In this document: positions 1 through 64,000 of the stretch, in pieces | Layout: every line of letters starts with the position of its first letter | How positions within the stretch are numbered: position 1 is the stretch's first letter | The notes under the pieces: model-generated | Databases searched by the model: none | What the model saw: only the letters and a program-made list of their open reading frames with translations | Told to the model about the DNA's origin: nothing | Translations under genes and position numbers: made by a program | Assembly (NCBI RefSeq): GCF_003387475.1 | Contig: NZ_QUNO01000014.1 | Coordinates: 62,001 to 126,000 of the forward strand | Direction of reading: 5' to 3' | Length of the DNA: 64,000 bases | DNA from: Kutzneria buriramensis | GTDB taxonomy: Bacteria > Actinomycetota > Actinomycetes > Mycobacteriales > Pseudonocardiaceae

Positions 1-2392
1 GCTCGATGGCGATGAACCTCGCGACGCTGCCGACGCCGAGCGGCTCCAGCGACAGGTCCAGCGGGATCGGCAGCTGGTGGTTGATCGCGCCGAAGTCGAT
101 CAGCGGCACGTGGAACGGTTCCCCGATGGCCGTGAGGATGTTGTTGAGGGCGAGGAAGTGGATCATCTCCTCACGGGCCACCGTGAGCAGGCTGCCCCGC
201 ATGCCGCCGTCGCGGGTCTGGCCGCCGTCGCCGCAGGCGAGCGCCAGCTGCCGGGGCGACCACCGGCCGTGGCGCACGTGCTCCGTGCCGGCCGCGTGGG
301 TGGGCACCGAGAACGCCGCGTAGAGGTACTGCGCCATCACGGCGAGCTCGATGGTGACGGCGTCGCGCAGCGCGTGGACGAGCTCACCGCGGCTGGTGAT
401 CGCCTTCCGCGCCGGCCCGGCCGCCGCGACGAACGCGGGCACGCTCTCGACCGCGCGGCAGGCGCGGAGGAACCGCAGCAGCAGCCGGGCCTTGGGCGCG
501 GACAGGTCGTGCGTCGGCGGCATGTGGTACGTCTTCGTCCTGGTGCCGGGATCACACATCTGCCAGATCAGGTCGGCATACGTGCGCACCGCGAACCGGT
601 CGGCGAGGCTGAACACCTCGGAGCGCATGAACGAGCCCGTCAGCTCGTAGAACGCGAACACCTCCCGGTACACCAGGTCGAACGTCACGTCTTCCTGGGC
701 GATGTCGTCGAGACGCCGGTCGTCGGGGAGCACCCGCACGGCCAGCGAACCCGCACCGGCCCAGTAGCCGAGCAGATCGTCGTTGTCGTAGCAGGTGCGG
801 GCGGATCCCGGCCGGGTGGTGTCGCACGGCGACTCCTCCGCGTGGGCGCAGAGCTGCACCCGCGCCGCCCCGGCCCGAGCGCCTCGGATCGTCAGCCAGC
901 CGCGGCCCTCGTCGTCGGTGCTGACGACGCAGCTGCCGGCGAAGTCTCCCGGTTCGTCCGCTCGTCCGGGACGCAGGCGCACGATCTCGACGTCCCCGGG
1001 CAGCGCGTCTCCCGACGTGGCGAGGGGATCCCGGGGGAGTGCCCGGGGATTGAAGAACTGCCGCACGTGGATCGCCTCGACGGCGTGCGGGACGCCATGG
1101 ACCAGGGACCGGATCTGCACCTCGACATCGCCGCCGCCGTCGCCGGGATGGTCGAGGATGAGGCCGGCGTCGTCGGCCTGTACGTTGGTCTCCCGTTCCA
1201 ACAGCAGCACCGCACGGGTGCCCGACGGGTCCGTGCCCACCACGCACAGCGCCTGCTCGTCGACGGAGGCCGGCGCCTGAGCGGGGACCGTCAGCACGCC
1301 GCTGGTGAGCGCGCAGTCGATGAGGTAGGCCGTGGCCGGCACGTGGGCGACGAGCTGATGGCCGTCGACGGTGCGCAACTCCCAGTCGCCCAGGTCGAGC
1401 AGTGCACCGAGCCGGCGGATCGGACCCGGGCCGCCCTCGTCGGCCCGGACGGTCGCCGGCACCGCGTTGATCATGTTCAGCGTGACGTGGTCCGGCGTCA
1501 CGTCGACGGTCATGTTGCCCAGTTCCGCCCGTCGCGGGACGAGCAGGCGTCCCGCCGGATACGTCCGCGGCTCCGCCGTCCGCCACGGCGCGATCGTTCC
1601 GCGCAGCGCCCAGCGGCCGGGCGAGTCCGGCGCCTGCGGCGCGGACATGTCGCTGACCGCGAACTGGACCACCAGCCCGTCGGCCGCGCCGGACGCCACG
1701 GCGGCACGCAGGAGGGTGACCACCGGTGAGACCGACGCCTCGTCCAGCCACAGCAGCCCGTCGCCGGACTCGACCACGAACTGGTAGAGGGTGGACAGCT
1801 TGAGCTCCTGCGCCAGGCAGTGGTCGCCGACGTCGAGGATGTGGTCGAAGTTGTGCCATCGCGGCGGATGGATCCCGCGCACCTCGCCGGTGAGCATGTA
1901 GCCGACGTCGTGGGAACGCCCCGCGCGGCCGAAGCAGAACTGGCCGACCATCAGGCTGGTGGTCCAGTTCGAGGACGGGTCGACGTCGAACACGCGGGCT
2001 CGGTTGACGGTCGTGGCCAGATAGGGGTTGTAGTGGCCCCACATGTCGACGCTGCGTCCCACCACCGGGTCCGTGACGTCGACGTCGGCCGGCGCGACCT
2101 CGCAGCTGACGATCCGGGCGTCGATGGAGAAGTGGCCGTTGCCACCGAAGTTCCACCCCTTTGCCGCGCTGAACACGCCGTCGTCGCGGAGGCGGCCGGC
2201 CGCGTCGAAGTGCGGTCCGAGGCGTTGCAGGTAGTCGTGGTACTCCAGAGCCGGGCGGTGTACCGGAAACGGTCCGTACTCGGTGAGCGCCTCGTTGGTG
2301 GCCAGGTCGACCAGGCCGTTGCGGAGCCCGGTGAGCAGCCCCGCCGTCGCCGTGCCCGCGAAGTGCAGGCGCGGCGTGTCGAAAACGCTCAT
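1..2392 (-). CDS. VioB-type iminoacid dimer synthase (partial, C-terminus off window)
   Basis: The ORF begins at the ATG at 2392 and stays open to the left edge, giving about 797 residues of a protein normally near 1000. The N-terminus (MSVFDTPRLHFAGTATAG) and blocks such as NRARVFDVDPSS, KTYHMPPTHDLSAPKARLLL and the ferritin-like REEMIHFLALNNIL (EEMIH about 741-745) resemble VioB of violacein synthesis and the related RebD/StaD chromopyrrolate synthases. These haem proteins couple two imino acids made by a partner amino-acid oxidase. The start codon overlaps the stop of the upstream oxidase (ATGA), so the two are translationally coupled, exactly the VioA-VioB pairing. I read the reverse strand by eye across most of the gene and saw no frameshift. 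The amino-acid substrate (Trp in known systems) is inferred. The true end and any following genes lie outside the window. Confidence 0.88.
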   Translation of the reverse strand, partial: MSVFDTPRLHFAGTATAGLLTGLRNGLVDLATNEALTEYGPFPVHRPALEYHDYLQRLGPHFDAAGRLRDDGVFSAAKGWNFGGNGHFSIDARIVSCEVAPADVDVTDPVVGRSVDMWGHYNPYLATTVNRARVFDVDPSSNWTTSLMVGQFCFGRAGRSHDVGYMLTGEVRGIHPPRWHNFDHILDVGDHCLAQELKLSTLYQFVVESGDGLLWLDEASVSPVVTLLRAAVASGAADGLVVQFAVSDMSAPQAPDSPGRWALRGTIAPWRTAEPRTYPAGRLLVPRRAELGNMTVDVTPDHVTLNMINAVPATVRADEGGPGPIRRLGALLDLGDWELRTVDGHQLVAHVPATAYLIDCALTSGVLTVPAQAPASVDEQALCVVGTDPSGTRAVLLLERETNVQADDAGLILDHPGDGGGDVEVQIRSLVHGVPHAVEAIHVRQFFNPRALPRDPLATSGDALPGDVEIVRLRPGRADEPGDFAGSCVVSTDDEGRGWLTIRGARAGAARVQLCAHAEESPCDTTRPGSARTCYDNDDLLGYWAGAGSLAVRVLPDDRRLDDIAQEDVTFDLVYREVFAFYELTGSFMRSEVFSLADRFAVRTYADLIWQMCDPGTRTKTYHMPPTHDLSAPKARLLLRFLRACRAVESVPAFVAAAGPARKAITSRGELVHALRDAVTIELAVMAQYLYAAFSVPTHAAGTEHVRHGRWSPRQLALACGDGGQTRDGGMRGSLLTVAREEMIHFLALNNILTAIGEPFHVPLIDFGAINHQLPIPLDLSLEPLGVGSVARFIAIE

Positions 2393-3888
2393 TCGTTCAC
2401 CACCTTCAGACGCGGAACGCCCATGGGCACGAGACGCCGGGGCTGGTGGAAGTGGATCTCGTACACCGCCCTGACCGCCGATTCGATCGCCCCCTCGATC
2501 CACGCCGTGGTCGACGAACAGTGCTCGCCGGCGAAGAACAGGCGGTGTTCGGGACGGCTGGCCCGTCGTCGTTCCCGCTCGCAGGCGTGGGTGTCCTTCC
2601 CCCACCGGACGCAGGCGGCCCCCTCGCTCCACCAGTACCGTCCCCAGGCCAGGCTCACGGCGTCCAGAACCATGCCCGGGCGCAGCAGTTCGGGGTGCAT
2701 CTTGCCCAGTTCCTGGAGGACGACCGCGTGCCGGACGCCGGCGGGCAGGCGGCCGAGCGCGTCGGCGTCGGCGCCGATCGTGTAGCTGGCCAGCAGCGCC
2801 GCGCCGCCCGCCGGATCCCCTTCCGCGGGGCAGTAGTAGGTCTGCCTCAGGCTGCCGCCGCAGAACGACGCGCCGCCGGCGATCCCGTCGCTCTCCCAGA
2901 AGGGCTCGCGGCAGTGAAAAGCGATCTTCGTGGCCGACCAGTACTTCGCGTCGTGGATCACGGCCATCTTGTCCTCGCTGAGCCCGGTCAGCCGCAGCCT
3001 GGCCAGCACGGAGAACGGGATGGTGCACAACACGTAGTCGCAGCGCCGGCCGGCGATGTGGTTGCCGTCCCTGACGGCGACCGTGACGTGGTCGTCGCAC
3101 GAGTCGATGCCGACCACCTCCTGGCCGCAGCTGATGGGCCCGCGGATCCGCGCCGCCAGCCGTCGGACGATCTGGTCCATTCCCCCGTTGAGGCGGACGA
3201 GGTCGGGACCGGTCTCGCTGAGAATGTCGTCCAGGAAACGATTGAGTCGCCCGTTGTGGCTCATCCGGACCTCAGGGTGGACCGCGAAGAAGGCGTGCAC
3301 GTCGGCCTGGTCGTGGTCGTTGCCGCGCAGGAACGGGCTCAGGTCGAACTGATCTATGAGTTCCAGCAGTTCGAGCCGGAGGTCGCCGCGCAGGCTGTCG
3401 CGGAAGTCGGATGGGGCGATGGCGTCACCGATCGCCGTCAGCCACGCGCCGAAACGGATGGTGTCGTCGCTGTACCTGCCGTCGGGCAGGCTCCGTGAGA
3501 AGTCCGCGGTCAGCGTTTTCGCGGCATCGCGGACGCGCGTGTAACCGGCGCTGGTCGTGCAGTAGGAATCGGCATCCGAGAACAACGTGCTGAAGGTCCG
3601 CACCTTCTCGGCCAGGCCGAGCTTGGTGATGTACTGCATCGTGCGCCGGTGCTTGACGGGAATGCGCATGGCGCCGAGTTCGATGAGTGGCGCGTCCGGC
3701 CCCGAACGAAACCGGTGCGTGTAGATCCTGCCGCCGATCCGGTCGCTTCCCTCCAGGATCTCGACAAGATGACCGCGTTTCTCCAGCTCGTACGCGGCCA
3801 CCAGGCCGGCTACCCCGGCCCCGATGATGATCACTCTCTTTGTTGTCCCGTCGACGGCACCCGTCATGCCGTGCTGCATGTTCGACAC
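2389..3888 (-). CDS. FAD-dependent L-amino-acid/amine oxidase, VioA/RebO-like
   Basis: This is a 499-residue flavin amine oxidase. Near the N-terminus RVIIIGAGVAGLVAAYELE is the dinucleotide-binding Rossmann motif (GxGxxG), followed by the acidic residue and GGR signature (LEGSDRIGGRIYTHRF). The C-terminus has FFAGEHCSSTTAWIEGAIES, the second FAD-contacting motif of this family. I chose the GTG at 3888 because GGAGG lies five bases upstream; longer in-frame extensions look non-coding. The family oxidises an L-amino acid to the imino acid with release of peroxide. Next to a VioB homologue it most likely supplies the imine that VioB dimerises. Its TGA overlaps the VioB ATG, implying fixed co-translation. 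Trp is the substrate in characterised systems, but sequence alone does not settle it here. Confidence 0.87.
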   Translation of the reverse strand: MSNMQHGMTGAVDGTTKRVIIIGAGVAGLVAAYELEKRGHLVEILEGSDRIGGRIYTHRFRSGPDAPLIELGAMRIPVKHRRTMQYITKLGLAEKVRTFSTLFSDADSYCTTSAGYTRVRDAAKTLTADFSRSLPDGRYSDDTIRFGAWLTAIGDAIAPSDFRDSLRGDLRLELLELIDQFDLSPFLRGNDHDQADVHAFFAVHPEVRMSHNGRLNRFLDDILSETGPDLVRLNGGMDQIVRRLAARIRGPISCGQEVVGIDSCDDHVTVAVRDGNHIAGRRCDYVLCTIPFSVLARLRLTGLSEDKMAVIHDAKYWSATKIAFHCREPFWESDGIAGGASFCGGSLRQTYYCPAEGDPAGGAALLASYTIGADADALGRLPAGVRHAVVLQELGKMHPELLRPGMVLDAVSLAWGRYWWSEGAACVRWGKDTHACERERRRASRPEHRLFFAGEHCSSTTAWIEGAIESAVRAVYEIHFHQPRRLVPMGVPRLKVVNE

Positions 3889-4538
3889 CGCGCCCTCCTC
3901 GAGGAAACCGCGCTGACAACCGACCATATGAATACCCGCCCGCGAGCACATGAAATGGGCGCGCGTCGACTGTGGGAGTGTTGAGACTGGTAGCCCTCGG
4001 CGATTGACGCTCGCTCGCGGTAAACGCCACCGCGCATGCACGCGAGTGGCCGTGATCACCCCCGTTCAAGCGTTACGTCGCTGAACCCTCTCAGTGTAAA
4101 ACCCCCATCAGCTTCGCCACAATCTTCATGGTCGAATTGATGCTTTTTTGGCCACGGTTCGCCACTGTCGCGAATTGGTCGCGAGAATGAATTCAGTGTC
4201 CGGTCTGGCCGGCGATTGGGCCGTTCGTGTCGCAAGAATGATCATGTCGGGCCCGTCCCGCCATTCGGGTGACGGGCGATCGGTGACGGTGGCGCCGCGG
4301 ATGCCGGCCGGTTGGGGCGAGCCGCGCATGCGGCGCGACGGCGGCAAAACCGTCAGCAGGAAAAACGACAATATCGGGTCACTTGGAAGGGTGAATTGCC
4401 TTCAGTGCGCCGGGCGGTGTCGCTAACCTCCATGGAGGTTGATCATTGCTCCAGCCCGGCACAAAGCTTGTTGTTTCAACGAGCTCGATCTCGTTCCGTC
4501 CAGACTCGGTCGTCGGACGGTGCGCATCAGGAAGGCCA
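3889..4538. other. Divergent intergenic region
   Basis: These 650 bases separate the leftward oxidase/dimer-synthase pair from the rightward multicopper oxidase and must hold promoters for both. Base composition is less GC-rich than in the genes around it (for example 4085-4200), as expected for control DNA. The only striking element is a perfect palindrome at 4425-4440, listed separately. No ORF here has a credible start or composition. Confidence 0.6.
4425..4440. promoter_or_regulatory. 16-bp perfect palindrome, likely operator
   Basis: AACCTCCATGGAGGTT is a perfect 16-base palindrome, ending 98 bases before the multicopper oxidase start. Dyads with ACCT/AGGT half-sites are typical of MerR-family operators, including copper sensors, and the downstream gene is a copper enzyme. 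The binding protein is not known and no MerR gene lies in the window. Confidence 0.4.
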
Positions 4539-6506
4539 ATGTCCGAAAATCGAATCATCGCCAACGGATTAAGTCGGCGCTCATTACTGCGTACCGCGGT
4601 TTCGATGCCGCTGACCTCGCGCGTTCTCGCCGCTGGGGGCAGCTCCACCGCGGTTGTCGGCAGCACCCTGGATCCCAGGACCATCCCGAAGTACGTGACA
4701 CGACTGGCGGCGCTGCCCGCGATGCCGATGTGGTCGTCGTACGGCGGCGTCGACTACTACGTGATCGGTGTTCGGCAGTTCTCCCAACAGGTTCTGCCGC
4801 CCACCCTGCCCAAGACCGTTGTCTGGGGCTACGGATCTCCGCGGAATCCGGCCACGTTCCACAGCCCTGCGTTCACCATCGAGGCGCGGGTGGGTCGCCC
4901 CGTCCAGGTGATGTGGGCGAACCAACTCGTCGACGCCAGCGGCCGATTCCTGCCGCACCTGTTCGCGGTCGATCCGACCCTGCACTGGGCCAACCCGCCC
5001 GGCGGCCTGCGGGGACGGGACTCCCGTCCGACGTTCGCCTCGACCCCCGGTCCCTACAGCGGCCCGGTGCCCGTCGTGACCCACGTGCATGGCGCGCACG
5101 CCACCGAGGAGAGCGACGGCTATCCCGAGGCCTGGTATCTCCCGCCCGCCTGGGACATTCCCGTCGGATACGCGAGGGTGGGGTCCTCGCACGACCGCCA
5201 TCGCGCCATGGCCGCCGACCGGTTCGGCGCCGAGTGGTCGCCGGGCGCCGCCGTGTACCGGTACGCCAACGACCAGTCCGCGGGAACCCTGTGGTTCCAC
5301 GACCACACGCTCGGCCTGTCGCGGGTGAACGTGCACGCCGGCCTGGCGGGGTTCTACCTGCTCAGGGGCGGCGCGCGCGACCTGCCCCCGGGCGTGCTCC
5401 CCGGCCCCGCGCCGGCTGCCGACGACCGTCCCGGAACCCGGTACCACGAGCTTTCCCTTGTGGTGCAGGACCGTTCCTTCAACCGGGACGGCTCGATCTT
5501 CTTCCCCGACAGCCGGTCGTTCGCCGGGGACGTCCCGCCGACCGGCCCGTTCATCCCGGCCAGCGACGTCCCGCCGATCTGGAACCCGGACACGTTCGGC
5601 AACACGATGGTCGTCAACGGCCGCACCTGGCCGGTGCTGTCCGTCGAACCGCGGCGCTACCGGTTCCGGTTGCTCAACGCGTGCAACGCGCGCACCCTGC
5701 TGCTCAAGGTCGTTGCCAACCCGCTGGCCCCACGGCCCGCGCCGGCGGCGCTGTCGTGCTGGCAGATCGGCGCGGACGGCGGATTCCTGCCCCGTCCGGT
5801 GCAGACCGACCAGCTGCTGTGCGCGCCGGCGGAACGCGTCGACGTCATCGTCGACTTCACCTCCCTGCCGGCCGGAACCGAACTCTTCCTCATCAACGAG
5901 GGGCCCGACGTGGCGTTCACCGGCGGCTCGCCGGGCAACGGCCTGACCCCGGCCGATCCGGCGACGACCGGGCAGGTGATGAAGTTCGTCGTCACCCGAC
6001 AGTCCACACGGGACACCAGCGTGCCCCCGGCCCAGCTGTTCCTGCCCCCGCTGCCGCCGCTCGGCCCGTCCCGGCGCACGTGGCGGATCTCCTTGACCGC
6101 ACGGCAATCCACCGCGAAGCCGGCGGTCGCGGTGTCATACCTGCTCGGCACGGTGGCCGCCGACGGCACGGCGAAACCGCTGACCTGGGCGGACGATGTC
6201 ACGGAACGGCCCGCACTGCGGACCACCGAGACCTGGGAGTTGGCCAACTTCACCGGGGAGACGCACCCGATCCACCTGCATCAGGTGCAGTTCCGCGTCA
6301 CCGACCGCCGGCCCCTCACGGGCGGGGGGCCCGGCCGCGCCCCGGAGGCCGGGGAGACCGGGGTCAAGGACACGGTGATCGCCTATCCGAACGAGATCAC
6401 CAGAATCGACGCGCAGTTCGACATCCCGGGCCGCTACGTCATGCACTGCCACAACCTGGATCACGAGGACGGTGAGATGATGCGACCGATCCAACCGGGC
6501 GGGTGA
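4539..6506 (+). CDS. Tat-exported multicopper oxidase
   Basis: This is a 655-residue multicopper oxidase of the bilirubin oxidase/CotA/phenoxazinone synthase type. All four copper-ligand blocks are visible: HVHGAH (HxHG), WFHDHT (HxH), HPIHLHQ (type 1/3) and MHCHNLDHEDGEMM (HCHxxxHxxxxM with an axial Met). The N-terminus carries a twin-arginine signal (LSRRSLLRTAVSMPLTS), so the enzyme should be exported folded with copper loaded. The ATG at 4539 follows AGGAAGG by four bases. Such enzymes perform one-electron oxidations, including oxidative phenol or indole coupling and aminophenol condensation. Its position beside VioA/VioB homologues suggests a late, extracytoplasmic coupling step or detoxification of the product; that role is inference. 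It converges with the SARP gene 43 bases downstream. Confidence 0.9.
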   Translation: MSENRIIANGLSRRSLLRTAVSMPLTSRVLAAGGSSTAVVGSTLDPRTIPKYVTRLAALPAMPMWSSYGGVDYYVIGVRQFSQQVLPPTLPKTVVWGYGSPRNPATFHSPAFTIEARVGRPVQVMWANQLVDASGRFLPHLFAVDPTLHWANPPGGLRGRDSRPTFASTPGPYSGPVPVVTHVHGAHATEESDGYPEAWYLPPAWDIPVGYARVGSSHDRHRAMAADRFGAEWSPGAAVYRYANDQSAGTLWFHDHTLGLSRVNVHAGLAGFYLLRGGARDLPPGVLPGPAPAADDRPGTRYHELSLVVQDRSFNRDGSIFFPDSRSFAGDVPPTGPFIPASDVPPIWNPDTFGNTMVVNGRTWPVLSVEPRRYRFRLLNACNARTLLLKVVANPLAPRPAPAALSCWQIGADGGFLPRPVQTDQLLCAPAERVDVIVDFTSLPAGTELFLINEGPDVAFTGGSPGNGLTPADPATTGQVMKFVVTRQSTRDTSVPPAQLFLPPLPPLGPSRRTWRISLTARQSTAKPAVAVSYLLGTVAADGTAKPLTWADDVTERPALRTTETWELANFTGETHPIHLHQVQFRVTDRRPLTGGGPGRAPEAGETGVKDTVIAYPNEITRIDAQFDIPGRYVMHCHNLDHEDGEMMRPIQPGG

Positions 6507-6549
6507 TCGATCGACGAACGGGCGGGGAGCCCTGACAGGACCACCGAGG

Positions 6550-9459
6550 TCAGCCGCCACACTCACCCCGCGGCCGCGGCACCTCCGCCGCGCCGAGCGC
6601 GGCCTGCGTGCGGCGCAGGAGCGGGCATTCGCAGGGCGGGACGGGGATGCCCAGTTCGCCGCGGATCTCGGTGGCCTCGTTCAGCAGCTCGGCCGCGCGT
6701 GTCCACGCCGACCGGTCGCAGGCGATCGCGGCCAGCGCCTCCAGCACGCTGGCCGTGCGCCACCGGTCGCCCAGTTCCCGGTGCACGGCGAGGCTGCGTT
6801 CGAGCAGCGGTTCGGCCTCGGCCGATCCGGTGGCGTGGTAGACGAGGCCGAGCAGGTTGAGTGCCCAGGCGATGCCCTCCCGGCACCCGATCAGCTCGGA
6901 GATCGCGCGGGCTTCGAGCAGCAGCCGACACGCCAGCTTGTTGTCGCCGCGGTAGTGCGCCACGGCGGCCAGGTGCCTGAGCGCGCTGGACGTCGACTCG
7001 GCGTCGCCCAGCTTCCGGGAGCGTTGCAGGCTCTCGTAGGCCCACCGCCTGGCCGAGTCGAGATCGCCCCGCAGCCATGCCGTGAAGGCATTCAGGTGCA
7101 GGGCGTGCGCGATGCCGAACTCGTCGTCGAGGTCCTGGAAGTTCCGCAGCGCCGACCGGTGGTAGTCGAGCGCGCGCGGGTAGTCGCCCTGTTCCCGGCA
7201 GATCGAGCCGAGCAGCGACCGGACGAACGCGAGGCCCCGCTGGTTGCCGCCGAGCTCGTACAGGATCAGGCTCTGCTCGGCCAGCAACACCGCGGGGTCG
7301 TAGTCGCACTGGAGGAGTGCGACGCCGGCCGCGCCGGCGAACGCCTTGGCGCGCAACGTCGCGGGCGCTCGTCCGCCGTGCTCCAGCGCGGCCGTCAGCC
7401 AGTCGCGGCAATCCCGGTGGTGGCCCCGCAGCCGGCAGTAGCGGATCAGCGCCCCGGTCAACCGCAGCGCCAGGGTCGGGTCGGGCTGGGCGAGGGTCCA
7501 GGTCACCGCGGCGCGAAAGTTCTCGTGCTCGGCGGCGAGTCGCTCCAGCCACGGCACCGCGCCCGCGCCGAACAGATGCCGCTCCGCCTGCTCGGCCAGC
7601 CTCAGGTGGTAGTCGGCGTGCAGACGCCGGGCCTGCGCGCGTTCCTCGGGCGTGAGCTGCTCGGCCGCGAAGTGCCGGATCGTGTCCAGCAGCCGGTACC
7701 GCGCGGTGTCGGTCTCCTTGGTGACCAACGACTTCTCGACCAGCCTGCCCAACAGGTCCACCGCGTTGTGGTGCGGCCACAGCGCCTCCACGGCGGGCAG
7801 TTCGAAACCTCCGGCGAACACCGCGAGATTCCGGAACAGGGCCTGCTCGTCCGGCGTGAGCAGGTCGTAACTCCACTTGATGGTCGCGTGCAGGGCTCGA
7901 TGCTGCGGGCGGGCGCCGTGTCCGCCGGAGCACAACGCCAGGAACCGGTCGCGCAGGTGCTCGGCGATGCGGGACACCGGCAGCGCCGCCGTGCGGGCCG
8001 CCGCCAGTTCGATGGCCAGTGGCAGGCCGTCCAGACTCGCGCAGATCGTGGCCAGCGCCTGTGCCGTGGCGCGGTCCTTCTCGATGTGGGCGCCGGCCTC
8101 CTGGGCCCGGTCGACGAACAACTGGACCGCGTCGTAGGAGGCCAGGTCGTCGAAGGAATGCGTGGCGTCTGGGTCGGGCGTGGGCAGCGGTCGCAGGGTG
8201 TGGACCGATTCGCCGGGCACGTGCAGCGGCTCGCGGCTGGTCGCCAGCACACGCAGCGTGGGGCAGACGGACAGCAGAGCGCGGACGAGCTGCGCACAGG
8301 CCCTGACGAGGTGTTCGCAGTTGTCCAGGACCAACAGCGTCGTCCGGTCGCGGACGTGGTCGACCACGGTGTCGAGCACGTCGCGGCCGGCGTGCTCGGG
8401 CAGCCGGAAGGCATCGGCGACGGACTGCGGCACGAGGGCGGGACCGGTCAGCGAGGTCAGATCGACGAAGCCGAGCTCGTCGGTGTCGTATCCGGCGGCC
8501 ACCGCGATGGCCAACCGCGTCTTGCCGCATCCGCCCGGACCGGTCAGCGTGACCAGGCGTCGTCGGTCCAACAGCCACTGCGTCCTCGAGATGTCCGCCG
8601 CCCGGTCGACGAGCCGGGTCAGCGGCACCGGCACCCGGTGCTGGGAGCGGCCGGCGGTCACCCGGCCGGCGGCCGGCCTGGTCGGCGCCGCCGACAGGTC
8701 GAGCGTCGGATCCGCGGCCAGCACGGCGCCTTCCAACTGGCGTAGCTGCCGGCTCGGCTCGATGCCGAGCTCGTCGACCAGGGTGGCGCGCGCACGGTGG
8801 AAGGCGGCGAGCGCGTCACCCTGCCGCCCGGATCGGTACAGGGCGAGGATCAGCAGCTCCCACAGGCGTTCCCGAAACGGGTGCTGGGTGACCAGCGACT
8901 CCAGTTCGCCGATGGCGGTGACGTGCTCGCCGAGCGCGAGCCGAGCACTGATCAGGTCCTCCGAGGCGGCGAACCGGATCTCGCCGAGCCGGACCGCGAC
9001 GGCGCGGGCCCATTCGCCCGGCCGGCAGTCGATCAGCGGCTCGCCGCGCCACAGGGTGAGCGCCGCTCGGAGCAGACCCGACGACAGCTCGTTCTTCCCC
9101 ATGGCCAACGCGTTGCGCCCCGCCGCGGCCAGGTCCTCGAACCGGATGGCGTCGACCGTGTTCGGGCTGGCCAGCAGCACATAACCCGGATCCCGGGTCG
9201 CGATGGCGTCGGCGACACCGGCCCGCCGCAGTTGCTGGCGGAGCCGGGCCATGTGGCTGTGCAGGGTCTTGACCGCGGTCGGCGGTGGAGCCTGCGGCCA
9301 CAGGGCCTTGACGAGCGCGTCCTGGGGCATCGTGGTCCCGGGCTGCGTCGCGAGCCGGGCGATGAGCGTGCGCTGCCCTCTTCCGCGCAAGTCGACCCGA
9401 CCGCCGGGCCCGGCCACCTCCACCGGTCCCAGGACGCCTATGTCCAACCCCTCGGGCAT
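6550..9459 (-). CDS. SARP/AfsR-type pathway regulator with NB-ARC and TPR domains
   Basis: This 969-residue regulator has, in order: an OmpR-like winged-helix DNA-binding domain (about 5-95, starting GLDIGVLGPVEV), a bacterial transcriptional activation domain (about 100-250, ending VDELGIEPSRQLRQLE), an NB-ARC ATPase with P-loop TGPGGCGKTR (Lys about 313) and VLDNCEHL Walker B, and a long C-terminal TPR array. That is the AfsR/large-SARP architecture, and these usually activate a linked antibiotic cluster by binding heptameric direct repeats upstream of target promoters. I prefer the ATG at 9459; a GTG at 9489 in the same frame has no ribosome-binding site. It is divergent from the NRPS gene, so the 350-base gap is the likely autoregulatory and target promoter region. 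Confidence 0.9.
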   Translation of the reverse strand: MPEGLDIGVLGPVEVAGPGGRVDLRGRGQRTLIARLATQPGTTMPQDALVKALWPQAPPPTAVKTLHSHMARLRQQLRRAGVADAIATRDPGYVLLASPNTVDAIRFEDLAAAGRNALAMGKNELSSGLLRAALTLWRGEPLIDCRPGEWARAVAVRLGEIRFAASEDLISARLALGEHVTAIGELESLVTQHPFRERLWELLILALYRSGRQGDALAAFHRARATLVDELGIEPSRQLRQLEGAVLAADPTLDLSAAPTRPAAGRVTAGRSQHRVPVPLTRLVDRAADISRTQWLLDRRRLVTLTGPGGCGKTRLAIAVAAGYDTDELGFVDLTSLTGPALVPQSVADAFRLPEHAGRDVLDTVVDHVRDRTTLLVLDNCEHLVRACAQLVRALLSVCPTLRVLATSREPLHVPGESVHTLRPLPTPDPDATHSFDDLASYDAVQLFVDRAQEAGAHIEKDRATAQALATICASLDGLPLAIELAAARTAALPVSRIAEHLRDRFLALCSGGHGARPQHRALHATIKWSYDLLTPDEQALFRNLAVFAGGFELPAVEALWPHHNAVDLLGRLVEKSLVTKETDTARYRLLDTIRHFAAEQLTPEERAQARRLHADYHLRLAEQAERHLFGAGAVPWLERLAAEHENFRAAVTWTLAQPDPTLALRLTGALIRYCRLRGHHRDCRDWLTAALEHGGRAPATLRAKAFAGAAGVALLQCDYDPAVLLAEQSLILYELGGNQRGLAFVRSLLGSICREQGDYPRALDYHRSALRNFQDLDDEFGIAHALHLNAFTAWLRGDLDSARRWAYESLQRSRKLGDAESTSSALRHLAAVAHYRGDNKLACRLLLEARAISELIGCREGIAWALNLLGLVYHATGSAEAEPLLERSLAVHRELGDRWRTASVLEALAAIACDRSAWTRAAELLNEATEIRGELGIPVPPCECPLLRRTQAALGAAEVPRPRGECGG

Positions 9460-9594
9460 CGTCCATCCCGTCTTGGCCGCCGAACGCACTGGCTCGAGTG
9501 GAGCAACTTACCCGTGCGGCGCCGGGGAAACAGGCTGTCGACACGACGAGACCGCGACGATGACGTACTTCGGCCAGCGGTGCGCCGCTCCACG

Positions 9595-9630
9595 TCGGGT
9601 TGCGCCGCTCACAACCGCGATGCAACCCGA
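9595..9630. promoter_or_regulatory. Inverted repeat in the SARP-NRPS divergent promoter
   Basis: TCGGGTTGC (9595-9603) and GCAACCCGA (9622-9630) form a 9-base inverted repeat with an 18-base spacer, in the gap between the divergent SARP and NRPS starts. It could be an operator for a dimeric regulator. The spacing is about 2.6 helical turns centre to centre, so same-face binding is plausible. No binding protein is identified. Confidence 0.3.
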
Positions 9631-9810
9631 TCACAGGTGGCGGGCGTTGTGGTCTGTGCTGTGACGGAATCCGTTGACACGAAGGCCGACCGCATCGAGG
9701 CCGACTCGCTCCTCGCGAGGGGTTGAGGAGGTTCCGCCGCAGGGACGGTGGGGCGGGAGTCCGGCCACGCCGGACGCGAGTCGCCGGCACGGTGACGGAA
9801 GGAAGAGTCA

Positions 9811-12273
9811 ATGGCAACGCCAACGGAGCCCGGCCGGGAATTCTGGCGCGGCATGCTCCTCGCCGACGGCTCCACCACGATCCCACGCTGGACTCGCACG
9901 CCGGCGCCGGGTGTCGCCGAGCATGACTCGACGATCCCCGAGGACGTCCCGACCGCGCTGTGCCGCCTCGCGGACCAGATGGCGGTGCCCGCGAGTGCGG
10001 CGCAGCTGGCGGCCCATGCCAAGGTGCTCGCCGCGCTGTGCGGCAAGCGGGAGATCGTGACCGGCTACGTGGCGGCGCCGGGCGGCCCGCCGTTGCCCTG
10101 TCGACTGACAACCGAACCGGACACCTGGCGGGCGCTGCTGCGCGACGTCCGGCGCGTCGAGTCGGAGCTGCTGGCGCACAAGGACTTCGCGGTCGAGGAG
10201 TTCGCGCGCGAGCTGGGCGTGGCCGAGCAGCCGTTCGAGGTCGTGTTCGATCCGACCGGTGACGGCGATCTCACCGGCCGGACGGCACTGCGGGTGGGCG
10301 TCGTCCGCGAGGACGAGCGAGTCGTGCTGCGGCTGCGGTATCGGACCGACGTGCTCGACGCCGACTGCGCCGCCAGGATCGCCGGCTACCATCGCACCGC
10401 GCTCATGCTGCTCGCCGTCGATCCGGACGCCGAGCACGGACCGCAGAGTCTGCTGTCCGCCGAGGAGTTCCGCTTCCAACTGGACGAACTCGCCGGTCCG
10501 TGCCGGACACTGCCGAACCGCCGGGTCCATGAGCTGTTCGAGGGGCGGGTGCGGATGCATCCCGACGCCGTCGCCGTCGTGCACGGCGACCGGCGGCTGA
10601 CGTATCGGGAGCTCAATGCCCGGGCCAACCGGCTGGCGCGAGCCCTGCTGGCACGCGGGCTACGACGCGAAGGCGCCGTCGCGGTGGTGACCGAGCGCAA
10701 CCTGGACTGGGTGGCCGCCGTCATCGCGGTCTTCAAGGCCGGTGGCGTGTACGTGCCGATCGAGCCGCATCTGCCGGCCGACCGCGTCACGGCCATGCTC
10801 CGCCGCGCCGACTGCTGGCTCGTGCTGACCGAACTGGGCAGCACCTCCTCGCTCGACCACGACCTCGACACGCTGTCCCGAGTCGAACTGATCTACATCG
10901 ACGCGGCCTGCGGACAGCCGTACGCCGAGGACGACCTCGACGTGCACGTCGGCCAGGAGCAGCTCGCCTACATCTACTTCACCTCCGGCTCCACCGGTGA
11001 GCCCAAGGGCGCGATGTGCGAGCACGCGGGCATGCTCAACCACCTCTACGCCAAGATCGACGATCTGGGGATCGCCGCGGACCAGGCGGTCGCCCAGACC
11101 GCGCCCCAGTGCGTCGACGACTCGCTCTGGCAGCTGCTGTCCGCGCTGCTGGTCGGCGGGCGGACCCTGCTGGTCGAGCAGGAGGCGATCCTCGACATCG
11201 AGCGGTTCGTGGACGCCATCGTCCGCGGTCGGGTCGCCGTGCTCCAGATCACGCCGTCCCACCTCGAGGTCGTGCTGGCCTCGCTGGAGCACACCCCTCG
11301 CCGGCTGCCGGACCTGAGGTTCGTGTCGGTCACCGGCGAGGAGCTGCGCACGGACCTCGCGCGGCGCTGGTTCGCCGCCCAACCCGGGATCGGGCTGGTC
11401 AACGCGTACGGGGCGACCGAGACCTCGGACGACACCCACCACGAGGTGATGACCGTGCCGCCGGCGGGGGACCGGGTCCCGCTCGGACGGTGCGTCAACA
11501 ACATTCGCGCGTACGTGGTCGACGAGCATCTGATGCCGGTGCCGCTCGGCGCCCCCGGCGCGATCGTGTTCTCCGGGGTCTGCGTCGGCCGGGGCTACGT
11601 CAACGATCCGGAGCGCACCCGGTCGGCGTTTCTGGCCGATCCGCACCGGGAGGGCGAACGCCTCTACCGGGGCGGCGACTACGGCCGGTGGTCGCCCGAG
11701 GGGAAGCTGGAGTTTCTCGGTCGCCGTGACCACCAGGTCAAGATCTGTGGCCGCCGAGTCGAGATCGGCGAGATCGAGACGGTCCTGTCCCGGGTGCCCG
11801 GTGTCCGTGCCGGCGTGGTGGTCGTCGCCGGGCGCGCCGGCCTGAGCGACCGTCTGATCGCCTACTACGACGGCCCCGAACCGGTGGATGCCGACGTGGT
11901 GCGCGGCCGGCTGGCGGAGGCGCTGCCCAAGCACATGGTTCCCGCCGCCTTCCACTGGCTGCGGAGTCTGCCGCTGACCGCCGACGGCACGGTCGACCGA
12001 AGGACGTTGGCGACGCGCGCCGCGGAGCGCGCCGAAGAGCCGGATCGCGACCCGCCGAGCACACCGACCGAGCGGCGCCTGGCGGTCGCGTGGGCGAAGG
12101 CGCTCGGCATGCGAGCGGACCAGATCGACCGGCACGACCACTTCTTCGACCGGGGCGGCACGTCGCTGTCGGCGGTGCAGTTGGTGAACGGCCTCGACCG
12201 CGCGGTGTCCCTGGGTGACGTCACCCGCAACCCGGTGCTCGCCGACCTGGCCCAGGTGCTGGCTTCCCGATGA
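9811..12273 (+). CDS. NRPS: truncated condensation-like, adenylation, carrier (C*-A-PCP)
   Basis: This is an 820-residue single-module NRPS. Residues about 1-230 resemble only the C-terminal half of a condensation domain and lack HHxxxDG, so condensation is unlikely. The adenylation domain (about 240-735) has YFTSGSTGEPKGA, NAYGATE, YRGGDYGRW and GRRDHQVKICGRRVEIGEIE. The carrier domain follows, with Ser785 in GGTSLSA. Two oddities stand out. The A10 motif reads ADGTVDR, so the lysine that positions the acyl-adenylate (Lys517 in GrsA numbering) is Thr727. By hand alignment the specificity positions read roughly D-D-W-Q-S-T-A-D-D, with Asp at 331, which could suit a basic amino acid; I would not name the substrate. 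The start follows GGAAGGA. The next gene begins 34 bases downstream. Confidence 0.88.
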   Translation: MATPTEPGREFWRGMLLADGSTTIPRWTRTPAPGVAEHDSTIPEDVPTALCRLADQMAVPASAAQLAAHAKVLAALCGKREIVTGYVAAPGGPPLPCRLTTEPDTWRALLRDVRRVESELLAHKDFAVEEFARELGVAEQPFEVVFDPTGDGDLTGRTALRVGVVREDERVVLRLRYRTDVLDADCAARIAGYHRTALMLLAVDPDAEHGPQSLLSAEEFRFQLDELAGPCRTLPNRRVHELFEGRVRMHPDAVAVVHGDRRLTYRELNARANRLARALLARGLRREGAVAVVTERNLDWVAAVIAVFKAGGVYVPIEPHLPADRVTAMLRRADCWLVLTELGSTSSLDHDLDTLSRVELIYIDAACGQPYAEDDLDVHVGQEQLAYIYFTSGSTGEPKGAMCEHAGMLNHLYAKIDDLGIAADQAVAQTAPQCVDDSLWQLLSALLVGGRTLLVEQEAILDIERFVDAIVRGRVAVLQITPSHLEVVLASLEHTPRRLPDLRFVSVTGEELRTDLARRWFAAQPGIGLVNAYGATETSDDTHHEVMTVPPAGDRVPLGRCVNNIRAYVVDEHLMPVPLGAPGAIVFSGVCVGRGYVNDPERTRSAFLADPHREGERLYRGGDYGRWSPEGKLEFLGRRDHQVKICGRRVEIGEIETVLSRVPGVRAGVVVVAGRAGLSDRLIAYYDGPEPVDADVVRGRLAEALPKHMVPAAFHWLRSLPLTADGTVDRRTLATRAAERAEEPDRDPPSTPTERRLAVAWAKALGMRADQIDRHDHFFDRGGTSLSAVQLVNGLDRAVSLGDVTRNPVLADLAQVLASR

Positions 12274-12307
12274 CCACCAATCCCCGACCCCGGAAGGTGT
12301 GAGGCCG

Positions 12308-13606
12308 ATGAGCACCAGTTCCCAGCCCGCCGAGCCAGTCGCGCGCGTCCAGCCCCGTTTCGCCGCCGACACGGCGGAGCGCGGGGCCCCGCCGACTCCT
12401 GGACCGTCGGCCGGGGAAGGCATCGGCTTGGACGGTGCCGAGCCGCCCCGCCGGAGGCGGGGACAGGAGCACGGCGATGGCCGACGCGGTGCGGGTGAGC
12501 AGCGGACAACCGGGATCCACGCCACCGCGATCGCCGAACCCGCCAGCACGCCGACGTTCGCCGTGATCTCCGGCGCACAGGTGCAGCGGGTGCTGGCGGG
12601 GCGCGAGGACCAGGTCGTCGAGGTGATCGACGACGCCTATCGGCTGCACTGCTTCGGCAGCGGCACGGAGAACCCGCGCTCCTGTTTCCTGCGCCTACCC
12701 GACCGGCCGTCCTGCCGGATCACCGCGCTGCCCGCGTCGATCGGCGGCCAGGTGGGGGTGGACGGCGTGAAGTGGATCTCCAGTTTCCCCGGCAACGTGG
12801 CGGCCGGCCTCCCGCGCGCGTCGGGTGTGCTGATCCTCAACGACCACGACACGGGCTATCCGTTCGCCTGCATGGAGGGCTCGATCATCAGCGCCACCAG
12901 GACGGCGGCGCTGGCGGCGCTGGCGGCCGACTGGCTCGGCTGTGCCCGGCCGCGTCCGACGCGGGTCGGGTTCTTCGGGGCGGGCCTGATCGCCCGCTAC
13001 ATCCACACCTATCTGGTCGGCACCGGCTGGTCGTTCGACGAGACCGGCGTGTACGACCTGGCACCGGACAGCGTCGCCGGCTTCCGCGGCTACCTCGAAC
13101 GGTCCGGCGCCGCCGGACGGATCACCGCGTACCCCGACGCCGAGACTGTGATCCGCGCCAGCGACCTGGTGGTCTTCGCCACCAACGCCGGTCGGCCGCA
13201 TGTCAGAGACCTGTCGTGGTTCGAGCACAACCCGTTGGTGCTGCACATGTCCCTGCGCGATCTCGCACCGGAGATCGTGCTCGCCTCGGTCAACATCGTC
13301 GACGACGTCGAACACTGCCTGACGGCCGACACCTCGATGTCACTGGCCGAGCGCCTGGCGGGCAATCGGGATTTCCTCCACGGCACGCTGGACGACGTGA
13401 TGGACGGACGGGTGAGCCTGCCGGTGGACCGGCCGCTGGTGTTCTCGCCGTTCGGTCTCGGTGTGCTCGACGTGGTGCTGGGCAAGCACGTCTACGACGA
13501 GGTGGTCCGCTCCGGCGAGCTGCACGTCGTCGACGACTTCTTCCACGAGGTGCAGCGGTACGCGTCAGGCGATCGGGTGCTCCACCCCGGATGTCCGACG
13601 AGCTGA
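12308..13606 (+). CDS. SbnB/ornithine cyclodeaminase-family NAD-dependent dehydrogenase
   Basis: From about residue 85 this is a clear ornithine cyclodeaminase/mu-crystallin family protein. It has the substrate lobe (GVKWISSFPGN, RASGVLILND, MEGSIISATRTAA) and a Rossmann fold (VGFFGAGLIARYI). It is closest in my memory to SbnB-type enzymes, which oxidise N-(carboxyethyl)-glutamate to yield L-2,3-diaminopropionate; the SbnA partner is not in this window. The ATG at 12308 follows GGAAGGTG. The first 80 or so residues are Arg/Pro/Gly-rich and unlike the family, so the start could instead be the GTG at 12561, or this is a genuine disordered extension. It follows the NRPS in one operon and may supply or reduce its amino-acid substrate (inference). 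It is convergent with the next gene, with a 7-base gap. Confidence 0.78.
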   Translation: MSTSSQPAEPVARVQPRFAADTAERGAPPTPGPSAGEGIGLDGAEPPRRRRGQEHGDGRRGAGEQRTTGIHATAIAEPASTPTFAVISGAQVQRVLAGREDQVVEVIDDAYRLHCFGSGTENPRSCFLRLPDRPSCRITALPASIGGQVGVDGVKWISSFPGNVAAGLPRASGVLILNDHDTGYPFACMEGSIISATRTAALAALAADWLGCARPRPTRVGFFGAGLIARYIHTYLVGTGWSFDETGVYDLAPDSVAGFRGYLERSGAAGRITAYPDAETVIRASDLVVFATNAGRPHVRDLSWFEHNPLVLHMSLRDLAPEIVLASVNIVDDVEHCLTADTSMSLAERLAGNRDFLHGTLDDVMDGRVSLPVDRPLVFSPFGLGVLDVVLGKHVYDEVVRSGELHVVDDFFHEVQRYASGDRVLHPGCPTS

Positions 13607-13613
13607 CGGGCGT

Positions 13614-15962
13614 TCAGTGACCCGGCCGGCGCTCGTTGACCCAGGCGGCGACCTGCGCGCGGGAGGTGAAGCCCAGCTTGGTGAGGATGTGTGCGACGTG
13701 GCCCTCGGCGGTGCGCACGGCGATGAACAGGCGGCCGGCGATGTCCTTGTTGGACAGTCCGTCGGCGATGAGCTCGGCCACCTGGAACTCGCGTTTGGTC
13801 AACGGTGTCGCCGGCGCCGCGACCGGTGGCTCGGCGGCGGCCTCGATGCTCCGCATCGTGTCACCCAGCGCGTAGGCGATCGCCTCGTCCAGCGTGAGTT
13901 CGGCGCCCCGGCGGAAGCCGGCCTCGTACGCCGCGTCCCCGAGCGCGCTCCGGGCGAGCTCCGTGCAGGTGTCATGGTGGGCGTTGAAGTACTTCGAGCC
14001 GAAGAGGGAAAGACCGACCGACGACCAGATGGTGCGGGCGGCGCCCTGCAACACCGCCGCTCGGTCCGCCGCACCCGTCAACGCCTCCAGCAGCGCGAGC
14101 AGCTCGGTGGGGAGCACGATGCCCACGAGGTCGCGGAAGGTGTGGTTGATGCGCACGCACTCCCGCGCCTGACGGATCGCCTGGCTCAGGTCGCCCCCGG
14201 CGTACGCCGCGAAGGCCAACACGTACAGCGCGTAGGAGTAGGCCCACCGCTCGCCGTGCGCCAGGCAGACACGCTGTGTCCGCAGGCAGAGCTCGACCGC
14301 CTCGTCGAGGTCGCCGCGGAACGCCGAGGTCATGGCCAGCTCGATCCAGGCCATGATCACATTGCTGTTCAGCTCGCCGAGCGCGGCGTAGCGGCGGATC
14401 GCCTCCCCGAACAGAGCCTGGGCCCGGACGTGGTTGCCGGTCAGCAGTTCGATGCAGCCGAGCCGGTGCACCGCGTATGCCGCCGGCAGGTCGCTGCGAA
14501 GCACCTTCGCCACCGCCAGGCACGCGCGCAGCATCGGCGTGGCGGCGGCGAAGTCGCCCTGGAGGATGCACACGTAACCGTTGACCCACAGCGCCTTGGC
14601 CCGTGCGTGGCTCGGATTGGTGTCCAGGGCCAGGGCCCGGTCCAGCCAGCGGCGCCCCTCGGCCAGGAAGCCGCAGCCGACCCAGTAGAAGCACAGCGTG
14701 CCGGCCAGTCCCAGCCCGATCTGGGACTGGCCCGGTGCGGTGAGGCAGAACTCCAGCGCGGCACGGAGGTTGTCCCTTTCCGCGTGTGTGCGGCGGAACG
14801 TCTGCTCCTGGTCCTGGCCGAACCAGTCCCGCTCGCACGACCGCGCCACTCGCAGGAACCAGTCGCGGTGCCGGCGGCGCAACGTCGTGCGCTCCTCGTC
14901 CTCGGCCAGCCGGTCCGCGCCGAACTGCCGCAACGTCTCCAGCATCCGGTAGCGCACGCCGTCGGGTCCGTGCTGGTAGGTCAGCACCGACTTCTCGACC
15001 AGCCCCGCCGCCGCATCGGAGACCTCGTCGGGGAAGATGCCGTCGCCGGAACAGATCACTTCCGCCGCCCGCAGGTCGAAGCTCCCGGCGAAGACGGATG
15101 CCCTGGCCCACAGCAGTCGCTCCTGGCGGGTGCACAGGTCGTAGCTCCACTCGACGGTCGCGAGCAGTGCCCGGTGCCGGCACGACCCGCCCCAGCGCCG
15201 CGTGATCAGCAACTGGTAGCGGTCCTGCAAGCGGTCCAGGATCTGGCGAAGCCCCAGCGCGCGGACCCGCACCGCCGCCAGTTCGATCGCCAACGGGATC
15301 CCGTCGAGCCGGTGGCACAGCGTCGCGACCTGCGCCCAGTTGGCCGAGGTGAGCTCGAAGTCCGGCGTGGCGGCCGCCGCCCGGGTCGCGAACAGCGTCA
15401 CGGCCGGGTAGCGGTTGTCCGGGTCCGGTCGCAACGGGCGTTCGGGGTTCGGGGTCGTCAGCGGTGGGATGGGCAGGACGTGTTCCCCGGCGGTCCGCAG
15501 CGGCTGCCGGCTGGTCACCAGCACGCGTAGTCCCGGCGCGGCGGCCAGCACTGCCTCGACGAGACGGGCGCATGCGTCCACCAGATGCTCGCAGCTGTCC
15601 AGCACCAGCAGCAGTCGGCGATGGCGCAGGTGGTCGGCGAGGACCGCGGACACTTCCCGCCCGGTGTTGTCGTGTGCCTTCAGCGTCTCCGCCACCGTGT
15701 GCGCCACCAGGCCGCGATCGTCGAGCCCGGCGAGCTGGACGAGCCACACCCCGTCGGTGAAGGACCGCCGCAGCTCGCGGGCGACGCGCAGGGCGACCCT
15801 GGTCTTGCCGACGCCGCCCATCCCGGTGAGCGTGACCAGCGGGTGCCGCGACAACAACCGCTTGACCTCGGCGATCTCCCGCTGGCGGCCGACGAAGCTG
15901 GTGACCTCGGCCGGCATGTTGCCCGTCCGCCGCCGTGTCGACGAGTCTGCTGGTTTTGTCAC
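13614..15962 (-). CDS. LuxR-family regulator with NB-ARC ATPase and TPR repeats (copy 1)
   Basis: This 782-residue regulator starts with an AAA/NB-ARC ATPase (P-loop TGMGGVGKTR, Walker B LLLVLDSCEHL). It continues through helical TPR-like repeats and ends in a LuxR/FixJ helix-turn-helix (LTKREFQVAELIADGLSNKDIAGRLFIAVRTAEGHVAHILTKL, shown here only as a landmark, about 710-765). The GTG at 15962 has a GGTGG stretch upstream; TTG or GTG codons at 15974 and 15971 are alternatives. Proteins of this build are usually cluster-linked activators that sense a small molecule or protein partner through the ATPase. Two close paralogues occur at 52.6-55.0 and 58.1-60.5 kb. It is transcribed away from the PKS, with a 900-base shared upstream region. 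Confidence 0.88.
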   Translation of the reverse strand: MTKPADSSTRRRTGNMPAEVTSFVGRQREIAEVKRLLSRHPLVTLTGMGGVGKTRVALRVARELRRSFTDGVWLVQLAGLDDRGLVAHTVAETLKAHDNTGREVSAVLADHLRHRRLLLVLDSCEHLVDACARLVEAVLAAAPGLRVLVTSRQPLRTAGEHVLPIPPLTTPNPERPLRPDPDNRYPAVTLFATRAAAATPDFELTSANWAQVATLCHRLDGIPLAIELAAVRVRALGLRQILDRLQDRYQLLITRRWGGSCRHRALLATVEWSYDLCTRQERLLWARASVFAGSFDLRAAEVICSGDGIFPDEVSDAAAGLVEKSVLTYQHGPDGVRYRMLETLRQFGADRLAEDEERTTLRRRHRDWFLRVARSCERDWFGQDQEQTFRRTHAERDNLRAALEFCLTAPGQSQIGLGLAGTLCFYWVGCGFLAEGRRWLDRALALDTNPSHARAKALWVNGYVCILQGDFAAATPMLRACLAVAKVLRSDLPAAYAVHRLGCIELLTGNHVRAQALFGEAIRRYAALGELNSNVIMAWIELAMTSAFRGDLDEAVELCLRTQRVCLAHGERWAYSYALYVLAFAAYAGGDLSQAIRQARECVRINHTFRDLVGIVLPTELLALLEALTGAADRAAVLQGAARTIWSSVGLSLFGSKYFNAHHDTCTELARSALGDAAYEAGFRRGAELTLDEAIAYALGDTMRSIEAAAEPPVAAPATPLTKREFQVAELIADGLSNKDIAGRLFIAVRTAEGHVAHILTKLGFTSRAQVAAWVNERRPGH

Positions 15963-16865
15963 GCTGCCCACCAAGGGATCTGCTGGATGACCGGCCGCAT
16001 CACCCGGGGTCGGCTTCCGCCGTCGCCGGTTTCAGCGGGTCGCCGGCCGCTGCGCGCTGCCTGGTTGTCTCCGGTGAATCATGGCCGAACGCTAGGGGGC
16101 AATCCGTGGCCCGTCAACGGGCGCACCTGGCCGGTTCGAGGTTTCGGCGGCCGAATCACGTCATTGGCGCGGCAGCGCCGACAACGCCGAGTGATGCTCG
16201 GTCGGGGCGGCGCTCGGCCGGGTTCCCGCGCCATGGCGGAATGTGGCCACGACCGCCCGCCGCGTCGAGGGAAGGCCTGCCACAGTCATTCGGTTGGTGA
16301 CTCCCGGGAGTGACACGAAGATCCTTGTGGAGGGAGGGAAACCGCGGGCAGGGTGACTCGGGACTCGGGACTCGGGACTCGGGACTCAGGACCCGGGACC
16401 CGGGACTCGGGACTCGGGACGCGGAACTCGGGACTCGGGACTCGGGACTCGGGACTCGGGCCCGGCCGCGGCGCACGCCAGTTCATCCTTTGTGGACGTT
16501 CGGCCATCTCCGCGACGTGACCGTCCACACCGCCCCGTGACTGCTTCGGGCCGCCGACTCACTCCACCGACGAGGTGGCCACCGGTATGGCCTCTGGGAA
16601 TGCGCTGCCGACCAGTGGAACCTGGGACGCGCGAAAGGAGGTGTTCGGCTGGCGGCGACACGAGGCATCTCGGGAACAGGAACGAGAATTCGGGCGGCAC
16701 GGCTGTCCAATGAGTACGGGGCCAGGTGCATGGCCCCCTTTTGCGGGCCGGTCGCCGACAACAGACTGTGGGCGTGGATCTTTATCGTGGCGAGGTCGCG
16801 CGTCGAAACACGACCTCGGTTTGCCGGGCAGAGCAACGGATTCGTCTTCTGGGCAGGGTGGCCGC
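15963..16865. other. Divergent intergenic region upstream of the PKS
   Basis: These 903 bases lie between the LuxR-type regulator and the PKS-oxoamine synthase. They contain the GACTCGG heptad array (16355-16459). Reading frames run through from 16575 into the PKS, but codon use is poor before the GTG at 16866 and the KS homology begins only there. I see no separate gene. Confidence 0.55.
16355..16459. repeat. Tandem heptad array, GACTCGG, about 15 copies
   Basis: Fifteen contiguous 7-base units run from 16355. Most are exactly GACTCGG; variants include GACTCAG (16383), GACCCGG (16390, 16397), GACGCGG (16418) and AACTCGG (16425). The array sits about 400 bases before the PKS start and 390 bases before the divergent regulator start. 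Its regularity suggests slippage growth. SARP boxes are also heptamers but normally repeat every 11 bases, so equating the two would be a guess. Confidence 0.85.
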
Positions 16866-19800
16866 GTGAGCGACATCGCTGTCGTCGGTTTAGCGTGCAG
16901 ATTTCCGGGCGCAGCCGATGTGGGGCAGTACTGGCGGATGATTCTCAGGGCGGAGCGGCAGTTCGACGCGATTCCGACTGACCGCTGGCGACACGAGACC
17001 TTCCACGATCCACGCGATCGCCGCTCCCCGCACACGGCCTACACCGACCAGGTCGCCTTCCTCGACGATGTCGAGCGGTTCGCGACCACGCACTACAAAA
17101 TCCCGCCCCGGCGGGCCATCGCGATGGACCCGCAGCACCGGCTGTTCATCGATCTCGCGCGGGAGTCGTTGCAGGACGCCGGATGGGAGCGCCGCCCGTT
17201 CGACCGCGCGCACACCGGCGTGTTCGTCGGCCTGAACCAGTCCGACTACCAGGATCTGGCGTCGACCCGACTGCGCGCGATGCTGCTCGCCGACGGCTCG
17301 CTGCACCGCGGGCAGGACGACGAGGCACTGCTCGCTGCCGTCCAGGACGCGGCGCAGGGGGCGCTCGCACCACTTCAGGCGTACTCGCTGCCCGGCACGA
17401 TGCCGAACATGGCCGCATGCGCGGTCAGCTCGGTTTTCGACCTCGGCGGTCCCGCATTCGCGGTCGACTCGGCGTGCTCGTCGGCAATGGTCGCGCTGCA
17501 CGAGGCCGTGCACCATCTGCGGGCCGGCACCTGCACGGTCGCCCTGGTCGGTGGCGTCTTCCTCAATCTCACCCCCGACGCCCTGGTCGGCCTGTGCCGC
17601 GTCGGCGCGGTGTCGGCGAACGGGGTGTGCCGTCCCTTCGACGAGCGCGCCGACGGATTGGTGCTCGGCGAGGGCGGTGCCGTGGCGGTGCTGCGGCCGT
17701 TGGCGGACGCCGTGCGCGACGGCGACCGGGTCTACGCGGTGATCAAGGGGATCGGCACGTCGAACGACGGCGCGTCCGACGGTCCCGTGACACCCCGGGT
17801 CGAGGGACAGCTGACGGCGTTCCGGGCCGCCTACCGCGACGCGGGCGTCAGCGCGAGCACGGTCGAGTTCGTCGAGGCACACGGCACGGGCACCCCCGTG
17901 GGCGACCGGGTGGAGCTCGAGGCGCTGCGCGCGCTGCGGACGGAGGAATGCGACCACGGCGCCGCGGAGTGCAAGGTGTCCTCGGTCAAGGCGCTGATCG
18001 GGCACACGATGGCCGCGGCCGGCGCCGCCGGGCTGGTCAAGGCCGTGCTGGCGCTGCACAACACCACGATCCCGCCGCAGCCGGAGACGATTCCCGACGC
18101 CGCGCTGCTGGACGACGCGAGGCTCACGATCGCCGAGCGGGCGCTGCCCTGGCGCAGCCGACCGCAACACCCGCGACGGGCCGCGGTCAGCGCGTTCGGT
18201 TTCGGCGGCACCAACGTCCATGTCGTGCTCGAGGAGGCGCCGCGGCGGCACGCCGCACGCGCCGACCGGCCGGTGCCGTTCCTGCTCACCGCCGACTCAC
18301 TGGACCTGCTCGCCGAGCATGTGACGGCGGTGCGCGAACAGATCGTGGCCGATCCCGGACTGACGCCGTCCTCCGTCGCGTACACCCTGGCGACTCGCGC
18401 GCCGCTGCCGGCCCGCGTGGCATTCGTCGCGACCGGCCGCAGCGAGTTGATCGATCTGCTCGGCGCCGCCGCGGCGGCGCTGCGCGCGGGCCAGATCGGC
18501 GATCTCGGCCGGGGCATTCATGCCGCGTCGGCGCCGCTCGCCGAGCAGGAACGCCAGGTGGCGTTCCTCTACCCGGGGCAGGGCGTGCAGCGCGTCGGCA
18601 TGCTCAGCGACCTCTACCACGGCTTCCACAGCTTCCGCGGCGAGATCGAACGGTTGGACGACCGCGTCCGCGCCTCGACCGGGACGTCGTTCGCGTCCCT
18701 GCTGTGGGGCTGGGAATCCGCCCCCGAGATCGCGGAGACGGCTCTCACCGACACCCGTCGCTGCCAGCCGGCCCTCGGCGCGCTGGGCATCGCGACGACC
18801 GCGCTGCTCGCCGAGTTCGGCATCCGCCCCGACATCACGGTGGGCCACAGCGTCGGCGAGTTCCCGGCCGCGGTCGCCGCCGGGCTGCTCGACCCGGTCG
18901 ACGCCATCGACTTCCTGGTGCACCGGGGCGAGGCGATCGCCCAGGGCGGCAGCCTGGGGGCGGGCGGGATGGTCGCCGTGCAGAGCAGCGAGGAACGGTT
19001 CGACGAGCTGACCGCCGGGATCGAGGGCGTGTGGCCCGGCTGCTTCAACCATCCGGAGCAGGTCGTCGGCAGCGGCTCGGGGGACGCGGTCGCGATGCTC
19101 ACCGAGCGCTGCGCCCGCGCCGGGGTGACGGCGGTGCCGCTGCGTGTCTCGCACGCGTTCCACTCGCCGCTGGTGGCCGACGCCGACGAGCTGGTCGCCG
19201 AGCGAATCGCCGAGCTGCCGCTGCGCTCCGGCCGGGTGCTCGTCTCCACGGTCAGCGGCCGGGTCTGCACCGACCCTGACGAGTTGCGCGGCTGGTGGCA
19301 GCGATCCGCCTCGTCGCCGGTGCGGTTCGCCGCGGCCAGCCAGGCCGTGGCCGACAGCGGCGCCCGCGTCTTCATCCAGGTCTTCGGCGGGAACGGGCTG
19401 CTCGCCATGGCCCGGCGGTCGATCGCCGACGCCACCGGCTGCCACTTCGTCGCGCTGGAGGCGGAACCGGATGACGGCCGCGTCTTCCTGTCCGGGCTCG
19501 TCCGGCTGGCCGTGCTCGGGCTGCCGGTGGATCTGCTGCCGGTGTTCGGCGACGGCGACCGCCACCTGGCCACGCTGCCGCCCTCGCCGCTGGCCGCCCA
19601 GCCGCACACGATCCGGACCGCGTCGCGTCATCGGCCGCCGCGCGGGCGCGCCCACCCGGTCGCCGCGCCGGGCGACACCCGTTCCACCGTCGTCTACCCA
19701 CCGGAGGACCACCCCGTGAACGACCTGGTCAGCCTGCTCAACGAGGTGCTCGCCGTGCTCCGCACCCTCACCAGGGTCGAGCAGGCGAACGCCTTGGCGC

Positions 19801-21326
19801 CCGTACCGGAGTCACCACCCGTCCGGGACCAGGTGCTCGCCGCGATCGCCGAGATCAGCGTGTACCCGCCGGAGCACCTGCGGGGCGAGCAGTCGCTCGG
19901 CCGTGATCTCGGGTTCGACTCGATCATGCTCGCCGACCTCGGCGCCGTCATCCGCAAGCTGTGGCCCGAGCTGCCGCTGGACGGCAAGCGGCTGTCGGCC
20001 GACGTCACCGTGGACGATCTCGTGCGGCTGGTCGACGAGGAGCGCGACCATCGCGAGCCCGAACCGCCGCGGGTCATCGACGTGCCTGCCGCGCCGGTCG
20101 AGGAGGCGCCCGAGCCGCCGCTGGAGCACGTCGACCCGGCCGCGTTCCCCGAGATCGTCGAGTCCGCGCAGCGGGTCGCGCTCGTGGACCGCCTGGGCCT
20201 GCGCAACCCGTACTTCGTGACGCACGAGGGGATCAACGCCAGCCGCACCCGCGTCGGCGGCACCGACCTGCTCTGCTTCTCCAGCTACAACTACCTCGGG
20301 CTGTCCGGGCATCCGACCATCGCCGCCGCGGCGAAGGACGCGATCGACCGCTACGGAACGTCGGTCTCGGCGGCTCGGATGCTGTCCGGTGACCGCCCGC
20401 CGCACGAGGAGCTGGACGGCGCGCTCGCCGACCTGCTGGGCACCGAGGCCGCGCTCACGCTGGTGAGCGGCCACGCCACGAACGTCACGGTGATCGGGCA
20501 CCTGCTCGGGCCCGACGACCTCGTCGTGCACGACGCGCTGGCGCACGACAGCGTGCTCCAGGGCTGCCGGCTGTCCGGCGCCACGCGTCGGCCCTTCCCC
20601 CACGGCGACCTGGCCGCACTGGACGAGTTACTCGGCCACGTGCGCCGGAAGTTCCGACGGGTGCTCATCGTCGTCGAGGGCATCTACAGCATGGACGGCG
20701 ACATCGCCGACCTGCCGGAGCTCATCCAGATCAAGAAGCGGCACGCCGCGATGCTGATGGTCGACGAGGCGCACAGCATCGGCGTGCTGGGCGCCGGCGG
20801 CGGGGGAATCGGCGAACACTTCGGCGTGGACCGCACCGGCGTCGACATCTGGATGGGCACGCTGTCCAAGGCGTTCGCGAGCTGCGGCGGATACGTGGCC
20901 GGCAGCCGCGCGCTCATCGACCACTTCCGTTACACACTGCCGGGGTTCGTGTACAGCGTGGGCATGACGCCGGCCAACGCGGCCGCCGCGCTCGCCGCGA
21001 TCCGACAGCTGCGGGCCGAGCCGGACCGGCTGACCGCGCTGCGGCAGCGCTCGACGCTGTTCGCCATGCTCGCGTCGGATGCCGGCATCAACATCGGAGC
21101 CAGCAGGGACACCCCGGTGATCCCGTGCATCGTCGGCGCCTCCATGCGCAGCCTCGTGCTGGCCAACGCGTTGTACGACCGCGGCGTCAGCGTGTGCCCG
21201 ATCGTCCACCCGGCCGTCGAGGAGCAGCAGGCCCGGCTGAGGTTCTTCGTGACGGCCGAGCACACCTCCGAGGAGATCGCCTACACCGTCGGCGTGCTGG
21301 CCGACGAGCTCGCACGGCTCGGCTGA
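16866..21326 (+). CDS. Type I PKS fused to alpha-oxoamine synthase (KS-AT-ACP-AONS)
   Basis: This is a 1486-residue megasynthase. The ketosynthase (1-430) has Cys204 in DSACSSA, His339 in EAHGTGT and His380 in GHTMAAAG, a complete triad. The acyltransferase (about 555-860) has Ser662 in GHSVGE and HAFH (763-766), the malonyl-CoA signature. The ACP has Ser1019 in GFDSIML. The last 400 residues are a PLP-dependent alpha-oxoamine synthase with DEAHS (Asp1300, His1303) and Lys1335 in TLSKAF. There are no reductive domains. The expected product is a beta-ketoacyl chain that the AONS condenses with an amino acid, losing CO2, to give an alpha-amino-ketone. ACP-AONS fusions such as PigH do this in prodigiosin assembly. 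The GTG at 16866 begins the KS homology directly. The starter probably comes from the NRPS carrier protein (inference). Confidence 0.92.
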   Translation: MSDIAVVGLACRFPGAADVGQYWRMILRAERQFDAIPTDRWRHETFHDPRDRRSPHTAYTDQVAFLDDVERFATTHYKIPPRRAIAMDPQHRLFIDLARESLQDAGWERRPFDRAHTGVFVGLNQSDYQDLASTRLRAMLLADGSLHRGQDDEALLAAVQDAAQGALAPLQAYSLPGTMPNMAACAVSSVFDLGGPAFAVDSACSSAMVALHEAVHHLRAGTCTVALVGGVFLNLTPDALVGLCRVGAVSANGVCRPFDERADGLVLGEGGAVAVLRPLADAVRDGDRVYAVIKGIGTSNDGASDGPVTPRVEGQLTAFRAAYRDAGVSASTVEFVEAHGTGTPVGDRVELEALRALRTEECDHGAAECKVSSVKALIGHTMAAAGAAGLVKAVLALHNTTIPPQPETIPDAALLDDARLTIAERALPWRSRPQHPRRAAVSAFGFGGTNVHVVLEEAPRRHAARADRPVPFLLTADSLDLLAEHVTAVREQIVADPGLTPSSVAYTLATRAPLPARVAFVATGRSELIDLLGAAAAALRAGQIGDLGRGIHAASAPLAEQERQVAFLYPGQGVQRVGMLSDLYHGFHSFRGEIERLDDRVRASTGTSFASLLWGWESAPEIAETALTDTRRCQPALGALGIATTALLAEFGIRPDITVGHSVGEFPAAVAAGLLDPVDAIDFLVHRGEAIAQGGSLGAGGMVAVQSSEERFDELTAGIEGVWPGCFNHPEQVVGSGSGDAVAMLTERCARAGVTAVPLRVSHAFHSPLVADADELVAERIAELPLRSGRVLVSTVSGRVCTDPDELRGWWQRSASSPVRFAAASQAVADSGARVFIQVFGGNGLLAMARRSIADATGCHFVALEAEPDDGRVFLSGLVRLAVLGLPVDLLPVFGDGDRHLATLPPSPLAAQPHTIRTASRHRPPRGRAHPVAAPGDTRSTVVYPPEDHPVNDLVSLLNEVLAVLRTLTRVEQANALAPVPESPPVRDQVLAAIAEISVYPPEHLRGEQSLGRDLGFDSIMLADLGAVIRKLWPELPLDGKRLSADVTVDDLVRLVDEERDHREPEPPRVIDVPAAPVEEAPEPPLEHVDPAAFPEIVESAQRVALVDRLGLRNPYFVTHEGINASRTRVGGTDLLCFSSYNYLGLSGHPTIAAAAKDAIDRYGTSVSAARMLSGDRPPHEELDGALADLLGTEAALTLVSGHATNVTVIGHLLGPDDLVVHDALAHDSVLQGCRLSGATRRPFPHGDLAALDELLGHVRRKFRRVLIVVEGIYSMDGDIADLPELIQIKKRHAAMLMVDEAHSIGVLGAGGGGIGEHFGVDRTGVDIWMGTLSKAFASCGGYVAGSRALIDHFRYTLPGFVYSVGMTPANAAAALAAIRQLRAEPDRLTALRQRSTLFAMLASDAGINIGASRDTPVIPCIVGASMRSLVLANALYDRGVSVCPIVHPAVEEQQARLRFFVTAEHTSEEIAYTVGVLADELARLG

Positions 21327-21349
21327 GCGAGCGGCCCTCGCCTTGTCCC

Positions 21350-21387
21350 GACAACGTTCGTGCGCCCGCCGACGCACGGACGTTGTC
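21350..21387. terminator. Hairpin after the PKS gene
   Basis: The arms at 21350-21364 (GACAACGTTCGTGCG) and 21373-21387 pair over 15 bases with one mismatch around an 8-base loop. It lies 24 bases after the PKS stop and 78 bases before the exporter start. No T-tract follows. It may be an attenuator or partial terminator, or a TetR-like operator for the exporter rather than a terminator. Confidence 0.45.
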
Positions 21388-21464
21388 CCATATCGGGCTC
21401 GTTCGCCGCGCCGCCCGAGCGAGCCCTGTTCCGGCCCCGTTCTTCCACACGACAGGTGAATGAT

Positions 21465-23702
21465 GTGACCAACCGCACGAACAAGACCATCCCCCGGCCC
21501 GCGGCGACGTCCGTGGGCGGGAGCAGGCTGCTGCGCCTGATTCTCCACCAGCCGAGGGCGGTTGTCGCCGCGGCGGTCCTGTTCACCGTGATCGCCGGTG
21601 TGCTCGCCGTGGGCGCCGTCGAGCACCTCAAGGTGGGCGGGTACGACGTCGGGCACTCCGAGTCGATCCGCGGCCGGGAGCTGCTGGCCGAGAAGTTCCC
21701 CAACAGCAACCCGAACCTGGTCGTGCTGGTGGACAAGCCCGGCGGCCGCGTCGACGATCCCGACGTGTCGGCGGCCGGCAAGTCGCTGACCCGGCGGTTC
21801 GCGCTGGCCGCCGGGGTGATCCTCGTCGGGTCCTATTGGGACACACCCGCGGCCGAGCTGCGCGCCGAGGACGGCCGCGCCGGCCTGATCCTGTTGCGGG
21901 TGCTCGGAAACGACGACCAGATGGCCAAGCGGGTCGAGCAACTGCACGACTCACTGGGCGTCACCGGTGGCGTCCGGGTGCGCTTCGGCGGCCTGTTGCA
22001 GGCGAACAACGATATGGACGCGCAGGCCAAGGCCGACCTCGCCACGTCGGAGACCGTGGTGATCCCGCTGACGCTCGGTCTGCTGCTGCTCGTGTTCGGC
22101 ACCGTCGTCGCGGCCGGTGTTCCGCTGCTGATCGGCATCTTCGCCATCGTCGGCACGCTGGCCGTGCTGCGCGTGCTGAGCATGCTCACCGACGTCTCGG
22201 TGTTCTCGGTCAACCTGGCCACCGCGCTCGGCCTCGGCCTCGCGGTCGACTACAGCCTGCTGTTCGTCTCGCGCTACCGCGACGAGCGCCGCCGGCGGCC
22301 CGACATCGCGGCCGCGCTCGCCGCGACCATGCGCAGCGCCGGCCGGACGATCCTGTTCAGCGCCGCGACGGTGGCCGTCGCGCTGTCCTGTCTGCTGGTG
22401 TTCGACCAGTACCTGTTGCGCTCGTTCGCCTACGCCGGCGTCGCGGTGGTCTGCGTGACGGTGCTCGGCGCCACTGTCGTCGTGCCGGCGCTGCTGGTGC
22501 TGCTCGGCGACCGCATCGAGAAGTGGCCGCTGCCCGGGCGCCGAATCCGCACCGGTCACGCGGTGGGCCGGTGGGGCCGCCTGGCCGCGGTCGTCATGCG
22601 CTATCCCGTCTCGACCGCCATGCCGGTGATCATGTTCCTTCTGGTGCTCGGCGCGCCGTTGCTGCACGTCCGGTTCGGTCTCGCCGACGAGCGGGTGCTG
22701 CCGGCGCAGGCGGAGAGCAGGCAGGTCGCCGACCAGTTGCGCGAGCAGTTCCCGGCGACCAGCGACGGTTCGCTGTCCGTCGTGGCGCGGCGGTGGGAGT
22801 CGAGCCGCGAGGCGAACGACGACCTGGCCGACTACGCGCAGCGGCTGTCCGGGTTGCCGGGGGTGCGCCGGGTGGACAGCGCCGCCGGTTCCTACGCCCA
22901 CGGCGCGCCGATCGCGCCCATGGGTGCGGCCGGCACGCGGTTCCAGTACGCCGGCGCGACGTGGTTGTCGGTGCTCACCGACGCCGAGCCGTACTCGGCC
23001 CGTGGCGCCGACCTGGCCCGCGCGGTCCGGGCAGTGCCGGTGCCCGCCGGACGCAAGGTGCTGGTGACCGGGCAGTCCGCACAGCTCGTCGACGTCACGG
23101 CGGCGGTCGCCGACCGAGTACCACTCGCGTTCGCGCTGATCGCGCTGTCCTCGCTGTTCCTGCTCTTCCTGCTCACCGGCAGCATCGTGCTGCCCTTGCA
23201 GGCGCTGGTGCTGAACCTGCTGACGCTCGTCTCCATGTTCGGCGCGATGGTGTGGGTGTTTCAGGACGGCCACCTCCAGACGCTGCTCGGGTTCACCCCG
23301 AGCACGCAGTCCGTGGTGTTCCCGATCCTGGTCTTCTGCATCACCTTCGGCCTCTCGATGGACTACGAGGTGTTCGTGCTGGCCAGGATCACCGAGCAGC
23401 ACAACGCCGGGATGGCACTGGGGGCCGCCGTGATCCAGGGGGTGTCGCACAGCGCGCGGGTGATCAGCGCGGCCGCGGCGGTGTTGTGCGTGTCGTTCCT
23501 CGGCCTGCTGACCTCGAAGGTGTCGTTCATCCAGTTCATGGGGCTGGGCGCCGGCCTGGCCGTCCTGCTGGACGCGTACCTCGTGCGGCCGGTCCTGGTG
23601 CCGGCCTTCATCGGGCTGACGGGCAGGTGGACCTGGTGGGCGCCGGCGCCGCTGCGCGCACTGCACCGCAGGTACGGGCTGAGCGAGAGTGGCCGACCGT
23701 AA
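21465..23702 (+). CDS. MMPL/RND-family membrane exporter
   Basis: This 745-residue polytopic membrane protein has the MMPL/SSD arrangement: one N-terminal helix (AVVAAAVLFTVIAGVLAVG), an extracytoplasmic domain, then clusters of five and six helices. The first cluster includes LGLGLAVDYSLLFVSRYRDE, with the GxxxDY motif of proton-coupled RND/MMPL transporters, and the second contains TFGLSMDYEVFVLARI. The family exports lipids and lipophilic metabolites. As the last rightward gene before a strong terminator it most likely exports the product of this cluster or gives self-resistance (inference). The GTG at 21465 follows GGTGA by five bases; a GTG at 21456 is an alternative. Confidence 0.9.
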   Translation: MTNRTNKTIPRPAATSVGGSRLLRLILHQPRAVVAAAVLFTVIAGVLAVGAVEHLKVGGYDVGHSESIRGRELLAEKFPNSNPNLVVLVDKPGGRVDDPDVSAAGKSLTRRFALAAGVILVGSYWDTPAAELRAEDGRAGLILLRVLGNDDQMAKRVEQLHDSLGVTGGVRVRFGGLLQANNDMDAQAKADLATSETVVIPLTLGLLLLVFGTVVAAGVPLLIGIFAIVGTLAVLRVLSMLTDVSVFSVNLATALGLGLAVDYSLLFVSRYRDERRRRPDIAAALAATMRSAGRTILFSAATVAVALSCLLVFDQYLLRSFAYAGVAVVCVTVLGATVVVPALLVLLGDRIEKWPLPGRRIRTGHAVGRWGRLAAVVMRYPVSTAMPVIMFLLVLGAPLLHVRFGLADERVLPAQAESRQVADQLREQFPATSDGSLSVVARRWESSREANDDLADYAQRLSGLPGVRRVDSAAGSYAHGAPIAPMGAAGTRFQYAGATWLSVLTDAEPYSARGADLARAVRAVPVPAGRKVLVTGQSAQLVDVTAAVADRVPLAFALIALSSLFLLFLLTGSIVLPLQALVLNLLTLVSMFGAMVWVFQDGHLQTLLGFTPSTQSVVFPILVFCITFGLSMDYEVFVLARITEQHNAGMALGAAVIQGVSHSARVISAAAAVLCVSFLGLLTSKVSFIQFMGLGAGLAVLLDAYLVRPVLVPAFIGLTGRWTWWAPAPLRALHRRYGLSESGRP

Positions 23703-23720
23703 ACCGGCCGGCGAACGAGA

Positions 23721-23752
23721 GGGCCTACCGAGACATCAGTCTCGGTAGGCCC
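23721..23752 (+). terminator. Strong intrinsic terminator after the exporter
   Basis: GGGCCTACCGAGAC (23721-23734) pairs perfectly with 23739-23752 around a 4-base ATCA loop, followed by CCTTGT. It lies 18 bases after the MMPL stop and probably marks the right end of the cluster. It also lies downstream of the leftward lamin-tail gene, so it may act in both directions. Confidence 0.85.
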
Positions 23753-23815
23753 CTTGTCGTGACGGCTGTCGGCCGGCGGTCCGGCCGGGTCACCGCGTCG
23801 CGGTGGAGAAGGCTG

Positions 23816-24430
23816 TCAGATTCCGGTGGAGGCGAACAGCGACACCGGGCTGGGCAGACCAGGGGTCCGCGGCGCGATGTGGAAGTCGACAGCGTTGTTG
23901 TTGGTGTTGGTGAACCGAACGAGCGCCAGCGGCTGGTCGTTGGTCAGCGGCGAGGCCGGCGCCCCCATCACGAACGGCGAGGACGCGATGGTGGCCACCG
24001 AGTCGATCGTGACGTTGGACGGGGACAGCAGAGCCACGCCGACCCGGTCGGTGAGCGGGACGGTGCTGGTGAAGAACTGGTCGACCACGGGGCCGCTGTA
24101 GCCCTGCGGGTTGGCGATCACGTACACCCGGCCCGGCTGGAGAATGGTGCCCTGCGGGATCGAGGCCACCTCGAAGATCTGGGACGGGCTGGGCGCGACC
24201 GCGATCTTGAAGCCGCTCAGGTCCTGCGGGACCTGGCTGAGGTTCTTGATCTGGATGTACTGGTCGGCCGCGCCGTTCGGGCCGCGGGTGGCGAGCTGGT
24301 CGATCACGAAGGTGAAGGACTTCTGCACGCTGGGCACGGTCTGCGGCGCCGCGGACGCGGCAGCGGCGCCGGTGATCAGCGAGAGCGCAGCGATGCCCGC
24401 TGCGACGAGGGCCGAGAGAGAACGCCTCAT
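23816..24430 (-). CDS. Secreted lamin-tail-domain protein
   Basis: This is a 204-residue protein with a Sec signal peptide (MRRSLSALVAAGIAALSLITG, then AAAASAAP). The mature part reads like a lamin-tail (LTD) beta-sandwich: the QYIQIKNLS strand, DLSGFKIAV, a GTILQPGRVYVIANP turn and later DRVGVALL and TIDSVA. Bacterial LTD domains occur in secreted or surface proteins, often as adhesion or nuclease accessory modules. No catalytic motif is visible. The ATG at 24430 follows AGGAG by about ten bases; an upstream in-frame start at 24454 would bury the signal peptide. Function beyond the fold is unknown. Confidence 0.75.
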   Translation of the reverse strand: MRRSLSALVAAGIAALSLITGAAAASAAPQTVPSVQKSFTFVIDQLATRGPNGAADQYIQIKNLSQVPQDLSGFKIAVAPSPSQIFEVASIPQGTILQPGRVYVIANPQGYSGPVVDQFFTSTVPLTDRVGVALLSPSNVTIDSVATIASSPFVMGAPASPLTNDQPLALVRFTNTNNNAVDFHIAPRTPGLPSPVSLFASTGI

Positions 24431-24655
24431 GATTGTGATGTCTCCTTCAGACAAATAGTGGTGAAGCGCTTGGTTTTGTCAGGAGGGTTGCCCAATCCGG
24501 TGGGTCGCGGAGAACATCGCGAATTCCCTCCCGAAGGATCTGCTGACACGGGGCCTGCAGACCGTTTTCTGTGCGCTCTTCCTTTGGCGCGTCTGCAAGC
24601 CGGCGGACCCTATCGCAAAGCTTGCCGGTGGTGGCGCGCCTCGGTAAGAGGCCAA

Positions 24656-25054
24656 CTATTTGGCCCCCGGCGTGCGGAATGTGTCGCGGTCGTATCCGCG
24701 GTTTACCGTGACATCGTACGAGGTCTGGCGCGGTATTGCTCCCGGTTCGGCGCTCCCGTCGACCATGGGAAGCACGTCCGCAACCGATTTCACCGTCCGA
24801 AATCTCCTCGAGAACGTCGCCGCGCATTCGAGACGCTCCAGCGGAACCTCGAGGACCACGGTGAGCCAGCGCAGCCAGTGCCGGGTGGGGATGCGCTTGC
24901 CGCGTTCCCACCTGGACACCTCGGAGCGGGTCACGGTGTCCTGGCCCGACACGTCGGCCAGGGACATGGCGAGGCCGGTCTGACTCAGGCCGCGCTCCGT
25001 CCTGGCGCGCTTGATCAGGTCGGAAATCAACTCAGGTATTGGCCGATCCTCCAC
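24656..25054 (-). CDS. XRE-family helix-turn-helix regulator
   Basis: This 132-residue protein has an N-terminal Cro/CI-type HTH (ELISDLIKRARTERGLSQ, ending SEVSRWERGKRIP). The recognition-helix region SEVSRWERGKR is diagnostic. The GTG at 25054 follows AGGAG by about seven bases; longer versions of the frame include a Ser/Arg-rich, non-family N-terminus. The C-terminal 60 residues show no domain I know. It lies upstream of, and in the same direction as, the lamin-tail gene, with a 225-base gap, so a shared operon is uncertain. The 385 bases upstream (25055-25439) hold no gene and presumably carry its promoter. Confidence 0.75.
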   Translation of the reverse strand: MEDRPIPELISDLIKRARTERGLSQTGLAMSLADVSGQDTVTRSEVSRWERGKRIPTRHWLRWLTVVLEVPLERLECAATFSRRFRTVKSVADVLPMVDGSAEPGAIPRQTSYDVTVNRGYDRDTFRTPGAK

Positions 25055-25439
25055 TTCCGGTCTCCTGTCGCGATGATCCGATGATGTGCTCGCGGTGCGA
25101 GGCCGGGGATCGTGCTCGTGACTTCTTCCATGTGCCGCCGACACGCGGCATGTGCGAAGTGTGGTATTTCGCACGAGGATGCGCCGTCCTGAGCATTCGT
25201 CATTCGCGGACAAACGGCCTCGGCGAACGCTGTGCCAGGGTAGCGTGCGGGATGCCGATTCTCGCCTGCCGGCCGTGTGATGGGAGTAGCTAGCCCGGTT
25301 GCTCATGATCCCTAGACTGATCGAGCGATCATGGGAATGTGCCCGCGGTCGGCGCGCGGGACGCCAGACTACGACGCTTGCGAACGATTGCCAAGAACCC
25401 GGCCGACCGAAGAGCCCCCTTCGGAAATGGCCGTGAGCG

Positions 25440-26717
25440 TCAGGTCCTGGCCGCCGGCTGCCGCCATACGCGCTCCGACGGCGTGTACCGCACCGCCGAC
25501 GCCGGGGTCGGCGGCAGCTTCTCCAGTCCGAGCAGCCAGGCGATGCCGTGCTCGACCCGCGGCGCGGCGTAGCCGTCCCCGAACGGATTGGCGGCGGCGC
25601 CGCCGCGCTCGGCGGGCTCGTCGAGGATGCGCGCGGCCAGGTCCACGATCACCTGCGGATCGGAGCCCACCAGCCGGGAGTCGCCGGTCTCCAGCGCTTC
25701 CATCCGCTCGGTCAGGTCCCGCAGCACCAGCACCGGCACCCCGAACGTGGGCGCTTCCTCCTGCACGCCACCGGAATCCGACAGCACCAGTCGAGCGGTC
25801 GCGAGCAGCTGGCAGAACTCGTCGTAGGGCAGCGGCGCGGTGAAGTGCACTCGTTCGACACCGAACAACCCGGTCATGAGTTGCTTGCGCGCGGCGTCGT
25901 TGGGGTGGATCGGCAACACGATCTCCACGTCCTGGTAGCGCTCCAGCAGCGTGCGCAGCGCGTTCATGATCCGCGTCAGCGGCGCGCCCAGGGACTCGAT
26001 GCGGTGCACGGTCACCAGCGCCAGCCGGGTCTGCCCGCTGCGCGCCCGCCATTCCACGGCCGCGAGACGGGGATCGTGGTAGCTGACGGGCCGGCCGGCG
26101 ACCCGCGTCAGCGCGTCCACGACGGTGTTGCCGACCACCAGCACGCCGGGACCGCCGATACCCTCCGCCTGCAGGTTGGCGGCGGCGCCGGCGGTCGGGG
26201 CCAGGTGCAGCGAACTGAGGCGGGCGATCAGGCGCCGGTTGGCCTCTTCCGGGAACGGCGCGCGCAGGTCGTGGGTCCGCAGGCCGGCTTCCAGATGGAC
26301 GACGCGAATCCCGCGCCAGAATGCGGCGAGCGCGCCGGCCAGCGCGGTCGTGCTGTCGCCCTGGACCACGACCGCCGCGGGCCGGCGACGGGCGAAGTGC
26401 TCGTCCAGCAGCCGGGTGAGCGAGCCGAGCAGTTCGGGCCGGCTGCCCCGTGGTTCGACCGGCAGCCGAATGTCCGGCCGCATCGCGAACACTTCCAGCG
26501 CCTGGTCGAAAACGAGCTCCTGCTCGCCGCTGGCCACCATCAGGCAGCCCATTCGGCTCCGAGCGCGGATCGCCTCGACGACCGGCGCGAGCTTGACGGC
26601 CTCCGCCCGGGTGCCACCGATGAGGTGCACCTCGGGAAGGCAGAGGCCACGGGGCAACAGCGCCGTGCCTGGCGCCCAGCCGTTGGCGGATCCGTGGCTT
26701 CGGCTGGACTGGTCCAT
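25440..26717 (-). CDS. Non-hydrolysing UDP-N-acetylglucosamine 2-epimerase
   Basis: This is a 425-residue member of the WecB/MnaA family. Landmarks are GTRAEAVKLAPVV near the N-terminus, VQGDSTTALAGALAAF, VVHLEAGLRTHDLRAPFPEE, IVLPIHPN and the UDP-binding SDSGGVQEEAPTFGVPVLVLRD. The family interconverts UDP-GlcNAc and UDP-ManNAc for cell-surface polymers or sugar-decorated metabolites. The usual HRREN segment reads HRIESLG here, a mild divergence. I chose the ATG at 26717 with GGGGG upstream; an in-frame GTG at 26732 adds five residues. It stands downstream of the two small overlapping genes and may be co-transcribed with them. Confidence 0.88.
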   Translation of the reverse strand: MDQSSRSHGSANGWAPGTALLPRGLCLPEVHLIGGTRAEAVKLAPVVEAIRARSRMGCLMVASGEQELVFDQALEVFAMRPDIRLPVEPRGSRPELLGSLTRLLDEHFARRRPAAVVVQGDSTTALAGALAAFWRGIRVVHLEAGLRTHDLRAPFPEEANRRLIARLSSLHLAPTAGAAANLQAEGIGGPGVLVVGNTVVDALTRVAGRPVSYHDPRLAAVEWRARSGQTRLALVTVHRIESLGAPLTRIMNALRTLLERYQDVEIVLPIHPNDAARKQLMTGLFGVERVHFTAPLPYDEFCQLLATARLVLSDSGGVQEEAPTFGVPVLVLRDLTERMEALETGDSRLVGSDPQVIVDLAARILDEPAERGGAAANPFGDGYAAPRVEHGIAWLLGLEKLPPTPASAVRYTPSERVWRQPAART

Positions 26718-26739
26718 ATGTACTGCCCCCACTGGGTGA

Positions 26740-27021
26740 TCAACGTCGGTCTGAGCCGAATCGGCTTGTCTGTGGACGACTGCGGTCGTGGCGAACGTGC
26801 TTCATGCGCCGTCGGTGCACCGCACCGGCGCCTTCGGGGTGGGCCAGGTCGAGCCGCCCGGCGGGGGCGCCCGCCGGGCGGCTCGCGGTGCGCGCGCCTG
26901 CCGACCGGTCGGACCGCCCGGGCCAGTCCCGCACCGCCATCACGATGTCGGGGAGCACGCCCAGCACGGCGAGCACCAGCTCGAGCGCGCACATGCAGTG
27001 CGCGCTGCAGGCGCATGTCAC
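26740..27021 (-). CDS. Small Cys-rich-start protein, overlapping upstream gene (hypothetical)
   Basis: A 93-codon frame begins at a GTG that overlaps the stop of the preceding gene (GTGA), which favours translational coupling. It starts with four Cys in a row of ten residues (VTCACSAHCMC), then a hydrophobic stretch ALELVLAVLGVLPDIVMAV that could be a membrane helix, then an Arg/Gly/Pro-rich tail. I recognise no family. It ends 22 bases before the epimerase start. Composition in the tail is weak evidence for coding, so it may be shorter or not real. Confidence 0.35.
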   Translation of the reverse strand: MTCACSAHCMCALELVLAVLGVLPDIVMAVRDWPGRSDRSAGARTASRPAGAPAGRLDLAHPEGAGAVHRRRMKHVRHDRSRPQTSRFGSDRR

Positions 27022-27509
27022 GGTGCGCCACCATTGGCGGCGCACCAGCGCATCGCCCCGATCACGCTGATCCACGGGGGTAGCGGACGCCCCAGGATGG
27101 GACTGGTGGACCAGCGGACCTCGCCGCCGGGCAGCCGCGACGGCGGCAGCGGGACGAACTCGTCGTGCGGCCAGAGGCGGACCTCGGCGCGTCCGATGTC
27201 CGCCACCGTCTGCCGGGACAGGTTCTGCGCCGGACCGGTGAGGAACACCCAGTCCGGGAGTTGCTCCGGATCGTCCCTCGGCAGCAGCAGCACGGGGCCC
27301 GCGAGCAGGCGGGCGCACAGCAGGCGCTGGGTCTGGAGGCCGAGTTCGCCGCGGACGGCGATGGCGTCCACACCCGCGCTCACGGCGAGCACGAGTTCGC
27401 CCGTGTCCGGGGACACGCACACCGGCCAGTCGTAGAGCTGCTGGTATGCCTGCGCCCGTGCCGCCATCTGTTCGGGGGGGCGGTCCGCGGGCACGGCGAC
27501 GTTCAACAT
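27018..27509 (-). CDS. Small primase/polymerase-N-like hypothetical protein
   Basis: This 163-residue soluble protein contains WPVCVSPDTGELVLAVSAG, DAIAVRGELGLQTQ and LLAGPVLLLPRDDPEQLPDWVFLT. It resembles a group of small actinobacterial proteins related to the N-terminal domain of bifunctional primase-polymerases, but I see no intact DxD-type catalytic motif, so enzyme activity should not be assumed. Start is the ATG at 27509. It is the first gene of a leftward set with the small Cys-rich ORF and the epimerase. Confidence 0.5.
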   Translation of the reverse strand: MLNVAVPADRPPEQMAARAQAYQQLYDWPVCVSPDTGELVLAVSAGVDAIAVRGELGLQTQRLLCARLLAGPVLLLPRDDPEQLPDWVFLTGPAQNLSRQTVADIGRAEVRLWPHDEFVPLPPSRLPGGEVRWSTSPILGRPLPPWISVIGAMRWCAANGGAP

Positions 27510-28228
27510 GATCGATCATCACCTTACGTTCTGCCACCGGAATCACGGTGGACGGATGGAGGCGCGGTGGGGCCGAGTGGGGAGGGGCGTACGGTTTCCG
27601 GCCCCACCGCGGTGAACCGTGCGACGAGTCGGCGGCCTGCCAGCCACGGGGCGGGCCCTGCGCCGCACGGCGTCTCGAGGGCGCCGGCCGGGTCGGTCCG
27701 GCGCCGGTGGGGTGCGGTGAGGACGGGTACGGGGACAACCCGTCCCCACCGCAGCTGAGGGCCGGGTGACGGTGGGCGCCGCGGCGGAGGATTGCCGCAC
27801 CGCCACCCGGCGGGGTTGGCACCGGGCGGGCGCGACAACGTGTTCCCGGTGCCAGTGCCAGGAGCCGACAGCGCGGACGGTGCGGAGGGCGTGACCGGTA
27901 ATCCGCGCCGTCGTCCGGTAGCCTCCTCGAGCATCCCGTCCCGCCGTCCGTCGGCTCCTGAAATGATGCCCAGTGAATGAAGACGGTTCACGTTCGGTCA
28001 TCTCCTGGGCGGTACGTTCTGACTGGCTAGAGCCTGCCGTGTACGTACAGCGCTGTACATCGGCCATCGAGGTTTTCCGGGCGTTGCGCCGAACGGCCTC
28101 TCCGCAAGAGAACACTTTCGGCGGACCCCCAAGAGTTCCATCCAGCTTGTGTACTGGCCCCGCTTCAGCCCCATACTCCTGATAAGCGGGAGTCTGTGGG
28201 GGTCGTGTCGACAATCTAAGGAGTGTCG
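27510..28228. other. Divergent intergenic region
   Basis: These 719 bases lie between the leftward primase-like gene and the rightward Scr1-type regulator. Open frames exist in several directions but are Pro/Arg/Gly-rich and lack start signals. A short inverted repeat (GGACGGGT/ACCCGTCC) lies near 27720-27747. Just before the regulator, CCCGCTT and AAGCGGG flank about 16 bases (28159-28189) and could be an operator. Otherwise I see nothing. Confidence 0.45.
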
Positions 28229-29083
28229 ATGGCCCTTGACTACAGTCCGACGGTCCGCCGCAGGCGCCTGGCGGCCGAGTTGCAACGACTACGAGAGATT
28301 TCAGGGATGAAGCTCGAGGATGTCGCCGCGTACCTCGACTGCCGGCATCCGAAGGTTTCTCGCATCGAGAAGGGACGGGGCGCGGTCAGCGTCGGCGACG
28401 TGCGTCTTATGCTTGATTTGTACGGCGTCACCGGGGTCGAGGCCGCCCGCCTGATCCAGCTTGCGAGGGATTCCGGGAAGAAGGGCTGGTGGCATAGTTA
28501 TAGTGATGTGCTCCCCGACTGGTTGGCCACCTACGTCGGGTTGGAGGCCGAGGCGGCGGAGTGCCGCACATACGAAGGCGAGGTGGTCAACGGACTACTG
28601 CAAACACACGACTACGCGACCGCTGTCACACTGGCCACAGTGGACGCGTCGTCTGTCGACGAGGTCGACAGACGAGTGGAGCTTCGGCTGAAGCGGCAAC
28701 GCCGGCTGCATGACGAGCGGCCGCTTGAGCTGCACGTCGTGCACAGCGAGGCCGCTCTGCGGCGCCCCGTGGGCGGGCGGGCGGTGATGCGCGAGCAGCT
28801 GCGACACCTCGTCCAGCTCGCCGAGCTGCCCAACGTCACGGTGCGGGTGCTGCCGATTTCCGCCGGAGCGCATCCGGCCATGCTCGGTCCCTTTATGATG
28901 CTCCGGTTTCCGGAGCCGAGCGACCGGGACGTCGTTTATCTCGAGACCCAGGTCGGAAGTCTCTACCTGGAGAAGTTCGATGAGATCGCCGACTACTCGC
29001 GAGTGTTCGACCATCTGTGCCGCAAGGCGGTCGACCCGCGGGAAACGATCCGACTCATCCACCGAATCACTGAGGAGCTGTAG
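28229..29083 (+). CDS. XRE/Scr1-family regulator with DUF5753
   Basis: This is a 284-residue regulator. The N-terminal HTH (about 5-70) has MKLEDVAAYLDCRHPKVSRIEKG. The rest is the DUF5753 sensor-like domain, with the hallmark WWHSYSDVLPDWLATYVGLE, the YEGEVVNGLLQTHDYA segment and a C-terminal VYLETQVGSLYLE. Such proteins are widespread in Streptomyces and relatives, usually beside a small DUF397 protein that acts as an opposing partner, as here. The ATG at 28229 follows AAGGAG by five to six bases; the GTG six bases earlier would overlap the ribosome-binding site. Regulatory target unknown. Confidence 0.92.
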   Translation: MALDYSPTVRRRRLAAELQRLREISGMKLEDVAAYLDCRHPKVSRIEKGRGAVSVGDVRLMLDLYGVTGVEAARLIQLARDSGKKGWWHSYSDVLPDWLATYVGLEAEAAECRTYEGEVVNGLLQTHDYATAVTLATVDASSVDEVDRRVELRLKRQRRLHDERPLELHVVHSEAALRRPVGGRAVMREQLRHLVQLAELPNVTVRVLPISAGAHPAMLGPFMMLRFPEPSDRDVVYLETQVGSLYLEKFDEIADYSRVFDHLCRKAVDPRETIRLIHRITEEL

Positions 29084-29290
29084 TTGCACAACGTTGAACT
29101 GGCGGACCTGGTCTGGCGCAAGAGCAGTCGAAGTGTCGGGCAGGGCGCGTGCGTTGAGATGGCGGTACGTGTGGACCGCACCCTGGTGCGCGACTCCAAG
29201 AATCCGAGTGGGCCAGTCCTCGCGTTCCCCCAAGGATCGGTGGCGATGTTTCTTCGTGAGCTGAAGCAAGTCTGCCCCGAACGCGAGTGA
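29084..29290 (+). CDS. DUF397 small protein, partner of the Scr1-type regulator
   Basis: This is a 68-residue DUF397 protein with the family pattern LVWRKSSRS, CVEMAV, VRDSKNPSGPVLAF and a C-terminal hydrophobic motif (SVAMFLREL). The TTG start at 29084 directly abuts the TAG of the regulator, so translation is probably coupled. In characterised pairs the DUF397 protein binds and antagonises the XRE/DUF5753 regulator; here that role rests on family and position. Confidence 0.9.
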   Translation: MHNVELADLVWRKSSRSVGQGACVEMAVRVDRTLVRDSKNPSGPVLAFPQGSVAMFLRELKQVCPERE

Positions 29291-29389
29291 CGGTATGCGG
29301 CCACGTCGGTAGTTCGCCGCCAGCCGTATGGTCGACGTCCATCCGAGTGACGTGGCCCCGGTCACGTCCTCGTCGACCTAGTGTGAATT

Positions 29390-30193
29390 GTGCACGCTGA
29401 AAACATTCGTCGCGAGATGGAGTTATTGGTTCCGACACGACTGCGTTACCCCGCCACGATGACCGTGCTGTTGTGCGTCATCATCGTGGCCGGGCTCGGT
29501 GCGTCGTTCCATCAGAAGAGTTCGCCCGCCGGCGTGGACCGGTTCGTCGCCCACTGGGTGCACCGGCTCGCCGGACATCACGCCACTCTGATGGAACAGG
29601 TGATCAGAATCGGCGATCCGCTGCCCGTCGCCGCCCTCGTCGTCGGCCTGGCGCTGGGGAGCGCCGCGCTGGGGCGTTGGCGGACGGTGCTGTTCGCCGT
29701 CGCCGGTCCGACCGCGGCGGTGTTCATCACCGAATTCCTGCTCAAGCCGACGGTCGGGCGGACCCGTTACGGCCAGCTGGCGTTCCCGAGCGGCCACACC
29801 ACGGGAACGGCCGCCGAGGTCACGGTCGTCCTCGTGCTGTTTCTCGGCAGTGCGTGGCTGACCTCGCCCATGGTCAAGGCGATGCTGACCCTGCTCGGGT
29901 TCGGCGTGTCCTTGGCGGTCTCCGTCGCGCTCGTGGGTCGGAACTGGCACTACGCCACGGACACGCTGGGCGGGATCTGTGTCGCCGTGGCGTCGGTCCT
30001 CGTCGTCGCGCTCGTGATCGACGAGCTGGGGGGCGGACCCTACGGTCCGCCGGTGCGCGGCGGTCGCGGACTGGACCCCGCAACGGCCGTCCGGCCGTTG
30101 CGGGGTCTTGCGCCGCACGAGCGTCACGAGTCCGGTCGGAACGAGAGCGCCCGCGCGGGGTCCGCCGGGACCGGTGAGCCGCCTCGCCGGTGA
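29390..30193 (+). CDS. PAP2-family membrane phosphatase
   Basis: This 267-residue integral membrane protein has the PAP2/phosphatidic-acid phosphatase triad: KPTVGRTRY (an odd KxxxxxRx version), PSGHTTG, and RNWHYATDTLGG with the catalytic His. Several hydrophobic helices surround these. Likely substrates are lipid phosphates or undecaprenyl pyrophosphate. The GTG at 29390 has no ribosome-binding site; an in-frame ATG at 29417 is possible, and TAGTGT just before the GTG could be a -10 box for a leaderless message. The last 50 residues are Arg/Gly-rich and coincide with a strong hairpin (30076-30105), so the true C-terminus may deserve checking. Confidence 0.8.
   Translation: MHAENIRREMELLVPTRLRYPATMTVLLCVIIVAGLGASFHQKSSPAGVDRFVAHWVHRLAGHHATLMEQVIRIGDPLPVAALVVGLALGSAALGRWRTVLFAVAGPTAAVFITEFLLKPTVGRTRYGQLAFPSGHTTGTAAEVTVVLVLFLGSAWLTSPMVKAMLTLLGFGVSLAVSVALVGRNWHYATDTLGGICVAVASVLVVALVIDELGGGPYGPPVRGGRGLDPATAVRPLRGLAPHERHESGRNESARAGSAGTGEPPRR
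30076..30105 (+). terminator. Strong GC hairpin inside the 3' end of the PAP2 gene
   Basis: CCCCGCAACGGCCG (30076-30089) pairs perfectly with 30092-30105, followed by TCTTG. The reading frame of the PAP2 gene runs through it for another 29 codons. It has the look of an intrinsic terminator lying within the coding sequence. Confidence 0.5.
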
Positions 30194-30744
30194 CCGGATG
30201 ACGCGTCCTCGGGCGGCGGCGGGCGGGCTGCGTTACTTTCTCCGCGCCCGGAGCCGGATGCCGGCCGCGCCGGTTCTCCCTTTTCGGGCTCGGAGTTCCC
30301 AGGGCCAGTCGGATGGCCCCTCCCCGTCATGGGGGGTCGTTGTTACGGTGTTGATCGTGATCTCTTGATAGATGCAGACGCGGCGGCGGCGGGCGCGCCG
30401 ATTATGTCGTTGTCCTTTTCCTGTGCGCGGCCGCGGAGATTCACCAGGGAGTTGATTCCGTTAATGCTCATACTGCCGCGAACTCCACTCGTCGCCGCCG
30501 CCTCGCCGTTCCGGCGCGTCGGCGAGCGTGGCAGAAGTTCACGTCGAGCCGGGGTCGAATGCGCGGACGACCCGCCGGAAACGATGAACCGCCGCGGCGC
30601 CACGTGGTCGGCTGCGCGCGCCTGAGGACCATGGCGGTGGTCGCCGCTCGATTTCCGCGGTTGCGGTCTCCGCGATTCGCGCGGGCGCCGCCGCTGTCCC
30701 GCCGCCCCGCCGCAAACGCAAGAATCTTACGCTGCCGAGGGATA
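30194..30744. other. Intergenic region before the first amide synthetase
   Basis: Five hundred and fifty bases hold no gene I can support. A 42-codon leftward frame beginning with the ATG at 30468 (MSINGINSLVNLRGRAQ...) has a weak GGAG but no recognisable family. I looked here for a lasso-type precursor on both strands and did not find the expected leader pattern. Confidence 0.4.
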
Positions 30745-32586
30745 ATGCGATTTCCCAAACTGACGCCCGGGACACCGTGGTTCGTCGTTCTGCCGGATGT
30801 GCCCACGCGAGCCGAGGCCGTTCTCGCACTGCTTCACCACGCGACCCGCTCGGTGGCCTATCCGTCGGGAAGACCGTGGCTGGTGGGCAGCTGGCCGGAC
30901 GACCAGATCATGCTCCACGTGGCGGGCCGCTCGCGGGTCGCGCTGATCGGGCACACCGCGGTCTCGGCGGACAACCTGGCCCGGCTGGCGGAACGGACGG
31001 GGGACGTGTCCGCGCTCGACACCGCGCTGGCGGACATGGCGGGCAGCTGTCACGTGATCGCGGACCTGGGCGGCCGGCAGCGGGTCCAGGGCACGGCTTC
31101 GGGTGTTCGGCGGGTGTTCCACGCCGAGCTGGACGGCCACGTGGTCGCGGCCGACCGCGCCGATGTGCTCGGCTGGCTCATCGGCGCCGAGCTGAACCGG
31201 CGCGCGGTCGCGTTGTCGCTGCTCGATCCGATGTGCCCGCACCCGCTGGACGACGTGCCCATGTGGCAGGGCGTCACGGCGCTGCCCGCCGACCGCTTCC
31301 TGCTCGTCGAGGCCAGCGGACGCGCCAGCGCCATCCGGTGGTGGCGACCGCCGGACCCGGTGCTGCCGTTGCGTGAGGGCGCCCGGCGCCTGGCGACGGC
31401 GTTGTCGGACGCCGTGCGGTGCAGGCTGCCGGGAACGGAGACGGCCAGCTGCGATCTCTCCGGCGGGCTGGACTCCATGGCGGTGACGTTTCTGGCCGCG
31501 CGAGGGCAGAGCAAGCTCATCGCCTACACCGCGTGCGCCCTCGACCCGGCGGACGACGACCTGCTCTGGGCCGACCGGGCGATCGTCGAACTGCCGGGCG
31601 TGGTGCACGACGTGTTGCCGCGCGACCAACTTCCCCTCCCCTACGACGGCATCGCCGGCGCCGACGACACGTTGGACGAGCCCTCCGCCGGCGTGATCGA
31701 CAGGGCGAAGCTGCTGACCGGTTACCGGCGGATGGCCGCGCACGGATCGCAGGTGCACCTGACCGGTCACGGTGGCGACGAGGTGCTCGTGGGCGCGCCC
31801 AGCCACCTGCACACGATGCTGCGCACCCATCCGCTGCGCGCGGTGGACATGTTCCGTGGATTCCGCGCCCGGACACGCTGGCCCCTGCTGCCGAGCATGG
31901 TCACCGCGCTGCGCGCGCAGCCGTACTCCTCCTGGCTGAGCTCCTCGGGCGTCCGGCTGGCCGGCGGCAATTCCCGACTGCGCCTGATCGACCTGGAGTG
32001 GGACGTCCCGCCGACGCTGCCGCCGTGGGTGACACCGGACGCCCACGCGCTGATCCGGGAGAGCTTCGCCGCCATCGCGGGCACGGCCGCTCCGCTGGCG
32101 AGCACCCGCGGGCGACACACCGACCTGTCGGCGATCCGCGGCCGCGCCAGGCTCGTCCGGTCGCTCGGCCAGCTGGTCGCTCCGAGCGGGACGGCCGTGG
32201 CCGCTCCGTTCCTCGACGACCGGGTGATCGAGGCGTGTCAGTCGGTGCGGCCGCACGAACGGGCCAACCCCTGGCGGCACAAGCCGCTGATCAGGGAGGC
32301 GATGCGGGGCATCGTCCCGGCGCGGTTGCAGGCCAGGAACGGCAAGGTGGACCGCTCGGCGGACGAGGAGGCCGGGATCCGTGCCAACCGCGGCCACCTG
32401 CTCGTGCTGTGCGAGGGCTCGCACCTGGCCGACCTCGGGTTCGTCGACACCGGCCAACTGCGGGCGGCGTTGCGGTATTCGACCTCGCCGGACCGGCTGC
32501 ACGAGCCGCTGCAGCAGACCGTGGCGTGCGAACTGTGGCTGCGGGCGTCCATGGGGGCCGACGCCCCGCCCGCCGTTCACCCGTGA
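30745..32586 (+). CDS. Asparagine-synthetase-like macrolactam/amide synthetase, intact copy
   Basis: This is a 613-residue protein of the AsnB superfamily. The N-terminal third is a glutaminase-like fold without the nucleophile Cys2, and the C-terminal part is an ATP-pyrophosphatase with CDLSGGLDSMAV (239-244) and HLTGHGGDEVLVGAPSHL. These ATP-binding motifs are intact. In my reading it most resembles actinobacterial lasso-peptide isopeptide cyclases (WLVGSWPDDQI, VQGTASGVRRVFHAEL). No lasso precursor, RRE protein or leader peptidase is nearby. AsnB-like amide synthetases also occur in type II PKS clusters, and one lies 4 kb away, so it could instead amidate a polyketide. The ATG at 30745 follows GAGGG closely. 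A terminator separates it from its paralogue. Confidence 0.82.
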   Translation: MRFPKLTPGTPWFVVLPDVPTRAEAVLALLHHATRSVAYPSGRPWLVGSWPDDQIMLHVAGRSRVALIGHTAVSADNLARLAERTGDVSALDTALADMAGSCHVIADLGGRQRVQGTASGVRRVFHAELDGHVVAADRADVLGWLIGAELNRRAVALSLLDPMCPHPLDDVPMWQGVTALPADRFLLVEASGRASAIRWWRPPDPVLPLREGARRLATALSDAVRCRLPGTETASCDLSGGLDSMAVTFLAARGQSKLIAYTACALDPADDDLLWADRAIVELPGVVHDVLPRDQLPLPYDGIAGADDTLDEPSAGVIDRAKLLTGYRRMAAHGSQVHLTGHGGDEVLVGAPSHLHTMLRTHPLRAVDMFRGFRARTRWPLLPSMVTALRAQPYSSWLSSSGVRLAGGNSRLRLIDLEWDVPPTLPPWVTPDAHALIRESFAAIAGTAAPLASTRGRHTDLSAIRGRARLVRSLGQLVAPSGTAVAAPFLDDRVIEACQSVRPHERANPWRHKPLIREAMRGIVPARLQARNGKVDRSADEEAGIRANRGHLLVLCEGSHLADLGFVDTGQLRAALRYSTSPDRLHEPLQQTVACELWLRASMGADAPPAVHP

Positions 32587-32695
32587 TCGACGTGCGCGGC
32601 CCGGGATCGGCCCGTTCGCGCGGCGTGGCCGATTCGCGTCGCCGACCGGAGGACGCCTGGGCGATCGGGGCGCTCAGGCCCTACAGATGGTCTGA

Positions 32696-32742
32696 GCCGG
32701 CGGGTGCCGGGCATCGGTCGGGGATGCCCGGCACCCGCCGGC
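32696..32742 (+). terminator. 20-bp perfect hairpin between the two amide synthetases
   Basis: The arm at 32696-32715 is perfectly complementary to 32723-32742 over 20 bases, with a 7-base loop (GGTCGGG). It lies 110 bases after the first synthetase and 63 before the second. No T-tract follows, but stem strength suggests termination or strong attenuation, so the paralogues are probably expressed at different levels. Confidence 0.75.
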
Positions 32743-32804
32743 GAGGGCGGTGCGCGGATGGACCCCGAAGTCGTTGACGCCTTTCGATCGAAGTAGGGAA
32801 AGCG

Positions 32805-34685
32805 GTGTGCGCAACCAGGGACGTGCGACCGGACCGGCGCCTGCCGGCGGCGCAGCCCGGCACGGCGTGGTTCGTCGTGCTGCCCGACACCGAACGCGCC
32901 ACCGCGGCCACGGCCGCGGTTCCGACCGCCGCCACGCGGATCGACCATTGCTCGGGACGGCCGTGGCTGGTGGGTCGGTGGCCGGACGGCGATTTCCTGC
33001 TCGCCGAGGCCGGCCCGACGCGGCTGGCCGTCGTGGGGCACTGTCCGGTCGGCGTCGCCGCGCTGGCGCAGTTGGCCTCGCGGATCCGCGACGTCGCCGA
33101 CGTCGACGCGGTCGCGGCCTCGCTCCCCGGCAGTTTTCACCTCATCGCGACGGTGGGCGGGCGATTGCGTGTCCAGGGCAGCGTTTCCGGCCTGCGGCGG
33201 GTGTTCCACGCCCTGGTCGACGGTGTCACGGTGGCGACGGACCGGGGCGACCTGCTCGCCCGGATGACCGGCGCCGCGGTGGCCCGGAGGCGTCTGGCCG
33301 CGCGGTTGCTCGTGCCGACCGCGCCGTACCCGTTGGCGGATGAGCCGCTGTGGCAAGGAATCCTCGCGGTTCCGGGGGACAGCTACCTGTGCGTGTCGGA
33401 CACCGGCGCCGGCCAGGTGGTGCGCTGGTGGGAGCCGCCGGAACCGAACCTGGGGCTGAAATCGGGGGCGAGCGCGCTGCGGCTGGCCCTGGAGACCGCG
33501 GTGTGGGGCCGCGCCTACACGGAGCCGACGCTGAGTTGCGATCTCGCCGGCGGCATCGACTCGGCCGCGATCTGCTATCTGGCCGCCAGCAGCGGCCGGC
33601 AGCTCACCGTTCTGATCGCCGCCGGCGACGAGGGTTCGCCCGGCGTGGAGCGCGCGGCGCGGGGGCTCCCGCACGTTCGGCGGTTGGCGGTGTCGCCCTG
33701 GGAGGTGCGGCCGCCGTACGCGGATGTGTCCATGCCCGGACCCGCCGGGGACGAACCGCTCACCGGCATCGAGAACCGGGCGAACATGCTTGGCACGGCC
33801 CGCCGACTGGCGGAGGCGGGCTGCCGGGCGCACCTGGCCGACAGCGGCGCGTCCGAAGTGCTGCAGGACGGTTGGGCCCACCTCTGCGACCTCGCGCTGA
33901 CCCGACCGCTCCTCGCGTTGTCCCGTGCCCGCGGCTATCGGGAGGCGCAGCGCTGGTCGCGGAGGTCGATGGCGCAGATCTGGACCGACCGACGCGACTA
34001 CGGCAGTTGGCTCGTCGACATGGCGGGTGCGCTCACGGCGGGCCTGTCGGCGGGCGACAACGCGCCGACGGGCTGGGGATCCCCCTTCCGGCTTCCCGTG
34101 TGGGCGACCGCCGATGCCGCGGACGCGGTGCGTGAGCTGATCGGGGAAGTGGCGGCGGACGTGCGTCCACTGGCCCGGACCCGCGGCCAGCACGACGCGC
34201 TGTGGGCGGTCCGGCAGGTGGCCTACCGCGTGCGCGGCATCGCCGGCCTGGTCGCGTCGGCCGGCGTCGCGATCGCGGCTCCGTTCCTCGACGATCGAGT
34301 GGTGGAGGCGTGCCTGGCCGTCCGTCCGCACGAGCGGACGGGCCCAGGGCGCGACCGGGCGCTGCTGGTCGAGGCGATGCGAGGCGTCGTCCCGCAGGCG
34401 ACGCTGCGCCGCCCGCTCGAGCCGGCGCTGTCGGCCCCGGAGCCCGTCGAACCCGACCGGCGCCGCGCCGACCTACTCGCGCTGTGCGAGGACTCCGCGC
34501 TGGCGCGGTTGGGGCTCGTCGACGCCGATCGGCTGCGGTCGGCGTGCGACGGGATGCCGGAGTCGGACCTGGAGCGCGTCGCGCTGTCCCGAACGTTGGG
34601 CTGTGAACGGTGGCTGCGCGATCTGGCCGAGGCGGATCCGGACAGCGCGGCGAATGCCATCGAACCATCGGAAGCGAAGGAATGA
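32805..34685 (+). CDS. Asparagine-synthetase-like paralogue with degenerate ATP motifs
   Basis: This 626-residue tandem paralogue of the preceding gene shares the same fold and phrases (TAWFVVLPDT, WLVGRWPDGDFLL, VQGSVSGLRRVFHALV, APFLDDRVVEAC). The catalytic signatures are worn. The pyrophosphate loop reads LAGGIDSAA instead of SGGLDS, and the acidic loop reads ADSGASEVLQDG where the active copy has TGHGGDEVLVG, so the GDE acid is lost. It is probably inactive as an adenylating enzyme and may be a structural partner or a decayed duplicate. The GTG at 32805 follows AGGGA by five bases and gives Met-Cys at the N-terminus, but without the CGI context of a glutaminase. No frameshift is visible. 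Confidence 0.78.
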   Translation: MCATRDVRPDRRLPAAQPGTAWFVVLPDTERATAATAAVPTAATRIDHCSGRPWLVGRWPDGDFLLAEAGPTRLAVVGHCPVGVAALAQLASRIRDVADVDAVAASLPGSFHLIATVGGRLRVQGSVSGLRRVFHALVDGVTVATDRGDLLARMTGAAVARRRLAARLLVPTAPYPLADEPLWQGILAVPGDSYLCVSDTGAGQVVRWWEPPEPNLGLKSGASALRLALETAVWGRAYTEPTLSCDLAGGIDSAAICYLAASSGRQLTVLIAAGDEGSPGVERAARGLPHVRRLAVSPWEVRPPYADVSMPGPAGDEPLTGIENRANMLGTARRLAEAGCRAHLADSGASEVLQDGWAHLCDLALTRPLLALSRARGYREAQRWSRRSMAQIWTDRRDYGSWLVDMAGALTAGLSAGDNAPTGWGSPFRLPVWATADAADAVRELIGEVAADVRPLARTRGQHDALWAVRQVAYRVRGIAGLVASAGVAIAAPFLDDRVVEACLAVRPHERTGPGRDRALLVEAMRGVVPQATLRRPLEPALSAPEPVEPDRRRADLLALCEDSALARLGLVDADRLRSACDGMPESDLERVALSRTLGCERWLRDLAEADPDSAANAIEPSEAKE

Positions 34686-34692
34686 CCACATC

Positions 34693-35004
34693 GTGTTGCA
34701 CCTGAACCTGCTCGCCCCAACGGACCGGCACCGTGCTGACCGCGGCGACGACGACGAGCGGGAACCGCAGCCGGAGCGCGAGCCGGACGGCGTGGGCGCC
34801 CCGACGCCCTCGGCGCGAACCGCCGACCTGGACGAATTCGACGTATTGCTGTCGGCAAACGGCATGGGCAAGGTGGCCTGCCCACGAATTCGCCCGCCGC
34901 GGGGCTCACGACGGATCGGCTCCATTCCCGGGCTGAGCTGCGAGAAACGCAACTCGGATCGCATGAGAAATGACGAGCTCTGCTCACTTGGCTACAGAGA
35001 GTAG
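34693..35004 (+). CDS. Hypothetical 103-residue ORF after the amide synthetases
   Basis: A GTG at 34693, with AAGGA about a dozen bases upstream, opens a 103-codon frame seven bases after the paralogue's stop. The first half is very acidic and Arg/Pro-rich (DRGDDDEREPQPEREPDG); then come LDEFDVLLSANGMGKVACP, basic Pro-rich residues and two more Cys. No family is recognised. Because it is a short, charged ORF directly downstream of macrolactam-synthetase-like genes it could be a substrate peptide, but it lacks the known lasso leader pattern. The following 427 bases (35005-35431) hold no supported gene. Confidence 0.35.
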   Translation: MLHLNLLAPTDRHRADRGDDDEREPQPEREPDGVGAPTPSARTADLDEFDVLLSANGMGKVACPRIRPPRGSRRIGSIPGLSCEKRNSDRMRNDELCSLGYRE

Positions 35005-35431
35005 TAAAAGTGGCCGCCGCTGTCCGTCGGGCCGGCCTCGCCGCTCGCCGTTCCGCGAGATTTGGCGCGTGACTACCTGCCGTCACCTTGGGATGTGCAA
35101 CTTGCGGCACTCGGGTGACGGGGTCCGCGCGACCGGTTGAACGGCGCCGGGCCGCTCGGCGCGACCGGCCGGCCATTGTTATCGGACGGGTGAAGAATAC
35201 CGTTCTTTGTAGGACGGATAACGAGTTGCGGCCATAATCGACCAGCGGTAGTGAGCTTGATCGTCTTTGGTTGCCCGATCTGGCCATCGTCAACGGTTCC
35301 GGCTCGATGTCGAACGCCAGGCGCGTATGACATCGAGGCCGTGCTCGTGCGCGTGGTGATGGTTGTGGATCGCTGCTTTGCCGGCTTGTCCGGTGGTGCC
35401 GATCCGATTAGTGAAAGAGGTGCAGAACGGC

Positions 35432-36340
35432 ATGCGACGTGTTCTGGTCCTTGGCGCCGCCGGATTCCTCGGCCGCCATGTCTCTCGGAGGCTCGCCCAC
35501 GACCGGGACCTCACCGTGATCACCTTGGGCCGGTCGCCGCTGGCCGCGTCGCCCTGGCACATCTCGCTCGACCTCGGCGTGTGCGGTCCGGACGCGATCG
35601 GCTCGATGCTCCAGGCGGTGATGCCGGACGTCGTGGTCAACTGCGCCGGTGTCACCAACGGCGATCCGGCGGCGATGGTCGCCGGCAATGTCACGGCCAC
35701 GTCCTCGCTCGTGGAGGCGTTGCTGGACAGCGACATGCCGATTCGCCTGGTGCACCTGGGCTGCTCGGCCGAGTACGGCATCGCCGACGTGGGAAGGCCG
35801 ATCAACGAGGACGCGCCGGTCCGCCCGGAAGGGGCCTACGGCGTCACCAAGCTCGCCGCCACCCGACTGGTCATGACGGCGCGGACCGCGGGTCTCGAGG
35901 CGACCGTGCTCAGGGTGTTCAGCGCCATCGGGCCGGGGATGTCGGTGGACAGCGTCGTGGGACCGGTCGTGACGGAGATCGGACGGGCGGCCGGGACGGA
36001 CGGCGATGTCGTGCTCGGACCGCTGGACGTCGTTCGGGACTTCGTCGACGCCCGCGATGTCGCGGGCGCGGTCGAGGCGGCGGTCACGGCGGCCTCGCTG
36101 GACTGGCCGGTGGTGAACGTCGGCAGCGGGTGCGGCGTCCCGCTGCGCACGCTCGCCGACACCATGACGCGCATAGTCGGACTCCGAGGCGAGATAAGGG
36201 AAAGCGAGGACACACCCGGGCCGGCGCCGGAGATTCCCTGGCAACAGGCGGATGTCACCATCGCGGCGCGGTCGTTGGGCTGGCGCCCCCGTATCGGGCT
36301 GGCGACCTCGCTGGCCGATTTATGGTGCTCCACCATGTGA
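35432..36340 (+). CDS. NAD-dependent epimerase/dehydratase (extended SDR)
   Basis: This is a 302-residue extended short-chain dehydrogenase. It opens with RRVLVLGAAGFLGRHVSRRL (GxxGxxG) and contains VVVNCAGVTNGDP and the YxxxK catalytic motif YGVTKLAATRLV. The C-terminal substrate domain is like that of nucleotide-sugar epimerases and dehydratases (VVRDFVDARDVAGAVEAA, VNVGSGCGVPLRTLAD). The substrate is not evident; a deoxysugar step for a glycosylated polyketide is possible, but no glycosyltransferase is in the window. The ATG at 35432 begins the Rossmann motif; an in-frame GTG at 35411 is an alternative. It converges on the cyclase gene across a shared hairpin. Confidence 0.85.
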   Translation: MRRVLVLGAAGFLGRHVSRRLAHDRDLTVITLGRSPLAASPWHISLDLGVCGPDAIGSMLQAVMPDVVVNCAGVTNGDPAAMVAGNVTATSSLVEALLDSDMPIRLVHLGCSAEYGIADVGRPINEDAPVRPEGAYGVTKLAATRLVMTARTAGLEATVLRVFSAIGPGMSVDSVVGPVVTEIGRAAGTDGDVVLGPLDVVRDFVDARDVAGAVEAAVTAASLDWPVVNVGSGCGVPLRTLADTMTRIVGLRGEIRESEDTPGPAPEIPWQQADVTIAARSLGWRPRIGLATSLADLWCSTM

Positions 36341-36367
36341 TCCGCCACGGGTGACCACTGCCGCCCC

Positions 36368-36398
36368 ACCGGCGACGGGGTCCTCACCCGTCGCCGGT
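36368..36398. terminator. Bidirectional hairpin between epimerase and cyclase
   Basis: ACCGGCGACGGG (36368-36379) pairs with 36387-36398 around a 7-base loop. It sits 28 bases after the epimerase stop and straddles the cyclase stop codon, so it can serve both convergent genes. Confidence 0.6.
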
Positions 36399-36860
36399 CA
36401 GCCGTTGCGCGCGGGCCACCGACTCGATCCTGCGGCGCAGCAGATCCAGCCGCGTGCTCGAACCGAACTCGAGGTGCGACATCATCGCCGCGTCGTCGAT
36501 CGGGGTGTCCGGCCGCGTCGTGAAGTCCTGAATCCACCGCAGGCGCGTCGCCACCCCGCCGATGCCGATGCAGCACCACCGGACCGACAGCTGCTCGACC
36601 GGACCCGGCCCGATTCGCCGGGCGTGCACCGTCCGGCGCGCGGGGCGGCTCAGCTGCTCGAGAATCCAGCTGAGCACCCTGCCGCGGGCGTCGGGCGGTG
36701 CGGTGAGCCGGAACCGGGACGCGGCGCCGTCGCGGCGCAGCAGCCGCACCGACGCGTACTCGCCGAACAGGTCCGGCCAGTGCTCGATGTCGTTGGCGAG
36801 CCGCCAGGTGAGGTCCACCGGCGCGCCGATGAGGACCTCGTTCTCGATGTGCGCCGCCAC
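36384..36860 (-). CDS. SRPBCC polyketide aromatase/cyclase
   Basis: This 158-residue single-domain SRPBCC protein resembles the TcmN/WhiE-type cyclases: ENEVLIGAPVDLTWRLANDIEHWPDLFGEYASV, then a beta-strand core and TTRPDTPIDDAAMMSHLE near the C-terminal helix. Such enzymes direct first-ring aldol cyclisation and aromatisation of poly-beta-ketones from a type II PKS. It is the fourth gene of the leftward KS-alpha, CLF, ACP, CYC set. The GTG start lies three bases after the ACP stop, indicating tight co-translation. Ring specificity cannot be read from sequence. Confidence 0.87.
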   Translation of the reverse strand: MAAHIENEVLIGAPVDLTWRLANDIEHWPDLFGEYASVRLLRRDGAASRFRLTAPPDARGRVLSWILEQLSRPARRTVHARRIGPGPVEQLSVRWCCIGIGGVATRLRWIQDFTTRPDTPIDDAAMMSHLEFGSSTRLDLLRRRIESVARAQRLTGDG

Positions 36861-36863
36861 CGG

Positions 36864-37127
36864 TCACACCGCGCCGTTCTGGGCTTCGCGCAGACGGGTC
36901 AGGAGCTGGCGCGGGGTCGGGCAGTCCTGCGCCGCCGTCCCGCCCAGGTCGACCCGCCGGCGGTGCTCGAGCTCGCGGACGACCGCGAGCATGCCGACGG
37001 AGTCCACCCCGATGTCCGCGAACGTCGTCAGCCGGTGGCTCAACCGGTGGACGTTCACCGTGACGCCGACGTGTTTGAGGATGATCGACGCGAGTTCCTG
37101 GTAGGTCAGCTCGGGGATCGAGGACAT
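36864..37127 (-). CDS. Type II polyketide acyl carrier protein
   Basis: This is an 87-residue ACP with the phosphopantetheine Ser43 in ADIGVDSVGMLAVV, in a four-helix frame of normal length. The DSVG context, rather than the usual DSL/DSI, is seen in many aromatic PKS ACPs. It carries the growing poly-beta-ketone between KS-alpha/CLF and the cyclase. The start follows AAGG at about nine bases. It lies 69 bases after the CLF stop and 3 before the cyclase. Confidence 0.9.
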   Translation of the reverse strand: MSSIPELTYQELASIILKHVGVTVNVHRLSHRLTTFADIGVDSVGMLAVVRELEHRRRVDLGGTAAQDCPTPRQLLTRLREAQNGAV

Positions 37128-37196
37128 GGTTCGAATGCCTTAGCAGGTGGTTGCGGGCGCCGCGGGCGGACGCGAATCGGTGGTCGCCGGGCGTCG

Positions 37197-38408
37197 TCAG
37201 TGATCCGGGCGGTGCAAGACGAGTGCGGAGTTCATGCCGCCGTACCCCCGGGCGAGCACGAGCGCGGTGCGCAGCTCGGCTCGGCGCGGGGCGCCGACGA
37301 CGAAGTCGAGGTCGTCGATCGGCTCGGCGAGCGCCGGGATCGGCGGGATGATCCCGTGATCGAGGCTGAGGACGGCGGCCGCGACGTCGAGCGCGGAGGC
37401 GCTGGCGTACGCCCGGCCGAACCCGGCCTTGGGCGCGGTCACCGGGACCTTCGTGCCGAACAGCGACTTGATCACGGTGGCCTCGGCGCGGTCGGCCGTG
37501 GGGATGGCGGTCGCGTCGGCGAAGACGACGTCGATGTCCTCCGGCTGGCAGCGGGCCGCCGTGAGGGCCTTGCGGCACGCCATCTCCAGCCCCTCGCCCG
37601 ACGGGTCGAAGGCGGCGACCGCGCTGAAGGTCGCGCCGTGCCCGGCGATCACGGCCCTGGGCCGACTGCCCCGCTCGGCGGCGTCGGCCGCCGACTCCAC
37701 CACGAACATCGCGGCTCCCTCGGCCGGCGCGTATCCGCATGCGCCGTGAGAGAACGGGAGATAGGCGGCGTCGGGATCGGCCGACTCGGTGAGCATTCGC
37801 GCGAAGTACTGCGGCGCCAGCGCGTAGGGGCACAGTGGCGCCTCGGCCGCGCCCGCGATCATGATCCGGGCGCCGCGTCGGAGGGCGCGTCGGGCGTGCG
37901 CCAGCGCGTCGATACCGCCGGCCTCGTCGGTGACGATGACCCCGCACGGCCCCTTCATGGTGTCGCGGACCGACACCTGCCCGGTCGTCGCCGCGTGCAA
38001 CGGCGCGATCGACTGGTACGGGCTGAGGTGGTGCGGGCCGTCGCGCCACAGCCTGCCGAGCCCACGCTGCCCGGACTCGGCGCCGCCGACACAGCTGCTG
38101 GTGATCACGCCGGCGGCGAAGGGATTGAGCGCGGGCGGCGAGAACAACGCGTCGGCCATGGCGAGGTCGGCGGCGGCGAGACCGAACTGGGTGGCCCGGT
38201 CGGCCTGCACCACGTAATGGCGCTCGATCAGCTCGTCGGCGTCGAAGCCGACCTCGCCGGCGACGGTGACCGGGGTGCCCTCGGGATCGAACCGGGTGAT
38301 CGGCGCCAACAGGTTCCGGCCCGCCGAGGTGGCCTGCCAGAACTCCGTCGCGCCGATGCCGCCCGGCGCTATCGGGCCGACCCCGGTGATCACGGCCGTG
38401 ACGGTCAC
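37197..38408 (-). CDS. Type II PKS ketosynthase beta / chain length factor
   Basis: This 403-residue thiolase-fold protein pairs with KS-alpha. The active-site Cys position is replaced by Glu162 in IVTDEAGGIDA, where chain length factors usually have Gln in an EQAGG context, so it cannot condense but may help decarboxylation or set the cavity. The N-terminus TAVITGVGPIAPGG and C-terminus GYGGMNSALVL fit the family. The GTG at 38408 has AGGAAGG five bases upstream and overlaps the stop of the last micro-ORF (GTGA). In most clusters KS-alpha and CLF overlap directly; here three repeat-encoded micro-ORFs lie between them. CLF largely sets chain length, which I cannot predict. Confidence 0.9.
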   Translation of the reverse strand: MTVTAVITGVGPIAPGGIGATEFWQATSAGRNLLAPITRFDPEGTPVTVAGEVGFDADELIERHYVVQADRATQFGLAAADLAMADALFSPPALNPFAAGVITSSCVGGAESGQRGLGRLWRDGPHHLSPYQSIAPLHAATTGQVSVRDTMKGPCGVIVTDEAGGIDALAHARRALRRGARIMIAGAAEAPLCPYALAPQYFARMLTESADPDAAYLPFSHGACGYAPAEGAAMFVVESAADAAERGSRPRAVIAGHGATFSAVAAFDPSGEGLEMACRKALTAARCQPEDIDVVFADATAIPTADRAEATVIKSLFGTKVPVTAPKAGFGRAYASASALDVAAAVLSLDHGIIPPIPALAEPIDDLDFVVGAPRRAELRTALVLARGYGGMNSALVLHRPDH

Positions 38409-38491
38409 GGACCTTCCTCGCTGACGCTCGGAGCACGAAGGTCCGCGACCAAGGTCGCAGTGCTGGATGGTTCCCTCGCAAGCTCGGTCAC
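38405..38491 (-). CDS. Repeat-encoded micro-ORF 3 (28 codons), coupled to CLF
   Basis: Third copy. It starts with a GTG overlapping the stop of copy 2 and ends at a TGA that overlaps the CLF start at 38408. It contains GGTCGC changed to TTGGTCGC upstream and GCGAGG instead of GTGAGG before the CLF GTG. The frame has no stop or shift, so coupling from KS-alpha to CLF is preserved through all three copies. Confidence 0.45.
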   Translation of the reverse strand: MTELAREPSSTATLVADLRAPSVSEEGP

Positions 38492-38574
38492 GGACCTTCC
38501 TCACTGACGCTCGGAGCACGAAGGTCCGCGACCGAGGTCGCAGTGCTGGATGGTTCCCTCGCAAGCTCGGTCAC
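38488..38574 (-). CDS. Repeat-encoded micro-ORF 2 (28 codons)
   Basis: Second copy, starting VTELAREPSSTATS and ending SVSEEGP. Both ends overlap its neighbours by GTGA. It differs from copy 1 at residue 4 (Leu for Pro). It is likely only a relay for ribosomes moving from KS-alpha to CLF. Confidence 0.45.
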   Translation of the reverse strand: MTELAREPSSTATSVADLRAPSVSEEGP

Positions 38575-38657
38575 GGACCTTCCTCACTGACGCTCGGAGC
38601 ACGAAGGTCCGCGACCGAGGTCGCAGTGCTGGATGGTTCCCTCGCAGGCTCGGTCAC
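38571..38657 (-). CDS. Repeat-encoded micro-ORF 1 (28 codons), coupled to KS-alpha
   Basis: The GTG at 38657 overlaps the KS-alpha stop (GTGA). The frame encodes 28 residues beginning VTEPAREPSSTATS and ending SVSEEGP, then a TGA that overlaps the next GTG. GAGGAAGG lies just before that next start. No domain is recognisable in such a short Ser/Ala/Glu-rich peptide. Translation is inferred from start/stop geometry; the peptide may have no function of its own. Confidence 0.45.
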   Translation of the reverse strand: MTEPAREPSSTATSVADLRAPSVSEEGP

Positions 38658-39928
38658 GGCCGACTCGTTTCCCCGCGGCCCGAATCGGGGCGGCGCAAGG
38701 CCATCACGGACTGGAACCCGCCGAACCCGCTGGCCAGCGACAGCGCGACGCCGACGCGGTGCTCGCGGGCGATGTCGGGAACGTAGTCCAGATCGCACTC
38801 GGGATCGGCCACGGTGAGGTTGGCCGTCGGCGGCACCACGCCACGGTCGACGGCCAGTGCGGCCGCGACCAGCTCGATCGCCCCGCTGGCGCCGAGCGCG
38901 TGCCCGACCATCGACTTGATCGAGCTCATGGGCGCCGAGTACGCCCACTGCCCGAGAGCCAGCTTGACCGCGTTGGTCTCGTGCCGGTCGTTCTGGCGGG
39001 TTCCGGTGCCGTTCGCGCTGATGTAGTCGATCTCCGTGGGGCCCAGGCGCGCCTGGTTGAGCACCTGGGTGATGGCCACCGCGAGCACCCGGCCGTCGGT
39101 GGTCAACCCGGTCATGTGGTGCGCGCTGCTCAGCGTGGCGTAGCCGGCGACCTCGCACAGCACGGTCGCGCCTCGCCGGATCGCGTGCCGGAGCTCCTCG
39201 AGTACCAGGACGGCGGCTCCCTCACCGAGCACGAAGCCGTCGCGTTCCCGGTCGAACGGCCGGCAGGAGTGCTCGGGATCGTCGTTGCGTGACGACGTCA
39301 CCCCGATCGCGTCGAAGCGCCCCACGGTCGCGGGGGATATCGGCGCCTCGGCGCCGCCGGTCACCACGACGTCGGCATCGCCGTCCAGGATGAGCTGGGC
39401 GGCGTAGCCGATCGCGTCGATCCCGGCCGTGCAGCCGCTCGACACGGTGTGCACCGGGCCGCGGGCGCCGCAGAGCCGGGCGATCTCCGCGCCGAGCATG
39501 CTGGGCGTCCACGCCAGACGCAGATGCGGCGAGCCGTACTGGTGGTCCAGTTCCCATTTCGAGCCACCGTCGCTCATCACCACGTAGTTCTGCTCCAGCA
39601 AGGCCGCCGAACCCAGCGCGGTGCCCATCACCACGCCGACCCGCCACTCGTCCTCCTCGACCACGTTGAGCCCCGAACCGTGCAGCGCCTCGGTGGTGGC
39701 GGTGGCGGCGAACTGGAGGTAGCGGTCCAGCCAGCCGGTGTTCATGCCGTGCGCGGCCTGGTGCAGGTCGCACTCCGCCGCGATGCGTGACCGGAACCCG
39801 GTGGCGTCGAACAGGGTGATCGGCCGGGTCATCGGCCGCCCGGAGGTCAGCAGTTCCCAGAACGCGGGAATTCCGACGCCGCCGGGAGCGGTCACCCCCA
39901 TGCCGGTGATCACTACTCGCCTTGTCAC
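38654..39928 (-). CDS. Type II PKS ketosynthase alpha with Asn for the first catalytic His
   Basis: This 424-residue condensing enzyme has Cys166 in SSGCTAGIDA and His343 in MVGHALGAS. The first catalytic His position is Asn306 (ISANGTGTRQNDRHET; codon AAC), where aromatic PKS ketosynthases read AHGSGT or AHGTGT. The spacing matches the C169/H309/H346 triad of actinorhodin KS with a constant offset of three, so the alignment is secure. The rest is typical (RVVITGMGVTAPGG, CRPFDRERDGFVLGEGA). Loss of this His should weaken malonyl decarboxylation. The GTG at 39928 is preceded by an in-frame-terminated short ORF overlapping by GTGA. The 241 bases upstream to 40169 probably hold the operon promoter. 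Confidence 0.92.
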   Translation of the reverse strand: MTRRVVITGMGVTAPGGVGIPAFWELLTSGRPMTRPITLFDATGFRSRIAAECDLHQAAHGMNTGWLDRYLQFAATATTEALHGSGLNVVEEDEWRVGVVMGTALGSAALLEQNYVVMSDGGSKWELDHQYGSPHLRLAWTPSMLGAEIARLCGARGPVHTVSSGCTAGIDAIGYAAQLILDGDADVVVTGGAEAPISPATVGRFDAIGVTSSRNDDPEHSCRPFDRERDGFVLGEGAAVLVLEELRHAIRRGATVLCEVAGYATLSSAHHMTGLTTDGRVLAVAITQVLNQARLGPTEIDYISANGTGTRQNDRHETNAVKLALGQWAYSAPMSSIKSMVGHALGASGAIELVAAALAVDRGVVPPTANLTVADPECDLDYVPDIAREHRVGVALSLASGFGGFQSVMALRRPDSGRGETSRP

Positions 39929-40169
39929 GCCGCATCACCTCGTGCGGTGTCCGTAGCGCGCAGGGTCAACTCGTCGTCCTGACTCATGTCGGCGTCCGGC
40001 CGAGCGTTCCAGTGCCTGGACCGGCCGGACGAGTTCTGCTGAGGAAGCGACCGCATCCCGGCCGTGATGGAGCAAGTCTGCATCGGGGCGCCGGCCGACA
40101 CAGGTGGCCATCTGGGTGGCCCCCGGCCCCGCCGCCGATCATGAGCGATGCTCGCCACCGCGGCTCCCG

Positions 40170-41198
40170 TCACTGGCCGGGGGAGTCGTGCGGCATCGGC
40201 TTCTGGTCGTCGTGCTCGTCCGGTGGTGGGACCAGCCCACGGAAGGAGGCCTGGAGGCCGGCCTGGAAACGGGTGCGAACCCCCAATCGCTCCAGCAGAC
40301 CGCCGATCCGGCGCTGAAAGGTCCGGTAGGACAGCCCCAGCTGGCGGGCGATGATCCGGTCCGGCAGGCCGGCGGTCAGCAGGGCGACGAGGCGGGCGTC
40401 CTCCTGCGGCAGCCCATGGTCCTCGTCGGCGGCCCGGCCGCCGACCGGGGGGAGCGGCAGGGCGGTGCGCCAGAGCGTCTCGAACAGCGCGTCCAGCGCC
40501 TCCAGCAGCGCGGACGGGTGCACGACCAGGACCGACTCGATCGCGTGCGGGTCGGACCGCAGCGGCAGCAGCGCGAGCCGCCGATCGGCCAGGATCAGCT
40601 TGATGGGCGCCTCCGCCAGCACCCTGGCCTGCTCCCCCTGGGCGATCGCGGGTTCGATCTCGGTCTGGATGTCGCGAGTGGACAGTCCGACCGGATCGTA
40701 GAGACCACGGTAGGGAACCCCGCGGCGCAGCATCTCCGCCTCGACGGGAGCCAGCATCTCCGGGGCGATCACGTAGGGCTGCTTGTCGATGAAGCGGACC
40801 TCGGTGCTCGTGCTGCGCAGGATCTGCTCGACGCGCTGGGCGACCGCGTGTCGGCCGGAGATCACCTCGATCAGGTCGGCCGGGTTGCGGCCGGCGGCCG
40901 CTCGGCGGTACCGCGCGGCCAGTTGCTCCATGAACAACCGGGTGCGCTTGATCCTCTCCTGCTGCTCCAGCAGCAGCACCTCGAGCGCGACGTCGGGGGG
41001 AGTCGCGGCGAACACCTGTGAGCCCCCCTCGGTGCGCATGATCAGCCCATTGGCCTCCAACGTGTTCAGCGCGTCGTGGACGCGTGTTCGGTCCAGGGTG
41101 GTAGTGCCGCTCACCTCTTCAACCGTCAGCGGTGGGTTGTCGACAAGTGCTTCGTACACCGCCTCGGCGGTGGCATCGAGGCCAACAATCTCGAGCAT
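40170..41198 (-). CDS. TrmB-like N-terminal / LuxR-like C-terminal transcription regulator
   Basis: This is a 342-residue regulator. The N-terminus is a TrmB-type winged helix (LDATAEAVYEALVDNPPLTVEEVSGTTTLDRTRVHDALNTLEANGL). The middle resembles the effector domain of that group, and the C-terminus is a LuxR-like HTH (ARLVALLTAGLPDRIIARQLGLSYRTFQRRIGGLLERLGVRTR). Such TrmB/LuxR hybrids are common near actinomycete secondary-metabolite genes and sometimes control them. The ATG at 41198 follows GAGGA by about seven bases. It lies upstream of, and in the same direction as, the type II PKS genes, so it may regulate them. The 229 bases up to the next gene contain no ORF. Confidence 0.8.
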   Translation of the reverse strand: MLEIVGLDATAEAVYEALVDNPPLTVEEVSGTTTLDRTRVHDALNTLEANGLIMRTEGGSQVFAATPPDVALEVLLLEQQERIKRTRLFMEQLAARYRRAAAGRNPADLIEVISGRHAVAQRVEQILRSTSTEVRFIDKQPYVIAPEMLAPVEAEMLRRGVPYRGLYDPVGLSTRDIQTEIEPAIAQGEQARVLAEAPIKLILADRRLALLPLRSDPHAIESVLVVHPSALLEALDALFETLWRTALPLPPVGGRAADEDHGLPQEDARLVALLTAGLPDRIIARQLGLSYRTFQRRIGGLLERLGVRTRFQAGLQASFRGLVPPPDEHDDQKPMPHDSPGQ

Positions 41199-41427
41199 GC
41201 ATTGATCCTCGGGGTACGTGTGGCCTGACAGGGCGGTCGTCGGAGGCGTAAAGACGCATCTGTCGTCCTTGCGCCACGGCCTGCTATTCCCAACCGTTGG
41301 GTCGTCCGACACAGTGGGGCGCGCACCCCGGTTGGGACGGGTGGCAAGGACACCGTCCAGGCGGGAGTCGACCCGTCCCGTCGACTCCCGCTGGTGGGGT
41401 GGTGGCTTCCGGACAGGGCTCGCCCGG

Positions 41428-42291
41428 TCAGCTCGCGGGTGTCTTCGTCAAGGGGCTGTAAACCATGTCGACCCAAGGCAGGTGGATGTTCAGCATGTTA
41501 GCCGTGATCCGGTCGAGGTGCCGCTGGGCGTGCGGACTCGAGTGCTCGGTCGGAGGCTCGGTCCGCAGCTGTTGTTCGAAGTAGGAACCCTTGACGCCCG
41601 TCGACGCCGTGATGGCGTACAGCACACAGTCCGCGGCCGCCGCCACGGGCCCGGCCGGCCAGCCGAACGCCCGGCGGTGCAGCTTCGTGTCCGCGGTTCC
41701 GGGATCGACGGACACGGCGCTGCACGAGCTGTCGGCCAGGATGTCGGCCAGGCCGGCGGTGTGCAGCGTGAGGGCCAGCTTGGACTGGGCGTAGGCCGTC
41801 ACCGGGTGGTAGCGGTGCTCCAGCGACATGTCGTGCCAGCGCAGCTTGACGTTGCGTTGCGGACTGCACACCACGTTGACGATTCGGCTGTGCGCGGGGG
41901 TGGTGAGCAGCGGGAACAGGCCGGCGGTGAGCATCACCGGGGCGAGATAGTTCACCTGGAGCGTCATCTCGTGCCCGTCGGCGGACAGTGTTCTCGGGTA
42001 GATGCCGGCCGTGGCCGCGTTGTTGACGAGGATGTCGAGCCGGTCCAGGCTGCCGCACACTCGATTGATCATGTAGCGGACCTCGGCGAGGCTGGCGAGG
42101 TCGGCCTTGAGCGGGATGATCGTCGTCCCCGGGTTGGCGGGCGCGAGCGACGCCGCCAGTTCCATCAGGCTGGTCGGGTACCGACCATGTATCAGGAGGG
42201 TGTCGACCAGGCCCGCCAGTCGGTGCGCCACGGCGCAGCCGATGCCGTCGGTGGCGCCCGTGACCAGGGCCGCCGCCCATTTCTTGTTCAT
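41428..42291 (-). CDS. Short-chain dehydrogenase/reductase
   Basis: This 287-residue SDR has ALVTGATDGIG (cofactor motif), ILVNNAATAG, IVNVVCSPQ with the catalytic Ser, and YAQSKLAL (YxxxK). The C-terminal part is longer than in minimal SDRs and closer to retinol/protochlorophyllide-type members. It might reduce a carbonyl of the neighbouring polyketide, but it is not a canonical type II PKS ketoreductase and could be unrelated. I chose the ATG at 42291, which begins just before the Rossmann motif; the longer frame to 42468 has no family support. Confidence 0.85.
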   Translation of the reverse strand: MNKKWAAALVTGATDGIGCAVAHRLAGLVDTLLIHGRYPTSLMELAASLAPANPGTTIIPLKADLASLAEVRYMINRVCGSLDRLDILVNNAATAGIYPRTLSADGHEMTLQVNYLAPVMLTAGLFPLLTTPAHSRIVNVVCSPQRNVKLRWHDMSLEHRYHPVTAYAQSKLALTLHTAGLADILADSSCSAVSVDPGTADTKLHRRAFGWPAGPVAAAADCVLYAITASTGVKGSYFEQQLRTEPPTEHSSPHAQRHLDRITANMLNIHLPWVDMVYSPLTKTPAS

Positions 42292-43100
42292 GTGTGGATG
42301 CCACCTCGGCCTTCCTGCTGGCACCTCCTCGAAGGCGATGTCGCTGATTGAATGATGTGGGCTTCGAGTGTTTTTTTGCTGCTCATGTATCCAACTTCGC
42401 CTGTCGTGTTTCGCATGCGCGGGGTTCGCCGCCGCTCGGTGTTTCGCGGGGAGCGGGGTCACCCCCACCGCGACCGATAGAAAGACGGTGCAGCGCCGGT
42501 TGGGCTGTGGTCCTTGGCGCGGCGGATCCCGGCTGAAGGGTGATCCGGTCCCGGTGAACGCCAGGCTGCGAGTAGGGGCCAGATGGCGTCATTTGATTGC
42601 TCCGTCTGGTCGATCAAATCGCGCCTCGTTCATGTTGACGGCACTGAGGGTGTGTGGCAACGGCCGCGAGGGTGATTGGTCAACTGCTGTTCGGGTCAAT
42701 AGCCGCGCGAAATCGGCTGGCTTACACGAAGATCCTTCATGTTAATCGTGAGAATTATTCATGTAGGCGTGCAATTATCTCGGCCCGCGATGCATGTGCG
42801 GTGCTCCGGGCGTTTCCTTGGGTTTGTCGTCCAGCGGCGGCCGTGTCGGGGTTTACGGCGAGCGGGTGTCCCCCGTGTGGCCGTGAGCGCCGGTTCACCC
42901 GCATGGCAGGCGTGTGAAACGAATTTTATCTGCGAGAGTTGCACCCGTTGTGCTTCGTGGGGGAACGAAGGGCGCGGTTGGCCGCGAGGGTATGTCCCCG
43001 CCCGCCGAGGTCGGTTGCGGCACGCGTTCTTGTGGAACTGCTCGCGCGGTGGCGCCCGAGTCCTTGTCGGGGCATTCGCCGTTGAAGAGAAGGTTTTTGG
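42292..43100. other. Divergent intergenic region before the lanthipeptide synthetase
   Basis: This 809-base gap between the leftward SDR and the rightward LanKC gene is AT-richer than its neighbours in places (for example 42360-42420 with a T7 run, 42720-42780). I searched it on both strands for a class III leader (LLxLQ) and found none. It presumably holds the promoter of the lanthipeptide operon. Confidence 0.5.
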
Positions 43101-45692
43101 ATGGATATGCGCTACGAGGCTTTCTGCCTTGAGGATCCGCAGTTCTACGAAACCCCGGCGAACTGGGGGGGTGATCACGACTCGTTCGACGTGCCGGCGC
43201 GTTCGTGTCCGCCCGGATGGGAGCGTTCTCAGTTCGGTGTCTGGTCCCTCCTGCGCCCCGCCGAGCACAGCGGGCCCGAGCAGGGATGGAAGGTGCACGT
43301 CTCGGCCGTGCCCAAGAACGCGGCACGAGTGCTGGCGACGGTGGCGGACTACTGCCTGCCGCGTGGCGTGCCGTTCAAGTTCATCACCAGCGAGAAGGCC
43401 CTGGTGGCGCGGAACTCGAAGTACGCGCCGCGCGAGTCGAGCGGGAAGTTCGTCACCATCTACCCGGTCGACGACAAGGAGTTGGCCCGGATCCTCGTCG
43501 ATCTCTCCCTGGCGCTCGTCGGGGAACGCGGACCGTACATCCTGTCCGACCTGCGTTACGACGAGGGGCCGCTGTACGTGCGCTACGGAGCCTTCGTCGA
43601 GCTCTGGACGTCCGACGAGTCGGGACGGCCGGTGCCGGCGCTGCGCAGGCCCGACGGAGTGCTGGTCCCCGACCGGCGCGAGCCGGTGTTCCAACCCCCG
43701 GACTGGGTGTCGCTGCCCGCGATCCTGTTACCCCAGCTCGAAGTGCGCAAGGGAGCGGCCACGGTCGACTACCCGTACCGCGTGGACCAGGCGCTGCACT
43801 TCTCCAACGCCGGCGGCGTCTATCTGGCCCGTCCGGCCGACGGCGGCGATGTGGTCGTGCTGAAGGAGGCGCGGCCACTGGCCGCCATGGAGTGGGACGG
43901 CACGGACGCGGTGCACCGGCTCTACCACGAGGGGCGGATGCTCGATCGCCTCGCCGGCATCGCCGGTGTGCCGGAGCTGCGTGACCAGCTGGCGATGTGG
44001 GAGCACGACTTCCTGGTGATGCAGCACATGCGCGGGCGGAGCCTGGCCCAGTGGCAGGCCGACGAGTACCCGTGCCATCAACGTGAGGCGTCGTCGCACG
44101 AGCTGCGCTCGTACACCCGCAGGGCGCTGAACGTGGTGGCCGACGTCGAGAAGCTGCTGTCCGACATCCATGACCGGGGCGTCGTCTTCGCCGATCTGCA
44201 TCCGGGCAACATTCTGGTCGATGTCGACGACTCCGTCTCGCTGGTGGACTTCGAGCTCGCCTTCGACGTCGGCCTCCGGCGGCGGCGGCCGGCGTTCGGA
44301 GCGCCCGGGTTCGGCGCCCCGGCCGACCGCATGGGGTTCGCGGTCGACGACTACGCGCTCGCGGCGTTGCGACTGTGGATGTTCCTGCCGATGACCACCC
44401 TGACCGCACTGGCGCCGGCGAAGCTGCGCGCCCATGCCGAGTTCGTCCGGCGACGGTTTCCGCTGCCCGCGGGCTATGTCGAGGACGTGCTCGCCGAACT
44501 CGACCCGGGCCAGGCCGCGCTGTTGCCCTCGGGACCGGTCGCGGACGCGTGCGGACCGGACGAACCCGACTGCATGGTGGCCGATGCCGTGCACGGCGGC
44601 GGCGCGCTGCCCGAATTCTGCTGGGCGGCGCTGCGCGACTCCGTTGTCGAGGCGATCAGCGCGAGCGCGACGCCGGAGCGACAGGACCGGCTGTTCCCCG
44701 GTGACATCGAGCAGTTCTCGCTCGGCGGCACGTGCTTCGCGTACGGCGCGGCCGGGGTTCTGCACACGATTGCGGTCAGCGGCGGCGGCCGTCATCCCGG
44801 GTACGAGCAGTGGTTGCTGGACGCGGTGCGCCGCGAACCCGTGCGGCGTCCCGGCTTCTACGACGGGGCGCACGGCGTCGCCTACGTGCTCGACTTCCTC
44901 GGCCACCGGACGGAGGCGGCGGCTCTGGTGGAGGCGGCGGCGCCGCTGGTCCGCGCCAGCCGGGACCACCGGCTCGGCGGCGGCCTCGCCGGCATCGGCC
45001 TCAACCTGCTGCACCTGGGCCGGACCTGGCGGGACGCGGCGCTGGTCACGGACGCGATGGCCATCGGCGAGCGGCTGGCGGAGCAGCTGGCCGAGACGAG
45101 GCCCCGCTCGAACGCCGCCGTCGGGCTGCTGCGCGGCTGGACCGGACCGGCGTTGTTCTTCCTGCGCCTGTACGAGCACACGCTGGACCGGCCCTGGCTG
45201 CGACTCGCGGAACTGGCGCTGTGCCGTGACCTCGGCAACTGCGGATACGGATCCGACGGATCGTCGCCCGCGTCGGCGGGCCGGCGCCTGTCGTCGAGCC
45301 TCGCCGCCGGCTCGGCCGGGTTCGCGCTCGTCGGCGACATGATCGTCGGCTACCTGCCCGAGGCGGCGTGCGCGCCGGACCTGCCAGTGCTGGAACGGTC
45401 GTGCCAGGCCGAGTTCGTGTCCGAGGCCGGATTGTTCTCGGGACGTGCCGGCATGCTCGGCGCGTTGGCGGTTCTGCTGCGCCGTGGCGCGGACGCCGAC
45501 ACCGAGCGGGCCATGCACCGCCATCGGACCCTGCTGGTCTCCCTGCACGCCACCCACTATCTGGGCGCGCTGGCCTTTCCGGGCAGCCATTCGCTGCGCC
45601 TGTCGATGGACTTCGCGACGGGCAGCGCGGGAGTGCTGCGCGCGATGACCCTGGCCGGCGGCGGCGAAGGCACGCTGCTGCCCTTCCTCTAG
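43101..45692 (+). CDS. Class III lanthipeptide synthetase (LanKC)
   Basis: This 863-residue trifunctional enzyme has an N-terminal phosphoSer/Thr lyase-like domain (MDMRYEAFCLEDPQFYETP is the family opening). A protein-kinase domain follows, with the catalytic loop FADLHPGNILVD (Asp365, Asn370) and VDFELAF as the metal-binding DFG equivalent. The C-terminal LanC-like barrel has GFYDGAHGVAYVL and GWTGPALFFLRLYEH but lacks the Cys-Cys-His zinc ligands, which marks class III rather than class IV. It phosphorylates Ser/Thr of a precursor, eliminates phosphate and cyclises Cys onto the dehydro-residues to give lanthionine or labionin. The precursor follows 114 bases later. No dedicated transporter or protease gene is adjacent. 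Confidence 0.93.
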   Translation: MDMRYEAFCLEDPQFYETPANWGGDHDSFDVPARSCPPGWERSQFGVWSLLRPAEHSGPEQGWKVHVSAVPKNAARVLATVADYCLPRGVPFKFITSEKALVARNSKYAPRESSGKFVTIYPVDDKELARILVDLSLALVGERGPYILSDLRYDEGPLYVRYGAFVELWTSDESGRPVPALRRPDGVLVPDRREPVFQPPDWVSLPAILLPQLEVRKGAATVDYPYRVDQALHFSNAGGVYLARPADGGDVVVLKEARPLAAMEWDGTDAVHRLYHEGRMLDRLAGIAGVPELRDQLAMWEHDFLVMQHMRGRSLAQWQADEYPCHQREASSHELRSYTRRALNVVADVEKLLSDIHDRGVVFADLHPGNILVDVDDSVSLVDFELAFDVGLRRRRPAFGAPGFGAPADRMGFAVDDYALAALRLWMFLPMTTLTALAPAKLRAHAEFVRRRFPLPAGYVEDVLAELDPGQAALLPSGPVADACGPDEPDCMVADAVHGGGALPEFCWAALRDSVVEAISASATPERQDRLFPGDIEQFSLGGTCFAYGAAGVLHTIAVSGGGRHPGYEQWLLDAVRREPVRRPGFYDGAHGVAYVLDFLGHRTEAAALVEAAAPLVRASRDHRLGGGLAGIGLNLLHLGRTWRDAALVTDAMAIGERLAEQLAETRPRSNAAVGLLRGWTGPALFFLRLYEHTLDRPWLRLAELALCRDLGNCGYGSDGSSPASAGRRLSSSLAAGSAGFALVGDMIVGYLPEAACAPDLPVLERSCQAEFVSEAGLFSGRAGMLGALAVLLRRGADADTERAMHRHRTLLVSLHATHYLGALAFPGSHSLRLSMDFATGSAGVLRAMTLAGGGEGTLLPFL

Positions 45693-45714
45693 GCGCCCCT
45701 GTCGCTCGTCGCAG

Positions 45715-45733
45715 GCGCCGAACGGCTCGGCGC
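45715..45733 (+). promoter_or_regulatory. Short hairpin between LanKC and its precursor gene
   Basis: GCGCCGA (45715-45721) pairs with TCGGCGC (45727-45733) around a 5-base loop, in the gap between the synthetase and the precursor. It could attenuate or stabilise the message to adjust enzyme-to-precursor ratio. Evidence is only the pairing. Confidence 0.25.
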
Positions 45734-45806
45734 GGACCGCGCCGGCCCCACTGACCTCCAGCGCGTGACGCTGGCGGATTTCCCATTCAACGAAGGAGAA
45801 AACCAC

Positions 45807-45941
45807 ATGGAGAACGTGCTCGCGCTTCAGGGGATCAAGTCGGCCCCGGGTTGCTGCGGCGACCCCTGCGACAACGGGTGCGGCCATGGGTGCGACCACA
45901 TCTGGATCTCGGTGATCCTGGGCGGCGGGGTGTGCCTGTAG
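45807..45941 (+). CDS. Class III lanthipeptide precursor, Cys-rich core
   Basis: This is a 44-residue peptide with AAGGAG eight bases before the ATG, directly after the LanKC gene. Residues 4-8 (VLALQ) match the (I/L)LxLQ leader motif recognised by class III synthetases. The core is unusual: Ser only at 12 and 35, no Thr, but Cys at 16, 17, 21, 25, 29 and 43, in the block GCCGDPCDNGCGHGCDH. At most two lanthionines are possible (Ser12 to Cys16/17; Ser35 to Cys43 or another), and the labionin pattern SxxSxxxC is absent. Four Cys would be left for disulfides or metal, with His27 and His31 close by. The C-terminus is hydrophobic (IWISVILGGGVCL). Confidence 0.85.
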   Translation: MENVLALQGIKSAPGCCGDPCDNGCGHGCDHIWISVILGGGVCL

Positions 45942-46040
45942 CCGAAGGCCTCACCCGAAAGCTGACGCAGTAGGAGTGGAGCGGCGCGCACCGACCGCGT
46001 CGCTCCCACCCCATTGATCACCTTCTCCTGGAGGACGACG

Positions 46041-46670
46041 ATGTTGTGCCGACCGCTGCGCGGTCCGCTCGGTTCCCTTGCCCTGTCCGCCCGTGGTGTG
46101 CCGCTGATCGTTCGTGTCGGTGACGCGCTCCCGGCCATCGCCGCGGCGGTGTCGCCCGCGATGCTCGTCGGCGGCCTGCACGCCGCGCTCATCGGTCGTG
46201 GCGCCGCGTTCGCGATCGTCTCGACGCTGGCCGCGGCCGTGCTGTCGCTGGCCGCGGACGCCGTTCGGGACTTCACGCGGGCACTCCGCGACGGTGGCGG
46301 CCTGCCGGGGCGGGGCGACCGCCCGTTTCGCGAGTTGCTCGAACTGGGGGTCGCCGAGCAACGGCGGCTCATGCCGACCGATCCGGTGACCTCGGCGTCG
46401 ATGGGGCGGACGGGCACCGCGCTGCTGCTGATCGAACTCCTGCTGGCCGTCGCCGCGTCGACGGGCGCCGTGGTCAGGTTGGCTTCCCGCGGCGGGTATC
46501 TCGCCCTCATCCTGACCGTGAGCGCGCCGCTGTCGGCGTTGACCGCCGCGACGTTCGTGTCCAGCCCGGGCTATCACGCGAACTCGGTGGTGGTGGCGGG
46601 ACAACTGGCATCGTGGTTGCTCGACGGCCTGCGCGGGCTGCGGGTCGCCGGCCCGCCGCACCAGGCCTAG
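46041..46670 (+). CDS. Predicted membrane protein of unknown function
   Basis: This is a 209-residue protein with about four hydrophobic segments: VGDALPAIAAAVSPAMLVGG, FAIVSTLAAAVLSLAAD, GTALLLIELLLAVAASTG and LALILTVSAPLSALTAAT. The second half-loop carries a charged stretch (RDFTRALRDGGGLPGRGDR). I recognise no family. The ATG at 46041 follows GGAGG by six bases. It is the third gene after LanKC and the precursor, 99 bases downstream, so it may be an immunity or export factor for the lanthipeptide. That rests on position only. Confidence 0.55.
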   Translation: MLCRPLRGPLGSLALSARGVPLIVRVGDALPAIAAAVSPAMLVGGLHAALIGRGAAFAIVSTLAAAVLSLAADAVRDFTRALRDGGGLPGRGDRPFRELLELGVAEQRRLMPTDPVTSASMGRTGTALLLIELLLAVAASTGAVVRLASRGGYLALILTVSAPLSALTAATFVSSPGYHANSVVVAGQLASWLLDGLRGLRVAGPPHQA

Positions 46671-46682
46671 CGCCGACGGCGC

Positions 46683-47252
46683 TCACCCATAACGCTCGAC
46701 CATCTTCTTGCGGATCCGGTAGAGCGCGGAGTGCGTGCCCTGCGGGGTCGTGCCGAGTTCTTCGGCGATCTCCTTCCGGGTGAATCCGCTCGTCAACATC
46801 AGGACCAGTTTCCGGTCCTTCGGAGAGAATGCCTCCAGGCGGGCGGCGAGCCACTGGGCCTCCGCGTTGTCGCACACGACGTCCACAAGATCGTCGGCGC
46901 TGTGGGGAATGAGCCGCGGGTGACTCGCCATCTTCTTGACGATCGCATTGTGACGGGCCTCGTCGACGCATAGGCGGGTCACCAGTCTGGTGAGGAACTG
47001 GGGAACACGGTCCATGTCCAGTCGATCGAACTCGGCGCCTCGGATGATCGCCTCCTGCACGATGTCTTCGGGTTCGGTGGGTGCGGTGCATCGTCGAGCC
47101 GCCACTCGGACCAGTTGTTGTCGTATTCGGACGCATTCCACCCAGTATGCGGAGGACGGAACCTTGTGGGTGGGCGTGATTGTGTCCGCAGGCGCCCTGG
47201 GTGCTCCTGGCGCGTCCTCTCCGAGCGGTCGGCTGAGCGTGGGAGTCGTCAC
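46683..47252 (-). CDS. Sigma-70 family (ECF-like) RNA polymerase sigma factor
   Basis: This protein has a region 2-like segment (LVRVAARRCTAPTEPEDIVQEAIIRGAEFD) and a region 4 HTH (LVLMLTSGFTRKEIAEELGTTPQGTHSALYRIRKKMVERY). The region 4 phrase FTRKEIAEELGTTPQGTHS is diagnostic of sigma-70 region 4. I take the GTG at 47252. A frame open to the GTG at 47384 passes through AT-rich, promoter-like DNA and is less likely; neither start has a clear ribosome-binding site. No anti-sigma gene is adjacent. Its target promoters are unknown; it converges on the membrane-protein gene with a 12-base gap. Confidence 0.72.
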   Translation of the reverse strand: MTTPTLSRPLGEDAPGAPRAPADTITPTHKVPSSAYWVECVRIRQQLVRVAARRCTAPTEPEDIVQEAIIRGAEFDRLDMDRVPQFLTRLVTRLCVDEARHNAIVKKMASHPRLIPHSADDLVDVVCDNAEAQWLAARLEAFSPKDRKLVLMLTSGFTRKEIAEELGTTPQGTHSALYRIRKKMVERYG

Positions 47253-47709
47253 GCGAATTAGGCTGCCCGGTTCGCGCTCCACTAACCAGGGGGCCGCCAC
47301 CCGATTCGAGATAACGTTCGCAGGCTGAATCGATCCTACATGGGTAAATATCGGATCGTCATGGTGAGATCGGCCATTTGTCACTGGAATGGTGTAGTGG
47401 TTGGTGTTGGGGCGTCGCCGCGCCCGCTGCGATTATTCATCCGTTCGGCGGCTGGCGGTCCCGGTGGTTCGGAGTGGAAGTAGTCGCGCTGTGATAGATG
47501 GCCGACGCATTCTTCGACATTTGGCGCGGAAACGCCAAAATGGCCGGGTGTGGGCCGCTCGGCGGCCAGATTCGTGGCCGACCGCGATCCCTGACCGACC
47601 GTTCAGGTGAAGATGTGTGAGAGGCGCTGCCCTCAGGCGAAGAGATGGTGCTCCGGTGCTTCTGGCGTGGATGCCGTGGTGATGATGAACAGGGTTGGGG
47701 AGTTACGGC
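47253..47709. other. Divergent intergenic region between sigma factor and protease inhibitor
   Basis: These 457 bases are partly AT-rich (47255-47400) and hold no supported gene. They should contain the promoters of the sigma factor and of the SSI-type inhibitor. Confidence 0.45.
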
Positions 47710-48135
47710 ATGGTGTGTCTGTGTCGACTATTGATCGTATCAATCGTGCTCGTGAGTGGAGTCGTGGCGGGGCCGCCGGCGGTTGCGGGTCCGCTCCCGG
47801 TCGGACAGAGCTATACGGAGTCCGTGCAGTTGACGGCGGCCACGAGCGTCGGTGGCAAGGAGCGGAGACAGGCGCGCCTGCTCCGGTGTGATCCCGTCGG
47901 AGGGGATCATCCGCACGCCCAGGCGGCGTGCCGCGACATAGCGGTGGCGGCGGGAGACTTCGACCGACTTCCCGGCGATCCCGTGAAGGGGGTGTGCGGG
48001 GCCGGACTCGACCTGTACGACCCGGTGACCGTCACTGCCGCCGGGGAGTGGGACGGGACGATCGTGGAGTACCGCAAGACGTTCACGAGTGAGTGCAAGC
48101 TGCGCCTGGCCACCGGTCTCGTCTTCGATCTGTAA
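47710..48135 (+). CDS. Secreted subtilisin-inhibitor-like (SSI) protein with enlarged reactive loop
   Basis: This 141-residue protein has a signal peptide (MVCLCRLLIVSIVLVSGVVAG) and the SSI fold: LLRCDPVGGDHPHAQAAC (first disulfide), GDFDRLPGDP, the reactive loop, YDPVTVTAAGEWDG, YRKTFTSECKLRLATGLVFDL. In Streptomyces SSI the loop reads C-P-M-V-Y-D-P; here it is C-G-A-G-L-D-L-Y-D-P, three residues longer, so the P1 residue cannot be assigned by simple alignment. The family blocks extracellular serine proteases. The ATG at 47710 follows GGGGAG. It converges on a large secreted subtilase, and the two share a bidirectional terminator, suggesting an inhibitor-protease pair (inference). Confidence 0.88.
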   Translation: MVCLCRLLIVSIVLVSGVVAGPPAVAGPLPVGQSYTESVQLTAATSVGGKERRQARLLRCDPVGGDHPHAQAACRDIAVAAGDFDRLPGDPVKGVCGAGLDLYDPVTVTAAGEWDGTIVEYRKTFTSECKLRLATGLVFDL

Positions 48136-48185
48136 TCCCCTCGCGGGTCGGGGACGAGAAACCCCGGGCAGGTGACGGGGTTGCG

Positions 48186-48221
48186 GACGGGTGGTGCCTG
48201 GCAGGGGTGGCACCACCCGTC
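48186..48221. terminator. Bidirectional terminator between inhibitor and subtilase
   Basis: GACGGGTGGTGCC (48186-48198) pairs perfectly with 48209-48221 around a 10-base loop, between the convergent SSI and subtilase genes. There is no long T-tract, as is usual in high-GC actinomycetes. Confidence 0.75.
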
Positions 48222-48260
48222 ACGCTTGTCGCTAGGCCCGCCGTTCTCCTTCCATACGTG

Positions 48261-51200
48261 TCATTCGACCGGCTTGTCGGTGAGCGCGTAGGCGCGCAGA
48301 ACGGTCTGGTTCATCCGGTTGCCCGCCAGGTCCGACGCCTCCAACCGGAGCGACACGAACCCGGTCGTGCCGAGGGCGCCCATCGTCGGATCGGTGACGT
48401 GCACCTGGTAGCGGCCCCCGACACCGCCGCTCACCGCCGCCTGCTGCCAGCTGCCGCCGTCGTTGGTCGAGTACCACAGTCGCAACTGGGTGACCTGGGC
48501 CGGCGGCAGGGCCGCCGGGTGGTAGCCGACGGTGACCTCGAAGGTGTGCGGCCGGCCGGCGGGAGCCTGGTTGAGCAGGTCCAGGCCGAGGTCGTAGTTG
48601 ACCTGGAGCAGCGGTTGGTAGGCACAGGCCGACCAGTCCTGGAGGCAGCGGTAGCCGGGGGCCAGCGGACCGGCCGGCTGTCGCGGCTGGAAGGTCCACG
48701 ACGTGGTGGTCTGGGTGGCCCTGCTCTGGATCGCCGCGCTCGGCCACCCGAACACCGGCTTCGAGGGCAGATCGTCCACGGTCTGGAGGCGGTAGCTCGC
48801 GTTCGTGCTCGGCAGCGCGAACTCGGGTGCGGCGATGGGCAGGCCACCGATGGCCGAGATCTCCTTGTCGTCCTGGAACAGATGCGCCACCGGCACGTAC
48901 TGCCCGCTCTGCCAGGGGTCGACCGTGTGTCCCGGTGTCGAGTCCATCCACTGCAGCGCCGGCACGAACCGCCTCGTGTCGCTGAGGCAGAACGCGCACA
49001 GCACCGGCGCCGTGCCGTTGGCCGCGGACGCGCTCTGTTGCGCGGCTCCGCCATGGATCGGCGCCTGGAACCAGTTCTCCATCGGCCGGAGGCCGGAGCC
49101 GCGGAACACGTCGTTCGAGTACAGGCTGAACATCGTGGACCGGTCCGGATTCCCCGCGGCGTCGGGGGCGAACTCCGACACGGCCCGCTTCCAGTACACG
49201 TGGTCGTCCGTCGGCCCGATGTACTCGACCAGCGCGGTCGGGCCGCGGAGCAGCGTTCCGGTCAGTGCCATGCCGGACGGGCTGTCGGTGGGGAAGGCGA
49301 ACCACTGCTTCTTGAACACCAGGTCCGGCCGGTCGCCGTGGTACCGGGTCGGCACCTGGACCATGCCCGCGTGATCGACCTTGCGAACCTGGTCCGCGGA
49401 GATGCCGTTGCGGTTGCGGAAGAACAGGTTGTCCATGTAGTCGGGCTTCGCCTTGGCCCGCAGTGACAGCGTGCCGCTTCCGCTCCTGGCGAGGTCGGCC
49501 AGCTGCCGGCCTTCCTTTCCGCTGAGCGCCAGCACGGGGAGCCCGACACCGCTCAGGCCGGTGATCGGTAACGCGTCGGCGGCATCGACGTACGGAACGA
49601 GGGCGAGAGCACCGCGCTGGCTCGCCGCGCTCGCCGCCTGCTGCACCGCCTGCGACAGGTAACCGGTCGGGTTCGCCGTGCCCGCTGGCACGGTCAGGCC
49701 CACCACGGCGAGCCTGTCCTTGACGGCGGCCGCGTCGAAGCCCGCCGCGTCCAGGGATCCGACCAACGCCGGCGAGGCGGTCGCCTCCTTGGGGAGTTTG
49801 CCCGTGACAGCGGCCGGGTCGTAGAGCGGATGCAGGGCCAGCCGGCTCGGCGTGCGCATCTCCAGGTCCACCACCGACTGGCTGAGGGTCAACCGATCCG
49901 TGGCCGAGATCGATCCGCGCCGCGCCGGGGCGGTGGGCGTCACGTAGGTCTGCCATCCCGCCGCCGGAGCGAGGAAGGCGCTGGACGTGGGCAGGGGGTC
50001 GTCGGGCAGGTCACGCTGCACCGAGACGAACTGCTCCCGCAGATCCGTCGGCTGCCCCGTCGAGGCGCCGATGGGCACGGCCTTGCGCGCGTCGAGCGAG
50101 ATCGTCGTCGGACCGTCCACAGTGGTCTCCGAGGCCACCAGGAGGTTCGCCCGCCGGACGGCCGTGTCCTGCTCCATCGTGACCGTCGACGTCGAGTACC
50201 TGCCCGCGGGCACATCCATGGTGCCGGTGCCGTTCGTCAGCGGCATCATGAACATCGGCGGGATGAACGGATCGTTGGCGTTGGGGTGGGCCCAGTCGTA
50301 GTCGTCGCGCGTGATGGTCAGCGCTCCGCTGGCCGGCGTCGCCGCCGCGCCGTGAGAGTCGGTCACGGTGGCCGTCAGCGGGAACGTCCGGGACTCGGAA
50401 TAGAAGCTGACGCCGCTGCGGATCGGGATGCCGTCGCGGGTCGTCGCGGTGATCGCGCCGCCGTAGGGGCCGGTGGGGCCGGCCGCGGTGTCCACGGCCA
50501 GGTTGACGGTGGCCTGGCCGTTGGCCGGTATGGAGACGGATGTCTTGTTCAGCCGGGCGGAGCCGGCGGGCGCGTGGTCGCCGTCCCATTCGTTCATGGA
50601 CACGGCCACGGACAGGTCGACGGGCTTGTCGGTGAGATTGGTGTAGGTCACCGTGCGCGTCGTCTTTCCGTCCGCATTGGACAGTCGGCCGAGGGATACC
50701 GCGGGCGGGCCGAGCGCCGCGCTGCCCAACGCGTTGGGGACGTCGACGCAGCCGGTGCCCTGCTGGTACCACGGCGCGCCGGTGTCCTTCGCGCTGGAGG
50801 TGATCAGTGCCTTCAGCTCGGCGGCATGCCAGTTCGGATGGGACTGCGCGAACAGCGCCGCCGTGCCGGCCACGTGCGGGGTGGCCATGGACGTGCCGGA
50901 CATCTTGGTGTACTGGTCGTCGACCGGAGAGCCCAGCGAGGTGTTGCGCGCCCGGGCGGCGATGATGCCGACGCCCGGCGCGGTCACCTCCGGCTTGACC
51001 GCCGCGTCCTGCAGGCGAGGCCCGGCACTGGAGAAGCTCGCCATGTGGTACGTCGAGTCGACGGCGCCGACCGCCAGCGCCGAGGCCGCCGCCGCCGGCG
51101 TTTCCACCTGCATGGCCGCGCCGTCGTTGCCGGCGGCGACCACGAACAGCACTCCGGTCTGCGCGGTGAGACTGTCCAGCAAGGTGCTGAGCGGGTCGGT

Positions 51201-52301
51201 GCCGTCGGTCACGCCGGCGCCGAGGCTCATGTTGACGATGCGCGCGCCGGCCTGGACCGCCCACTGCATGCCGGCCATCACACTGGATTCCGTGCCGTAG
51301 CCGGAGCTGTCGAGCACCTTGCCGTTGAGCAGCTGCACCCCGTCGGCCACGCCGCGGTACCGGCCGCCGGAGGCCGCTCCCGAGCCGGCGAGGATGGACG
51401 CGACGTGCGTGCCGTGGCCGAAACCGTCGCCGGTGTCGGGATCCGAGGTGAAGTTGGCGGCGTCGACCACCCGGCCGGCCAGGTCGGGATGGCTGGCGTC
51501 GATGCCGGTGTCGAGCACGGCGACCTTCACGCCGGCGCCGTCGAGTCCGGCCGCCCACGCGGTGGGCGCGCCGATCTGCTGCGTGCCCTGCTGCTGGTTG
51601 TCCGAGCTGGCTCGGACCCGGCGGTCCAGCGACACCTTGCTGATGTGGTCGGTGCTGATGTGGCTGGCCGGCGTGTGCGGGCTGAACCGCGAGTCCCCCT
51701 GCGCGCCGACGAGTGCCTGCCAGAAGCCGGTGAGACCACCCCGGTCGACCCGCACCGCCGCCGCTTCCGCGCTGGGCAGCGACAGCTCCTTGTCCGCCGA
51801 GGGAAGGGCATGCACCCGGTGGGAGAGGGTGTCGCCGGAGGGATGGTCGCCGTACCCGAGGATCATCGGCAGCGCCTTGGCCGAGGAATCGTCGAGTCCC
51901 TCGGCGACGAGTTCCTTGACGTCGAACAGCTCGCGGTCGAGCAGCCCAGAGGCCACGTACGGGGACGCGTCGGACGGGATCACGTAGTAGCCGTCGTGTC
52001 CGGAGCCGATGGAGAACACCGGAGCCGGCCCGGGCCTGGTCGCCGGCTCGACCGTGGCCGAGGGCGCGGCGTTGGCGGGTGCGGTGTAGGTCACCACGTC
52101 GCCGGTCACCAGGGTGACCCGGTAGGACGGCGCCGGCCGGGCGCCGGTTCCTTCGGCGCCGCGTGACGCGACGGGGGCGGCCGACGCGGTCGCCGGGACG
52201 ACCGTTGTCAGCAGGGAGGCGGTCAGCGCGCCGAGGGCGATCACCAGAGTGGCGCGCCAGCCGGACTGTGGCCGGCGGCCGCGGTGTTGTTCAGCCGTCA
52301 T
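48261..52301 (-). CDS. Large secreted S8 subtilisin-family serine protease
   Basis: This is a 1346-residue secreted protease. A long Sec signal peptide (ends ATASAAP) and a propeptide of roughly 200 residues precede the S8 catalytic domain. The triad is visible: Asp264 in AVLDTGID, His296 in GHGTHVAS, Ser471 in GTSMATPHVAG. The oxyanion Asn lies in VVAAGNDG. About 800 residues of C-terminal beta-rich extension follow, with PPAVSLGRLSNADGKTTRTVTYTNLTDKPVDLSV at its start and tandem Ig-like segments to the end, typical of large actinobacterial subtilases. The ATG at 52301 follows GAGGGA. Possible roles are nutrient protein breakdown or processing of a secreted RiPP leader; nothing in the sequence picks one. 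Confidence 0.92.
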   Translation of the reverse strand: MTAEQHRGRRPQSGWRATLVIALGALTASLLTTVVPATASAAPVASRGAEGTGARPAPSYRVTLVTGDVVTYTAPANAAPSATVEPATRPGPAPVFSIGSGHDGYYVIPSDASPYVASGLLDRELFDVKELVAEGLDDSSAKALPMILGYGDHPSGDTLSHRVHALPSADKELSLPSAEAAAVRVDRGGLTGFWQALVGAQGDSRFSPHTPASHISTDHISKVSLDRRVRASSDNQQQGTQQIGAPTAWAAGLDGAGVKVAVLDTGIDASHPDLAGRVVDAANFTSDPDTGDGFGHGTHVASILAGSGAASGGRYRGVADGVQLLNGKVLDSSGYGTESSVMAGMQWAVQAGARIVNMSLGAGVTDGTDPLSTLLDSLTAQTGVLFVVAAGNDGAAMQVETPAAAASALAVGAVDSTYHMASFSSAGPRLQDAAVKPEVTAPGVGIIAARARNTSLGSPVDDQYTKMSGTSMATPHVAGTAALFAQSHPNWHAAELKALITSSAKDTGAPWYQQGTGCVDVPNALGSAALGPPAVSLGRLSNADGKTTRTVTYTNLTDKPVDLSVAVSMNEWDGDHAPAGSARLNKTSVSIPANGQATVNLAVDTAAGPTGPYGGAITATTRDGIPIRSGVSFYSESRTFPLTATVTDSHGAAATPASGALTITRDDYDWAHPNANDPFIPPMFMMPLTNGTGTMDVPAGRYSTSTVTMEQDTAVRRANLLVASETTVDGPTTISLDARKAVPIGASTGQPTDLREQFVSVQRDLPDDPLPTSSAFLAPAAGWQTYVTPTAPARRGSISATDRLTLSQSVVDLEMRTPSRLALHPLYDPAAVTGKLPKEATASPALVGSLDAAGFDAAAVKDRLAVVGLTVPAGTANPTGYLSQAVQQAASAASQRGALALVPYVDAADALPITGLSGVGLPVLALSGKEGRQLADLARSGSGTLSLRAKAKPDYMDNLFFRNRNGISADQVRKVDHAGMVQVPTRYHGDRPDLVFKKQWFAFPTDSPSGMALTGTLLRGPTALVEYIGPTDDHVYWKRAVSEFAPDAAGNPDRSTMFSLYSNDVFRGSGLRPMENWFQAPIHGGAAQQSASAANGTAPVLCAFCLSDTRRFVPALQWMDSTPGHTVDPWQSGQYVPVAHLFQDDKEISAIGGLPIAAPEFALPSTNASYRLQTVDDLPSKPVFGWPSAAIQSRATQTTTSWTFQPRQPAGPLAPGYRCLQDWSACAYQPLLQVNYDLGLDLLNQAPAGRPHTFEVTVGYHPAALPPAQVTQLRLWYSTNDGGSWQQAAVSGGVGGRYQVHVTDPTMGALGTTGFVSLRLEASDLAGNRMNQTVLRAYALTDKPVE

Positions 52302-52646
52302 GATCCCTCGTCTCTACAGGATGAAACGGTGGCCTCATCGGTTGGTTGTTGAGTGGTAAGCGAGATCGTGACGGGGACATGACCATCCTCGGAATGACGT
52401 TTGATGGCGTGATTGCGTCAGGGACCATTACCCGCCACCGATTCGTTGCCGTGCCGATGAACTCGGCCGGACTGCTGTTGTCGAGTGCCACTCGTCATAA
52501 CCTCGTTCGCTGACTGCTGAATATCGAGTGAATCTGGTGTGTACGAACGAGTGTGAGTGTGGCGTGCGCCTCCTGGGCGGGCTACGGGAGAACTACCTAC
52601 TCGCCGGGTGCGGCGCCGTGAGCGCCGGCGCGAAGACGAGGGGTTG
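52302..52646. other. Promoter region of the subtilase
   Basis: These 345 bases separate the subtilase start from the stop of the next leftward gene. They are AT-richer near 52480-52550 and contain no supported ORF. I see no clear -35/-10 pair to name. Confidence 0.4.
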
Positions 52647-54971
52647 TCAGGGTTGATCGGTACCGGCGATCCAGGCCGTGATCTCAGCCCTCGTGGTGAA
52701 GCCGAACTTGGTGAGGATGCTCTCGACGTGTGCCTCGGCCGTGCGTCGCGCGATGAGCAGGGTGGCCGCGATGTCCTTGTTCCGCATGCCCTGCGCGACC
52801 AGTTCGGCGACCTGTTGTTCCCGTTGGGTGAGCGAGCGTGCTCCGTGCGGCCGCGTCCACTCGGCGGGCGGCCGGTCGGCCGCCGGCATGCCCAGGCCGT
52901 AGCCGATCGCCTGATCGAAGCCGAGTTGGGCGCCCTGGTGGTAGACGGTCGCGAACTGGTGGTCACCCAGACTCTGTCGTGATCCGTGCTCGCATCGGTG
53001 GTCGAACGCCGCGTAGTGCTGCGACTGCACCACCGCCAGTTCGGCCGGCAGCCAACGCGAGGAGCTGGCGCCGAGCAGCCGGGCCGCCTTCGTGTGCTGG
53101 TTCTGCCCGATCGCCGTCCAGGCCAACAGCTTCAGCGTCAGCGCGACGGCCAGTCGATCGGTGCCCGGGCGGAGCAGTCGCAGCGCGCTCTGGGCCAGGG
53201 CGGTGGCGCGCCGCAACTCGTCACGCCGCCAGGCGGCGAACGCCGCGACCCACAGCGCATGCGGCATGGCCCGGCCGGCCTGCCTGGCGATGCACAGCGC
53301 GAGACCTTCCTCGGCCCGACCGGTCGCGGTGGCGTCGCCGAGCAGCGCCGCGTCGATGGCCACCTGCGACAGGGCGGCGTGCGCCCCGGCGTGGTCGCCG
53401 GTGTCGCGGAATCCCGCGAGCGCCTTCTCGGCGAAGATCATGGCGCCGGCCAGGTCGCCCCGATGGGTGGTCAGCATCGACAGACCCAGCTGTGTGTACG
53501 CCTGCGAACGCCGATCGTTCAGTCGCCGGGCCAGATCCTCCGCCTCCGCGAGCGACGGCCCGGCCTGGTCCAGGTCGCCCATCAGCGTCGTGAGAATGGC
53601 CCGTGCGGACAGGGCGTTGGCGCGCTCGGCGGTGGGGGAGGGGTCGGCCGCGATCGCCCGGTCGAGCCAGTGCCGGCCCTCGTGCAGTTCGCCGGTGACA
53701 AGCCAGAAGTGCAGCAGCGTCGAGGTGATCCGCAGCGCCAGCGCGGGCTTGCCGCGTTCGGTCAGGCAGTAGGCGATCGCGGTCCGGAGGTTGTCGCGCT
53801 CCTTGCGTAGCCGCTCGCTCCACAGCGCCTGGCGTGAGCTGAACCAGTCGGTGCCGGCAACGGTCACCAGGCTCAGGTAGTGGTCGCGGTGACGGATCCT
53901 CGGATCCGGCCGCCGCGTGGACCTGGACCGGTGCTCCAGACCGTACTGGCGCATCGGGGCGAGCAGCTGGTAGCGGACCCCCTCGTCCGCGGTGCCGTCC
54001 TGGCGGCGGTGCACGATTCCCTTGTCCAGCAGGCTCGTCACGATGCCGGCCACCTCCTCGGCGCGGACGTCGTCGCCCCCGCAGACCGCCTCGGCGGCGG
54101 CGAGGTCGTAGCTGCTGGGGAAGACCGCCAACCGCTTCCACACCTGGCGTTCCGCCGGCGTGCACAGGTCGAAGTGCCAGTCGATCACCGGCTGCGGCCG
54201 CAACCGGTGCGGGGCCGCCAGTTCGACCGCCTTGGTGCGCTCGCGGAAGTGCGCGTCGAGCAGATCGACCAACCGGCGCAACGGCATCGCGCGCAACTGC
54301 GCGGCCGCGAGCTCGACGGCCAGCGGAATTCCGTCCACCCGCCGGCAGATCCAGGCGACATCGGCCCAGTTGCTCTCGTCGACGACGAATCCGGGCTGGG
54401 CGGCGGCCGCCCGCGCCGCGAAGAGGCGGACCGCGCCGTAGTGGTTGAGCCCCGTGGCGGGCGGAAGTCGATCCAGGTGCGGCACCGTCAAGGGGGGCAC
54501 CGGGAAGACGCGCTCGCCGCCCATCTGCAACGCGTTCCGGCTCGTCACGAGTACGTGCAGCCGCGGCGAGGCTGCGAGCAATGCTCGGATCAGCGTCGTG
54601 CACGCGGCCGCAAGGCCGTCGCAGTGGTCCAGCACCAGCAACATCCTCTTGTCCGCGAGGAAGGCGGACAGCGTGTGCACGACGGGTGACCCGCTCCGGT
54701 GGTCCACGTCGAGGTCGACCGCGACGGTCTCGGCGAGCAGTTCGGCGTTGTCACATCCGGCGAGCTCGACCAGCCAGACGCCGTCGGAGAACGCCGGTCG
54801 CACGTCCATCGCCAGGCGCAGCGCCAGCCGGGACTTGCCGATGCCCGAAACGCCCGTCATCGTGACCAGACGACTGGTCGACAGCAACTTGCGGGCGGCG
54901 GCGAGCTCCCGACGACGGCTCACGAAGTTCGTCGCGCTGCCAGGCAGCCGGCCCTGCCACTGCGGTGGCAT
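52647..54971 (-). CDS. LuxR-family regulator with NB-ARC ATPase and TPR repeats (copy 2)
   Basis: This 774-residue paralogue of the regulator at 13.6 kb has the P-loop TGVSGIGKSR, Walker B MLLVLDHCDGL, the NB-ARC phrase LVTSRNALQMGGERVFPVPPL, a helical middle, and a C-terminal LuxR HTH (LTQREQQVAELVAQGMRNKDIAATLLIARRTAEAHVESILTKFG, about 710-755). Walker B carries HCDGL instead of the NCEHL of its paralogues, a small variation. The ATG at 54971 has GGGGAGGGG upstream. It is followed by a 345-base gap before the subtilase, and preceded 69 bases away by the methyltransferase gene in the same direction, so those two may be co-transcribed. Confidence 0.88.
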   Translation of the reverse strand: MPPQWQGRLPGSATNFVSRRRELAAARKLLSTSRLVTMTGVSGIGKSRLALRLAMDVRPAFSDGVWLVELAGCDNAELLAETVAVDLDVDHRSGSPVVHTLSAFLADKRMLLVLDHCDGLAAACTTLIRALLAASPRLHVLVTSRNALQMGGERVFPVPPLTVPHLDRLPPATGLNHYGAVRLFAARAAAAQPGFVVDESNWADVAWICRRVDGIPLAVELAAAQLRAMPLRRLVDLLDAHFRERTKAVELAAPHRLRPQPVIDWHFDLCTPAERQVWKRLAVFPSSYDLAAAEAVCGGDDVRAEEVAGIVTSLLDKGIVHRRQDGTADEGVRYQLLAPMRQYGLEHRSRSTRRPDPRIRHRDHYLSLVTVAGTDWFSSRQALWSERLRKERDNLRTAIAYCLTERGKPALALRITSTLLHFWLVTGELHEGRHWLDRAIAADPSPTAERANALSARAILTTLMGDLDQAGPSLAEAEDLARRLNDRRSQAYTQLGLSMLTTHRGDLAGAMIFAEKALAGFRDTGDHAGAHAALSQVAIDAALLGDATATGRAEEGLALCIARQAGRAMPHALWVAAFAAWRRDELRRATALAQSALRLLRPGTDRLAVALTLKLLAWTAIGQNQHTKAARLLGASSSRWLPAELAVVQSQHYAAFDHRCEHGSRQSLGDHQFATVYHQGAQLGFDQAIGYGLGMPAADRPPAEWTRPHGARSLTQREQQVAELVAQGMRNKDIAATLLIARRTAEAHVESILTKFGFTTRAEITAWIAGTDQP

Positions 54972-55040
54972 CGGTTCCCCTCCCCAGGAAGATGGTTGGT
55001 CGTCGGCGGGCTCCGGGCCGCGTCGGGCGTGCGGTCCCGC

Positions 55041-56213
55041 TCAGGGCAACACCCACTGGTGATCGCCGCGGGGAGAGTCCAGCCACAGCCACTGGAGCTC
55101 GGTGGTCACCGTGAGCCCGAAGCGCTCGCGCGACGGTCGACCGAGGGCGCACCACTCGCGGTAGAAGCGTTCGACGTGGTCCCACAGGAGGCGGGGACCG
55201 TGTTGTTCGACGGTGTGGCTCCTGGTGTTGTGACGCGCCCAGGAGCCGTCGGGGTGGAACAGCCAGGTCTGCGGCTCACGGGACGGCGGCCGAAGGTCCA
55301 ACCGCGCCACCCCGGGCATCAGCAGCCCGGCGAACATGACCAGGGACGCCGCCTGGTTGGGCAGAGCCAGCGCCAGTTCCGGCTCGGTCGGGCGGACCGT
55401 GCCGTGTTCGTGGATGGCGCGCCGGAAGCGTTGGCCGGGGTCGATCGGCCGGTACGACCGGGTCGGGGCGAAGCCACCCTGGTACGGCAGGAAGAAGCCC
55501 CGGGCCGAGTGCTCGTCGTCGACGGTGAGGCGGACGAGCGCGTTGACGCCGAGTTCCCGGTAGATCTGCGCGAGGATCACGCCGGCCGGCCGGACCTGCG
55601 TGAGCCAGGCGGGCGGTATCGAGGGCACGCCGCAGGTGGCGATCAGACGGTCGTAGGGGTCGTTGCCCGCGACCCCGCCGACGTGGTCGGAGATGCCCAG
55701 GGCCGGGTAGTAGCCACAGCTGTCCAGCTGGGCGCGTGCCCGGTCGACCAGCACCGGGTCGATGTCGATCGACGTCACCAGTGGCGAGCCGAGCCGGTGG
55801 CAGAGCACGGCCGTCGTGTAGCCGCTGCCGGTCCCGATCTCCAACACCTGGTGCCCGCAGCGCAGATCGAGCTGCTCGAGCATCATCGCGGCCAGACTCG
55901 GCGACGTGCTCGTGCTGGTGGGCAAGCCCTTGAGCGACCGGCAGCCGTGCGGCAGCTCCCACGCGCAGATCCGACCGTCGAGCTGGATGGGCCAGGCGCC
56001 GTCGCTGTACACCATGTCCAGCCATGCGGGATGCCGGAAGTCGACCGTGTCGTAGGACGCTCCGTCCAGCGCCGGCCGGAAGAAGTGGCGGAGAAAGGCC
56101 TCGCGCGGCACCTGATCGAACGCCGCGTGCAGCTGCGGGTCCCGCAGCAGTCCTCGTTGGCTGAGGTCGTACGCGAACCGCTTGCGTGGGTCGGCCACGT
56201 TGGAGACGGTCAT
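55041..56213 (-). CDS. Isoaspartyl-O-methyltransferase-like protein, RiPP-associated type
   Basis: This is a 390-residue SAM methyltransferase of the protein-L-isoaspartyl methyltransferase superfamily. It has VPREAFLRHFF near the N-terminus, TSTSTSPSLAAMMLEQLDLRCGHQVLEIGTGSGYTTAVLCHRLG (motif I) and VTSIDIDPVLVDRA, then an extra C-terminal domain of about 150 residues. The long version with STS-PS before motif I resembles methyltransferases that modify Asp in RiPP systems (graspetide and lanthipeptide-associated PIMTs). No ATP-grasp or LanM gene is near, so its peptide, if any, is unknown; precursors at 45.8 and 63.7 kb are candidates only by window membership. I chose the ATG at 56213; the frame extends to 56282 without family support. 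Confidence 0.78.
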   Translation of the reverse strand: MTVSNVADPRKRFAYDLSQRGLLRDPQLHAAFDQVPREAFLRHFFRPALDGASYDTVDFRHPAWLDMVYSDGAWPIQLDGRICAWELPHGCRSLKGLPTSTSTSPSLAAMMLEQLDLRCGHQVLEIGTGSGYTTAVLCHRLGSPLVTSIDIDPVLVDRARAQLDSCGYYPALGISDHVGGVAGNDPYDRLIATCGVPSIPPAWLTQVRPAGVILAQIYRELGVNALVRLTVDDEHSARGFFLPYQGGFAPTRSYRPIDPGQRFRRAIHEHGTVRPTEPELALALPNQAASLVMFAGLLMPGVARLDLRPPSREPQTWLFHPDGSWARHNTRSHTVEQHGPRLLWDHVERFYREWCALGRPSRERFGLTVTTELQWLWLDSPRGDHQWVLP

Positions 56214-56543
56214 GTCACTGAAGTTCCTCGGCTGGATGAAATGCTTTGCGTGTCGATTGCCGGCGCCATGGCGGAATCTCACGGTTGCCGCAGCGGATTC
56301 ACACTGCTGGCCCCACCGTGATGTTTCATCGACCTGTGCGGCCTGGTGGTTGTCACCAGCTGAGGCCAGAATGGACCTGGCCGGAGAAGGTGTGCAACTC
56401 CATGCCGTCGCCGTACGGTCAGCATCACCCGCTCAGCCGCTTGTCGCTTTCCGCTGAGCGGCCCAGCGTTGGCGGCACTCGTTCGGTGCAGCGGATGAGA
56501 TTCACCTACGGGAGGCCGACGGTTTCGTTGCCGTGGGCGACGT

Positions 56544-56717
56544 TCACGCACTTCCAGCTGGACCGGGCGATTGGCCTGTGGCAAGGGGAATCGTGCGGCG
56601 GGCCTGGACGGAGCCGGTCGAGAACACAACGCGCGCGGCTGTCCCCAGCATAGCGCCGATCGCGGCCATGAGAACTTCGGTCATGATGAGAACCAGTAGC
56701 TTGTGACGCTTCGGCAT
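56544..56717 (-). CDS. Small single-span membrane peptide (hypothetical)
   Basis: This is a 57-residue frame with a good ribosome-binding site (GGAG six bases before the ATG at 56717). It encodes MPKRHKLLVLIMTEVLMAAIG, a basic start then a transmembrane-like helix to about residue 32, then a short polar tail. I recognise no family. It sits alone upstream of the methyltransferase, 330 bases away, in the same direction. The rest of 56214-57038 contains nothing I can support. Confidence 0.35.
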   Translation of the reverse strand: MPKRHKLLVLIMTEVLMAAIGAMLGTAARVVFSTGSVQARRTIPLATGQSPGPAGSA

Positions 56718-57038
56718 GACATCTCCGTGTTGTCTGCTATGGTCCGGGCACACTGGTATCGGCTCGCGTTTCCCTGCCTCTGTGCGTGTCCCTGTGCGCC
56801 ATCGTCGGCCATGCGTACATGTGTCCATGCGCTATACATGCGCGATGCGATCGCGCAATCCGTTGGAGTCACCTCCTTCTCCGGTCCCGCAGCGACGCTA
56901 GCGGACCGGCAGCAGAAAAGAACCGAGTCGGCAAGGCGTGTAGTGGTCCTTGCCGCATACTGGCCAGGCCGACCGAAGAAACCGATGTGTCCTCAGGTTC
57001 GCGGCTGCGTCGAGGTCTTCGCCGTGGTGGGCCTCACC

Positions 57039-57797
57039 TCACGGGGTGAACCGCAGGCGCTGCGTGAGCACGTCCTCCGCGATCTCCGACAGCGGCCGGT
57101 CGCTGGCGAAGGCACGGGCACGCAGTCTGAGGAACGCCTCGGTCAGGCCGGATTCCAGCTGTATCGACACCACGCCGATGGCTCGGTGTATCTCTCCCCA
57201 TCGCGCGCCGACGCCGCACGCGAACTCCTCGGCGTCGTCGGGGTCGGCCTCGACCAGGTCGGCCAACAGCGACACCGCCACCTCGGCGAACAACAGCGCG
57301 TCGGAGATCTCGTCGCGGGACAGCCTGCCCTCGACCACGCGGTGGATCTCCAGGACTCCGACCGAGATCGCGTGCTGGACCAACGGGAACGCGAACACCG
57401 CGGCCGCCCCGGCCTCGACCGCGGCCGGGGTGAACAGCGGCCAGCGGCGCTGGCTGGGGATGTCCGTCAGCTCGGGCGCCAGGATCGGACTGAGCCCGTC
57501 GAGGGCCTGGACTCCCGGCCCCTCGCCGACCGTGACCTGCGTGTCCATTATCCGCTCGCTGACCACGTCGGTGGCGTAGATCGGCTCGCCCGACCCCAGA
57601 TCCCCGATCAGGTACAGCCCGACCCCGCCGGCGCGCACCATCGTCGCGCACGCCTGACAGACGTGTCGGACCGCGACCGGCATGTCCTCGGCACGAGCCA
57701 GCGCCCGGACGGCCGCCAGCACCCGAGCGAGGCGGTCGTCGTCCCTCGCTGTCATCGTGTTCGGGTCCATCATCGGACAGTCCACACCTTCCGTCAT
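57039..57797 (-). CDS. GAF-ANTAR RNA-binding regulator
   Basis: This is a 252-residue protein. The N-terminal GAF sensor domain (about 30-170) has VGLYLIGDLGSGEPIYATD, TVGEGPGVQALDG and VFAFPLVQHAISVGVLEIHR. The C-terminal ANTAR domain (about 195-250) has IHRAIGVVSIQLESGLTEAFLRLRARAFASDRPLSEIAEDVL. ANTAR proteins bind paired RNA stem-loops and act as antiterminators, here likely gated by the GAF sensor. Starts at 57797 (ATG) or at the ATG ten codons later are both possible; AAGG precedes the second. Target RNAs are unknown. Confidence 0.88.
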   Translation of the reverse strand: MTEGVDCPMMDPNTMTARDDDRLARVLAAVRALARAEDMPVAVRHVCQACATMVRAGGVGLYLIGDLGSGEPIYATDVVSERIMDTQVTVGEGPGVQALDGLSPILAPELTDIPSQRRWPLFTPAAVEAGAAAVFAFPLVQHAISVGVLEIHRVVEGRLSRDEISDALLFAEVAVSLLADLVEADPDDAEEFACGVGARWGEIHRAIGVVSIQLESGLTEAFLRLRARAFASDRPLSEIAEDVLTQRLRFTP

Positions 57798-58125
57798 TCC
57801 ATGCCCGGCAGCCGGTCGGCCACGCGGGCGCGATGAACGCCCTGTGCGTGCCTGATTGCGTCACTGGGCGTGTCTGGCGACCATCCCGCGGACTGGAGCG
57901 TGCCCGACATGACCGAGCGACAACACGGGAGAACTACCTGTTGTCGCCGCACGGGCGGATCCCACTACGGTGCGTGGTCGAGACCGCCGATGATCCGGTG
58001 AGCGGTGGCCGACGTCGATTACGCGTCGCGCCAAGGGAAAGCCGGAGGGGAGGAGGGAACAGAGCGCGTGGGACAGCGCCCTGGGGCCTGCGTCGACGTC
58101 GTCCCCGACAGCCGGGGCACAGGCC
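57798..58125. other. Intergenic region upstream of the GAF-ANTAR gene
   Basis: These 328 bases hold no supported gene. They separate the GAF-ANTAR start from the stop of the third LuxR-type regulator and presumably carry the GAF-ANTAR promoter. Confidence 0.4.
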
Positions 58126-60456
58126 CTAGTCCGGGAGGACCAGCGCCTGGTGTTCGAGGTACCAGGAAATGACCTGAATGCGCGAGGCGAACCCGAGTTT
58201 GGCCAGGATGTGCTCGACGTGGTCCTCGGCCGTGCGCTGGCTGATGATGAGCGCGCCCGCGATGTCCTCGTTGCTCGCCCCCCGGGCGATGAGCTTGGCC
58301 ACCTGCCGCTCGCGCAGGGTCAGCGGTGTCGGACCCGCGGCGCGCGGCGTCGCCGCCGCGCCTTGCTGCGTCTCCAGGGCGTAGGCCACCATCTCGTCGA
58401 ACGTGAGCCTGCCGCCCTCGCGGAAGGCTCCCGCGTATCTCTTCCCGCCGAGCGCTCGACGGGCGTCCCGCTCGCAGTCCCGGTGGTTGTCGAAGAAGGG
58501 CTTCAGCGGCGCCACCGGGGTTCCCATCGACCGCCAGAGTGCCTCGGCGGCGCCGAGCAGCGTCGCCGCCCTGCCCTCCCGATGTTCCGTGGCCGCGATG
58601 CAGGCCAGTGCTTCCAGGCAGAACGCCGTGCCCTGGACGTCGTTCAGCCCGCGCTTGAGCCGCAGGCTCTGGTGTTGCAGTTCGGTCGCCCGCCGCAGGT
58701 CGCCCTGCTGCCATGCGGACAGTCCGAACGCCCACCGCGCGTGTGACCGGTGGCGGCGTTCCCCGGTGGGTTCGGTGATCGCCATGACCTGCTGGTGGCA
58801 CGTCCGCGCGCGCCGCGCGTCGCCGGCGACGGCGACGGCCACCAGGAGTGCCTGGAGGATGTCGAGTCGCTGGTTGAGGTCCGGGGACTCGGCCGCGAGT
58901 GCCTGCTCATAGGCCACGATCGCGGCCGGCACGTCGCCGCCCCACAGCGCGAGATGGCCGGTGGCGTAGCCGAGCCGGCCGAGGCTGTCGGCGTCGCCCA
59001 GCTGTTCCGCGAGCGCCTTGCCTTCGACCAGCAGCGACCTACCGGTGTCGAAGTCGCCCTGAACGACGGCCAACTGGCTGTCGAGCAGCAGTGCCCGGGC
59101 GCGATACACGCTCGGTTCCCTCGCCTGGGCCAGGGCCCGGTCGAGCCAGCGCCTGCCCTCGCTGAACCGGCCGGGGGACCACCAGTAGAAGCGCCAGGGG
59201 CTCACGGCCATCCGTAACGCGGACTCCGCCTCACCCGGTTCGGTGAGGCAGAACCGCAACGCGGACCGGATATTGGAGTGCACCAGGTCCAACCGGGCGA
59301 GCCAGTACTCCTGCAACGGGCTGATCCACTCCCGTTCGGCCTGCAGCAGCAGTTGCTCGTAGAAGTCGCGATGCCGCCGGCACAGCCGAGTCTCCTCGCC
59401 GCGGTCGCGCAGTTTCATCAGCCCGAATTCCCGGAGTGTGTCGAGCAGCCGGTAGCGCAGCTCCGACCCGTGTTTGTCGGTCACCAGGACCGACTTGTCG
59501 ACCAGTCCGGTGATCAGTTCGAGCATGTCCTGCCGGAGCAGACCCTCTCCGGCGCAGACCGCTTCCACCGCCTCCAGGTTGAAGCTGCCGGCGAAGACCG
59601 ACAGGCGGGCCCACAGCAGCTGCTCGTCCGACGTGCAGAGCTCGAAGCTCCATTCGATGCAGCTGCGCAACGTCTGGTGCCGAGACGCTCTGTCCCAGGT
59701 GGCTGTGGCCAGCAACGCGCAGCGGTCGGCCAGCCGGTCCAGGATCTGCTGCGGCGAGAGCACCCGCAGCCGCACCGCGGCCAGTTCTATCGCCAGCGGA
59801 ATCCCGTCGAGCTGGCGGCAGATGCCCACCACCGTGCGATAGTTGTCCTCGGTGAGACGGAACTCCGGAACCGTCGCGGTGGCGCGATCGAGGAACAACG
59901 CCACGGCCTCGTACCGGCCCACTTCCCGCTTTCCCGGCGGATCTCTCAGGTCCGGCACGGACAGTGGCGGCACCGGCCAGACGGCCTCGCCGGAGATGCC
60001 CAGCGGTTCGCGGGTGGTGGTCAGGACGCGCAGTTTCGGGCAGTCGCCGAGCAACGAGTACACCAGTTGCCCGCACGCGGTCAGCAGGTGATCGCAATTG
60101 TCCAATACCAGCAGAAGGCGCCGATCGGCCAGGTATTCGCCCAACGCGGCCTGAATGGGGCGCGGCGACTGGTCCCGCAAGCCGAACACACTCGCCACCG
60201 TCTGCGGCAACAGCGCGGCGTCGCGCAGCTCGGCCAGCTCGGCCAGCCATACGCCGTCCGGGAAGGCACGCCGCACACCGACGGCCGCCCGTAGGGCCAA
60301 CCGGGATTTGCCCACTCCGCCGACCCCGGTCAGCGTGACCAGCCGCGAAGCGGACAACAACTGCTTGACCTGGGCAAGTTCGTGTCGGCGACCGACGAAA
60401 CCGGACAAATCAGCAGGAATGTTCGTCGGGGGCGTGCCTTCTTGGCATCGGGCCAT
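58126..60456 (-). CDS. LuxR-family regulator with NB-ARC ATPase and TPR repeats (copy 3)
   Basis: This 776-residue protein is the third member of the paralogous set. The P-loop is TGVGGVGKSR, Walker B LLLVLDNCDHL, sensor phrase LTTTREPLGISGEAVWPVPPL, with a long TPR region and a LuxR HTH (LTLRERQVAKLIARGASNEDIAGALIISQRTAEDHVEHILAKLG, about 705-750). Start is uncertain: ATG at 60456 (MARCQEGTPP) or 60474, neither with a clear ribosome-binding site; homology to the other copies begins at SGFVGRRHEL. It lies beside the GAF-ANTAR gene and diverges from the small membrane-protein gene. A cluster to the right, such as the RiPP at 63.7 kb, is a possible target. Confidence 0.87.
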   Translation of the reverse strand: MARCQEGTPPTNIPADLSGFVGRRHELAQVKQLLSASRLVTLTGVGGVGKSRLALRAAVGVRRAFPDGVWLAELAELRDAALLPQTVASVFGLRDQSPRPIQAALGEYLADRRLLLVLDNCDHLLTACGQLVYSLLGDCPKLRVLTTTREPLGISGEAVWPVPPLSVPDLRDPPGKREVGRYEAVALFLDRATATVPEFRLTEDNYRTVVGICRQLDGIPLAIELAAVRLRVLSPQQILDRLADRCALLATATWDRASRHQTLRSCIEWSFELCTSDEQLLWARLSVFAGSFNLEAVEAVCAGEGLLRQDMLELITGLVDKSVLVTDKHGSELRYRLLDTLREFGLMKLRDRGEETRLCRRHRDFYEQLLLQAEREWISPLQEYWLARLDLVHSNIRSALRFCLTEPGEAESALRMAVSPWRFYWWSPGRFSEGRRWLDRALAQAREPSVYRARALLLDSQLAVVQGDFDTGRSLLVEGKALAEQLGDADSLGRLGYATGHLALWGGDVPAAIVAYEQALAAESPDLNQRLDILQALLVAVAVAGDARRARTCHQQVMAITEPTGERRHRSHARWAFGLSAWQQGDLRRATELQHQSLRLKRGLNDVQGTAFCLEALACIAATEHREGRAATLLGAAEALWRSMGTPVAPLKPFFDNHRDCERDARRALGGKRYAGAFREGGRLTFDEMVAYALETQQGAAATPRAAGPTPLTLRERQVAKLIARGASNEDIAGALIISQRTAEDHVEHILAKLGFASRIQVISWYLEHQALVLPD

Positions 60457-60909
60457 AATGAACCATACTGCCATAATCGGAGCGAGTCGGGCGAGGTATC
60501 GCTCGCCATGGGAAACCCTGTTCTGGCAAGGACTTCCGATCGATCCAGCACGTCCCGCGGGGTGATGGTGACAACGATGGCGGCGCGCATTCGCCTGGTT
60601 GCGTGTGGTGTGCGGGGCGCTCGCGGTGGCCGGACCGACGGCCTGTGGTGATCGCGGTGGTGATGGCGAGAAACCCTCGGATTCGGACTCCGGGCACAAA
60701 GCGTCGAACGGCTTGACGCCACCGGTTCGCGAGCGCGCCGGACGCGATGGGCATCCGTGTCGCTGGCGCACATGCGCCATCTGGCAACGGTTTTCGTGAC
60801 CTACGTTCGTTTCGGCGGCAGGTGCGGCGCGCGTCCGGACGGCCTCCGGGGTCGTGTCCGCACAGGTGACGCGCCCGTGGCAGCGGGCGCCTGGCGGGAA
60901 GGGACGGAG
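60457..60909. other. Divergent intergenic region
   Basis: These 453 bases between the third LuxR-type regulator and the DUF7144-like gene contain no supported ORF. They should hold promoters for both. Confidence 0.4.
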
Positions 60910-61365
60910 ATGGCCACCGAAGAGATCGGATCGGGTTGGGTCGTGTTCGCGAGCGTGCTGCTCGTCGTGACCGGCGCGGTCAACGTCGTCGAAGGACTCG
61001 TGGCGATGGGCCAGCGCAGCCGAGTGGTCGTCGTGGCGGACCGGTTCTACCTGGTGGACAACACGACCACGTGGGGACTGGTGCTGCTGGTCTTCGGCGC
61101 GGTCCTGGTCGCCGTCGGAGCCGGCCTGCTCACGCTGTCGGAGTGGGCGCGCCTGCCCGCGATCGTGATCGTCGGTCTGCACGCCGTCTCGCAGGTCTTC
61201 TGGATCGGCGCGTATCCGGTCTGGGCCGTGCTGATGATCGCACTCGACACGGTGCTGTTGTTCGGGTTGACCGCTCGCTGGCCGCAGTCGAGCCGCGGAA
61301 CGCCGACGCACCACAACCACCCTCGAACCGGCGCGCCGGGTCGGTCCGCGGGCGAACCCGGGTGA
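60910..61365 (+). CDS. Small four-helix membrane protein (DUF7144-like)
   Basis: This is a 151-residue membrane protein with four predicted helices: WVVFASVLLVVTGAVNVVEG, TTWGLVLLVFGAVLVAVGAG, LPAIVIVGLHAVSQVFWIGAY and WAVLMIALDTVLLFGLTA. The pattern GxxNVVEGL, then NTTTWGLVLLVFG, then AYPVWAVLMIALDTVLLFGLT fits a widespread actinobacterial family of unknown role (DUF7144 type, from memory). The tail is His/Pro/Gly-rich. The ATG at 60910 follows a GGGACGGAG purine run. Confidence 0.75.
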   Translation: MATEEIGSGWVVFASVLLVVTGAVNVVEGLVAMGQRSRVVVVADRFYLVDNTTTWGLVLLVFGAVLVAVGAGLLTLSEWARLPAIVIVGLHAVSQVFWIGAYPVWAVLMIALDTVLLFGLTARWPQSSRGTPTHHNHPRTGAPGRSAGEPG

Positions 61366-61375
61366 ACGCGGCGTG

Positions 61376-61410
61376 GCCTCGGGGGTTCGATCCTGATGAA
61401 TCCCCGAGGC
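61376..61410. terminator. Bidirectional terminator
   Basis: GCCTCGGGG (61376-61384) pairs with CCCCGAGGC (61402-61410) around a 17-base loop, between the convergent DUF7144-like and aegerolysin-like genes. Confidence 0.55.
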
Positions 61411-61425
61411 TGCCTGCTGATCGGG

Positions 61426-61950
61426 TCAGTTGGTGTTGGCGTAGTCGAGGGTGAACGTCACGCGATCGGTGTTGCTCCCCGACGCGAGCCACGACACCTG
61501 GAACGCCGGATCGGTGCCGTTGGCGTCGTAGTCGTTCTTGCCGAAGTACGGGTTCTTCCAGTGCACCTTGACCGGCTTGAAGTTGAGGGTCGGTTCCGCG
61601 CAGCCGGCGGTGATGTAGGAGGCGCTTCCCTCGGTTCCCCGGAGGAGCTGGTTCGACTCCGACCCCCATTCGCCGCGGCCTCGCTGGTTGATGGCCACTG
61701 GCGGCTCAGTGGTCCACGTGCCACTGTCCAGTCGCATGTCGGTGCGCACCAGTGCGCAGTCCACGTTGCTGGTCAGGGCGACCGTGGTGGAGCGCGCCGC
61801 CGCCGGCGCGGCGGGCGGTTGCTGTGCCTGCTGCGCGGCCGATGCCTGGCCGGGCAGCAGGGCCAGGCTCGTCATGGTGAGTGCCGCGGCGAGCACGGAC
61901 CACGTGGCGGTGGCCAGCTTGCGGCGGCGTGCCGGATGCGTCGAGTTCAT
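61426..61950 (-). CDS. Secreted aegerolysin/crystal-protein-ET79-like protein
   Basis: This 174-residue secreted protein has signal peptide MNSTHPARRRKLATATWSVL through LPGQASA. The mature part has the aegerolysin-like pattern VDCALVRTDMRLDSGTWTTEPP, GEWGSESNQLLRGTEGSASYIT and KVHWKNPYFGKNDYDAN. WGSESN and GTEGS are the most telling pieces. Relatives are small beta-sandwich proteins that bind membrane lipids, some acting with partners as cytolysins or insecticidal toxins; no perforin partner is visible here. The ATG at 61950 has GGAGG seven bases upstream. Confidence 0.72.
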   Translation of the reverse strand: MNSTHPARRRKLATATWSVLAAALTMTSLALLPGQASAAQQAQQPPAAPAAARSTTVALTSNVDCALVRTDMRLDSGTWTTEPPVAINQRGRGEWGSESNQLLRGTEGSASYITAGCAEPTLNFKPVKVHWKNPYFGKNDYDANGTDPAFQVSWLASGSNTDRVTFTLDYANTN

Positions 61951-63721
61951 GGTGTGGTTCCTCCGTGGGCGACCTTCGACGGTCGCCCTGTGATCGGCGA
62001 TTGTCGGTCCTGTGCCTTGATGTGAAACGGTGTGAAATCCGTCGTCGAGTCGTGCGATCCAATCACCCCCGCTGGCGTCATCGTGCGCTGCGAAATGAAA
62101 CCGAATCGAGGAGCTGTGGTCGCCACGACCCGATTCGAATGGCATTCATGGCGATCGTGATTTCACACTGTCGCCTCGCGTCGGTGATCGCAAGAGGCCG
62201 CGGCGTGTTTTTTTGTCCACTTCCCGTCGATGGCGCGGTCCGTGTTGTTTGATTGGCGCGGCAATAGGATTTCGAACGTCGCTCGATCCTGGCCCCTTTT
62301 GTTGACGAGGATCGATCGGTAACCTGGTGGCGGGGGATGTGTGAGGAATTGAAACGCCTGCCGCCGCGAGCCGGCGCTCGTCTCAGGCGTGGCGGAGAAT
62401 ACGGGCCCGCTCGGCGATCACGGGGCTGAGGAGTCGGATTCGCCGGAGTCGGCGGCGTCCGCCGGGCGGATATCGCCGCGGGCCGTGGCGCTCCGGCTGT
62501 GCGGGCGAATCGCGGCCGACTCGCGTGTGCTGATCGAGAAGAGCTGGGAGTCGCTGCCGGACAGGGCGACCGTGTGTGCGGCCTTCCTGGGAATTTCCAC
62601 GATCTCCGAGACGGCGCCGTGTGTGAGAATTGCGAGACGGTCGCAGTTCGGGGCTGCGCCTGGGAGTCGCCGGAGGAGAGCGTTGACCGCAGTGCGGATG
62701 CTGTTCATTTCCTGGTGCCGGGTCGGGGTGCTCCGCTTTTTGTAATCGCGAGGTGCTGAGTGTGGTCGTCGCGTGATACCTGCGGCTTCTGGTCGAACAA
62801 CCTTGTGGCTCCTTGTCGACAAATCACTGTCGGCGTATTTGCGATGATCAGTTTGCTGGCACGTTTTTACCGACGGAAGGGGCCATCCGGCTGGCCCCCG
62901 CGCGTCGTGGCGCCGCGGATGGAGCGGCGAGGCCAGCTCTCGTCGACCTGTCATTCGTCGAGGTGTGCCGCCATGCGTCGCGACGGGCGGGTGACTGTCA
63001 CCCGTCAGGGTGGGTGTCAGGATCCGGGCTTGGCGAGGATCGCGAGGTGCATCGGACCTGTATCGGCCTCCGGGCTCGGTTGGTTGTTGTCGGCGTGAGA
63101 GCGACTGTTCCGATTGCCTCGGCGAGTTCGCGTCAATTCGCGAGGTGTTGCCGGGACTGTGGCCGTGGCTTTGTCCTGCCATTTCGGGTCACGGTGCGCT
63201 TCGGTGAACAATCCTGTTCATGTCGACGAGGGTTTGTGGTGCCCGCGGTCACGCACCGCGGTGGTCGAGTCCGTTGTTGTGGACGCGTGTTTGTCGACCC
63301 GCCCAATCGGTGTCAACGGCGCGTGGGGCCGGTTTGTGCTGGCCGAGCCGGCATCGGGTGATCTTGGTCTACGCCCCCGGGGCCAGCCAGTTGGCCTCTC
63401 ACTGGCCGTGATCTTCTTCGTTACAGTCTAATCCGTTCGCTCAGTGGTCAAACGAAAGGTGTGACGCGCCCTTGTCTTGATCGCCTCGCATTCCTCTGTC
63501 GGCGCCGTGTCGCCTTCATGTGTATGAGATGGATGCTCGGGTCGGCAGTCGATCCGCGGTGTTGTCGGGCGAGAGGGTGCACCCGGTAGGGCGCCTTCAA
63601 TTTTGATGGACCGGTTTCTGGGTGGACGGTGGTTGTTCGTTCGCGAGTGTCCGTCCCCGTGGATATTCGGAATGAACGTTGTGGTGACCGTTGAATTCGT
63701 GAGAGAGAGGAGTGATTCTCA
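61951..63721. other. 1.77-kb region without convincing genes
   Basis: Between the aegerolysin-like gene and the RiPP precursor I find no ORF with a good start, coding-like composition or recognisable family on either strand. Frames at 62389-62745 (+) and 62418-63182 (-) overlap each other and read as low-complexity or basic noise. Composition is AT-richer than usual (for example 62200-62300 with a T7 run, 62830-62880). It may hold an untranslated leader, a small RNA or decayed sequence; I see no clear terminator or promoter. Confidence 0.45.
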
Positions 63722-63970
63722 ATGGTAACGGAAAAGGTTCAGTACGCCCTCGGTGACCTGTCGATGGACGTCTTCACCCTGACCGACCGTGGCCTGACCG
63801 TCGAGTCGCTGACGGCCGGTCACGGTATGGCCGAGAACGAGGCGTCCAGCTCGTCGCACTGTTCGGGTAGCTGCAGCTGCGGTGGCGGTAGCTGCAGTTG
63901 CGGCGACGGCGGCTGGGACGGCGGCTGGGGCTGGGGCGGCGGCCACGGCGGCGGCCACGGCCACTGGTGA
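63722..63970 (+). CDS. RiPP precursor: azole/thiopeptide-like leader, Ser-Cys then Gly-Trp-His core
   Basis: This is an 82-residue peptide with GGAG nine bases before the ATG. Residues 1-41 form an acidic leader, and LTVESL..GHGMAENEAS (25-42) is strikingly like the end of thiopeptide leaders such as that of lactazole (LTVTSL...PENGAS). The core begins with four Ser and contains SHCSGSCSCGGGSCSC (45-60): five Cys and many Ser in SC pairs, the typical substrate of azoline-forming cyclodehydratases. It ends in Gly runs with Trp65, 69, 71, 82 and His75, 79, 81. That tail is not thiopeptide-like and recalls Gly-rich linear azole peptides such as microcin B17. Modifying enzymes are expected beyond the right edge. 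Confidence 0.8.
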   Translation: MVTEKVQYALGDLSMDVFTLTDRGLTVESLTAGHGMAENEASSSSHCSGSCSCGGGSCSCGDGGWDGGWGWGGGHGGGHGHW

Positions 63971-64000
63971 CGACTAGTCACTAGGACCGCTCACTAGACC

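What the first reader, a model, noticed from the sequence alone, without database searches (positions are those of the whole stretch)
38402..38657. Triplicated 83-bp unit makes a chain of four GTGA start/stop overlaps from KS-alpha to CLF
KS-alpha and CLF are normally translated in a strict pair through one overlap. Here the KS-alpha TGA overlaps a GTG that opens a 28-codon ORF; its TGA overlaps the GTG of an identical next copy, then a third, whose TGA overlaps the CLF GTG. The unit is 83 bases, exactly 87 minus the 4-base overlap, so copy number can change without breaking coupling. Each unit carries GAGGAAGG before the next GTG and two possible hairpins. This could tune the KS-alpha:CLF ratio by repeat number, a tandem-repeat rheostat, or be a mobile REP-like element adapted to sit in GTGA junctions.
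Basis: seen in the sequence. Interest (0 to 1): 0.82.

Follow-up and report, generated by a model that had tools for sequence, protein, structure and literature searches.

The report
Start-codon-seeking repeat, three tandem copies
Between two polyketide genes of a Kutzneria bacterium sit three head-to-tail copies of a small mobile-looking repeat that inserts exactly at gene start codons and brings its own start signal, so the downstream gene can still be read; it resembles the MIRU repeats of mycobacteria but has its own sequence and occurs in many other actinobacteria.

Summary
In detail: three 87-nt units overlapping by GTGA link KS-alpha to CLF. It is not peculiar to this gene pair. The unit belongs to a dispersed family (62 model matches in this Kutzneria genome) that also occurs in many other actinobacterial genera. 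Copies sit at NTGA start codons, often where the upstream stop overlaps. All 24 tested sites are empty in at least one of three congeners. The KS-alpha/CLF junction holds 3, 1 and 0 copies in three species. The host NTGA mostly stays on the left; the element brings its own Shine-Dalgarno sequence and a new NTGA on the right. The micro-ORF frame is kept in 132 of 144 scorable copies. Both ends show compensatory base-pairing. At the left end the host start codon's first base covaries with element position 22, reminiscent of guide/cleavage-site pairing in IS200/IS605, though no Y1 transposase was found in this genome. The architecture is that of mycobacterial MIRUs, already reported to insert at start codons; sequence kinship to them is weak. 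Verdict: a MIRU-like mobile element, new variant of a known kind.

The parts
38654..39928 (-). KS-alpha (ketosynthase), upstream gene; its TGA lies in the first GTGA
   Evidence: PF00109, PF02801
38571..38657 (-). element copy 1 (87 nt, 28-codon micro-ORF)
38488..38574 (-). element copy 2
38405..38491 (-). element copy 3
38636..38657 (-). left-end imperfect palindrome of copy 1 (GTGA pairs with the internal tetranucleotide at 38636-38639)
   Evidence: covariation in relatives; position
38553..38574 (-). left-end palindrome of copy 2
   Evidence: as copy 1
38470..38491 (-). left-end palindrome of copy 3
   Evidence: as copy 1
38575..38610 (-). right-end hairpin of copy 1 (GGACCTTC...GAAGGTCC), holds the Shine-Dalgarno sequence
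   Evidence: position
38492..38527 (-). right-end hairpin of copy 2
38409..38444 (-). right-end hairpin of copy 3
38578..38585 (-). GAGGAAGG (Shine-Dalgarno) of copy 1
38495..38502 (-). GAGGAAGG of copy 2
38412..38419 (-). GAGGAAGG of copy 3
37197..38408 (-). CLF (chain length factor), downstream gene; its GTG is the right-end GTG of copy 3

Best explanation
The array is three tandem copies of a short non-autonomous mobile element that inserts directly 3' of an NTGA start codon. SHOWN: it is dispersed; insertions are precise; the sites are empty in relatives; the host tetranucleotide is mostly retained on the left; the element carries a Shine-Dalgarno sequence and a terminal NTGA; its micro-ORF frame is conserved; both ends carry base-paired structures with compensatory changes. 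INFERRED: a ribosome ending KS-alpha reinitiates at the first micro-ORF, and so on through three micro-ORFs to CLF, so insertion costs little; each extra copy adds one reinitiation step and so probably lowers CLF somewhat. INFERRED: movement uses folded single-stranded DNA, with the target chosen by pairing between NTGA and an internal tetranucleotide (IS200/IS605-like), driven by an enzyme not identified. Tandem copies probably arise by duplication after the first insertion.
For: Dispersal: 52 matches, 62 model matches. Empty sites: 24 of the 33 arrays were searched in three congeners; 70 of 72 junctions were found, 51 empty and 19 filled, each of the 24 empty in at least one congener; base-level views. 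KS-alpha/CLF: 3 (G000), 1 (G002), 0 (G001), with 88.6 to 91.8% identical KS-alpha and CLF proteins. Junctions: in G000 28 of 38 loci end at an NTGA opening a coding-like ORF with spacing 2 mod 3; 23 of 38 have both stop and start, against 13 of 736 background NTGA sites (Fisher p 4e-25). The downstream ORFs look like real genes: 19 of 20 scanned have Pfam matches. Frame: 132 of 144. Structure: 92.3% of cells paired, 58 two-sided changes against 18.6 in shuffles and at most 26 in slid controls. Host base 1/position 22 in 150 family genomes: GTGA+C 292, GTGA+T 23, ATGA+C/T 180 in all, of which 150 listed: 138 T, 12 C (sums).
Against: No transposase is identified; Y1_Tnp gave no match in G000, G001 and G006, which are rich in copies. 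Ten of 38 G000 loci fail the canonical criterion, some because degenerate. The pairing rule has exceptions: 7 of 12 A-C and 13 of 23 G-T copies are not clearly inner array copies. At L007, L009, L335 and L338 the congeners' empty sites carry the other start base, so the pairing may be adjusted after insertion; 4 of 12 informative empty sites match the right, not the left, tetranucleotide. The right-end guide signal is weak (position -31, p 2e-4 before correction for 64 positions and 4 bases; position -1 is nearly as strong). Arrays with spacing 0 mod 3 exist (11 of 48 tandem pairs). The left helix in alignment A1 is biased because the scan pattern fixed most of those bases. Counts are not phylogenetically independent. 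There are no expression data.
Confidence: 0.8

Rival explanations
1. Rheostat: the copy number at KS-alpha/CLF is selected to tune the KS-alpha:CLF ratio.
For: Copy number differs between species, 3/1/0. In M. tuberculosis, longer repeat regions upstream of fpg1 went with higher mRNA levels (PMC2734929, passages read).
Against: Arrays of similar size sit at unrelated genes (4, 5 and 3 copies at L016, L042, L027). G001 has the same junction with no copy.
Confidence: 0.12
2. RNA device: the hairpins evolved to hide each start codon and Shine-Dalgarno sequence until the upstream ribosome opens them, and copies are kept because they tighten coupling. The pairing of NTGA with the internal tetranucleotide is then RNA structure, not target recognition.
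For: Right-end hairpins are more stable than native joined junctions (mean z -1.16 against -0.15, 56 clusters, p 4e-4) and include the Shine-Dalgarno region; base pairs are conserved by compensation; the frame is conserved; left bases that differ from the congeners' site match the internal base.
Against: The predicted gain in Shine-Dalgarno occlusion is small (unpaired 0.37 against 0.44, p 0.045). Sporadic presence and empty sites fit a mobile element better than a kept device. Not exclusive of mobility.
Confidence: 0.25
3. A REP/BIME element mobilised by a TnpA_REP (RAYT) transposase.
For: Tetranucleotide next to an imperfect hairpin with conserved mismatches; E. coli REPs have both (PMC8266576, passages).
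Against: NTGA instead of GTAG; located at start codons; no Y1_Tnp match in G000.
Confidence: 0.05
4. The 28-aa peptides themselves are functional leader or signal peptides.
For: The N-terminal V-[ST]-E-L-A is common, though the search patterns favour it.
Against: Positions 5/18 and 1/22 covary as base pairs; interiors and last residues differ freely between subfamilies.
Confidence: 0.04
5. Assembly artefact.
For: G000 is a 65-contig draft; three near-identical 83-bp units could be miscounted.
Against: One copy in G002 and arrays in the single-contig genomes G001 and G006.
Confidence: 0.03

Closest known systems
MIRU (mycobacterial interspersed repetitive unit)
   Same: 40-100 bp units at 41 loci of M. 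tuberculosis H37Rv, 12 polymorphic in copy number (PMC2734929, passages read). Described as apparently mobile, inserting at start codons, with an ORF coupled at -4 nt (PMC12548453, passage read). A class I MIRU of 77 nt forms a whole 5' UTR (PMC4128351, passage read); 77 is the commonest spacing here.
   Different: Different left end and interior; found here in Kutzneria and many non-mycobacterial genera; left-end palindrome that includes the host NTGA. Sequence kinship is only weak.
IS200/IS605 family (IS608)
   Same: Insertion 3' of a tetranucleotide that stays on the left; right end closes with its own tetranucleotide; subterminal hairpins; guide tetranucleotides pairing with the cleavage sites (PMC5934647, passages read).
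   Different: Only about 80 nt, no tnpA inside; no Y1 transposase match in this genome; the left internal tetranucleotide lies 3' of the small hairpin, not 5'.
REP/BIME with TnpA_REP
   Same: Short, dispersed, hairpin next to a conserved tetranucleotide (PMC8266576, passages).
   Different: NTGA not GTAG; start-codon location; no Y1 transposase match in G000.
Translational coupling by stop/start overlap
   Same: -4 nt GTGA/ATGA overlap with a Shine-Dalgarno sequence.
   Different: Here a repeat supplies and multiplies the overlap.

Membership tests
MIRU | Unit of about 40-100 bp dispersed at tens of loci | tested here: met
   83 bp; 62 model matches in G000; 38 loci by the left-end pattern
MIRU | Inserted at a start codon with an ORF coupled at -4 nt | tested here: met
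   28 of 38 loci canonical; empty sites; coupling itself not measured
MIRU | Tandem copy number polymorphic | tested here: met
   between species only, by insert length: 3/0/1 at L088, 4/0/1/0 at L016, 5/1/1/0 at L042 for G000/G001/G002(/G005); strains not tested
MIRU | Sequence homology to mycobacterial MIRU | tested here: inconclusive
   Model R1 on 12 loci bearing a MIRU motif recalled from memory: best E 0.0038; 8 of 13 weak hits fall on the motif
MIRU | Host is a mycobacterium | tested here: not met
   host genus is Kutzneria (contig lengths); the exact left-end motif was absent from the 14 genomes of family f8, which I take to be mycobacterial because the recalled MIRU motif occurs only in a genus of that family
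IS200/IS605 | Y1 (HUH) transposase | tested here: not met
   PF01797: no match in G000; 3 of 21 genomes match, the congener G002 only partially
IS200/IS605 | Insertion 3' of a retained tetranucleotide | tested here: met
   left = empty-site tetranucleotide in 8 of 12 informative empty sites, right in 4 of 12
IS200/IS605 | Guide/cleavage-site base pairing at both ends | tested here: inconclusive
   left: strong covariation; right: weak; no biochemistry
REP/TnpA_REP | GTAG (GT[AG]G) before the hairpin | tested here: not met
   GTGA 138, ATGA 6 of 144; the retrieval patterns required NTGA
REP/TnpA_REP | Associated TnpA_REP gene | tested here: not met
Translational coupling | Downstream translation depends on upstream translation | not testable with these tools
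   needs reporters or ribosome profiling

The most novel reading that the evidence does not exclude
A family of start-codon-seeking mobile elements whose target is chosen by base pairing: an internal tetranucleotide (GAAC/GCAC/TCAC for GTGA, GAAT/GCAT/TCAT for ATGA) recognises the host NTGA, and the element restores an open start by ending in its own Shine-Dalgarno sequence and NTGA. MIRUs would be the mycobacterial branch of this class.
Probability: 0.35. Interest if true: 0.85.

Novelty: new variant of a known kind. Interest (0 to 1): 0.62.

Why it matters
MIRUs are widely used to type tuberculosis strains, yet I recall no established account of how they move or why they sit at start codons. 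A similar family with many subfamilies, clean empty sites in congeners and covarying ends in Kutzneria and other actinomycetes makes both questions testable. It also shows how an insertion can be tolerated between linked genes, here a ketosynthase pair, and it suggests start-codon insertion modules as tools.

Tried and rejected
RAYT/Y1 transposase as the mover: searched, no match in G000. Rfam: nothing at gathering scores in the window. Phylum sample of 396 genomes: the exact left-end motif in 3, G000 included; that draw holds few near relatives and says little about spread. A right-end guide: only suggestive. A count of 90 of 109 was mended to 79, because 11 copies have no separate micro-ORF. 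Literature: eight searches for such elements outside mycobacteria or for MIRU insertion listed the J Bacteriol review and MIRU papers; none of the listed titles or abstract starts describes such an element in Kutzneria or another non-mycobacterial genus. The K. albida genome paper (PMC4210621, passages) mentions repeats only as assembly gaps and island borders. The library holds only openly licensed papers. Supply et al. 1997 (MIRU, 'DTGA' sites) is recalled, seen only as a reference.

Full report
OBSERVATION. The minus strand of the window reads KS-alpha, three 87-nt units, CLF, with four GTGA stop/start overlaps. The period is 83 and the units differ at 1 to 3 bases. Pfam finds a ketosynthase pair, an ACP and a polyketide cyclase.

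A DISPERSED FAMILY. The window lies in a genome of 11.97 Mb in 65 contigs (G000). The unit has 52 matches there at E<=10; the left-end pattern with at most one mismatch has 51 places against 0 for the reversed control; a covariance model built from 48 relatives has 62 matches at E<=0.1. Of six congeners, five had 14 to 53 matches at E<=0.01 and the sixth, a 4.7-Mb draft, none. In an even draw of 396 genomes of the phylum only 3 had the exact motif, so it is widespread but patchy.

WHERE IT SITS. By the left-end pattern G000 has 38 loci with 51 copies. In 28 the right end is an NTGA opening a coding-like ORF with spacing 2 mod 3; 2 have NTGA in another frame, 4 another start, 4 none by this criterion (third-position GC). 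In 30 of 38 a coding-like ORF ends at the left TGA, in 23 both hold, against 13 of 736 background NTGA sites in the same DNA. Twenty downstream ORFs were scanned: 19 have Pfam matches, several from residues 3-6, among them four response regulators, DapB, a Der/EngA-like GTPase and type II dehydroquinase. In named genomes, 123 copies were found, 14 dropped at locus edges; of 109, 79 have a micro-ORF chain ending at an NTGA that opens a coding-like ORF (40 of them with a coding-like upstream ORF too), and in 23 the left-end GTG itself opens a longer ORF, 11 of these coding-like. So the common denominator is the start codon; the stop overlap comes with operons.

EMPTY SITES. Joined flanks of 24 of 33 arrays were searched in three congeners: of 72 possible junctions 70 were found, 51 empty and 19 filled. 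Some 'empty' ones carry small indels (up to -21 and +13, both at L007). Filled sites measure 68, 74, 76, 77, 83, 92, 154 and 166 nt by coordinates; at base level the 76s are 77, and the 92 is one copy beside a diverged flank. KS-alpha/CLF has 3 copies in G000, 1 in G002, 0 in G001; no ortholog was found in G005. At L027 G000 has three 77-type copies and G002 166 nt, two 83-type copies, which looks like independent use of one site. Where left and right tetranucleotides differ, empty sites match the left in 8 of 12 informative cases and the right in 4 of 12. So the host tetranucleotide mostly stays on the left and the downstream start codon is replaced (L026 GTG to ATG; L097, L332 ATG to GTG).

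FRAME. Of 211 distinct copies, 144 have a coding-like ORF opening at NTGA 50-115 nt downstream; the distance is 2 mod 3 in 132, of which 126 fall in the classes 68, 71, 74, 77 (85 copies), 80 and 83 and 6 elsewhere; 6 and 6 are in the other frames. The other 67 copies were not counted. Nine further copies located by the model and not in its alignment all have lengths divisible by 3; a tenth, weak match (82 nt, no NTGA) does not look like a copy. Against a simple rule, arrays with spacing 75 or 78 exist; over 48 distinct tandem pairs held, 36 are 2 mod 3, 11 are 0, 1 is 1. In one such array (L308) units fused in frame form one 104-codon ORF that still ends in a GTGA; the gene behind it was not judged.

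STRUCTURE. The left end, GTGAGCGAGCTTGCGAGCGAAC, is an imperfect palindrome with tandem G-A mismatches. Positions 5/18 are GC 100, CG 41, TG 1, AT 1, AC 1 in 144 copies; positions 6/17 are CG 138, TG 1 and unpaired 5. The right end is a hairpin whose arms differ between subfamilies yet pair; it is more stable than native joined junctions. On 48 representatives (of 56 clusters; the two shortest length classes left out) 92.3% of cells pair, with 58 two-sided changes against 18.6 in shuffles; slid controls reach at most 48.1% and 26. Most rows of that alignment came from a scan that fixed bases 1-23, so its left helix is biased; the right-end helix (columns 50-53 with 85-89) is not, and has 48 two-sided changes in four pairs, with 81% of cells paired.

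HOST BASE AND ELEMENT BASE. With later loci added, some chosen because discordant, 106 copies give G-C 78, A-T 17, G-T 10, A-C 1. In 150 family genomes: GTGA+C 292, GTGA+T 23, ATGA+C/T 180, of which 150 are listed, 138 T and 12 C (sums; T and C counted by eye). I fetched the 12 listed A-C and 23 G-T copies: 5 and 9 are clear or probable inner array copies, whose left NTGA is the previous copy's right end; one G-T match looked like no element; 7 and 13 remain. Of the nine further copies, 8 pair, two of them with the partner shifted by an indel (by eye); one sits at CTGA and has G at position 22. This is what guide/target pairing predicts (compare IS608, PMC5934647, passages read). But at L007, L009, L335 and L338 congeners carry the other start base, so later adjustment is possible. 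The right end shows only a weak sign, with an unrelated position nearly as strong.

MOVER. No Y1 transposase match in G000; 3 of 21 genomes match the family at all. The enzyme is unknown, and other transposase families were not surveyed.

KNOWN KIND. A 2025 review states that MIRUs appear mobile and insert at start codons with -4 nt coupling (PMC12548453, passage read). A pattern I recall for MIRU occurred in 15 of 298 genomes of the order, all in one genus of 77, and in several of the 12 loci read it runs up to an NTG start. The covariance model finds these loci only weakly: best E 0.0038, 8 of 13 weak hits on the motif. So it works like a MIRU; common descent is possible, not shown.

MECHANISM AT THIS LOCUS (inferred). 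A ribosome finishing KS-alpha reinitiates at the overlapping GTG, repeats this through three micro-ORFs, and reaches CLF; each unit has its own Shine-Dalgarno sequence inside a hairpin that the translating ribosome would open. Extra copies probably lower CLF a little. Selection for a particular KS-alpha:CLF ratio is possible and untested.

Noticed in passing
window 16355-16460: A 7-bp tandem repeat GACTCGG, 15.1 copies, score 177.
   Followed up: no
L010, second copy (G000:C4:553266-553347, strand -): The last copy has spacing 78, so its micro-ORF runs in frame into the downstream gene (by eye IspF-like, not scanned): an element turned into an N-terminal extension.
   Followed up: partly
L093, L051, L060: The left-end GTG of the element opens an ORF of 300 codons or more (L093 looks MiaA-like by eye), as if the element donated a new N-terminus.
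   Followed up: no
L308 (G006:C1:222335-222990): Array of four ATGA/GTGA units; spacing 78 fuses them into one 104-codon repeat ORF that still ends in a GTGA.
   Followed up: partly
L027 and L268: Same response-regulator junction holds three 77-type copies in G000 and 166 nt of 83-type copies in G002.
   Followed up: partly
L247-L258: The recalled MIRU motif is limited to one genus of 77 in the order sample; tandem periods of about 51-55 in some genomes.
   Followed up: partly
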